Below are positions 1 to 33,066 of a stretch of DNA of 33,066 nucleotides, piece by piece. This DNA is from Prevotella sp. (lineage in GTDB: Bacteria; Bacteroidota; Bacteroidia; Bacteroidales; Bacteroidaceae): positions 1 to 33,066 of the forward strand of contig JAFWQT010000130.1 in assembly GCA_017508965.1 (NCBI GenBank), given 5' to 3'. Every line of letters starts with the position of its first letter. Positions within the stretch are counted from its first letter, which is position 1. The notes below the pieces were generated by a model. It worked only from the letters and a program-made list of their open reading frames with translations. It had not been told where the DNA came from and searched no databases. Position numbers and translations under genes: made by a program.

Positions 1-198
1 AAACTGTCCTGAAGTCAGTGTTATCACGCTACCGGTTTGTGCAGCGGCATTATATGCGCTCTTCAAAGCATCTGCTCCATAAAACTGTGTAGTTTCATCA
101 TCAGTCTGGAGTATTGCACTGACAATCTGTGATGAGTTCTGTGCCCCTGCCACAACTGTGCAGCAGAGTGCAACGATTGATAATAGAATCTTTTTCAT
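1..198 (-). CDS. Secreted beta-helix-type protein, C-terminus outside window (paralogue of next gene)
   Basis: The first 66 residues of a protein are visible; the frame stays open to the window edge, so the C-terminus is missing. It starts with a typical Sec signal peptide (MKKILLSIVA, hydrophobic core, AGA-Q cleavage region). The mature start, with the segments SAILQ, FYGADALKSA and SVITLTSGQF, matches the gene immediately upstream residue for residue at most positions (SAVLQ, FYGASALKSA, GVITLSSGQF), so the two are tandem paralogues. The gap to the upstream gene is only 18 nt, which suggests it is the last visible member of the operon that starts near 3700. Function is unknown; by analogy with its neighbour it is probably a secreted right-handed beta-helix protein. 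Confidence 0.8.
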   Translation of the reverse strand, partial: MKKILLSIVALCCTVVAGAQNSSQIVSAILQTDDETTQFYGADALKSAYNAAAQTGSVITLTSGQF

Positions 199-216
199 AG
201 TTTGATTATTTTTAGT

Positions 217-1200
217 TTATTGATTTCTTACTTCAGCCTGATACGTTACGCCGAGGTTGGTGCCGCTGACTGTAGCTTTGAGGTTCTTGACGACGGGCGT
301 AGATGGAATCTTGTTCCAGGGGAAGTCGCCACCATGAACACCCACCTGCGTGCCATCGCTGCCGATATAGGTATCAGGAGATTTGAGTTCAAACGTGCGG
401 GCGGTACTGTAGTCGGCATTACTAGCATCCTTGAAGACATTACTTTCACCCACATTATATATATTGTCTGAGCATCCGGCATTATTAGTAAATTCATTAT
501 TGTAGGGACTAAGACAGAAATTGTAAGTTTGATTAGAAGCCCTGTAAGAATTCCATAAAATAGAATTCCTACATGTGAAACGGTCATCATAGTACCTAAA
601 ATCATTGCCACCACGTAAAATGGAATGGTCGATAACGATAGAACTCCCATCATTCAATGGATAAATACGCTCGCCCAACCAACTGTTTTGAATAAACATT
701 TGATGTGCTTTGACATCTTCGCGGATATACGACTGCCTGATGCCGCAACGAGTGGCAGGTGCAGAGGTGTCATAGTTTTTTACGCTGCTCTTTATCAATG
801 TAAGCCCGTCAACAGCCGATGTTACTTTAAGGTTCCCATTTATATAGACGCCCTCAATACCAATATCATGAGGACTGGCTATCTCCTCAGGGAGATTAAC
901 TGTACAATCTCCACTGATATAGGACTGGTAGACATCCAGACTGTCAATGGTCTGAAGACCCGAACCATAGATTCTCACACACTTATTGATGGTAACGGGA
1001 CTGAATTGTCCCGAGGAAAGCGTGATGACTCCCCCCTTGTCAGGAGCTGCCTCAATAGCACTCTTCAGCGCACTGGCCCCATAAAAGACCTGAGGCGTTT
1101 GGCCTTCTACTTGCAGCACGGCACTGATTTGGTCTGTCTGTTGTGCCCCTGCCACCACTGTGCAGCAGAGTGCAACGATTGATAATAGAATCTTTTTCAT
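217..1200 (-). CDS. Secreted right-handed beta-helix-like protein of unknown function
   Basis: A 327-residue protein. I chose the ATG at 1200 because it begins a clear signal peptide (MKKILLSIVALCC...AGAQQ); the frame extends further upstream, but that part overlaps the 78-residue gene and is not signal-like. Residues 50-290 hold short alternating hydrophobic/polar strands with many Asn, Ser and Gly (VRIYGSGLQTIDSLDVYQS, GVYINGNLKVTS, SILRGGNDFRYYDDRF, NSILWNS), as in pectin-lyase-like beta-helix proteins. The C-terminus (PVVKNLKATVSGTNLGVTYQAEV) looks like one short beta-sandwich unit. It lacks the KGIY-x-x-GKK tail of other secreted proteins here. No catalytic residues can be assigned. It could be an adhesin or a carbohydrate-binding surface protein. 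Confidence 0.75.
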   Translation of the reverse strand: MKKILLSIVALCCTVVAGAQQTDQISAVLQVEGQTPQVFYGASALKSAIEAAPDKGGVITLSSGQFSPVTINKCVRIYGSGLQTIDSLDVYQSYISGDCTVNLPEEIASPHDIGIEGVYINGNLKVTSAVDGLTLIKSSVKNYDTSAPATRCGIRQSYIREDVKAHQMFIQNSWLGERIYPLNDGSSIVIDHSILRGGNDFRYYDDRFTCRNSILWNSYRASNQTYNFCLSPYNNEFTNNAGCSDNIYNVGESNVFKDASNADYSTARTFELKSPDTYIGSDGTQVGVHGGDFPWNKIPSTPVVKNLKATVSGTNLGVTYQAEVRNQ

Positions 1201-1240
1201 AATAGTTGATAGATAATTATTTATTCGATTTATTGGTTTA

Positions 1241-1477
1241 TTATTCCTCTCCCCAAATGTCTGGAAATACACGGGGCAAGTAGTCGAGCGGATTGTGCTC
1301 GTAGGAGCGGATGCTCTTGTCCACTTCTTCGAAGTAGTCGCCGGTTGACTTACTCTCAGCCTGACTCTGGCTGCCTTCCTCGGAAGGGATAACGGGAATG
1401 GTGGTGCCAACCAGCAGCTGACACTCACCGTAAACAATATCTTGGTTCAAGGTAGGAACCTGATAAGTCTTTTTCAT
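1241..1477 (-). CDS. Small acidic protein of 78 residues, unknown function
   Basis: The ORF begins MKKTYQVPTLNQ and ends in an acidic stretch finishing FPDIWGEE. It has no signal peptide or membrane segment. It lies 17 nt after the stop of the LamG protein gene and 40 nt before the beta-helix gene, on the same strand, so it is very likely co-transcribed with them. The N-terminal pattern M-K-K-x-Y-x-x-P-T is one I associate with short hypothetical proteins of Prevotella and Bacteroides, but I cannot name a function. The middle is rich in Ser, Gln and Glu and is probably disordered. It might be a peptide precursor or a small partner of the neighbouring secreted proteins; this is inference from position only. 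Confidence 0.6.
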   Translation of the reverse strand: MKKTYQVPTLNQDIVYGECQLLVGTTIPVIPSEEGSQSQAESKSTGDYFEEVDKSIRSYEHNPLDYLPRVFPDIWGEE

Positions 1478-1494
1478 ATCTGATAGCGTTTATT

Positions 1495-3627
1495 TCATTT
1501 TACGATGACCTTGCGGCCGTTGATGATGTTGATACCCTTTTGCGGAGCCGAGAGCCGCTGACCATTGAGATTATAAATGTTTCCATTTCTCATTTTCTCA
1601 TTTTCTGCATTTCTCATTCTCTCAACGCCCGTAGCCTCTTCATCATCCCAATACAGCATTATCTCCTTGGCATTACTGCCGCTGATGGCTTCTGTCAGTA
1701 AGGGCAGATAAGCGCGGTGGGCCGGCATGGAAGCATTATCATCCGCAATCTTAATGAACTTGCCACCCTTCATCATGAAGTTGGTATAGTCGCCATCCGT
1801 TGCAGCAATGTGTTTAGATTCCACGACAGCCACAAGCGAGTTCCCAGCAGGAGCGGTGGTTTCCTCTTTCGTGGCCAAAAGCGTATAACTCTGGTTTGCC
1901 GGGCCTTCTATCAGCACGCCAGTATTGGCAGGTATGATGCCGCCCTCCAGTTTGGACACCTTGATGCCAAGACTGCCGTCCTTATAGGAACTCAGCGTAG
2001 TACAATAGTAAGCCGTCAGTTCTTCGGGGATGATGATGTTATCGGGCGCGCTGAATGTTCCCAATCCGGAAGCCGGAACAGTATAGAGCATAAAGCCTTT
2101 CTGGGTATATAAGGCCGCAATTTCTTCAGCGGAGAGCGCCCTATTATAGAGGCGGGCATCGTCCATCTTGCCCTTATAGTATTCGCCGCCACCATAAGTC
2201 CCGAACCGGAGTTCATTCGAAACATCGTTGATGGTTGAACCCATGGAATAGCCGCCGACATAGCTTCCGTCAACGTACAGCTGGCCGACCTTGTTTTCCA
2301 CGTCCCTGACGAAAGTCACCATGTGCCAATTGCCATCGGCATACGAAGTGGAGGATACGTATCCTGTATAATAACTTCTTCCTTCCCAAATCTCAATCCT
2401 TCCGGAATTGAAACGAAGCAACCATCCGTCATAAAACCCGCCATCCGTCCTCATAAGGTTTCCTAATCCAGAGGTCATCGTACTGCTTACCCATATATTC
2501 GCTGTAAAAGACGTTGTCCCGAAGTTGGCTGCTCCGGCAGCGGTCATCTTGTCATTCCCATCAAAATAATAGGCACTGTTCTCATTGCCGAACCGGTCGG
2601 TTGTCAAAGTCGCGCCATAAACAGTAGCATCCACGCCTCCCGATACAGAATTTGTGGCATCCCCGTCGAACGGCCAATGCTGGACTAATCCGCTTATGAA
2701 ACTTGGGTCGATGACATTTTCTCCTGCATAGGCAAATATCTTCAGCATAGGAATACCAAGTTCGGGGTCTTGCACCCATATTTCATCTGTACGACCAGCT
2801 TGGAGGGCAGCAGCAGTAGTGCCGTCAGAGAGTTGTGTTTCTGTGGCTTGCGTACCTTGTACGGCTCCCCAAGAAGTTTTATAATAACAGTTGTCAATAG
2901 TATAAGGATCGCCTTGCGTTCCAACCCGGATAAAGGTTCCTGTGCTTCCTGAAAAAGAAAAGTAGGTGCCTATAGCCAGACAATTCCTGATAACGGCAGA
3001 ATTACCATTGTAACCGTTCACATGTGACATGATACTACCGCAATGGTAACCAGTAGCCATTTCGCCAGAGAACACACAGTCTTCAATCAGAATGCTACAA
3101 TTCCTTGCTGCTGAGTTATCGCAGCAACTTGCAATACCGCCGATGGTTCCTTGATAATCCCCAGAGCCTCGTACATACATATATGCCGAAACCCAACATT
3201 CTTTTATGGTTACGTTGCCCATAATAGAGCCGACAACACCTCCGGCGGCACAATATTGCTGTTTGATGCTTCCTGCTACATGCAGCTTTTGAATCACGGC
3301 ATCGCCCACAACAGTGAAAGGAGCAACAGCCGATGTCGTCAAATTCATATCATAGTTAACCGTCAGCGTATATCCTTGTCCGTCGAAGATGCCACGATAG
3401 GGGGATTCCATACTTCCCACCATTGTCTGGTCGTCGCCCAAGTCCACGTCAGCAATCAGTTTACCATTAGTCGTTGGTTCGGTTTCAACCAACTCAGCGA
3501 ATTCCTCCCAGTCCTGCACCGACCCGATGAGATAATTGCCGTCGGAATCTTGTTCTATAGCCCATGCACCGGCTGAACAGCCGAGGAGGACAAGTAGCGA
3601 AATGAATAAACGTTTTACTGTTTCCAT
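1495..3627 (-). CDS. Secreted protein with N-terminal beta-helix/GLUG-like region, LamG domain and C-terminal tail
   Basis: A 710-residue protein with a signal peptide ending AGAWA. Residues about 25-300 contain repeats typical of GLUG/M26-like beta-helix regions (FDGQGYTLTVNY, IQKLHVAGSI, GGVVGSIMGNVTIKECWVS, IGGIASC). Residues about 315-505 form a Concanavalin A-like LamG domain, bounded by LVQHWPFDGDATNSV and MDDARLYNRALSAEEIAALY, with YYFDGNDKM inside. Residues about 510-660 are another beta-rich module. The last 27 residues form a tail (IYNLNGQRL ... INGRKVIVK) that recurs in this window. It is the first gene of a minus-strand operon with its own promoter at 3707-3737. A probable role is binding of glycans or host material at the cell surface; no catalytic site is visible. 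The short MRNAENEKMRN segment before the tail is encoded by a simple repeat. Confidence 0.85.
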   Translation of the reverse strand: METVKRLFISLLVLLGCSAGAWAIEQDSDGNYLIGSVQDWEEFAELVETEPTTNGKLIADVDLGDDQTMVGSMESPYRGIFDGQGYTLTVNYDMNLTTSAVAPFTVVGDAVIQKLHVAGSIKQQYCAAGGVVGSIMGNVTIKECWVSAYMYVRGSGDYQGTIGGIASCCDNSAARNCSILIEDCVFSGEMATGYHCGSIMSHVNGYNGNSAVIRNCLAIGTYFSFSGSTGTFIRVGTQGDPYTIDNCYYKTSWGAVQGTQATETQLSDGTTAAALQAGRTDEIWVQDPELGIPMLKIFAYAGENVIDPSFISGLVQHWPFDGDATNSVSGGVDATVYGATLTTDRFGNENSAYYFDGNDKMTAAGAANFGTTSFTANIWVSSTMTSGLGNLMRTDGGFYDGWLLRFNSGRIEIWEGRSYYTGYVSSTSYADGNWHMVTFVRDVENKVGQLYVDGSYVGGYSMGSTINDVSNELRFGTYGGGEYYKGKMDDARLYNRALSAEEIAALYTQKGFMLYTVPASGLGTFSAPDNIIIPEELTAYYCTTLSSYKDGSLGIKVSKLEGGIIPANTGVLIEGPANQSYTLLATKEETTAPAGNSLVAVVESKHIAATDGDYTNFMMKGGKFIKIADDNASMPAHRAYLPLLTEAISGSNAKEIMLYWDDEEATGVERMRNAENEKMRNGNIYNLNGQRLSAPQKGINIINGRKVIVK
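1583..1621. repeat. Simple repeat (ATTTCTCATTTTCTC-type) inside the LamG protein gene
   Basis: The + strand carries short repeated units of TTTCTCAT and TTTCTGCAT. On the coding strand they give the low-complexity MRNAENEKMRN segment just before the conserved C-terminal tail. The position, between domain and tail, suggests a tolerated slippage site. Confidence 0.6.
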
Positions 3628-3706
3628 TTGTTTATTATTTGTTTTGGTAAATAGTCTAAAACTATTTGTTATTACTGCTTGATGATACTTACTAGGTTTA
3701 TGTTTG

Positions 3707-3737
3707 CAAAGATAAGAAAAAGGGAAATGAGTTCAAA
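3707..3737 (-). promoter_or_regulatory. Bacteroidetes-type promoter of the surface-protein operon
   Basis: On the minus strand, TATCTTTG (3714 to 3707) matches the TAnnTTTG -7 element exactly, and TTTG (3737 to 3734) is the -33 element, 19 nt apart. Transcription would begin near 3700 and leave a leader of about 70 nt before the ATG at 3627. Confidence 0.8.
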
Positions 3738-3755
3738 AGCCCCGTGGGAAAAGGT

Positions 3756-3792
3756 TGTGCCATATCGTACACGGGATGTGCCATATCGTACA
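3756..3792. promoter_or_regulatory. Two 16-bp direct repeats, candidate operator
   Basis: TGTGCCATATCGTACA occurs exactly at 3756-3771 and again at 3777-3792. The 21-bp period puts both copies on the same face of the helix, the arrangement of half-sites bound by AraC-type activators. The nearer copy ends 18 bp upstream of the -33 element of the minus-strand operon promoter. Binding by the nearby AraC-type protein (4238-5341) is inference. Confidence 0.65.
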
Positions 3793-3852
3793 TTTAACGT
3801 TTGTTAGGGAAATTCAAGCTCATTATTAATACTCAGCACCTATTCACCTAGG

Positions 3853-4107
3853 GACAAAAATCCAGAAAAATCTGACCATAATCTTTCCCTTTAGCCTTAT
3901 CTTCAGTCCCCCCTCCTTAGAAAGGAGGGGGCGGGGATGGTTGATAATCAGGGAAAAAAGAGGGGTTATTGTTCCGCAAGATATTTCTATAGAGCCTTTA
4001 AATCATCAACCACCCCCAGCCCCTCCTTTCTAAGGAGGGGGGATGATTAGCCTAAATATCAACTGCACAGGTCGAAGATTTTTGTTGGATTTTTGAAGAT
4101 TTTTGTC
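3853..4107. mobile_element. MITE-like element, copy 1
   Basis: A non-coding element of about 255 bp with ends that are inverted versions of each other (GACAAAAATC at the left, GATTTTTGTC at the right). Inside are two GC-rich palindromes (CCTCCTTAGAAAGGAGG and CCTCCTTTCTAAGGAGG) that also form an outer inverted repeat with GGTTGAT and ATCAACC. A second copy at 5353-5597 is nearly identical over the roughly 170-bp core. There is no ORF, so any movement would need a transposase from elsewhere. Confidence 0.7.
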
Positions 4108-4147
4108 GAAGAAAAAGAGGGATAGAGTTGTTTCATTCATTTTTTTC

Positions 4148-4166
4148 GTATCTTTCTAGAAGATAC
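4148..4166. repeat. Short inverted repeat upstream of the AraC-type gene
   Basis: GTATCTT and AAGATAC form perfect 7-bp arms around TCTAG, about 35-55 bp upstream of the -33 element of the regulator gene. It could be an operator or a weak hairpin; nothing else in 4108-4201 is recognisable. Confidence 0.4.
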
Positions 4167-4201
4167 TTGCGCTCGACAAAAACAAATTAAAACGAGTTTT
4201 A

Positions 4202-4233
4202 TTTGCTTTTGTTCTCGCTTAATCGTATCTTTG
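4202..4233 (+). promoter_or_regulatory. Promoter of the AraC-type regulator gene
   Basis: TTTG at 4202-4205 and TATCTTTG at 4226-4233 are 20 nt apart and fit the Bacteroidetes consensus. The start codon at 4238 is only 4 nt after the -7 element, so the predicted transcription start falls on or next to the ATG and the mRNA may be leaderless. Confidence 0.75.
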
Positions 4234-4237
4234 CACC

Positions 4238-5341
4238 ATGATTCATCTGATAGTATCTTTCCTGCCGCTGGCAGTATGTGCATTCTGGTCGGTTGCCATT
4301 GCCTTGAATCTTTGGGAACAGGGCAATCGTGCCGCCCGCCGCCAACTGTTGTGGTGGGCCATCACGGCCACGCTGCTCTACGCGGGTCATTTCGTTTTCT
4401 TTAACCGGATGACGAGTGAGATTCCCGCGAGCGATACCATCTATGTGGTCTGCAACCTGCTGGTCTATCCGCTCTATCTGCACTATATCACGGTGCTCAC
4501 CCAAGGAACGGTGAGCCGCAGCCAGCGGTGGCTCACAGTGCTGCCGCCCGCGACGATCGGAATCATTGTGGCCGCGGTCTATGTGATGATGAGCAGTGAA
4601 GAATGCCGCCAGTTCGTTGACACCTATTTATATAAGAACTCCATGGAAGGACTCTCGGGACTGGCCTTGGTGCAGGCTGTGGTCCATCATCTGGCAAAAG
4701 GTCTGTTTGCCATCGGCGTGCTGATTGTGCTTTTTGTGGGCATCCGCCGAATTCACCGCTACAACAGGCTTATCGATTCCATCTATGCCGACAACGACGA
4801 CAAGCGGCTCTACGGCATCACCACCATATTAATACTGATGGTTCTCACCGGCATCTTGTCGTTTGTGGCGAATGCCGTCGGACGCTTTGTGTTTCTTTCC
4901 TCTGAGGTTCCCTTTGCTGTGCTTGCATGCTTCTTCAGCGGTCTTCTCTACCTGCTTTGCTACCGTGGATTCGTGCAGCAGTTCTCATTTGCGGATATAG
5001 CGCAAGAAGAGTGCGAAGAGACCATAGAGGAAACTCCACAAGAGGGGTATTCGCAACTATTGCAGAAGATTGACGACGAACGGTTATACCTACAGCCGGG
5101 ACTTACACTGGCAGAACTGGCTCAGCAGCTGGGCACCAACCGCACCATGCTCTCAAAGCTGGTGAACGAGGAGACGGGAATGCCGTTTGCAGAATTCATC
5201 AACCGCAAGCGCATCGCCTACGTGAGAAGGTTGGAAAAGGAAAATCCCGAAGCGCGGAAAGAGGACTTGGCTGAGCAGGCCGGCTACACATCCATGCGCT
5301 CCTTCTACCGCAACTATAATCTCTACAGGGATTCCTTGTAA
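4238..5341 (+). CDS. Membrane-embedded AraC-family transcriptional regulator
   Basis: A 367-residue protein with about seven hydrophobic segments (near residues 5-25, 38-55, 65-88, 103-120, 143-170, 193-213, 222-245), followed by an acidic linker and a C-terminal DNA-binding domain. In that domain, LAELAQQLGTNRTMLSKLVN (about 291-310) is the first helix-turn-helix, then the FAEFINRKRIAYVRRLE linker helix, then EDLAEQAGYTSMRSFYRNY as the second. The build is that of Bacteroidetes membrane-anchored AraC regulators, which sense a signal at the membrane. The second HTH ends shortly after its recognition helix, shorter than many AraC proteins. The gene sits between two MITE-like copies and faces away from the surface-protein operon, whose candidate operator is about 450 bp away. 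Its ligand is unknown. Confidence 0.85.
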   Translation: MIHLIVSFLPLAVCAFWSVAIALNLWEQGNRAARRQLLWWAITATLLYAGHFVFFNRMTSEIPASDTIYVVCNLLVYPLYLHYITVLTQGTVSRSQRWLTVLPPATIGIIVAAVYVMMSSEECRQFVDTYLYKNSMEGLSGLALVQAVVHHLAKGLFAIGVLIVLFVGIRRIHRYNRLIDSIYADNDDKRLYGITTILILMVLTGILSFVANAVGRFVFLSSEVPFAVLACFFSGLLYLLCYRGFVQQFSFADIAQEECEETIEETPQEGYSQLLQKIDDERLYLQPGLTLAELAQQLGTNRTMLSKLVNEETGMPFAEFINRKRIAYVRRLEKENPEARKEDLAEQAGYTSMRSFYRNYNLYRDSL

Positions 5342-5352
5342 ATTGTATGATG

Positions 5353-5597
5353 GACAAAAATCCACAAAAATCTTTCCCTTTAGTCTTATTTTCATCCCCC
5401 CCCTCCTTAGAAAGGAGGGGTCGGGGGTGGTTGATAATCAGGGAAAAAAGAGGGGGTATTGTTCCGCAAGATATTTCTATAGAGCCTTTAAATCATCAAC
5501 CACCCCCAGCCCCTCCTTTCTAAGGAGGGGGGATGATTAGCCTAAATATCAACTGCACAGGTCGAAGATTTGTGTAAGATTATTGAAGATTTTTGTT
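5353..5597. mobile_element. MITE-like element, copy 2
   Basis: The second copy of the element at 3853-4107, in the same orientation and exactly 1500 bp from it, beginning 12 nt after the regulator's stop codon. It differs from copy 1 mainly by lacking about 10 bp near the left end and by a few substitutions. The end sequences GACAAAAATC and GATTTTTGTT are inverted. The two GC-rich palindromes are preserved. Confidence 0.7.
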
Positions 5598-5648
5598 TAA
5601 AAAATGGAGGCTGAGTAGTTGTATTTCAGGTTTCATGTTCGTCGTTCT

Positions 5649-5666
5649 CGCACGCGCGCGTACGCG
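5649..5666. other. 18-nt alternating pyrimidine-purine tract (CG-rich)
   Basis: CGCACGCGCGCGTACGCG alternates pyrimidine and purine throughout and contains the perfect palindrome ACGCGCGCGT. Such tracts can adopt Z-DNA under negative supercoiling. It stands out in an otherwise AT-rich spacer, just outside the inverted-repeat element at 5679. Confidence 0.5.
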
Positions 5667-5678
5667 AGATTTTTCATT

Positions 5679-6036
5679 TTAAGGGTGTAAGGGTGCTAAA
5701 ACGCCGATAAACACTGGGCTTGCACCCTTCCGAAGAGGGTGCTAAGGGTGCTATAAGGGTGTATGACTTTTGATAAATTCTCTAGAGAATTTTCTGCAAA
5801 GTATCATCCGACGGGGTACAAACTATCATCGGAAAGAAAAAATTCTCTAGAGAATTTTTAAACGATAACAATAACCTTAACCCTAACTCTAAAGACATAA
5901 CTCCCTCCCTAACAGGGAGGGTTGAGGTGGGTCTCAGTGTGGTTCTCCCTTACACCCTTATTACACCCTTTACACCCTTCTGAACAGGGTGCAAAGCCTG
6001 TGTACATCGGGGTCTTCGCACCCTTACACCCTTAAA
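5679..6036. repeat. Large inverted-repeat element with internal perfect palindromes
   Basis: Two arms of about 85 bp (5679-5763 and 5951-6036) are inverted copies of each other. Each is built from short units of AAGGGTGT/AAGGGTGC and contains GGGCTTGCACCCT or its counterpart AGGGTGCAAAGCCTG. Between the arms lie two copies of the palindrome AAATTCTCTAGAGAATTT (5775-5792 and 5840-5857, the latter extended) and one GC-rich palindrome CCCTCCCTAACAGGGAGGG (5903-5921). There is no ORF. It may be a MITE, the remnant of a mobile element, or a protein-binding region with iteron-like units. Confidence 0.65.
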
Positions 6037-6293
6037 TCAAAAATTACTATTCATAATTTTAGAATTAATTTCGAGGGCGAAGCCCGACAAAAAAAAATAA
6101 TTATGTAAATTACGGTAATTTCTTTCCAAATTGTATTTCGCTCACTTGCTCTACCTTTGGCTTCGCCGAAGGTACTCCGTCTCGGCAATAAAAATAAATA
6201 CGAATTTATTTTGTATTGCGCTCAACTTTTAGTACCTTTTCATAAGAAAAGGCTACACTCAGAAAAACAAAAACGAAAAACTTCGTCTTTCGT
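6037..6293. other. Non-coding spacer before the thiamine operon
   Basis: An AT-rich stretch without a convincing gene. It holds degenerate repeats of a promoter-like unit: GTATTTCGCTCACTTGCTC-TACCTTTG (to 6157) and GTATTGCGCTCAACTTT-TAGTACCTTTT (to about 6240). It also holds the inverted repeat AAAACGAAA (6270-6278) / TTTCGTTTT (6288-6296), whose right arm overlaps the -33 element of the operon promoter. Confidence 0.45.
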
Positions 6294-6324
6294 TTTGATT
6301 TTTCATTCATTTGCACTACCTTTG
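6294..6324 (+). promoter_or_regulatory. Promoter of the thiamine uptake operon
   Basis: TTTG at 6294-6297 and TACCTTTG at 6317-6324, 19 nt apart, fit the Bacteroidetes consensus. Transcription would start near 6331, about 20 nt upstream of the TPP riboswitch. Confidence 0.8.
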
Positions 6325-6348
6325 CACCCGACTTACAAAGAGTAAGTT

Positions 6349-6424
6349 AAGGGGTGTCCGCCGTGGGCGGGCTGAGATTAGACCCTCGAACCTGATCCGG
6401 GTAATGCCGGCGTAGGAAAGTGAA
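6349..6424 (+). promoter_or_regulatory. TPP riboswitch (THI element)
   Basis: The conserved core segments of the thiamine pyrophosphate riboswitch are present in order: GGGGTGTCC, GGCTGAGATTAGACCC, GAACCTGATCCGGGTAATG, and CCGGCGTAGGAAAG. It lies in the leader of the TonB receptor gene, just after a good promoter, and is expected to reduce expression of the downstream uptake operon when TPP is plentiful. Confidence 0.95.
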
Positions 6425-6426
6425 GG

Positions 6427-6458
6427 CATAAAGGTTGCCCCTTTTATGTGTATTTTTA
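6427..6458 (+). terminator. Possible riboswitch expression platform: hairpin plus T-rich stretch
   Basis: CATAAAGG (6427-6434) can pair with CCTTTTATG (6440-6448), with one bulged T, and is followed by TGTATTTTT. It lies directly after the aptamer and before the ATG at 6471, so it could act as a regulated terminator. The stem is short and AT-rich, so control at translation is also possible. Confidence 0.35.
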
Positions 6459-6470
6459 ATTAAGGTAAAG

Positions 6471-8858
6471 ATGAGAAAAAAGATTGTGATGGCTGCATTG
6501 CTCGGGATGAGCGTGACGGTCGTGAATGCTGCCAACGAAGCGGATGGAGATTCGCTGCGTATGGAACAGTTGCAGGAAGTAGTGGTGAAAGGCGTATGGG
6601 TGCAGAAGAACGCGCCCTTTGCTGTGGCCAACATCAAGAAGGACGAATTACAGACGTTCTCGAAGACGGGTAAGGAACTGCCTTTCCTCTTCGCTCAGAC
6701 CCCGGGCGTACTGGCATGGGGCGAGAACGGACTGGGCACAGGCACCAGTTATCTGCGCATCCGTGGTGCCGGCGACTCGCGCATCAACGTGACGCTCGAC
6801 GGTGTGCCCTTGAACTCACCTGAAGACCAGGCCGTGTTCTGGGCCAACATGAACTCCTACAGTTCGCTGCTGGGCGGCGTGCAGATTCAGCGCGGCGTGG
6901 GAACGAGTACCAATGGCGACGGTGCCTTCGGCGGTACGGTGGCCCTCTCATCGAAGACGCCTTCTGAGAAAGCTGGCGGCGAGGTGAACTTCAGCTACGG
7001 TTCCTACAACACGTTCAACGTGGGCGGTGCATTCTCTACGGGCCTATTGTGGAACCATCTCATTTTCGACGGTGCCTACCACGAGACTAACACCGACGGC
7101 TATATCCACGGTACTAGCGGACGCTCGGGTTCCTACTACGGAGGACTGACATGGATCGACGATAAGTTCACCATCCGCTATAAGAACATCGGAAACTTCG
7201 AGAAGACCGGACAGGCATGGAACGGCATCACGGCTGGCGACAACGATATGAGTCTGATGGACGGTACCTACGGCATTAAGACCGGCATCAAGGACTATGA
7301 AGACCTTTACAAAGTCGGACTCGGCAAATACAACACGCTCTACGAAACCTTGGCCTATGATGCCGACGGAAACTTCATGAAAGATGCCGACGGTAACTAC
7401 GTCACCCAGCGCTACACCATGGCCGACGGCTCGCTGTGGGACAAGACTACCGACAACTTCTGGCAGAATCACAACATCCTGTCGGCGGCATGGAACATCA
7501 ACGACCACTGGAGCACTACGGCTTCGCTCCACTACACCCACGGATACGGCTACTACAAGGAGTTCCGACTGAACAACAAACTAAAGAAGTTTGGACTCAG
7601 CAACTATACGCTCGCAGACGGTTCCACGCTGAAAAAGACGGACTTCGTGCGCCAGAAGGGACTCACACAGGACACCTACGGACTGGTGGGCAACGTGAAC
7701 TACAAGGACGAGGAATGGGATATCATCGGCGGACTCTCCGTTCAGCAGTTCGACGGCAACCACTTCGGCTACCTCACCTATATCAAGAACGAGGAACTGC
7801 GCAATCATCTGATGAGCAACGGCGACTATCTGTACTACGACTCTGATGCGCACAAATTCGACGGAAGTGCCTTCGTCAAGGCGCTTTACCGCATCACCGA
7901 CAGCTGGGATGTGTTTGCCGACATCCAGTATCGCCACGTGGGCTACAAGACCGACGGCTACAACGACAAGTTCTACGAGGATGAGAACACCGGCGAGATG
8001 AAGAAGCAGTTCCTGGAAATCGACAACAAGTACGATTTCTTCAATCCCAAGGCTGGCGTGAGTTTCCATCAGGACGGTCACCGCGCCTTCTTCTCGGCTG
8101 CACTGAGCCATCGCGAACCTGAGCGCAACAACTTCACCGACAACGGTTCCTACCCTGCCCCAAAAGCTGAGTCGCTGCTCGACTTCGAACTGGGCTACAG
8201 CTATGCGGCACAGAACTGGCGTGCCGGTGCCACCTTGTATTATATGGACTACACCGACCAATTCGTGCAGACTGGTGCACAGAGCGACATCGGCGAGGCA
8301 CTCACCACCAACATTAAGGACTCCTACCGCATGGGCGTGGAGCTCACCGCCGGCGTGGACGTAACCCCCTGGCTCTCCATCGAAGGCAATGCAGCCCTGA
8401 GCCAAAACAAGATCAAGGACTTCGACGAGGTGGTGGAAGACTGGGACAACGGCAGCCAGACCATCCACTACGACAACTCTACGCTGGCTTTCTCGCCCTC
8501 AGCCATCCTGAACGGATTCGTGAACTTCCACCTGAAAGGATGGACAGCCACCTGGCACACGGGCTACGTCAGCCGTATGTATCTTGACAACACCGAATGC
8601 AAAGACCGTTCGCTGCCCGGCTATTCGGTGAGCAATTTCAATGTGAACTACACGCTGCCCGTCAAGAAGTTCCTAAAGGAAATCGTCTTCGGGGCAAACC
8701 TCAACAACATTTTCGACAGTCACTTTGCACAGAGCGGATGGGTATATAGCGCCATCTACGCCAGCGGAGGCCATCCCAACGACAACCGCTACTACCAGAT
8801 TGGCTACGTGCCCTCGGCAGGCTTTACCGCCATGGGCAGCATCACGCTGAAATTCTAA
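6471..8858 (+). CDS. TonB-dependent outer-membrane receptor, probably for thiamine
   Basis: A 795-residue protein. The ATG at 6471 opens a signal peptide (MRKKIVMAALL...VNA); an upstream in-frame ATG at 6435 falls in the hairpin after the riboswitch and is unlikely. A TonB-box-like stretch LQEVVVKG is followed by the plug domain (FSKTGKELPFLFAQTPGVL, SYLRIRGAGDSRINVTLDGVPLN, GGVQIQRGVG, GAFGGTVAL). The rest is a 22-strand-type beta-barrel region ending in an aromatic residue (GSITLKF). There is no N-terminal carboxypeptidase-like domain, unlike SusC. The TPP riboswitch upstream and the PnuT and thiamine pyrophosphokinase genes downstream give the substrate as thiamine or a derivative, as in known Bacteroides thiamine operons. 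Several plug/barrel residues are consistent with the family, but substrate choice rests on context. Confidence 0.92.
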   Translation: MRKKIVMAALLGMSVTVVNAANEADGDSLRMEQLQEVVVKGVWVQKNAPFAVANIKKDELQTFSKTGKELPFLFAQTPGVLAWGENGLGTGTSYLRIRGAGDSRINVTLDGVPLNSPEDQAVFWANMNSYSSLLGGVQIQRGVGTSTNGDGAFGGTVALSSKTPSEKAGGEVNFSYGSYNTFNVGGAFSTGLLWNHLIFDGAYHETNTDGYIHGTSGRSGSYYGGLTWIDDKFTIRYKNIGNFEKTGQAWNGITAGDNDMSLMDGTYGIKTGIKDYEDLYKVGLGKYNTLYETLAYDADGNFMKDADGNYVTQRYTMADGSLWDKTTDNFWQNHNILSAAWNINDHWSTTASLHYTHGYGYYKEFRLNNKLKKFGLSNYTLADGSTLKKTDFVRQKGLTQDTYGLVGNVNYKDEEWDIIGGLSVQQFDGNHFGYLTYIKNEELRNHLMSNGDYLYYDSDAHKFDGSAFVKALYRITDSWDVFADIQYRHVGYKTDGYNDKFYEDENTGEMKKQFLEIDNKYDFFNPKAGVSFHQDGHRAFFSAALSHREPERNNFTDNGSYPAPKAESLLDFELGYSYAAQNWRAGATLYYMDYTDQFVQTGAQSDIGEALTTNIKDSYRMGVELTAGVDVTPWLSIEGNAALSQNKIKDFDEVVEDWDNGSQTIHYDNSTLAFSPSAILNGFVNFHLKGWTATWHTGYVSRMYLDNTECKDRSLPGYSVSNFNVNYTLPVKKFLKEIVFGANLNNIFDSHFAQSGWVYSAIYASGGHPNDNRYYQIGYVPSAGFTAMGSITLKF

Positions 8859-8864
8859 TCGCGC

Positions 8865-9485
8865 ATGGAACTGCATCCATTCATCATAGAGCACGGCCTC
8901 GACATCTTCACCACGGTGTTGGGCCTGCTCTATATTTGGCTTGAGTACAGGGCCCACATTGCCTTATGGATTGTGGGTATCATTATGCCTGCACTCGATA
9001 TCTACCTCTACTATAGTCACGGACTTTACGGCGATGCCGGCATGGCAGGCTACTATACCGTAGCGGCCATCTACGGCTATGCCATGTGGAAATTCGGCAA
9101 AAAGAAAAGTCAGGGCAAAAGCCAGGAAATGCCCATCACACATGTGCGGCCCGTTCTGTATCTGAACATGCTCGCCACCTTCCTTGTCCTTTGGGCTGTC
9201 ACCTACTACGTACTCGAGCATTGGACCAATTCTACCGTTCCTATACTCGATGCCTTTACCAATGCCCTGAGTTTCGTTGGCCTGTGGGCGCTGGCCCACA
9301 AATACGTCGAGCAATGGATTTGCTGGATTGTGGTCGACGCCATCTGCACCTACCTGTATATCGTGAAAGGGATTCCTTTCAAGGCATTTCTCTACGGGCT
9401 CTATGTGGTTATCGCCATCTTAGGTTACCACAAGTGGAACAGTATGGCCAAGTCTTCCCCAATGAATGAGACCGTCACCACCTGA
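8865..9485 (+). CDS. pnuT: PnuC/PnuT-family inner-membrane transporter, probably thiamine
   Basis: A 206-residue, highly hydrophobic protein with about seven membrane segments (first LDIFTTVLGLLYIWLEY, last LYGLYVVIAILGYHKW). The WIVVDAICTYLYIVKGIPFKAFLYGLYVV region near residues 150-185 matches the W-x-x-x-D ... Y-x-x-K ... Y-x-x-Y pattern of the PnuC family. PnuC members carry nicotinamide riboside by facilitated diffusion, with trapping by phosphorylation; the PnuT branch carries thiamine. The gene starts 6 nt after the receptor's stop and is followed directly by thiamine pyrophosphokinase, which would supply the trapping step. It is under the TPP riboswitch. Confidence 0.9.
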   Translation: MELHPFIIEHGLDIFTTVLGLLYIWLEYRAHIALWIVGIIMPALDIYLYYSHGLYGDAGMAGYYTVAAIYGYAMWKFGKKKSQGKSQEMPITHVRPVLYLNMLATFLVLWAVTYYVLEHWTNSTVPILDAFTNALSFVGLWALAHKYVEQWICWIVVDAICTYLYIVKGIPFKAFLYGLYVVIAILGYHKWNSMAKSSPMNETVTT

Positions 9486-9486
9486 A

Positions 9487-10131
9487 ATGCAAATGAACAC
9501 ACTGCCCCACTTCGATGCCGTTATTCTGGCAGACGGTGAATTCCCTACGGCCGATATCCCCCTGCAGATACTCAGGGAAGCGAAATTCCTCTGCTGTTGC
9601 GATGGTGCAGCGGCAAAGGCCTTCGCGCAGGGTTTCATGCCAGATGCCATTGTTGGCGACGGTGACTCTCTTACACCTGAATTCAAGACACGACATGCCG
9701 CCATCATCCACCTGGAAAGTGAGCAAGCCGACAACGACCTGACCAAAGCCACCCGTTTCTGTCTGGAAAAGGGATTTCGTCGTATTGCCTATCTTGGAAC
9801 AACCGGTAAACGCGAAGACCACACCATCGGCAACATCTTCCTGCTGCCCCGCTACGTCAGGGATTTCGGCATTATACCCGAGATATACACCGACCATGGA
9901 TGGTTTTCAGTCGTAAACGGAACAACGGAACTCAACACCTTCCCCGGACAGCAAGTCAGCCTCTTCAATGTTACTGCCCGGAAAATAGAAGGCGAAGGTT
10001 TCGTGTGGCAGCCATACACCTACAAAGAACTATGGCAAGGCACCCTAAACGAAGCGAAAGGTGACCGCATTCTGCTCAAAACAGACGGGATTTTAGTCAT
10101 ATTCCGTACCTATTTAGCAAAAAAAACATAA
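9487..10131 (+). CDS. thiN: Thiamine pyrophosphokinase
   Basis: Transfers pyrophosphate from ATP to thiamine to give TPP, which traps imported thiamine in the cytoplasm. Family motifs are clear: LADGEFP near the start, CCDGAAAKA, IVGDGDSL (nucleotide/metal-binding Asp residues), EQADNDLTKA, and LGTTGKREDHTIGN. Length with this start is 214 residues, normal for the family. I chose the ATG at 9487, which begins 1 nt after the transporter's stop; ATG 9466 (overlapping the transporter by 20 nt) and ATG 9493 are alternatives, since the conserved part begins only at about residue 8. It is the last gene of the riboswitch-controlled operon. Confidence 0.93.
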   Translation: MQMNTLPHFDAVILADGEFPTADIPLQILREAKFLCCCDGAAAKAFAQGFMPDAIVGDGDSLTPEFKTRHAAIIHLESEQADNDLTKATRFCLEKGFRRIAYLGTTGKREDHTIGNIFLLPRYVRDFGIIPEIYTDHGWFSVVNGTTELNTFPGQQVSLFNVTARKIEGEGFVWQPYTYKELWQGTLNEAKGDRILLKTDGILVIFRTYLAKKT

Positions 10132-10166
10132 AAAACCGTTGTTTTAATATAAATCGTACAAAAGTA

Positions 10167-10198
10167 TTTGCAAAAAATGAATTTTTAGTGTATATTTG
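10167..10198 (+). promoter_or_regulatory. Promoter in the thiN-dnaA spacer
   Basis: TTTG at 10167-10170 and TATATTTG at 10191-10198 are exactly 20 nt apart, a full match to the Bacteroidetes consensus. No ORF follows; the next element is a strong terminator at 10315-10350. Confidence 0.75.
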
Positions 10199-10204
10199 CA
10201 ACAT

Positions 10205-10350
10205 TAATAGAATTAATTATCAGAATTATATTGTTTTTTCGCTTTTGCGAAAAACGAACATGCTTGTGAAAGTATGCATTTCCTATAAACTTGAGTTAAT
10301 TTAGTTTTTATGTGAAAAACAGCCGAGTCGTGAGACCCGGCTGTTTTTTT
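10205..10350 (+). ncRNA. Candidate small RNA of about 145 nt
   Basis: The stretch between a consensus promoter and a strong intrinsic terminator has no ORF of useful length. It can form two internal hairpins: TTTTTCGC (10235-10242) with GCGAAAAA (10247-10254), loop TTTT; and CATGCTT (10259-10265) with AAGTATG (10270-10276), loop GTGA. It ends in the terminator stem. The flanking genes are convergent (thiN on plus, dnaA on minus), so the promoter cannot serve either. I do not recognise a known RNA family; 6S-type or regulatory roles are open. Confidence 0.55.
10315..10350. terminator. Intrinsic terminator, probably bidirectional
   Basis: AAAAACAGCCG (10315-10325) pairs perfectly with CGGCTGTTTTT (10338-10348), and T residues run to 10350. 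The A-run on the other side gives a T-run on the minus strand, so it can also end dnaA transcription. Confidence 0.85.
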
Positions 10351-10357
10351 ATGATGA

Positions 10358-10410
10358 TGACGTTATGACGTCTTGACGGTATGACGGTATGTCGACATGA
10401 CGACATGACG
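10358..10410. repeat. Degenerate short tandem repeats (ATGACG/GACGGT type)
   Basis: TGACG recurs seven times in about 53 bp (TATGACG, TTGACGG, TATGACGG, CATGACG, CATGACG), between the terminator and the dnaA stop codon. On the dnaA side this gives repeated CGTCA. It may be a slippage product; no function is evident. Confidence 0.5.
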
Positions 10411-10414
10411 AAAA

Positions 10415-11824
10415 TCATTTCTTAATCTTGAAAGACTGCTCAATGCTGTCAATCTCCGACTGGAAGGCATAATCTACCTTCAGGCGCTGGCTGATGGTGT
10501 TGCAGCTATGGATAACGGTGCTGTGGTCGCGGCCGCCAACAAGCTTGCCGATACGCGAAGCGGGCATCTTGGTGTACTTCTGTGCAAGATACATGGAAAT
10601 CTGGCGAACGAGCACAATGTCGTGCTTACGGCTTTTGCTAGCCAAGGCCGACTCTGGCACGTTATAGTGATTACAAACTGTGCCCACAATCTCGTCGACG
10701 GTGAGGGGCTTGTCATCCACCTTCACGGCCCGCTTGATGATGCGCTCGGCAAGGCGCATGTTGATGCAGGCATTGTCGACAATGGAATAGGCCAGAAGGG
10801 AATTGATGACTCCCTCGAGGTCGCGCACGCTGCCATTGGCGGTCTCGGCAATATATTGCACCACTTCGGCAGGTATCTTCAGTCCATCACGCTTAATCTT
10901 GCTATTCAGGATGTCCACGCACAACTGGGTGTTGGGCTTTTCCACCTCGGCAATCAGTCCGCAAGAGAAACGGGTAAGAAGGCGTTCCGGCATTCCCTTG
11001 AGGTCAACGGGCGGACGGTCGCTGGCCAGGATGATGCGCTTGCCGTTGCGGAAAAGGTGGTCGAAGATGTGGAAGAAGGTCTGCTGTGTCTTCGGGGCAG
11101 TCATCCACTCCTGAATATCATCGACAATAAGCACGTCGATGGTCTGATAGAACGAGATGAAATCGTTGGTGCGATTCTGCATCACAGAATTGGAATACTG
11201 CACCTGGAACAGTCGGGCACTGACATAGAGTACACGCTTCTGGGGATAGAGTTCCTTGGTACGCACACCGATGGCATTGATGAGATGTGTCTTGCCACAA
11301 CCAGAAGGCCCATAGACAAACATGGGGTTGAACTGCGTGCTGTTGGGATGCTCGGCAATGGAAAGTCCCACGGAGCGTGACAACCGGTTGCTGTCGCCCT
11401 CGATGAAATTGGCAAAGGTGTGATGGGGATCAAGCTGCGAGTCGATGTCCTGCGGACGGGCAGCATCGATTACCGAAGGGGGCTGGTTGCCGCGCGTCTT
11501 GGGCAACGGAGCCTCGATAGCAGCAGGATCTTCACCGGCAATGCTCTGCGTGAGTCCGTTCTGCCTGTCGGTGACCACACTATAGTTGAGTTTTATGCCC
11601 TCGCCGAAGAAGCGTGTGAGCGTCTTGCGCAGCAGGTCGACATAGTTCTCCTCCAAGTATTCGTATACGAACATACTTGGAACCTCGACCAATATCTCCC
11701 TCGTGGCCGGCTTGAACGACCTGAAGGCTATCGGCTTGAACCAGGTGGCGAACTGCTGTTCCGAGACGTTGTCCTTTATAATATTGAGACAATTATCCCA
11801 GAGCAGGCGGGGGTTAATACTCAT
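10415..11824 (-). CDS. dnaA: Chromosomal replication initiator protein DnaA
   Basis: A 469-residue AAA+ ATPase that binds DnaA boxes and opens the origin. The N-terminal domain I (residues 1-80: LLWDNCLNIIKDNVSEQQFATWFKP) is followed by a variable linker. The AAA+ domain has Walker A GPSGCGKT at 172-179, Walker B LIVDDIQ at 232-238, and the LASDRPP and RLLTRFSCGL segments (sensor and arginine-finger region). The C-terminal domain IV contains the signature KLVGGRDHSTVIHSCNTI, which reads DnaA boxes. Length is normal. It has its own promoter at 11865-11896. It is not next to dnaN or gyrB, and I see no DnaA-box cluster beside it, as is common in Bacteroidales. Confidence 0.98.
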   Translation of the reverse strand: MSINPRLLWDNCLNIIKDNVSEQQFATWFKPIAFRSFKPATREILVEVPSMFVYEYLEENYVDLLRKTLTRFFGEGIKLNYSVVTDRQNGLTQSIAGEDPAAIEAPLPKTRGNQPPSVIDAARPQDIDSQLDPHHTFANFIEGDSNRLSRSVGLSIAEHPNSTQFNPMFVYGPSGCGKTHLINAIGVRTKELYPQKRVLYVSARLFQVQYSNSVMQNRTNDFISFYQTIDVLIVDDIQEWMTAPKTQQTFFHIFDHLFRNGKRIILASDRPPVDLKGMPERLLTRFSCGLIAEVEKPNTQLCVDILNSKIKRDGLKIPAEVVQYIAETANGSVRDLEGVINSLLAYSIVDNACINMRLAERIIKRAVKVDDKPLTVDEIVGTVCNHYNVPESALASKSRKHDIVLVRQISMYLAQKYTKMPASRIGKLVGGRDHSTVIHSCNTISQRLKVDYAFQSEIDSIEQSFKIKK

Positions 11825-11864
11825 TCTGTTATTCTAGAAGTTAATATTGTTTGATTTCGTGATG

Positions 11865-11896
11865 CAAAATTAAATCAAATTCTCAAAAAAAACAAA
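11865..11896 (-). promoter_or_regulatory. dnaA promoter
   Basis: On the minus strand, TAATTTTG (11872 to 11865) is the -7 element and TTTG (11896 to 11893) the -33 element, 20 nt apart. The predicted start near 11858 leaves a leader of about 35 nt. Confidence 0.75.
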
Positions 11897-12164
11897 TCGC
11901 ATGATTTACAATTTTTTAATGAATAAGATGTAAAACACGATAATGTGGGACTTTAGAAGACCTGTAAGGAAAAACTACAACCAAAGGGTATTGCATAATT
12001 AGAAATCGCTAAATATCAGTGCTTTGCAAAATAAGCCCAGCAAGAAGCCAACTTGAAGCATTTGGTGCAGGAAAACGGCAGAAATGCAGCAACTATAATG
12101 AGTTAGGAAACATCGCCAAAGATTGCCGTAGGAGGAAATCTTATTTAGACTATTTTTAAATTAG
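11897..12164. other. Non-coding spacer upstream of dnaA
   Basis: AT-rich DNA with no ORF I can support, no clear DnaA box (TTATCCACA-like) and no strong hairpin. It also contains the 3' flank of the MCE-family gene. Confidence 0.4.
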
Positions 12165-13082
12165 CTACTTTTTCGGTGCTTTGTCCTTCCTTCCGAAAAG
12201 CGAAAAATGAACGTATCGCTTGGGGTGCTCCTTGAGGTCGATGAGCAGCGAATCGGCATCGTTGGCGGTGGAACTGAGATGATTGTATAGCGAGGCGTCG
12301 CGCATGAGCAGACCCAGGGTTCCTTCGTTGGAATTCAACTGGTTGGTCATATTCTGAACGTTCTGCATAGTGGCATCAACCTTGGCCAATGTGGAGGCAA
12401 CATCGAGCTGGGCAAGATTGCCTGTCAGCGTCTGCGCATTGTCGAGCACACCGCCGGCCTTGTTCATCAGCGTAGGCACCTGTCCGTTCAGTCCTGCCAC
12501 CAGGCGGTTCAGCTGGTTGGTTGTATTGGTGAGGTTGTGCGTAGTGGTCTGAATGTTCTGCAGCGACTGGGCGATGGCAGGATTGGCCAGCAGCGTATTG
12601 ATGCTGGTGAGGATGCTGTCGAGCTTGGGCAGCATCTTCTCCACTTCAGGGATAAGGGCGGCCGCCTTTGACATCAGTCCCGAGGCGATTTCGCCTGGAA
12701 TCACCTCGCCCGGCATCACCCTCTCGCGGGGATTGTTGGCCAGCAGCAAGTTGACACGCACGTTGCCGAGCATGTCGCTCTCGATAACGGCCGACGAACC
12801 CTTGGGTATGCGCATCTCAGGTTCGATATCGATGGTCACCTTGGTCTTGCCCTCGTGGGTGTAGTCGTAGTCGATGGAACGCACGGTACCCACAGGATAG
12901 CCATCGGCATAGATGGGACTGGAAGAGGCCAGACCTGTGACATCCTGGAAGGAGATGTAATATACATCGCCCTTCGAGAATATGTTAAGTCCTTTGAGGA
13001 AATTCATACCCACGAAAAGGACAAACAATCCAAAAAGCGCCACAAGAGCTATCTTGACTTCTTTACCGTGTTTCTTCTCCAT
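12165..13082 (-). CDS. MCE/MlaD-family lipid-transport protein
   Basis: A 305-residue protein with one N-terminal membrane anchor (residues about 10-27, VKIALVALFGLFVLFVGMNFL) and an MCE domain (about 38-120: YYISFQDVTGLASSSPIYADGYPVGTVRSIDY ... IPKGSSAVIESDMLGNVRVNLLL). A long, helical, Asn/Thr/Leu-rich region follows (about 135-285), which probably forms the periplasmic coiled-coil/tube. In other bacteria, MlaD-type proteins form hexamers that carry phospholipids across the periplasm with an ABC transporter. The ATPase and permease are not in this window. It overlaps the amidase gene by 1 nt (TAATG), so the two are translationally coupled. Confidence 0.9.
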   Translation of the reverse strand: MEKKHGKEVKIALVALFGLFVLFVGMNFLKGLNIFSKGDVYYISFQDVTGLASSSPIYADGYPVGTVRSIDYDYTHEGKTKVTIDIEPEMRIPKGSSAVIESDMLGNVRVNLLLANNPRERVMPGEVIPGEIASGLMSKAAALIPEVEKMLPKLDSILTSINTLLANPAIAQSLQNIQTTTHNLTNTTNQLNRLVAGLNGQVPTLMNKAGGVLDNAQTLTGNLAQLDVASTLAKVDATMQNVQNMTNQLNSNEGTLGLLMRDASLYNHLSSTANDADSLLIDLKEHPKRYVHFSLFGRKDKAPKK

Positions 13083-14347
13083 TATTTATTCTTGTATGAT
13101 TTATATTCTCTGATTGCCTGCTGCACATCCATCTTCTCGCCATTACGGAAAGCAATAATGAAAGCCTCGGGGAACTTGCCGAGCAGCGACTTGCGCAACT
13201 GGTAGATTTCGCTGTAGTTGGTGGAATTACCGACAGTGTACTTGATGAGGTTGCCTTCCTGGTAGCTTTCAATGTTCTTCTCGCCTTTAAAACGGTTGTC
13301 GCTCAGGCGAAGCGAACGGCCGCTGGTGAGTATCTGCACCTTGAAAACGGGACGACTGTCGGAGGGCTGAGCCACCGGCTGAACAGGCTGCACAGGCTCG
13401 GGCTGCGGTTTAATCTCTTCAACGGCCGACTGCATTTCGCGGGGAGCGGACTGTTCTTGTCGTTCCTGCTGACGCACCTCGCGACGCACAGGCTCACTTT
13501 TTCCTGCCATTTCCTCGCGCGGCACTATTGTCGGAACGCTTACCGTTTCCTTTTTGGGGGCTTCGTATGGTACTACTATCCCGTCGCTGTGTTTTTTTTT
13601 ATAACGGTTGAAAGCCTGGAAGATGCCGCGGGCATGGGCTTCGATTCCACTCTCGGAGTTGAGCAGGTTCTCTTCGTCGCGCGTGGTGATGAATCCTAAT
13701 TCAATCAGACAGCTAGGCATCGACGTGGCTCGGAGTACAAGGAAACCAGCCTGATGCACGCCCTTGTTGGGACGGCTTGCCTGGGCGCAGACCTCTTTCT
13801 GTATCAGTTTGGCCAGTTCAACACTCTTGGCCATGTTACGATCCTGCATGAACTCGAAGATGATATAGCTCTCCGACGACCTCGGGTCGAAGCCTTCGTA
13901 GCGTTGCTTATAATTCTTCTCCTCGAGAATAACAGAGTTCTCACGCTTTGCAACCTCCAGGTTATCCGCAGCGCGGTGCATACCCAGCGTGTATACCTCG
14001 AAACCGCGGGCCACCTTCCCATGAGGCAGCGCATTGGTGTGAATACTGATGAAAAGGTCGGCTTTCGCCCTGTTGGCAATATTGGCACGCTCGTCGAGAG
14101 GGATAAACACATCGGTCTTGCGGGTATAGATGACCCTTACATCGGGACAGTTGCGCTCCACCATCCTTCCAAAGGCAAGCGCCACCTTCAGGTTAATATT
14201 CTTCTCCTTTGAAAAACTACCCAGTGCACCGGCATCATGACCACCGTGCCCGGCGTCGATGACGAGCGTGAAACGATGACCGGCCGCCACGGCCGAAAGG
14301 GTCATGGCAAGCATCATTGTCAAGGTGAAAATCAATTTTCTGCTCAT
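13082..14347 (-). CDS. N-acetylmuramoyl-L-alanine amidase, Amidase_3 family
   Basis: Cleaves the amide bond between MurNAc and the peptide stem in the periplasm. The zinc and catalytic motifs of the family are visible: VIDAGHGGHDAGALG (zinc His), the SKEKNINLKVAL segment with its Glu, FISIHTNALP (zinc His), and CLIELGFITTRDEE (catalytic Glu). The signal peptide runs MSRKLIFTLTMMLAMTLSAVAAG. A Pro/Gln/Glu-rich linker (about residues 270-335) leads to a C-terminal module (about 335-415: FKVQILTSGRSLRL ... YTVGNSTNYSEIYQLRKSL) resembling SPOR-type peptidoglycan-binding repeats. The ATG at 14347 is preferred because the upstream ATG at 14359 lies inside the promoter -7 element. It is coupled to the MCE gene. 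Confidence 0.93.
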   Translation of the reverse strand: MSRKLIFTLTMMLAMTLSAVAAGHRFTLVIDAGHGGHDAGALGSFSKEKNINLKVALAFGRMVERNCPDVRVIYTRKTDVFIPLDERANIANRAKADLFISIHTNALPHGKVARGFEVYTLGMHRAADNLEVAKRENSVILEEKNYKQRYEGFDPRSSESYIIFEFMQDRNMAKSVELAKLIQKEVCAQASRPNKGVHQAGFLVLRATSMPSCLIELGFITTRDEENLLNSESGIEAHARGIFQAFNRYKKKHSDGIVVPYEAPKKETVSVPTIVPREEMAGKSEPVRREVRQQERQEQSAPREMQSAVEEIKPQPEPVQPVQPVAQPSDSRPVFKVQILTSGRSLRLSDNRFKGEKNIESYQEGNLIKYTVGNSTNYSEIYQLRKSLLGKFPEAFIIAFRNGEKMDVQQAIREYKSYKNK

Positions 14348-14356
14348 TGTCGGTTG

Positions 14357-14364
14357 CAAATTTA
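14357..14364 (-). promoter_or_regulatory. Likely -7 element of the amidase-MCE operon
   Basis: TAAATTTG on the minus strand matches TAnnTTTG and lies 9 nt before the chosen ATG, so the leader is very short. No well-spaced -33 TTTG is visible. Confidence 0.5.
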
Positions 14365-14427
14365 AGTAATTCTATTCAAAAACGGAAGAAAAGGAAAAAG
14401 TTTTTATACGCAGAACACCGAAAATGC

Positions 14428-14796
14428 CTATCTATGCAGCGAACAATACACCGTGGCTCCTTCGCAGTCGGCCCTCATCGGAGGATTACACTTTGTGATT
14501 TCCACGTCGGCAATCTCGGCCTCGGGAAAAGCCTCGAAAATGCTTTGGCCAATCCTGCCCACTACGTGTTCGAGCAGACAGGATGGCTTTTGCATCACCT
14601 TATTTATGATTTGATATATGTCGGCGTAGTTCAGTGTATCCTTAACGTCATCGGACTGCAACGCGCGCGATATATTATAATGTACGCGCAAATTCACCAC
14701 ATAGTCGCCACCCACCACTTTCTCCTGTGGCAGCACACCATGACGTGCGTGAAAGCGTAGTCCCTTCAACTCTATATAACTGTTTTCTACTTTCAT
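14428..14796 (-). CDS. folB: Dihydroneopterin aldolase
   Basis: A 122-residue protein of the FolB family, which converts 7,8-dihydroneopterin to 6-hydroxymethyl-7,8-dihydropterin and glycolaldehyde in folate synthesis. The N-terminal ELKGLRFHARHGVLPQEK motif (catalytic/pterin-binding region) is followed by DTLNYADIYQIINKVM and LLEHVVGRIGQSIFEAFP (the Glu that anchors the pterin lies in LLEHVV), and by ADVEITKCNPPM near the C-terminus. The length is normal. It lies 70 nt after the ribonucleotide reductase gene on the same strand and may be co-transcribed with it. Confidence 0.94.
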   Translation of the reverse strand: MKVENSYIELKGLRFHARHGVLPQEKVVGGDYVVNLRVHYNISRALQSDDVKDTLNYADIYQIINKVMQKPSCLLEHVVGRIGQSIFEAFPEAEIADVEITKCNPPMRADCEGATVYCSLHR

Positions 14797-14800
14797 GGGG

Positions 14801-14866
14801 TTTCAGGTTTCAAGTTCCAGGTTTCAAGTTTCAGCCCCCTCCCTTTGGGAGGGTCAGGGGTGGGCT
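14801..14866. repeat. 14-bp tandem repeat plus GC-rich palindrome
   Basis: CAGGTTTCAAGTT occurs at 14804-14816 and 14818-14830 (period 14). It is followed by CCCTCCCTTTGGGAGGG and GGGGTGGG, one of the GC-rich palindromes dispersed through the intergenic DNA here. It fills the gap between nrdJ and folB. Confidence 0.6.
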
Positions 14867-17464
14867 TTACCCGCACCTGCTAGCACCGCAGTTGGTACAA
14901 ATCAGACATCCCTCCTGATAAACCAGCGACTCTTGTCCGCAGTTGGGGCATTTCTGTCCGGATGCCACGGTGCCGTCGGTTACATATTTCTTCAACGCGC
15001 GCTCCACACCGTTCTTCCAAGTGTTGATGCTCTCGCTCTTCAGCTGCAGCGAACCAACCAGTTTCATCACGTGGTCAATAGGCATACGATAACGCAGCAC
15101 GCCCGAGATGAGCTTGGCATAGTTCCAATATTCCGGGTTGAACTTCTCGGAGAGTCCCTCAACGGTGGTCTTATAGCCGCGCTTGTTCTCGAACTGGAAG
15201 TCGTAGCGGTGACTGCCGTCGGGATTGGTCTGCTTGATAATCTTTCCCTTGGTCACCGTCTTAGGCAGCACGATACCTTCATCGTCGTCCTGAAGTCCGG
15301 TGAAAATCTCGTAGGGATAACCGTTCAGCAGTCCCACGAAGGCCACCCATTTCTCCTTGTTGTTCTGGAAGCGCACCACATCGCACTCGAGCGTCTGCGG
15401 ACGAACCTCCGTCACCTCAGGATGCTTGCAAGGCATGGCTTTTTGATCGTTATCGTCTTCGTTATCGTTAGCGTTATCTTTCTTCTTTTTCTTTTCATTC
15501 ACCTGAACCATCACGCCCGAACGCGAGCCGTCGCGATAGATGGTACAGCCCTTGCAGCCGCTGCGCCATGCTTCCACATAGAGCCGGTTCACCAGAGCCT
15601 CGTCGACATCGTTAGGAAGATTGACTGTTACCGAGATGCTATGGTCGACCCATTTCTGAATGGCTCCCTGCATCTTCACCTTCATCAGCCAGTCCACATC
15701 GTTGGCCGTGGCCTTATAATATGGTGAGCGTGCCACCAGGGCGTCGATTTCATCCTTCGTATAACGTTTTTCAGTGTCGAAGCCATTAATCTTCATCCAC
15801 TCCATGAACTTGGCGTGATAGACCACGTACTCCTCGAAGGAGTCGCCCACCTCGTCGACAAAGTCCACATGCACATTGGTGTCGTTGGGATTCACCTTGC
15901 GGCGGCGCATATAGACGGGCATGAACACCGGCTCGATTCCGCTTGTGGTCTGCGTCATCAGCGACGTCGTTCCCGTGGGGGCTATGGTCAGGCAGGCAAT
16001 ATTCCTGCGGCCATACTTCTGCATGTCGGCCCACAGCTGCGGGTCGTTCTCCTTAATGCGCAGGATGAACGGATTTGCGGCCTCGCGCTGAGCGTCATAA
16101 ATTTCGAAAGCACCGCGCTCTTGGGCCATGGTCACACTCGAACGGTAGGCGCTCAGTGCCAGCGTCTTATGCACGTTCACGGAGAATTCGGTGGCTTCCT
16201 GCGTGCCATAACGCAGTCCCATGGCGGCAATCATATCGCCCTCGGCCGTGATGCCCACGCCCGTACGACGGCCCATGCCACTCTTGCGACGAATCTTTTC
16301 CCAAAGATGATATTCGGCACCCTTCACTTCATCGCTCTGGGGGTCTTTCTTTATCTTATTCATGATAAGGTCTATCTTCTCCATCTCCAGGTCAACAATG
16401 TCGTCCATGACGCGCTGTGCCATCTGCACATGCTTCTTGAACTTGTCGTAGTCGAAGTAGGCATTCTTGGTGAAGGGGTTCACCACGTAGGAATATAGAT
16501 TGATGCTCAGCAGACGGCAGGAGTCGTAAGGGCAGAGCGGAATCTCACCGCAGGGATTCGTTGATACCGTGCGGAATCCCAAATCGGCATAACAGTCGGG
16601 AATGCTCTCCTTCAGGATGGTGTCCCAGAACAGCACGCCGGGCTCGGCGCTCTTCCATGCGTTATGCACAATCTTGGCCCACAAGGCCTTGGCATCGATG
16701 GACTTTCTTACTCTCAGCTTCTCATCTTCCTTTTCGTAGTCCGAGTCGCTCACAGGGAACTGCTGCACATACTCGCCGTTGGTGGTGGCAGCCTCCATGA
16801 ATGCGTCGTCAATCTTCACGCTCACGTTGGCACCGGTCACTTTGCCTTCAGTCATCTTGGCATCGATGAAAGCCTCAGCATCGGGATGCTTGATGCTCAC
16901 CGAAAGCATCAGCGCACCGCGACGACCATCCTGTGCAACCTCGCGCGTACTGTTGCTGTAACGCTCCATAAAGGGAACAAGACCTGTGGAAGTCAGCGCC
17001 GAATTATTCACCGGACTTCCCTTCGGACGGATGTGACTCAGGTCGTGCCCCACTCCACCGCGACGCTTCATCAACTGCACCTGTTCTTCGTCGATGCGCA
17101 TCACGGCTCCGTAAGAGTCGGCATTGCCGTCGAGTCCGATTACAAAACAGTTCGACAGCGAAGCCACCTGATACGAGTTGCCGATACCGGTCATGGGCGA
17201 ACCTGCCGGCACAACATAGCGGAAATGGTCGAGCAGCTCGAAAACCTGTTCGGCCGTCAGCGGATTCTTATACTTACTCTCAATACGGGCCACTTCGCGG
17301 GCAATGCGCCAATGCATATCCTCGGGCGACTGCTCGTAAATGTTGCCATAACTGTCTTTCATGGCATATTTGTTCACCCACACACGGGCAGCGAGCTCGT
17401 CGCCGCCAAAATAAGCCAAAGAGGCAGCAAAAGCCTCTTCGTAAGAGTATGTTTTCTTTTCCAT
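14867..17464 (-). CDS. nrdJ: Adenosylcobalamin-dependent (class II) ribonucleotide reductase
   Basis: An 865-residue enzyme that reduces ribonucleotides to deoxyribonucleotides with a thiyl radical made from B12. Visible are SNCFVIG (104-110, redox Cys), the KRRGGVGHDLSHIRPKGS substrate loop, the STNPCGEIPL active-site motif (303-307: NPCGE, radical Cys and catalytic Glu), and the LTIAPTGTTSL segment near residue 510. The C-terminal CPNCGQE ... CLICTNCGASRCG supplies zinc-type and redox cysteines, as in the NrdJ_Z type. A Lys-rich then Asp/Asn-rich linker (near residues 705-722: KKKKKDNANDNEDDND) interrupts the protein before the C-terminal module. The ATG at 17464 is chosen because the upstream ATG at 17515 is upstream of the predicted transcription start. 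Confidence 0.95.
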   Translation of the reverse strand: MEKKTYSYEEAFAASLAYFGGDELAARVWVNKYAMKDSYGNIYEQSPEDMHWRIAREVARIESKYKNPLTAEQVFELLDHFRYVVPAGSPMTGIGNSYQVASLSNCFVIGLDGNADSYGAVMRIDEEQVQLMKRRGGVGHDLSHIRPKGSPVNNSALTSTGLVPFMERYSNSTREVAQDGRRGALMLSVSIKHPDAEAFIDAKMTEGKVTGANVSVKIDDAFMEAATTNGEYVQQFPVSDSDYEKEDEKLRVRKSIDAKALWAKIVHNAWKSAEPGVLFWDTILKESIPDCYADLGFRTVSTNPCGEIPLCPYDSCRLLSINLYSYVVNPFTKNAYFDYDKFKKHVQMAQRVMDDIVDLEMEKIDLIMNKIKKDPQSDEVKGAEYHLWEKIRRKSGMGRRTGVGITAEGDMIAAMGLRYGTQEATEFSVNVHKTLALSAYRSSVTMAQERGAFEIYDAQREAANPFILRIKENDPQLWADMQKYGRRNIACLTIAPTGTTSLMTQTTSGIEPVFMPVYMRRRKVNPNDTNVHVDFVDEVGDSFEEYVVYHAKFMEWMKINGFDTEKRYTKDEIDALVARSPYYKATANDVDWLMKVKMQGAIQKWVDHSISVTVNLPNDVDEALVNRLYVEAWRSGCKGCTIYRDGSRSGVMVQVNEKKKKKDNANDNEDDNDQKAMPCKHPEVTEVRPQTLECDVVRFQNNKEKWVAFVGLLNGYPYEIFTGLQDDDEGIVLPKTVTKGKIIKQTNPDGSHRYDFQFENKRGYKTTVEGLSEKFNPEYWNYAKLISGVLRYRMPIDHVMKLVGSLQLKSESINTWKNGVERALKKYVTDGTVASGQKCPNCGQESLVYQEGCLICTNCGASRCG

Positions 17465-17490
17465 GCGATTTTCAGATGATTTCTCGGATG

Positions 17491-17521
17491 CAAAATTAAT
17501 ATAAAAAGAATACATCTCAAA
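17491..17521 (-). promoter_or_regulatory. nrdJ promoter
   Basis: On the minus strand, TAATTTTG (17498 to 17491) and TTTG (17521 to 17518) are 19 nt apart. The start is predicted near 17485, about 20 nt before the ATG at 17464. I see no B12 riboswitch between them. Confidence 0.7.
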
Positions 17522-17667
17522 GAAAAACCATACAAAAATTTTCTATTCGGAAAACTTTTCTTCCGCGGAATCACACAAAGTTGTCCAAAAAGAAAACCAC
17601 GGGACTGATGAAAGGAAAAAGAATAGTGAAAAAAACACGTTCAAGAAAGAAAATAATCTGTTTTCTC

Positions 17668-17698
17668 TTTGTCAAATCTATTTTTTATAGTATCTTCG
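17668..17698 (+). promoter_or_regulatory. Promoter of the nitroreductase gene
   Basis: TTTG at 17668-17671 and TATCTTCG at 17691-17698 (one mismatch to TAnnTTTG), 19 nt apart. It supports the start codon at 17725 instead of the upstream ATG at 17581. Confidence 0.6.
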
Positions 17699-17724
17699 CA
17701 GTCACAAAAAAAGAATATTGGAAT

Positions 17725-18462
17725 ATGAAAAACTTAGAAACACGTACAAGCATCCGAAAATACGCCCAGCGCGAAGTCAGCAACCAACTGCTCCACCGAC
17801 TGCTCAGTCAGGCAGAGCGCACCCAGACAATGGGAAACCTGCAGCTCTACAGCGTGGTCATCACCCGCTCTGAAGCCCAGAAGGCAGCACTCGCACCTGC
17901 CCATTTCAACCAGCCGATGGTGACTTCGGCACCCGTGGTGCTCACTTTCTGCGCTGATTTCCGCCGCACGTCTCGCTGGGCAGAGGAACGTAATGCACAA
18001 CCCGGCTACGACAATTTCCTTTCCTTCATCAATGCCGCAACCGATGCCCTACTCTATTGCCAGACTTTCTGTAACCTGGCCGACGAGGAAGGACTGGGCT
18101 ACTGCTATCTGGGAACCACCGTTTACATGCCCAAGCAGATTATCGACGTGCTGAAACTGCCCAAATTGGTGATGCCCGTGGCCACGATAACCCTGGGATG
18201 GCCCGACGAGTCGCCTGCACAAAGCGACCGTCTGCCGCTCGACGCCATCATCCACGACGAGCACTACGAAGACTACGACCGCAGTCGCATCGACCGTTTC
18301 TACACGGCCAAGGAAAAGTTGCCCGAGAATCAGGAATTCCTACGCATCAATAACAAGGAGACTTTGGCACAGATATTCACCGACATCCGCTACACAAAAA
18401 AAGACAACGAGGCTATGTCGGAAGGACTCTTGGAAACTTTGAAGCAACAGGGGTTTATGTAG
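17725..18462 (+). CDS. Nitroreductase-family FMN oxidoreductase
   Basis: A 245-residue protein. MKNLETRTSIRKYAQREV is the usual N-terminal FMN-binding start of nitroreductase-like enzymes (R-x-S-x-R). AERTQTMGNLQLYSVVIT is followed by SAPVVLTFCAD and by AATDALLYCQTFCNLADEEGLGYCYLG (the family's helix and G-x-G region) and VMPVATITLGWPDE. These enzymes use FMN and NAD(P)H to reduce nitro compounds, quinones or other acceptors; the natural substrate is unknown. The ATG at 17725 is supported by the promoter upstream and by the family N-terminus; the longer frame from 17581 adds a basic, poorly conserved extension that would overlap the promoter. Confidence 0.88.
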   Translation: MKNLETRTSIRKYAQREVSNQLLHRLLSQAERTQTMGNLQLYSVVITRSEAQKAALAPAHFNQPMVTSAPVVLTFCADFRRTSRWAEERNAQPGYDNFLSFINAATDALLYCQTFCNLADEEGLGYCYLGTTVYMPKQIIDVLKLPKLVMPVATITLGWPDESPAQSDRLPLDAIIHDEHYEDYDRSRIDRFYTAKEKLPENQEFLRINNKETLAQIFTDIRYTKKDNEAMSEGLLETLKQQGFM

Positions 18463-18464
18463 AA

Positions 18465-18497
18465 GACCCACCCCGGCCCCTCCCTGGAGGGAGGGGA
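18465..18497. repeat. GC-rich palindrome between nitroreductase and Nudix genes
   Basis: CCCCTCCCT (18477-18485) and AGGGAGGGG (18488-18496) form perfect 9-bp arms around GG, preceded by CCCACCCC. It belongs to the dispersed family also seen at 5903, 14832, 25787 and 27485. Confidence 0.65.
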
Positions 18498-18527
18498 GTA
18501 ATATGTTTTACCTTTTATAATTATACG

Positions 18528-18926
18528 ATGAAGGTTATTGAAGTTGTTGCTGCTATTATTCATGATGAAGAAGGACGCATCTTCGCCACTCAGCGGGGAT
18601 ACGGTCCGATGAAAGACGGATGGGAGTTCCCGGGAGGAAAAATGGAGTCCGGAGAAACGCCCGAAGAGGCGTTGAAACGCGAGATATGGGAAGAACTGGA
18701 AACGAGAATAGAAGTGGAACAACTGTTCGAAACGATTGACTACGACTATCCCGACTTCCACCTTACCATGCACTGCTACATCTGCAAAGTAGAGAGCGGA
18801 GAGCTGACGCTGAAAGAACACGAGGCCGCCCGCTGGCTCACCAAAGAGCAACTCAGCAGCATCGACTGGCTTCCTGCCGACCGAAGCATCATCAGAAGGC
18901 TGACAGAATGCGAACACGTGAGGTAG
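18528..18926 (+). CDS. Nudix hydrolase, MutT-like
   Basis: A 132-residue protein of the MutT type (8-oxo-dGTP diphosphatase or related nucleotide cleaning). The N-terminus VIEVVAAIIHDEEGRIFATQRG and the GWEFPGGKMESGE segment are typical. The Nudix box reads G-x5-E-x7-RE-I-W-EE-L, with all metal-binding Glu residues, but the Gly that follows EE-x in the consensus is Glu here (EELETRI). The ARWLTKEQLSSIDWLPADR C-terminus is common in MutT-like proteins. A terminator follows at 18953-18990. The precise substrate cannot be read from the sequence. Confidence 0.92.
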   Translation: MKVIEVVAAIIHDEEGRIFATQRGYGPMKDGWEFPGGKMESGETPEEALKREIWEELETRIEVEQLFETIDYDYPDFHLTMHCYICKVESGELTLKEHEAARWLTKEQLSSIDWLPADRSIIRRLTECEHVR

Positions 18927-18952
18927 CCAAGACCTTTATTGGAAAACAAACG

Positions 18953-18990
18953 AAAAACAGATAGCCAGCAACTGCGAACTATCTGTTTTT
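18953..18990. terminator. Bidirectional intrinsic terminator
   Basis: AAAAACAGATAG (18953-18964) pairs perfectly over 12 bp with CTATCTGTTTTT (18979-18990). It lies between the convergent Nudix gene and PL11 lyase gene and has T-runs on both strands. Confidence 0.85.
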
Positions 18991-19020
18991 GTATTTTGAC
19001 TTTCGGAGATGTAAAGCGAA

Positions 19021-21144
19021 CTACTTCACCACATATTTCTTTCCGTCGCGAACAAAGATGCCATGGGAGGCATTCTGGACTCGCTGCCCATTCAAGTTAT
19101 AAATCGGAGAACGGCCGGAGGCAGCCTTTGCCTGAACCTCCACGATGCCCGTCGGTTCTACTCCCTGGAACGACTCGATAAAGTCGGGCAGATAATAGCC
19201 AAGGTGAGGCGGCTGGTTGTAGGCCACGTTCTGCCAGGCAACGCCCAGGCGATATACATGGTCGTGCATCAGCGTCGGCACACGGTAGTTTGTCGTATAA
19301 GTCGAAGAATAGACATTGATAGAAGAGGCATCGGTTGAGTTCCAAAGAATTACTTCTTCACGCCAGTCGCCAAAGATATCGGCCTGCAGACAGGGCGTGG
19401 CCTTGGTGCTGTTGCACGAGGCTGGACTGCCCGTAGCACGGCTGGCAGCCAGACTCAAAGTGCTGATGTTTCCCTTGTCCCACTTAGAGATAGTAATATC
19501 GTTCAGCAACTCTTCCTGCGCATCTCCGTCCCAGAAAATGCGGAAGTTCATGCCGGGATTCGTATCATATATGCTGCGCCCTTTGCAATTATAGGTAGAT
19601 GTCTGCGTGGCAAACGTAAACTCGCAACCACGATATTCGGCGTCCCAGTCGGCTGCCAGTCCACGGCCCGTGTCACGGTCACGCTGTCCGCTGCTAATCA
19701 CCTCGCCCGTTCTTGCATCGTGGATATCATAGCCGTAGCCGATGCCGGCATCCTTATTCTCGTAGGCTTCCTCGTGCACGTCCATTATCTCATAACCAGG
19801 ATGGTCGGGATCCAAGTCAGCCAAGTGCATGGCATCGCCATGACCGAAGCCAACGGCATAGAGCAGCTTTCCGTCGTTATCAATAGTGGCCGAACCGTAG
19901 CACACTTCATCGCAGCCGTCGCCATCCACGTCGGCCACCGAGATATTATGGTTTCCGTTGCCCCATGCAGTATAACTATAGGGAGTCTTTCCGGTATTCG
20001 AGCTATAGGTCTGGGTAGTCTTTGTGAAATTCGAGTCGTAATGATCCACCTGCGTCTTCGACACCGAAGCGTGAAGCCACTTCGTCTTCAACTCCGTTCC
20101 GTCCCAGTCGACCGCCCAAATGTAAGCCTTGGTGTAATAGCCACGACACATCACGGCACTCGGATTCTGGTCGGGACCGTCCAGATAGGCCACACAGGCC
20201 AGGAAACGGTCGGCACGGTTGCCGTAGTCGTCATTCCAGAAGCTCTTTGCCGGATAGGCACTGGTCTTGTTCATCTCTCCTGCGCGGGAAGGATTGTAGT
20301 GGATGGTGTGCATGGCTGCACCCGTCATGCCGTTAAACACTGTCAGGTATTCCGGTCCTGCCAGCACATGTCCCAGTCCCTTACTCACCGTCCCGGTGTT
20401 GCGATAGTCGGTGGTATTACTTGCATTCTTGATTTCATCAATGGTTGCAGCCTCCGTTACATACTTGCCCTCGCCGTCGGAACTTCCCGGAGCAGTCTTG
20501 CAAATCATCTCTGCCTTGCCGTCGCCGTCGAAGTCGTAGACCATGAACTGGGTGTAATGGGCACCGGCACGGATATTGATGCCTAAGTTGACGCGCCACA
20601 ACTGGGTACCGTCGAGCTTGTAGCAGTCGATGATAACAGGATTGGAATAGCCTGTATTGGCATTGTCCTTTGAGTTCTCAGGGTCCCACTTCAGGAAAAT
20701 CTCATACTGTCCGTCGCCATCTACGTCACCCACAGAGCAATCGTTGGGATAATATTCCTTGCCGTCGAGCTTTTCGGGACGGTTCAGTGGAATCCTAAGA
20801 TATCCCTGCGCCCAGGGCTTCACTTCGGGCGTGACATCAACCTTCTGTCCGTTTTGGTAAGTAGCTACCTGGAAGACATCATCCTTACCGGCAGCCGCCA
20901 TGAAGGATGTGGTCTGGTAGATGTTACTCTTGATGGGATTACCATTCTTCAACACTTCAAAGGTGGTGTTCTCATCGTCGGTACCCAACAGGCGCCAGCT
21001 GACAAAACACTTTCCGCTACTTCCCGGAATTGCCACCAGACCACGGTCAAGCTGTTCCATCTGGCTGACGGGAGTGTTCGGTTCTTGCGAGAAAGCCGAA
21101 GCACCCACGACCGCGAACAATGCAAGCAATAATATTTTCTTCAT
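19021..21144 (-). CDS. Rhamnogalacturonan lyase, PL11-type
   Basis: A 707-residue secreted lyase. The signal peptide is MKKILLLALFAVVGASAFSQ. The mature start MEQLDRGLVAIPGSSGKCFVSWRLLGTD and the ends ADIFGDWREEVILWN and HLGYYLPDF are typical of PL11 rhamnogalacturonan lyases (YesW/YesX type), which cleave rhamnosyl-galacturonate bonds by beta-elimination. The propeller has calcium-type DxDGDG loops (DVDGDGQYEIF, DFDGDGKAEM, DVDGDGCDEV) and the GFGHGDAMHLADLDPDHPG segment. The last residues carry the short tail IYNLNGQRV ... DGKKYVVK. The gene starts 7 nt after the stop of the larger PL11 gene, so the two form one transcription unit. Cell location is probably the surface or periplasm. Confidence 0.92.
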   Translation of the reverse strand: MKKILLLALFAVVGASAFSQEPNTPVSQMEQLDRGLVAIPGSSGKCFVSWRLLGTDDENTTFEVLKNGNPIKSNIYQTTSFMAAAGKDDVFQVATYQNGQKVDVTPEVKPWAQGYLRIPLNRPEKLDGKEYYPNDCSVGDVDGDGQYEIFLKWDPENSKDNANTGYSNPVIIDCYKLDGTQLWRVNLGINIRAGAHYTQFMVYDFDGDGKAEMICKTAPGSSDGEGKYVTEAATIDEIKNASNTTDYRNTGTVSKGLGHVLAGPEYLTVFNGMTGAAMHTIHYNPSRAGEMNKTSAYPAKSFWNDDYGNRADRFLACVAYLDGPDQNPSAVMCRGYYTKAYIWAVDWDGTELKTKWLHASVSKTQVDHYDSNFTKTTQTYSSNTGKTPYSYTAWGNGNHNISVADVDGDGCDEVCYGSATIDNDGKLLYAVGFGHGDAMHLADLDPDHPGYEIMDVHEEAYENKDAGIGYGYDIHDARTGEVISSGQRDRDTGRGLAADWDAEYRGCEFTFATQTSTYNCKGRSIYDTNPGMNFRIFWDGDAQEELLNDITISKWDKGNISTLSLAASRATGSPASCNSTKATPCLQADIFGDWREEVILWNSTDASSINVYSSTYTTNYRVPTLMHDHVYRLGVAWQNVAYNQPPHLGYYLPDFIESFQGVEPTGIVEVQAKAASGRSPIYNLNGQRVQNASHGIFVRDGKKYVVK

Positions 21145-21151
21145 AAACCTT

Positions 21152-24100
21152 TTACTTGATTACAACTTTTCTGCCATTCTTGATATAGATGCCTTTCTTC
21201 AGCGGAGTCTTCACCTGGTTTCCATTCAGATCGTAAATCTTGCCGTCGTTGTTGCTGCCGGCAGAAACAGACTGAATAGCCGTAGTCTTCTTGACCACAC
21301 GCAGCGTTCCGGTCTTCGTCAGCAATTCGCTGGTATCCCAACCAAGTCCGCTGGGCAATGCCGGAAGGTTAATGGCCGAAGGAGTTCCCGAGACGCTGCC
21401 TGCCGTCCACATACTGAAGGAGTCACCCTCAGAAGGAACGAAGCCATCGCCCAATCCGATATTGATTTCACCGTTCAGCTGCAGTTCGCCTTTTACCGTC
21501 AGGAACGAGCGTGAATACTGATTTCCGGCATTGCTGAAAATCTGCAGGTTGAGCTTCGTGCCTGGATACAAGTACAAGAATCCTGTCGACGTGATGGCTC
21601 CGTAATGACGTGCGGTAGAGAGATTTCCCGGTTGCAGCACGGCGTTTTCCATGAAGCGGATGTTACCCACAGTGCCGAGTCCGGTCAACTGCGCCTTACC
21701 CTGTACGGTTGCGGTTGCCGTGCCAAAGAGCGACGTTTCCAGTTTGTCGTTATTCAAACGGATCTCACCGCCTTTGAAGACGTATTCGTTAGCAGGGAGA
21801 GCCTTCGAGAACTTCCACATTCCACTGCCTTCCTTGAATACATTTACCTTTCCTTCAAACGTGCCATTATAATTGATGTCCTGATTAAGTCCACCTACCG
21901 TGAGAGTTCCCGTAAGACTCAACACACCAGAACCCGTGAGATGACCCAAGGTAAGATTGTGGCTGCCGCCCACGAAGGTTATTCCACTGAGGATGTTCAG
22001 CGTTGCCTTAGGCAAACCGTAGCTATTATCCCAGCTGAACACGGGGTCATAACTTTCCCACTTCACGGTATGAGGAATCAACGTTCCTTCAAACTTACTC
22101 CAGTCACCCTGTAGATAGTTTCTTACCCAAGGGGCATAGACGTGAAATGTGCCCTTACCAGTGAGGCGGCCTTTATAGTTACAACGGCCATCAAGATATA
22201 CTGTACCCGTACAGCCTTCAGGAACCTCCCAGTTTGCATTGCTAGTCGAGGAGGAAGAGGAGGCATTAATATCATAAGGATCATTGACCGTCACATTTGA
22301 ACCGTTAAAGACAATCAGGTCGGGCACTGAATGAGTGGCTCCCGATTCGCTGAAGCCAACCGTGCCACTGTTCAAATAGAGTTTAGAGAAGTTGTTGCCC
22401 GTTCCCATGACCAGTTTGCCTGCACCGGTCTTAGTCAGAATGCCATTCGATCCCGACTTCTTCACGGCATTGTCAAGCGTCAGCGTAACTCCCGAAGGCA
22501 CTTCGATTGTTCCGCCATTGGCGCGCAGACTAACAGGGTTCGAACTCGTCATCGTCTTACTTACGGCCAGCGTACCGCCGTTCATCGTAATCACATTGCC
22601 GGCACTGCCAAATGCGCCATATTCCACACCGTTGCCATTGGCCAGCGACGAGACGGTCACCTTGCCACCGTTCAACATAGTAGAACCGGTATATTTATTG
22701 GTATTGTTGATGGTCACGTTGCCCGTTCCGTCGAAGGTGAGCGTGGCGTTGCCGCCGATGGCACTTCCGCTGAGCGTATAGTCCTTAGAATTGTTCTTGA
22801 ACACCACGCTCGACGGATAGATATCCGCAGCAATCTCCACGTTGGTGGTGGAGGCATTGTCGTCGAACACGATGGCATCGCCCGAAACGAACTCAGAGGC
22901 AGCATTCGAAGTGTTCTTGAAGTTCTTGGTATAGTTCAGGTCCCAAACGGAGCCCTCGTTGCCGTTCCAAGTCAATGTGGTTGCCTCGCGCAGGCTGCCC
23001 ACCGAGAGATAGAGCTTGCCGTCGCTATAGCTGAGCTTGGCATCCAGACCGTCAAGCCCTTCGGTCACCAGGTCGTCCAGACTGCCCTCTATGCTGCCAA
23101 TCTCGCCAATCAGATAGTTGCCCTCGGCAAGTTTCGAGCTGCCGTTGGCCGAATGAGTGACGAACTGGAACACGGGAGCTGAATACTCAGGACCATACTG
23201 CCAGTTCTTCTTCTCAAGACTCATCGAAGTAGCCTTGATGCAGTCGGCCTGCTGTCCCTCGCTGAACACATCCAACACCACACGGGCACCGAAGCCCAGC
23301 GCCATCGTCGAGGTGGTCAGCGTTCCGGCATTGTCCTTTCCGCCGGGATAGATAGTGGCATTATAGTCGGCCTTGATACCGCCATTGAACTGTCCGCCAT
23401 TCGAGATCAGGTTGGTGTGGCGGTTCAGCCATACGGGGCTAGACGCCATCACGCCGTCGAACTGCAGCGTTCCGGCCCATACGTCGGTGTTGCCGGTATA
23501 AGTCTCGGTTACGGTAGGCAATACCAGCACGCCGTCGCCCTGCTTCACCAGTCGCATGCCGCCAGTAAAGGCGCCGCCGGTCAGCGTGTGGGTATAGGTG
23601 TCGGTGGTGATGTAGTCGTTGTCGTCGTGTCCCTGCACCCATGTAGGCGCATTGTCGAAGAAGATGTAGGGTGACGCACCGTTGTCAACGCTCACCGTAG
23701 TGTTGCCAGTCTCGCAGAGAATAATCTGCTGGTCGTTTTCGCTGGAACCGATGCTGCCGACAACTTCCTTGCGGCCAGTCATGGTGAGTGGTGGCGGAGC
23801 CATGGTGATGCCTTCCAGTTCGCCAAGGAAATAGCTGACGTGGGGCGGCTGGTTGTAGCCACACATCTGCCACACCATGGCGTTGCGGTACTGGGTGTCG
23901 TGCCACAGCGTGTAGTTGCGCCAAGGGGTCTCCTCGGTGGTGGTATAGATGCGGAACTTATTGTCAGACGTGCGCATGATGACTTCCTCACGCCAGTCGC
24001 CCAGGATGTCGCCCTGATAGCAGGGAGTGGCCTTCGTGCTGTTGTTGGTCAATCCGCCAGGCAGGTTCCACGTACGTCCGGTGTCGAAGCTGGAAATGTT

Positions 24101-25597
24101 TCCGTCGAAGAGTTCTTCGCAGAGGTCGCCGTTCCAATAAATACGGAAGTTCACGCTGATGTTCGAGCCTATTCCCACATGTTCATTATAGACTGTGCTG
24201 ACGGGCAGGTCGTGACCTGATGAGCCCAGGCAGCCGGGATAGTTGTTCGAGAAGTTACCGCAGTTGGAGCGTCCGTCGTCGCCGCCGCCTGCCTTACGGT
24301 AATAAATCTTCGAAGTGGTTGCGTCGCGATAGTTATTGGCAGGATTGTCTTCGTTGCATGCAAAGATTTCCTGTCCATGCACGTAGGGGTTGAAGTCGCC
24401 GCAATGCTGGGCATCGCCGTGACCAAGGCCTGTGGTGGAAAGACCGTTTCCGTTATCGTCGATAACCATCGAACCGAACACAATCTCGTCGCGTCCGTCC
24501 CAGTCAACATCGGCTATTCCGAAGTTATGATAGCCCTGACCATACCATGGACTACCAGCCTCGTTGCATTCCCAGCGCCAGCTCTCGGTCAGTCGGCCGC
24601 CGCTCACATTCAGCGCCACCATCTTGTGGCGGGTGTAGATACCGCGGGCAATAAAGATGCTCGGGGTGCGGCCGTCCAAGTAAGGCGCACCAAAGAAATG
24701 CTTCGTAGAGCGGTGGCCGTAGCCGTCGCCCCATGCCGCGGCCAGGTCGGTCTCGCCTGGCTCCAGTCGCTTCAGCGGATATTCAATCTGGTCGATTACC
24801 TCACCGGTCTCGCCGTTCAGATAGAGCAGATACTCATCGCCCTGATGCACGAACCACTGGTCAGAGTTCGTAGAGCCAAGATAGTTCTTCGAGGCATCGC
24901 CGATGGTGATCACCTGTCCCGTTGAGGTATGAATCTTGGTTCCGTCGCTGGCACGCAGCACGGCCTCGGCCTTGCCGTCACCGTCCCAGTCGTAGGCAAT
25001 AATGTTCTGCTCGTTGTTCTGGAAGTCGGCCATGTTGGGACCCCAGTCAATCCACCAGAGTTTCCTTCCGTTCAGCTTATATACCTCCATGATGAAGTAC
25101 TCGCCGTTGAAGCCGGCCTTCTGGTACGATTTTTCGGCCCAGCTCCTGTTATCGAACTTCATCAGTATCTCAATCTCGCCGTCGCCATCCACGTCGGCAC
25201 AGCACACATCGTTGGGAACGAAGGTGCTGGTCAGACTGCCATGGTTGGGTGTAATCTCGAGATATTCCTGCGACCAAGGCTTCACGGGGTCGCACTTAGC
25301 CTGTGCTGTTCCGCGCACCACGGCCTCCACCTGATAGGTGCTCGAGGCCGAGCCGCCGTTATCGGTATAATTAGAAACCGTCAGGGGTTCTGAGTTCAGT
25401 TTCGTGCCGTTGCGGTAGATGTTATAGGTAACATCATAGTATTCCTCGCCAAAGATACGCCAGGTGCAGAACACGCCGCCAGAGGTCTGAACAGCCACCA
25501 GTCCGCGGTCGAGTTTGTCCATCGTTCTTTGGGCATGAGCCGACAATACCATGGTGAACACCAATACTGCCGCCAATAAGAATTTCTTGTAAGTCAT
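21152..25597 (-). CDS. PL11-type rhamnogalacturonan lyase fused to autotransporter-passenger-like region
   Basis: A 1481-residue protein. After a signal peptide (MTYKKFLLAAVLVFTMVLSAHA), residues about 23-620 form a PL11 lyase: MDKLDRGLVAVQTSGGVFCTWRIFGEE, DVDGDGEIEIL, DWDGDGKAEAVLR, DVDWDGRDEIVFGS, GLGHGDAQHCGDF, LGDWREEVIMR, PHVSYFLGEL. From about 640 to 1440 it contains Gly/Asn/Thr-rich beta repeats with autotransporter-associated signatures (LVKQGDGVLVL, YTGNTDVWAGTLQFDG, LTKTGAGKLVMGTGNN, YTGSTMLNGGKVTVSS, LNSGTVGFSESG). No outer-membrane barrel domain follows; instead the protein ends in the tail IYDLNGNQV ... KNGRKVVIK. Normal PL11 enzymes are about 600-700 residues, so the passenger-like half is an addition. 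It probably displays or extends the catalytic domain at the surface. Confidence 0.88.
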   Translation of the reverse strand: MTYKKFLLAAVLVFTMVLSAHAQRTMDKLDRGLVAVQTSGGVFCTWRIFGEEYYDVTYNIYRNGTKLNSEPLTVSNYTDNGGSASSTYQVEAVVRGTAQAKCDPVKPWSQEYLEITPNHGSLTSTFVPNDVCCADVDGDGEIEILMKFDNRSWAEKSYQKAGFNGEYFIMEVYKLNGRKLWWIDWGPNMADFQNNEQNIIAYDWDGDGKAEAVLRASDGTKIHTSTGQVITIGDASKNYLGSTNSDQWFVHQGDEYLLYLNGETGEVIDQIEYPLKRLEPGETDLAAAWGDGYGHRSTKHFFGAPYLDGRTPSIFIARGIYTRHKMVALNVSGGRLTESWRWECNEAGSPWYGQGYHNFGIADVDWDGRDEIVFGSMVIDDNGNGLSTTGLGHGDAQHCGDFNPYVHGQEIFACNEDNPANNYRDATTSKIYYRKAGGGDDGRSNCGNFSNNYPGCLGSSGHDLPVSTVYNEHVGIGSNISVNFRIYWNGDLCEELFDGNISSFDTGRTWNLPGGLTNNSTKATPCYQGDILGDWREEVIMRTSDNKFRIYTTTEETPWRNYTLWHDTQYRNAMVWQMCGYNQPPHVSYFLGELEGITMAPPPLTMTGRKEVVGSIGSSENDQQIILCETGNTTVSVDNGASPYIFFDNAPTWVQGHDDNDYITTDTYTHTLTGGAFTGGMRLVKQGDGVLVLPTVTETYTGNTDVWAGTLQFDGVMASSPVWLNRHTNLISNGGQFNGGIKADYNATIYPGGKDNAGTLTTSTMALGFGARVVLDVFSEGQQADCIKATSMSLEKKNWQYGPEYSAPVFQFVTHSANGSSKLAEGNYLIGEIGSIEGSLDDLVTEGLDGLDAKLSYSDGKLYLSVGSLREATTLTWNGNEGSVWDLNYTKNFKNTSNAASEFVSGDAIVFDDNASTTNVEIAADIYPSSVVFKNNSKDYTLSGSAIGGNATLTFDGTGNVTINNTNKYTGSTMLNGGKVTVSSLANGNGVEYGAFGSAGNVITMNGGTLAVSKTMTSSNPVSLRANGGTIEVPSGVTLTLDNAVKKSGSNGILTKTGAGKLVMGTGNNFSKLYLNSGTVGFSESGATHSVPDLIVFNGSNVTVNDPYDINASSSSSTSNANWEVPEGCTGTVYLDGRCNYKGRLTGKGTFHVYAPWVRNYLQGDWSKFEGTLIPHTVKWESYDPVFSWDNSYGLPKATLNILSGITFVGGSHNLTLGHLTGSGVLSLTGTLTVGGLNQDINYNGTFEGKVNVFKEGSGMWKFSKALPANEYVFKGGEIRLNNDKLETSLFGTATATVQGKAQLTGLGTVGNIRFMENAVLQPGNLSTARHYGAITSTGFLYLYPGTKLNLQIFSNAGNQYSRSFLTVKGELQLNGEINIGLGDGFVPSEGDSFSMWTAGSVSGTPSAINLPALPSGLGWDTSELLTKTGTLRVVKKTTAIQSVSAGSNNDGKIYDLNGNQVKTPLKKGIYIKNGRKVVIK

Positions 25598-25644
25598 TTG
25601 TTTATTAAAGGTTTTAAGTTATTTGCTAGATGTCGCGAATGCGA

Positions 25645-25652
25645 CAAAGGTA
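25645..25652 (-). promoter_or_regulatory. Possible -7 element for the PL11 fusion gene
   Basis: TACCTTTG on the minus strand matches TAnnTTTG, about 48 nt before the ATG. No well-spaced -33 TTTG is visible, so it is weaker than other promoters here. Confidence 0.45.
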
Positions 25653-25786
25653 AGAAAAAAAACTGAAACCCGGAAATTAAGGTCAAATTCTTTAGTTGAT
25701 TTGTTATTTATTGTAGTTTAGGAGTGGAGGAGATTTAAATTAAACACAGAGATACGGAGATACAGAGGTTTTTTCCTTGAGGGAGC

Positions 25787-25881
25787 TGTCCCCACCCCTG
25801 CCCCTCCCCTACAGGGGCGGGGAGTAGATGGTTCTGGACTTGAAGGTAATTGCTCCCCGCCCTATAGGGAGGGGTAAGGGG
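25787..25881. repeat. Paired GC-rich palindromes (inverted)
   Basis: The left part (GTCCCCACCCCTGCCCCTCC and ACAGGGGCGGGGAG) and the right part (CTCCCCGCCCTATAGGGAGG and GGTAAGGGGGAGGGTC) are inverted versions of each other, with about 25 bp between. The layout resembles the MITE-like copies at 3853 and 5353. Confidence 0.6.
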
Positions 25882-25882
25882 G

Positions 25883-25936
25883 AGGGTCTGTTGGGGAGGG
25901 TCTGTTGGGGAGGGTCTGTTGGGGAGGGTCTGTTGG
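25883..25936. repeat. 14-bp tandem repeat, nearly four copies
   Basis: AGGGTCTGTTGGGG is repeated at 25883, 25897 and 25911, with a fourth partial copy at 25925-25936. It directly follows the paired palindrome and stands 11 bp before the PL9 stop codon. Copy number may vary between strains. Confidence 0.85.
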
Positions 25937-25947
25937 AGTGGATCCCC

Positions 25948-27375
25948 TTATTTCACAAACTTCTTCCCCCCTCTAACATAAATGCCTTTGGCCGCGGGAT
26001 GCTCTACGCGATAGCCTTCCATCGAGTAGAAAACATCATCGTTGACGCCTGCACCTACCGTCTTTATACCCGAAGCCACGGCCTCGTAGTCGAACTGGTA
26101 GCCGATGTTCTGGCTGTAGGCCTTCGAGGTGGACTTCAGTTTCAGGAACGTGATTTCGGGCAGCGAACCGTCGGGCTGACGGTCGGCCTTCAGCTGTGTT
26201 CCGTCGAGGCTCTCGAAGTCGGAGACCGTCAGAACCAGCGTCGGCAGGAAAGTGTTGTTTTCCAGCGTACAGAGCGATTCGTCGATGTATGCATAGTTCG
26301 AAGTGGTGCCGGCAAACGAGAGGTTGTTCTTCAGCACATGGTCGTAGCCAGGCACATCAACCGCCTCGGCCACCGACTTGCGGTTCACCATGTTGTAGTT
26401 GCGCTTGTTGGCATACGCCGAGTTGTTATACCAGTCGTTTCCGCCCAGATGATGGTTGGCATAGATGCCGTTCTGCTTGTTCTTCCAGGCGATGCAGTTC
26501 TTGATGACATTCCGCGGGGCCGTCACACTCTTGGTGATGGTGCTCATGCCGTAGCCGCCGCCCTTGATGCCCGTACCGTCGCCGCGCGACACCAGATTAG
26601 CATCGTAGCCGTTCTCCCATGCCCAGCAGCTGTCCACCACCACGGCCGAATAGTTGTTAATCAGGTCGAAGCCATCGTCGCTGTTACGCCAGGCACGGCA
26701 TCCGCGAATCACGTTGTTGGCATGCGCCGCACTCGCAAAATGGAACCCGAAGCCGTCGCAATTGCCGCCTGCCCCGTTTTCCGACACAGGGTCGTAGTTG
26801 TTGTAGGCATCACAGTTCAGCACCAGGTTGTTGCTGCCCCGCGTGAAATAGATGCCGATGCCCATTCCGTCGTGGATGTTCACCTGCTCAATCACACAAT
26901 TGCTGCCCCCGCGCATCGAGATGTTCTCGCTCTGCGTGTGGCCGGTAATGGTCACCTGAATGCCGATGATGTCGAATTTCTTCAGCCGCCAGTAGTTGCC
27001 TTTTACGTAGAATCCGCTGACGCGCTTCTCGGCAGGCTTCACCAGCGAGAGGTCAATCACAGCCTTTTCGTCCTCGTAACCGCTGATCGTGATGGGTTTC
27101 TGTGCCGTTCCGCTGGCCGTCAGGTTATACACGCAGGCATAGAGATTGCTCTCCTGATATCCCATTATCTCAGCCTCCGTGGGCTGGTAGGTGCCTTCGC
27201 GCAGATAGATGGTGGTGCCCGCCGTGGCTTTACTGATGGCTTTCTTCAGCGTGGCAAACGGAGCATCGATGGTTCCCGCATTATCGTCACTGCCTGAAGG
27301 CGACACGTAATAGTCGGCAGCCAGCACAGCCACAGATGCCGACAGCATCATCAAAATAGTAAACAATTTCTTCAT
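25948..27375 (-). CDS. PL9-type polysaccharide lyase (pectate or rhamnogalacturonan lyase)
   Basis: A 475-residue secreted right-handed beta-helix protein. The signal peptide is MKKLFTILMMLSASVAVLA. The mature start DYYVSPSGSDDNAGTIDAPF and ATLKKAISKATAGTTIYLREGTY is typical of PL9 enzymes. The helix coils follow (KPITISGYEDEKAVID, FYVKGNYWRLKKFDI, CDGFGFHFASAAHANNVIRGC, NSDDGFDLINNYSAVVVDSCW, DGTGIKGGGYG, NAPRNVIKNCIAWKNKQNGIYANHHLGG-like). CDGFGFHF and NSDDGFDLI supply the Asp residues of the PL9 calcium site, and the Lys in GTGIKGG is a plausible catalytic base. The tail is KGIYVRGGKKFVK. The two PL11 genes beside it make rhamnogalacturonan I a plausible substrate, but pectate is also possible. 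Confidence 0.9.
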   Translation of the reverse strand: MKKLFTILMMLSASVAVLAADYYVSPSGSDDNAGTIDAPFATLKKAISKATAGTTIYLREGTYQPTEAEIMGYQESNLYACVYNLTASGTAQKPITISGYEDEKAVIDLSLVKPAEKRVSGFYVKGNYWRLKKFDIIGIQVTITGHTQSENISMRGGSNCVIEQVNIHDGMGIGIYFTRGSNNLVLNCDAYNNYDPVSENGAGGNCDGFGFHFASAAHANNVIRGCRAWRNSDDGFDLINNYSAVVVDSCWAWENGYDANLVSRGDGTGIKGGGYGMSTITKSVTAPRNVIKNCIAWKNKQNGIYANHHLGGNDWYNNSAYANKRNYNMVNRKSVAEAVDVPGYDHVLKNNLSFAGTTSNYAYIDESLCTLENNTFLPTLVLTVSDFESLDGTQLKADRQPDGSLPEITFLKLKSTSKAYSQNIGYQFDYEAVASGIKTVGAGVNDDVFYSMEGYRVEHPAAKGIYVRGGKKFVK

Positions 27376-27402
27376 ACACTTTATTAATATATATTATATG
27401 TG

Positions 27403-27434
27403 CAAATATACGACAAATATCTGAAAACTCCAAA
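27403..27434 (-). promoter_or_regulatory. PL9 gene promoter
   Basis: On the minus strand, TATATTTG (27410 to 27403) and TTTG (27434 to 27431) are exactly 20 nt apart. The start is near 27396, about 20 nt before the ATG at 27375. Confidence 0.8.
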
Positions 27435-27484
27435 TACATTCAGCAGAAAAAACGGGCAATGAAAAAGTTGAAAAAGAGTAACTA

Positions 27485-27610
27485 ACTCCCCGCCCCTCAA
27501 GGGGAGGGGTTAGGGGTGGGGTCTGTAATCTTACAAATCTGCCTAATACTCTGCCTCTTTTTCTGAATACTGACCCCACCCCTTGCCCCTCCCCTACATG
27601 GGAGGGGAGT
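27485..27610. repeat. Paired GC-rich palindromes (inverted)
   Basis: A left arm of about 39 bp (27485-27523: ACTCCCCGCCCCTCAAGGGG to GGGGTGGGGTC) and a right arm (27572-27610: GACCCCACCCCTTGCCCC to GGAGGGGAGT) are inverted copies with about 48 bp between. It is the third composite member of this family in the window. Confidence 0.65.
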
Positions 27611-27627
27611 GCAGAAACCTAAGCCCC

Positions 27628-27774
27628 CTATTCCAATAATTCAGGGTTCTGTCCAAACTCATTGGGCAGTTCTGCGTTATCTTTGTACTGCATATTTGCC
27701 GGACGCTTGCGATTGCAAGCCGAAGAAACGTCAAGAAATTTCTTAATTTTGGCGTCCTGAGAATCGCGCGGAAG
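27628..27774 (-). pseudogene. Remnant reading frame without start
   Basis: A minus-strand frame of 48 codons runs from a TGA at 27777 to a TAG at 27628, reading LPRDSQDAKIKKFLDVSSAC then MQYKDNAELPNEFGQNPELL. It has no upstream start and no promoter. The C-terminal 21 residues could start at the ATG at 27693. The wording looks like a broken protein end; I cannot name the family. The rest of 27775-27902 is without features. Confidence 0.35.
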
Positions 27775-27902
27775 TCATCAGATGCATGATGGCAGGCAAA
27801 TACGCGAGTTTTGAGCCGTTATCTGCAACTTGTTGATAATGAGGCTTTTGTGTGAATTAATCTGATTCCCGACTTCCTTTTATAATCTTCTGAACTTTAA
27901 AT

Positions 27903-27953
27903 AAAAGGCTTTTAGACTGTAATTAGGCCCCAATCACAGTCTAAAAGCCTTTT
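27903..27953. repeat. Perfect 18-bp inverted repeat (strong hairpin)
   Basis: AAAAGGCTTTTAGACTGT (27903-27920) and ACAGTCTAAAAGCCTTTT (27936-27953) are perfect inverted repeats around a 15-nt loop that itself contains ATT/AAT arms. It has T-rich flanks on both strands and could be a bidirectional terminator, but no gene ends close by on either strand. Confidence 0.8.
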
Positions 27954-27961
27954 GTTTTGAC

Positions 27962-28027
27962 TTCAAACGATTATCTTTTAAACTTCAAAAGCCTATTATT
28001 TGAAGTTCAAATCCCTATTATTTGCCG
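27962..28027. repeat. Three degenerate 22-bp direct repeats
   Basis: Units start at 27962, 27984 and 28006 and follow TTCAAA-x-x-C-x-TATTATTTG; the second and third share 17 of 19 positions and the first is more divergent. Arms AACTTCAAA (27981-27989) and TTTGAAGTT (27999-28007) also make a hairpin. This follows 8 bp after the 18-bp inverted repeat. From 28028 to 28137 I see nothing else. Confidence 0.55.
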
Positions 28028-28137
28028 AACGGGAACTCTTTTTCTGCTCATCGGAAGCCTAAAAAGGGCTGGGAAGGCTCAAATCCCGCGCTAGTTTTCT
28101 CCATATTATTGCAGCTAATTTGTCGGGGATTTTGATT

Positions 28138-28899
28138 TTACTTCACCATTACTTTCTTGCCATTTCTAATATAGATACCCTTTGAAGGCAACGCCATCCC
28201 TTTTTGTTTTATACCAGACAGAGAATACGTTTCCTTAACGGGATGGGGGCGATATGTGTTATGCTCAATACTAGTTGTACCAAACCGTTCGTCACGATAT
28301 ATTGTGCAGCCATTGCGAGTAAAGGATAGCAGGATGTAATCCCATCCTCCACGTGGAAGAAACTGCTTCCTGAGTAGCCCTTTATTAATGCGGCCTATGC
28401 TGTTAATCACCATTTTAGGTGAATAGTCCTTACTCTGATTGCGATGGGCAGGGAACGTGTCAACACACTCGTACATCTTTTCATCCAAGAGAGTAATTTG
28501 AGATATTCTTGCTATTGTGTCTTGAAAGCATGGGATGGAATCGCCAATCTTCCATGAACCGAATATATACATTAGTCTTTCCTCATCGCCAGAGACTCTG
28601 CTGAAGATGGAGTCTCCATGCTCACGAATGGCATAGCGGTAAGGTTCAGATTCTTCCACCTTGGTATTAGTCGTAATATCAAACAGGGTTTCTTCTACAC
28701 ATTTATACTTCACGCCCTCGATAATGGTGTCGCCAGTAACAACGTTTCTGATTATCGGGCTTTTTATGGTATCATAATAAATCACATAATATGCTTCCTG
28801 CCATGATGTGCCAACGGGGAAATACTCTGTGCTGGTTGCTTGCCCAAACATATTCAGGCAAACCACCGTACATATTCCAATCAATAATTTTGCTTTCAT
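28138..28899 (-). CDS. Secreted protein of 253 residues, unknown function, with C-terminal tail
   Basis: The signal peptide is MKAKLLIGICTVVCLNMFGQA. The mature protein has a beta-rich pattern (YFPVGTSWQEAYYVIYYDT, IIEGVKYKCVEETLFD, YRYAIREHGDSIFSRV, MYIFGSWKIGDSIPC) of about 200 residues, similar in style to small Bacteroidales secreted proteins, and ends in the tail TYSLSGIKQ ... KGIYIRNGKKVMVK. I do not recognise a catalytic motif. It stands apart, with its own -7 element upstream and 760 bp of non-coding DNA downstream, so it may not belong to the lyase transcription unit although it shares the tail and orientation. Codon use appears less GC-rich than in the lyases. Confidence 0.75.
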   Translation of the reverse strand: MKAKLLIGICTVVCLNMFGQATSTEYFPVGTSWQEAYYVIYYDTIKSPIIRNVVTGDTIIEGVKYKCVEETLFDITTNTKVEESEPYRYAIREHGDSIFSRVSGDEERLMYIFGSWKIGDSIPCFQDTIARISQITLLDEKMYECVDTFPAHRNQSKDYSPKMVINSIGRINKGLLRKQFLPRGGWDYILLSFTRNGCTIYRDERFGTTSIEHNTYRPHPVKETYSLSGIKQKGMALPSKGIYIRNGKKVMVK

Positions 28900-28927
28900 A
28901 ACAGAATATGTTTTAGTTTTTATTGCT

Positions 28928-28935
28928 CAAAGATA
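28928..28935 (-). promoter_or_regulatory. Likely -7 element of the 253-residue protein gene
   Basis: TATCTTTG on the minus strand is an exact TAnnTTTG match, 28 nt before the ATG at 28899. The -33 element is not clear. Confidence 0.5.
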
Positions 28936-29012
28936 ATGAAAAAAAACAAGATACGAGCTAATTGAATAAACAATTATATCTTTTTAAGAACTAATGGTGA
29001 ATAAATAAACAA

Positions 29013-29042
29013 TTAAGGGATGCCCAAACGGACATCCCTTAA
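29013..29042 (-). terminator. Terminator-like hairpin after the 733-residue protein gene
   Basis: TTAAGGGATG (29013-29022) pairs perfectly with CATCCCTTAA (29033-29042), 25 nt after the stop codon at 29068 on the minus strand. The T-run is weak. Confidence 0.6.
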
Positions 29043-29067
29043 TATATTGATAATCAGAGATTGCGAA

Positions 29068-31269
29068 TTAGCGGACGATGAACTTCTTGCCCTGCTTCAC
29101 ATATACACCAGGCTTCAGGCTCTTTGCATTGACCTGTACACCATTGAGGTTGTAGATAGGAGCATTGTGGTCGGAAATAACCTGTCCGGCAACGATATCC
29201 TTGATGCCAGAGGTACCCGGAGAGAGCACCTGCACGCGGGTGATGGCATCCTGTACACGATAGAGCTGGAAGGTCTCGAGACCAGAGGAAATGATTTCCT
29301 TGTTATCGCCGAGGTTAGATGCCAGATACTGATTCTTAGCCTCTGCAGGATCTGTGCCGAGCGGGAACTGAGGATGAGCTGAAGTCGTACCGTAGTCGGT
29401 AATCTTAGATACGAGAATCATATCGTTAGAGGTCAGTCCGTCAACACCAAGTGTTACGTAGTTAACAGCAATTGCTGCATAGGAGGCTGTCGAAGAGGTG
29501 TAGAAGTCGCCACCGTCGCCAAGGTTACCAGAGAAGAGAAGACCGATGCCTTCGTACATCTTCACATTGGTGGTACCACCAGTATGTCCAAGATGGTCAA
29601 CCTTAGGTGTTACGCCGTCTTCCTCGAAATACTTGGTAATGCTGGGATCAACACCCGTGGTGCCGTACCAGAGATAGAGGGGAGCGAACAGCGAGTGAGC
29701 TGTCTCCTCGTTCAGGTTGCTCTGCAGATACTGATAGCGCTGGATGGGCTCACCACCAACGGTAGAAGGACCCCAAACCAGATACTTGTCGTAGGTAGGC
29801 TTACCCTCGTCGTCGGTACCGCCATTCTCAATCTGGTAGTAGAGGCGCTGACGGCCAGTCCAGTTGCTTTCGCCTGAAGTGGTCTCGCTGTCCAGCGGAT
29901 CCATAGCTACGAATCCCTTGGCTGTGAGATCAGCAGCGGTGAGATGCTGCAGGTCGATGTCCTGTGTGATTTCGTATGACTGGTCGTTCATGAGCGATGT
30001 GGTGGAAGAATTATAGCCGATTGCCTTTGTGGTAACGGTAAGGGTTCCCTTAGAAGGAACAGTCACCTTGGCACCATTGTTCTGGTTGCTCAGCACGAAG
30101 TCGTCGGTTCCATTCTCAGACTTGAAAGAGAAGTCCATGAAAATCTCGGGCTGCATTTCAACGCCAGAATTGTCGACCGTGAACTGATATACCTTCTCGT
30201 AGCCGGCAGCTGCAGAAACGATAGCATAGGTGGGAGTAGGAAGAACGATGGGCGTGCAATTCACATCCATGGTTGCAGTATCAGAGGTCTTAGTGCCTAC
30301 TGTGGTGTAGGCAGAAATAGTACCAGAGGTTGTGGTGGTGTAAACATACTGACCGAGCACTTCACCGGTGTCGTAGTAACCAATGGTCTTCTGTGAGCCG
30401 TCAGTACCAGTCAGGTGAAGAGTCTCACCCTCCATGAACGAAATGGTATAAGTACGCTCAGAATCTTTCAAACCTGTCAGGGCAATTACAGGAGTATTTG
30501 CAAATTCACCAGGAATGGTGACCTTGATGTTATCGACATTGACAACCGACTGGTAGCGGGCAAGCATCAGATACAAACCTGTGGCATATGCATTAGCATC
30601 TTCAGGCAAAGTAAAAGAACCCTGCTTAGAGAAAGTGTTGTCGAAGTCGGCCATAGACCAGGTTACCTCACGCGTAGTTGTATTGACGGTAAGATTCAGT
30701 TCATACCATGTACCAGCAGCTGGAGTGATAGCATTTGTGGTATCGTTGTAGAGGAACCAATGGGTGATATCTGTGTCGCTAGCGCCTGGGTTTGTTGCTG
30801 CATCAACACTGTTCTGTGCAATGTCAAACAGGCAGTTGTTACTCAGAACACAATAAGGACCGTATGTACCACTTTTCGCTCCATTAGTTAATGCACATTT
30901 TTCATCAGAAAAAATAGCAAGGTTTCCATTGTGTTGTCCCTTCTTAGTATCATTACCAAAAGCCTGGAACTGAAATTCCACATGTACAGAATACTCAGTT
31001 ATAGCACTTTTATCCTCACCGTAAATGCCCTCACCCCAGAAGCAATTGGCAGAACGACCATTTGCCGAACCACCATAGACAGAAAAATAATGACCCTCAG
31101 AATCACCTGCAATAGTGGCTCCGTTGTTTTTTCCAGCTTCAGCTGCATAGGTCCATGTAGATGGAATACCACCTGTCTCGTAGTTCTCCTGGAAGAGAAT
31201 ACGGTCAGCCTTTACAGATGTTGCGAACATAAGCAACATTGCTGTACACAAAAAGTAGAACTTTCTCAT
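29068..31269 (-). CDS. Secreted multidomain protein of 733 residues, unknown function, with C-terminal tail
   Basis: The signal peptide is MRKFYFLCTAMLLMFATSVKA, with no lipobox. Residues about 22-250 (ILFQENYETGGIPSTWTYAA ... YSVHVEFQFQAFGN ... WYELNLTVNTTTREVTWSMAD ... VVNVDNIKVTI) have the layout of a Concanavalin A-like jelly-roll. Residues about 260-345 (GETLHLTGTDG ... GTISAYTTVGTKTSDTATMDV) look like an Ig-like or chitobiase-type beta module. Residues about 350-690 are beta-rich and not recognised. The tail IYNLNGVQV ... KQGKKFIVR ends the protein. It follows the SusD gene after a 155-bp gap and precedes the lyases, so it could bind or process pectin at the surface. No catalytic site can be assigned. 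Confidence 0.75.
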   Translation of the reverse strand: MRKFYFLCTAMLLMFATSVKADRILFQENYETGGIPSTWTYAAEAGKNNGATIAGDSEGHYFSVYGGSANGRSANCFWGEGIYGEDKSAITEYSVHVEFQFQAFGNDTKKGQHNGNLAIFSDEKCALTNGAKSGTYGPYCVLSNNCLFDIAQNSVDAATNPGASDTDITHWFLYNDTTNAITPAAGTWYELNLTVNTTTREVTWSMADFDNTFSKQGSFTLPEDANAYATGLYLMLARYQSVVNVDNIKVTIPGEFANTPVIALTGLKDSERTYTISFMEGETLHLTGTDGSQKTIGYYDTGEVLGQYVYTTTTSGTISAYTTVGTKTSDTATMDVNCTPIVLPTPTYAIVSAAAGYEKVYQFTVDNSGVEMQPEIFMDFSFKSENGTDDFVLSNQNNGAKVTVPSKGTLTVTTKAIGYNSSTTSLMNDQSYEITQDIDLQHLTAADLTAKGFVAMDPLDSETTSGESNWTGRQRLYYQIENGGTDDEGKPTYDKYLVWGPSTVGGEPIQRYQYLQSNLNEETAHSLFAPLYLWYGTTGVDPSITKYFEEDGVTPKVDHLGHTGGTTNVKMYEGIGLLFSGNLGDGGDFYTSSTASYAAIAVNYVTLGVDGLTSNDMILVSKITDYGTTSAHPQFPLGTDPAEAKNQYLASNLGDNKEIISSGLETFQLYRVQDAITRVQVLSPGTSGIKDIVAGQVISDHNAPIYNLNGVQVNAKSLKPGVYVKQGKKFIVR

Positions 31270-31320
31270 AATAGTTGTCGTTTAAATTATTAATAATAGT
31301 TATAAATCCTTAGGTTATTA

Positions 31321-31356
31321 TGCATCCAAGAGCACTGTAACATACTCTTGGATGCA
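31321..31356. repeat. Perfect 12-bp inverted repeat in the SusD downstream gap
   Basis: TGCATCCAAGAG (31321-31332) and CTCTTGGATGCA (31345-31356) form a perfect stem with a 12-nt loop. It lies about 70 nt after the SusD stop and overlaps the -7 element of the next gene by 2 nt. It may end or reduce transcription from susD, or act as an operator or 5' mRNA hairpin; it lacks a T-run. Confidence 0.6.
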
Positions 31357-31384
31357 AAGATACTAAATAAATTGATTATATCAA
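31355..31384 (-). promoter_or_regulatory. Promoter of the 733-residue protein gene
   Basis: TATCTTTG (31362 to 31355) on the minus strand is an exact -7 element and a GTTG (31385 to 31382) lies 19 nt upstream. A start near 31348 leaves about 80 nt before the ATG at 31269. Confidence 0.6.
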
Positions 31385-31424
31385 CTTTAAAATCTGATTT
31401 TTTTAGCTCGTTTTTTGAGAACAA

Positions 31425-33066
31425 TCACCATCCGGGGTTCTGCGTGAGCGCCCCACCCGACTTCAGAATTTCGCTCTGTGCAATGGGGAATAGGTACATC
31501 TTGTCGTCCCAGTAAGAACGGGTCTGGGCGTCAGTCTGTACGTTGTAGTTGAACGTTCCGTCGGCATTCTTGGTGATCTGCATGGTCTTGATGGTGCGAT
31601 ACTTGGCATCGCCGGCCTTCTTCCAGCGGCGAAGGTCGTAGAAGCGATGGCCTTCGAAGGCAAGCTCCACGAAGCGCTCGTTCTCAAGTCGCTCGGCAAA
31701 CTGCGAGGCTGAAAGGTCGGTAGCGATGTTGGCAAGCTTAGCACGCGTGCGTACCACGTTCACTGCCTGTGCGGCAGTCATGCTCAGACCGCTGGCAGTC
31801 TCATATCCACCGCCTGTGTAGTTGAGCATAGCCTCAGCGTAGTTCAGGTAGAACTCGCCCAGACGGAAGGTCACCCAATGATGGCGCTCGGTGGTAGCGT
31901 TGGAGGCACCAATCGTCAGACTCTTGTTAACGTACTTCTTCAGATAGTAGCCTGTGGGAGTGGCATAGGCAATGGGCTGACCGTTGGCACCGCCGATGAA
32001 GGTCTCGAGCGTGTTGTTGGGCCATTGCTCGCCATTCTGGGCAACAGTAGCCTCGAGACGGATGTCGCCTTCCTCGTAGGCCTCCACAAGGTTCTGCGTG
32101 GGGCAGTTACCGCCGCCGGCATTCTCAAGACCGATGGGGAAGTTGTACTTCTCGAAAGTGTTTGAGGCAGAAACGATGCGGCGCACGAAGATACACTCTT
32201 CGGAATTCTGCCAGTTGTCCTTCTGGAAAAGGCTTCCATAGTCGGATGTCAGCTTCATGCCGCGGCCCTTGCACTCGTCGATGAGCTCCTTGTTGGCAAT
32301 AGCAGCCTGATGCCAGCGCTCCTTGTCGTTATTTGCATTGAAGAGCGGACTTGCATAATAGAGGGCGGCACGGGCCTTGAGGGCCAGCACGGCCAGGTTG
32401 TTGGCACGTCCGGTCTCGTTCTTGCTCTTCAGCTGGAGATTGCCGAGGTCGCTATAGTCCTTGACGATGAGGTCCTGGATGGCGGCACATTCGGAGATGA
32501 TGAACTGGAAAATCTCGTCGCTCGAAACACGGGGCTGGGTGTTTGCCTCGTTGGCATCGAGGTTGGCAGTAATCAGGGGAACGCCGCCAAACGAGCGCAC
32601 GAGCAGGAAATAGTAGTAGGCACGCAGGAAGCGGGCTTCGTACTGCAGGTTCTGATACTGGTGAATCTCAGCCTTGTAGTCGAGGTCGAGAATGTAATCC
32701 TCGAACGTCTCGTCCTTGAACTTGTCGAGGAAGAGGTTGGCATAGCTGATGCCGCGCCAGCATTTCGTCCAAAGAGAGGCATCGTTATTGCTCGAAGCGC
32801 TCCAGCCGCCATCGTAGAATTTCTCGATGGCATTGCCCGAATGACTGTAGACAGCCTCGTCGGTGGCGGAAGCCAGCAGGGCACCGCTGTAGTTACCGAA
32901 ATCGTAGTCCAAATCATTGTAGGCTGACGTCACAAGACCTGCTGAGCGTGCAAAGGTGGTCTTCACATAGTCCTCGTCATAAACACTGTACTCCTTATAG
33001 TCCATCTTATCGCCACAGGAGACGAGGACAACGGCGGCAGCAACGAGGCTCCATATATTCTTAATT
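31425..33066 (-). CDS. SusD/RagB-family outer-membrane lipoprotein, N-terminus outside window
   Basis: A surface glycan-binding lipoprotein that caps a SusC TonB-dependent transporter. The visible frame continues upstream of the Met at 33005: on the minus strand the last residues before it are NIWSLVAAAVVLVSCGDK, a signal peptide with lipobox LVSC, so the true start lies just outside the window. Family motifs are strong: CWRGISYANLFLDK, LQYEARFLRAYYYFLLVRSFGGVPLI, EFYLNYAEAMLNYTGGG, ENERFVELAFEGHRFYDLRRWKKA and the closing ALTQNPGW. A SusC partner is expected upstream. With the lyases on the same strand downstream it marks a polysaccharide utilisation locus, probably for pectin/rhamnogalacturonan. 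Confidence 0.96.
   Translation of the reverse strand, partial: IKNIWSLVAAAVVLVSCGDKMDYKEYSVYDEDYVKTTFARSAGLVTSAYNDLDYDFGNYSGALLASATDEAVYSHSGNAIEKFYDGGWSASSNNDASLWTKCWRGISYANLFLDKFKDETFEDYILDLDYKAEIHQYQNLQYEARFLRAYYYFLLVRSFGGVPLITANLDANEANTQPRVSSDEIFQFIISECAAIQDLIVKDYSDLGNLQLKSKNETGRANNLAVLALKARAALYYASPLFNANNDKERWHQAAIANKELIDECKGRGMKLTSDYGSLFQKDNWQNSEECIFVRRIVSASNTFEKYNFPIGLENAGGGNCPTQNLVEAYEEGDIRLEATVAQNGEQWPNNTLETFIGGANGQPIAYATPTGYYLKKYVNKSLTIGASNATTERHHWVTFRLGEFYLNYAEAMLNYTGGGYETASGLSMTAAQAVNVVRTRAKLANIATDLSASQFAERLENERFVELAFEGHRFYDLRRWKKAGDAKYRTIKTMQITKNADGTFNYNVQTDAQTRSYWDDKMYLFPIAQSEILKSGGALTQNPGW

Follow-up and report, generated by a model that had tools for sequence, protein, structure and literature searches.

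In autotransporters, the cap at the end of the passenger acts as an autochaperone. In rhamnogalacturonan lyases of family PL11, the substrate is held by an Arg, a Lys and a Tyr, which are R467, K549 and Y610 in Bo3128 according to the cited section of PMC8787155. CBM89 is presented in the cited sections of PMC8810776 as a xylan-binding beta-helix (CapCBM89, 7jvi) located N-terminally on a GH10 xylanase, with Y62 and E82 as binding residues, and its fold is described there as unprecedented among CAZyme-associated modules. A Kiritimatiellae protein with the 'autotransporter-associated beta strand repeat' is tagged CBM57 in the relevant part of PMC10904984, a case related in kind only to the one reported here. 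No description of a PL11 lyase with autotransporter-type (PATR) modules was found in the open-licence literature, so its absence is unproven; the same literature gave no paper linking PATR-type repeats with type IX secretion (T9SS), and none linking a rhamnogalacturonan lyase with an autotransporter.

The DNA analysed (the window) is a stretch of 33,066 nucleotides comprising one whole contig of a Prevotella sp. assembly of 188 contigs that is 71% complete. The gene at 21152-25597 is one ORF of 1481 residues on the minus strand, as evident from the ORF listing of the window, and plus-strand frame 1 over the same span is interrupted by stops; an earlier note on this DNA had named no strand. The product (the fusion protein) opens with a signal-peptide-like start and a PL11 lyase, which are followed by an all-beta, PATR-bearing region of about 835 residues and, at the C-terminus, a tail. 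The reading we favour, at a probability of roughly 0.6, is that of a pectin lyase exported as T9SS cargo, which the passenger-like modules present to the plant cell wall and which probably binds the wall through them. The features of the gene are as follows.

21152..25597, minus strand: PL11 lyase with passenger-like modules and T9SS-type tail, 1481 aa (ORF, Pfam, NCBIfam, PDB)
25532..25597, minus strand: signal-peptide-like N-terminus, residues 1-22, expected cut before Gln23 (sequence pattern)
23789..25528, minus strand: PL11 rhamnogalacturonan lyase region, residues 24-603 (Pfam, PDB, invariant residues)
22985..23782, minus strand: module A, residues 606-871, PATR and passenger-type cap
21284..22984, minus strand: module B, residues 872-1438, longer PATR beta-helix and cap
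21287..22300, minus strand: CBM89-like end of module B, residues 1100-1437 (predicted fold)
21155..21280, minus strand: short T9SS-type C-terminal signal, residues 1440-1481 (tail profile, genome matches, published motifs)

The lyase and the passenger-like modules

The Pfam search recognised RGI_lyase at residues 24-108 (E 1.3e-31; 109.3 bits against a cut-off of 27.8) and RGL11_C at residues 123-593 (E 1.1e-121; 407.5 bits against a cut-off of 27). In the PDB search, YesW (2z8r) aligned over residues 23-603 with an E value of 1.6e-130, and 4cag and YesX also matched the PL11 region. Judged by sequence, residues 24-603 are a complete PL11 rhamnogalacturonan lyase, as the earlier note on this DNA had claimed. 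R443, K522 and Y581 of the fusion protein are invariant in 78 of 78 aligned rows, and through the YesW alignment they would be the counterparts of Bo3128 R467, K549 and Y610. A list of YesW residues, which we take to be N152, D172, N532, G533, T534 and Y595, was set by eye on the YesW alignment; all except G533 are retained in the fusion protein, where S520 takes its place. Of the 78 rows, 51 have D at position 149 (YesW D172) and 3 have G at position 520. The assignment rests on the residues matched to PMC8787155 rather than on this list. At the N-terminus, the Gln right after the expected cut agrees with the Bacteroidetes Q-rule, as given in the cited part of PMC5837995, and the sequence pattern suggests passage across the inner membrane by the Sec route.

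PATR was recognised by Pfam in three stretches of the fusion protein from about residue 606 on, the best being residues 683-712 (E 2.7e-8), and TIGR02601 by NCBIfam in two stretches (E 8.5e-7). Within the source genome (71% complete) the two matches of TIGR02601 lie in the fusion gene only, with a repeat at 22652-22744 in module B. Both models are present in all 42 homologue C-terminal regions scanned (42 chosen from 70), which indicates that the repeats are conserved and not a product of chance. The predicted structure is confident and all-beta throughout residues 600-1440, and autotransporter passengers match the modules both by sequence profile and by predicted fold. The fusion protein thus has the PATR beta-helix passenger of a type Va autotransporter, while Pfam found no C-terminal barrel in it; a search of a viral fold library gave no match at E up to 0.001. 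The autotransporter-type repeats, the beta-solenoid and the lack of a barrel domain behind the repeats, all put forward in the earlier note, are borne out by these searches and by the predicted model.

The same note had spoken of one long stalk, and of this the passenger-like beta-solenoid stands, whereas the plain, single stalk does not: the region comprises two modules that occur separately and has a CBM89-like predicted end. The module profiles match one another, with E values of 6.7e-5 for A against B2, 1.5e-4 for A against B1 and 4.1e-8 for B1 against B2. In a set of 144 relatives, which excludes L032 (stop in frame), L058 (incomplete N-terminus) and L068-L071 (duplicate loci), the combination PL11+A+B is found in 118, with L108 and L115, both cut by contig ends, counted as 'A+B'. 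These 144 proteins overlap in species, because the named and unnamed sets were drawn from overlapping collections. Some of the PL11 proteins have module A without B, and in 14 of the 144 module B stands behind a pectate-lyase-type (PL1-type) domain without PL11, the domain being assigned from a PDB match in the case of L036 only. A single uniform stalk was ruled out on this account, since other pectin lyases have A and B apart from each other. Another group of PL11 fusions (L033-L035, L052-L057, L063-L065), about 25-29% identical to the fusion protein, has module B with a diverged or undetected A, and Pfam found no PATR in L033 at E 0.01.

Residues 1100-1437 as predicted match the CBM89 fold far better than they match any passenger compared, and the model thus suggests that the last 338 residues before the tail adopt a beta-helix of CBM89 type. 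PDB sequence searches with three module profiles did not return 7jvi at E up to 10, the sequence profiles matching passengers instead; an assignment to CBM89 by sequence was rejected on this basis and the protein is not filed as CBM89. A shorter subfamily of relatives (L097, L100, L104, L110, L121, L125, L131 and L152; 1365-1383 residues) is without the stretch that matches residues 1243-1355 in all eight proteins examined. These eight have lost most of the stretch that matches the passenger Ssp and retain a short tail.

The C-terminal tail and the export route

At E up to 0.1, the last 48 residues of the fusion protein match 35 places in the source genome. For these matches 30 loci were fetched, in which the best match ends 0-13 residues ahead of the stop, and as two of the loci showed the tail of a neighbour, 28 distinct tails were obtained. 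A profile made from 22 tails outside the window gave the fusion protein 55.4 bits at residues 1436-1481, a test that is partly circular for this protein because its own tail was the query that collected the 22 others. The profile picked six of the 18 window proteins tested (a selection among 61 ORFs of at least 100 residues), with scores from 55.4 to 36.4 bits and a seventh at 0.0; the six genes lie at 1495, 19021, 21152, 25948, 28138 and 29068. The tail part of profile A2 also gave a weak match, which stays outside the argument, to 8glk_D, 'Endonuclease I' (E 0.053), presumably a T9SS substrate.

TIGR04183 and PF18962 have no match in the fusion protein, and its tail is not filed as a standard T9SS type A sorting domain. 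In the 42 homologues scanned, TIGR04183 is found in 21, PF18962 in 5 and the type C sorting model in 1. When the tails of 79 orthologues with the same body (L151, with an open end, left out) were sorted by regular expression, 55 were long CTDs, 18 short, 3 dockerin-like and 3 other, the last three resembling long CTDs by eye. Dockerin-like repeats, likewise recognised by regular expression, form the end of six of the 144 relatives (L050, L051, L061, L103, L127 and L138) at the position of the T9SS tail, and Pfam Dockerin_1 is found in L061 (E 9.9e-11) and in 3 of the 42 homologues scanned; these ends suggest that the family as a whole does not rely on T9SS alone.

SprA, PorU and PorV are encoded in the source genome, the latter two adjoining on contig C158. 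In a sample of 201 genomes, SprA is present in 70 of 71 fusion genomes (those among the matches listed) as compared to 85 of 130 others (Fisher p 3.4e-9, ignoring kinship), and the sole fusion genome without it (G131) is 77% complete. PorU and PorV are both present in 20 of 20 fusion genomes examined. For PF03797, the barrel of autotransporters, the source genome (71% complete) gave no match; among 20 fusion genomes its matches are weak in six and above the cut-off in one, in a frame of 193 residues.

From the tail, the presence of SprA, PorU and PorV in the genome and the published work on P. intermedia, we infer export, cleavage and anchoring by T9SS. The outer membrane would be crossed by this system, PorV would bind the last 42 residues as a short CTD, and PorU sortase would cut the tail and leave the protein on surface polysaccharide. 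The Bacteroidales-type tail and the export by a route other than the barrel, both anticipated in the earlier note, agree with a short T9SS signal and with T9SS as the most likely route.

Occurrence and gene neighbourhood

The fusion protein is matched in 146 of 201 genomes of the same family, many of the rows spanning from residue 1-20 to residue 1400-1481. In the named genomes scanned, 456 relatives were confirmed and 80 of these were retained; the titles of these 80 loci are Prevotella, Prevotellaceae, Bacteroidaceae and Bacteroidales MAGs, a few other labels, and isolates. The same full-length architecture is present in the isolates Xylanibacter rodentium (L079), Hoylesella loescheii (L094), Hallella bergensis (L107), H. 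seregens (L117) and Segatella buccae (L146). X. brevis ATCC 19188 is also among the relatives, and X. brevis and others belong to the shorter subfamily. L108, L115 and L151 are truncated by contig ends, and the ORFs of the other named relatives show the same order of parts. The PL11+A+B combination is widespread in Prevotellaceae, its parts each being already known.

Other families of the order contribute two genomes among 149 relatives (G317 and G311), both with PL11+A+B (L047 and L048). In a phylum sample of 345 genomes, with at most two candidates per genome scored, ten genomes besides the source genome match at E up to 1e-10, and nine of these matches cover only about 130-180 profile positions. 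The sole strong match to module B, leaving aside the relatives within the order, is that of G380 (L184), with an E value of 7.7e-49 in a frame of 2331 residues. The fetched part of this frame starts like a PL1 pectate lyase, by eye.

Within the window, the following genes accompany the fusion gene.

19021..21144, minus strand: second PL11 lyase, 707 aa, same tail, beginning 7 bases downstream of the fusion gene (Pfam, tail profile)
25948..27375, minus strand: PL9-like pectate lyase, same tail (Pel9A-like helix, E 6.5e-96)
28138..28899, minus strand: 253-aa protein, same tail, no Pfam match at E 0.01 (tail profile)
29068..31269, minus strand: 733-aa protein, same tail, no Pfam match at E 0.01 (tail profile)
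31425..33065, minus strand: SusD-like protein, open 5' end, cut by the contig end (SusD_RagB, E 4.9e-45)

The tail genes at 19021, 21152, 25948, 28138 and 29068 form one same-strand run behind the SusD-like gene, and as that gene is cut by the contig end, its usual SusC partner would lie on another contig. This run resembles a locus for the utilisation of pectin (RG-I), from which the extracellular enzymes would leave by T9SS, and the 253-aa and 733-aa proteins are possibly glycan-binding surface proteins. Outside the pectin run, a 710-residue protein at 1495-3627 bears the same T9SS-type tail. The surroundings of the fusion gene in the 80 named loci were compared by blastp (E up to 1e-15) over no more than 6 kb on each side, some loci being cut short. 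Relatives of the 707-residue PL11 protein are found in 36 of them (23 on the same strand), relatives of the SusD-like protein in 21, of the 733-aa protein in 21 and of the PL9 protein in 2.

Role of the modules and comparison with known systems

The favoured reading may be set out as follows. The fusion protein would be a PL11 lyase that a Prevotella-type bacterium secretes and that would act on rhamnogalacturonan I, as expected from its domain content. Two separable beta-helix modules, related by sequence to autotransporter passengers and each ending in a cap, lie between enzyme and tail. Their most likely role is to keep the enzyme at a distance from the cell and to bind polysaccharide of the plant cell wall or align it for the enzyme. 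With the CBM89 fold predicted for the end of module B, polysaccharide binding is at least as likely as the role of a mere spacer. Against the binding part counts the gap in the shorter subfamily, since residues 1243-1355 lie inside the CBM89-like part, which is therefore not intact in all relatives and not essential in every one of them.

That the modules serve as no more than a rigid spacer, a stalk of beta-solenoid which lifts the lyase off the cell without binding anything, is unlikely on the present evidence. Such a stalk would account for the all-beta structure of residues 600-1440 and for the likeness to passengers in sequence and fold, and it would tolerate the absence of residues 1243-1355 as seen in the eight subfamily rows. 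However, the mean column identity of 46% over residues 595-1440 in 25 homologues, together with the invariant Trp, Arg and Tyr columns, exceeds the needs of a spacer, and the fold predicted for the module end is that of a proven CBM.

A role mainly in folding or export, in which the cap would drive folding in the course of T9SS transport just as the autochaperone does in autotransporters, is improbable. T9SS cargo is generally thought to be folded before it crosses the outer membrane, which speaks against it. Pfam found no PATR in the neighbouring 707-aa PL11 and PL9-like proteins, which nevertheless carry the same tail. The gap at residues 1243-1355 likewise argues that this cap is not strictly required, as the subfamily without most of the Ssp-matching stretch still has the short tail in all eight cases.

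Passenger repeats without a barrel could also point to a former true autotransporter whose barrel and export were lost and which now stays in the periplasm; this is very improbable, as the protein is conserved and intact in many species, has a T9SS-type tail and occurs with T9SS genes. An artificial joining of two genes in assembly or annotation, for which a source genome of 188 contigs and 71% completeness might speak, is ruled out for practical purposes by the identical architecture in isolates and many MAGs and by PL11+A+B in 118 of 144 proteins.

A wider proposal, put forward tentatively and at somewhat less than even odds, is that Bacteroidales took over autotransporter passengers as a family of CBMs, of which CBM89 and modules A and B would be branches carried on PL11 or PL1 enzymes or on a xylanase, the folding cap being retained and export proceeding by T9SS and not by a barrel. 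If these readings are true, CBM89 is linked to autotransporter passengers, and the passenger fold serves in two unrelated secretion systems. Many Prevotella proteins with only 'autotransporter repeat' matches after an enzyme would then be surface pectin enzymes with a putative glycan-binding module, which bears on the access of Prevotella to plant-wall pectin in rumen and gut.

PL11 is shared with YesW of B. subtilis (2z8r) and with Bo3128 and Bo4416 of B. ovatus, and the substrate-holding Arg, Lys and Tyr, as far as the cited section of PMC8787155 describes them, fit the present protein. The solved chains of YesW, 4cag and YesX, with 591-620 residues, differ from the fusion protein in having neither of the two modules and no CTD. 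CBM89 lies at the N-terminus of a GH10 xylanase, whereas the CBM89-like module described here lies C-terminally to PL11 or to a PL1-type domain. With the short CTDs of P. intermedia, as characterised in the cited sections of PMC11969387, the tail shares the Tyr/Gly motif B, the GxY motif D (GIY), the basic motif E and the T/xI cut motif (T/AI). PorU and PorV, which accompany those CTDs, are also present in the genome of the fusion, and the tail length of 42 residues compares with 40-51 in the seed set and 43-55 in the final short set. The same sections name proteases, adhesins, LRR proteins and pectin-lyase-fold proteins, and a PL11 enzyme with PATR modules is unnamed in them. With the type Va passengers Ssp (8e7f; cited part of PMC9977779), IcsA (5ke1) and fusolisin (8axg), the fusion protein shares PATR and an autochaperone-like cap, in sequence and in fold. 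Type Va autotransporters have the barrel in the same protein, whereas the fusion protein has a T9SS-type tail in that place, and, unlike them, it bears two passenger-like modules after a pectin lyase.
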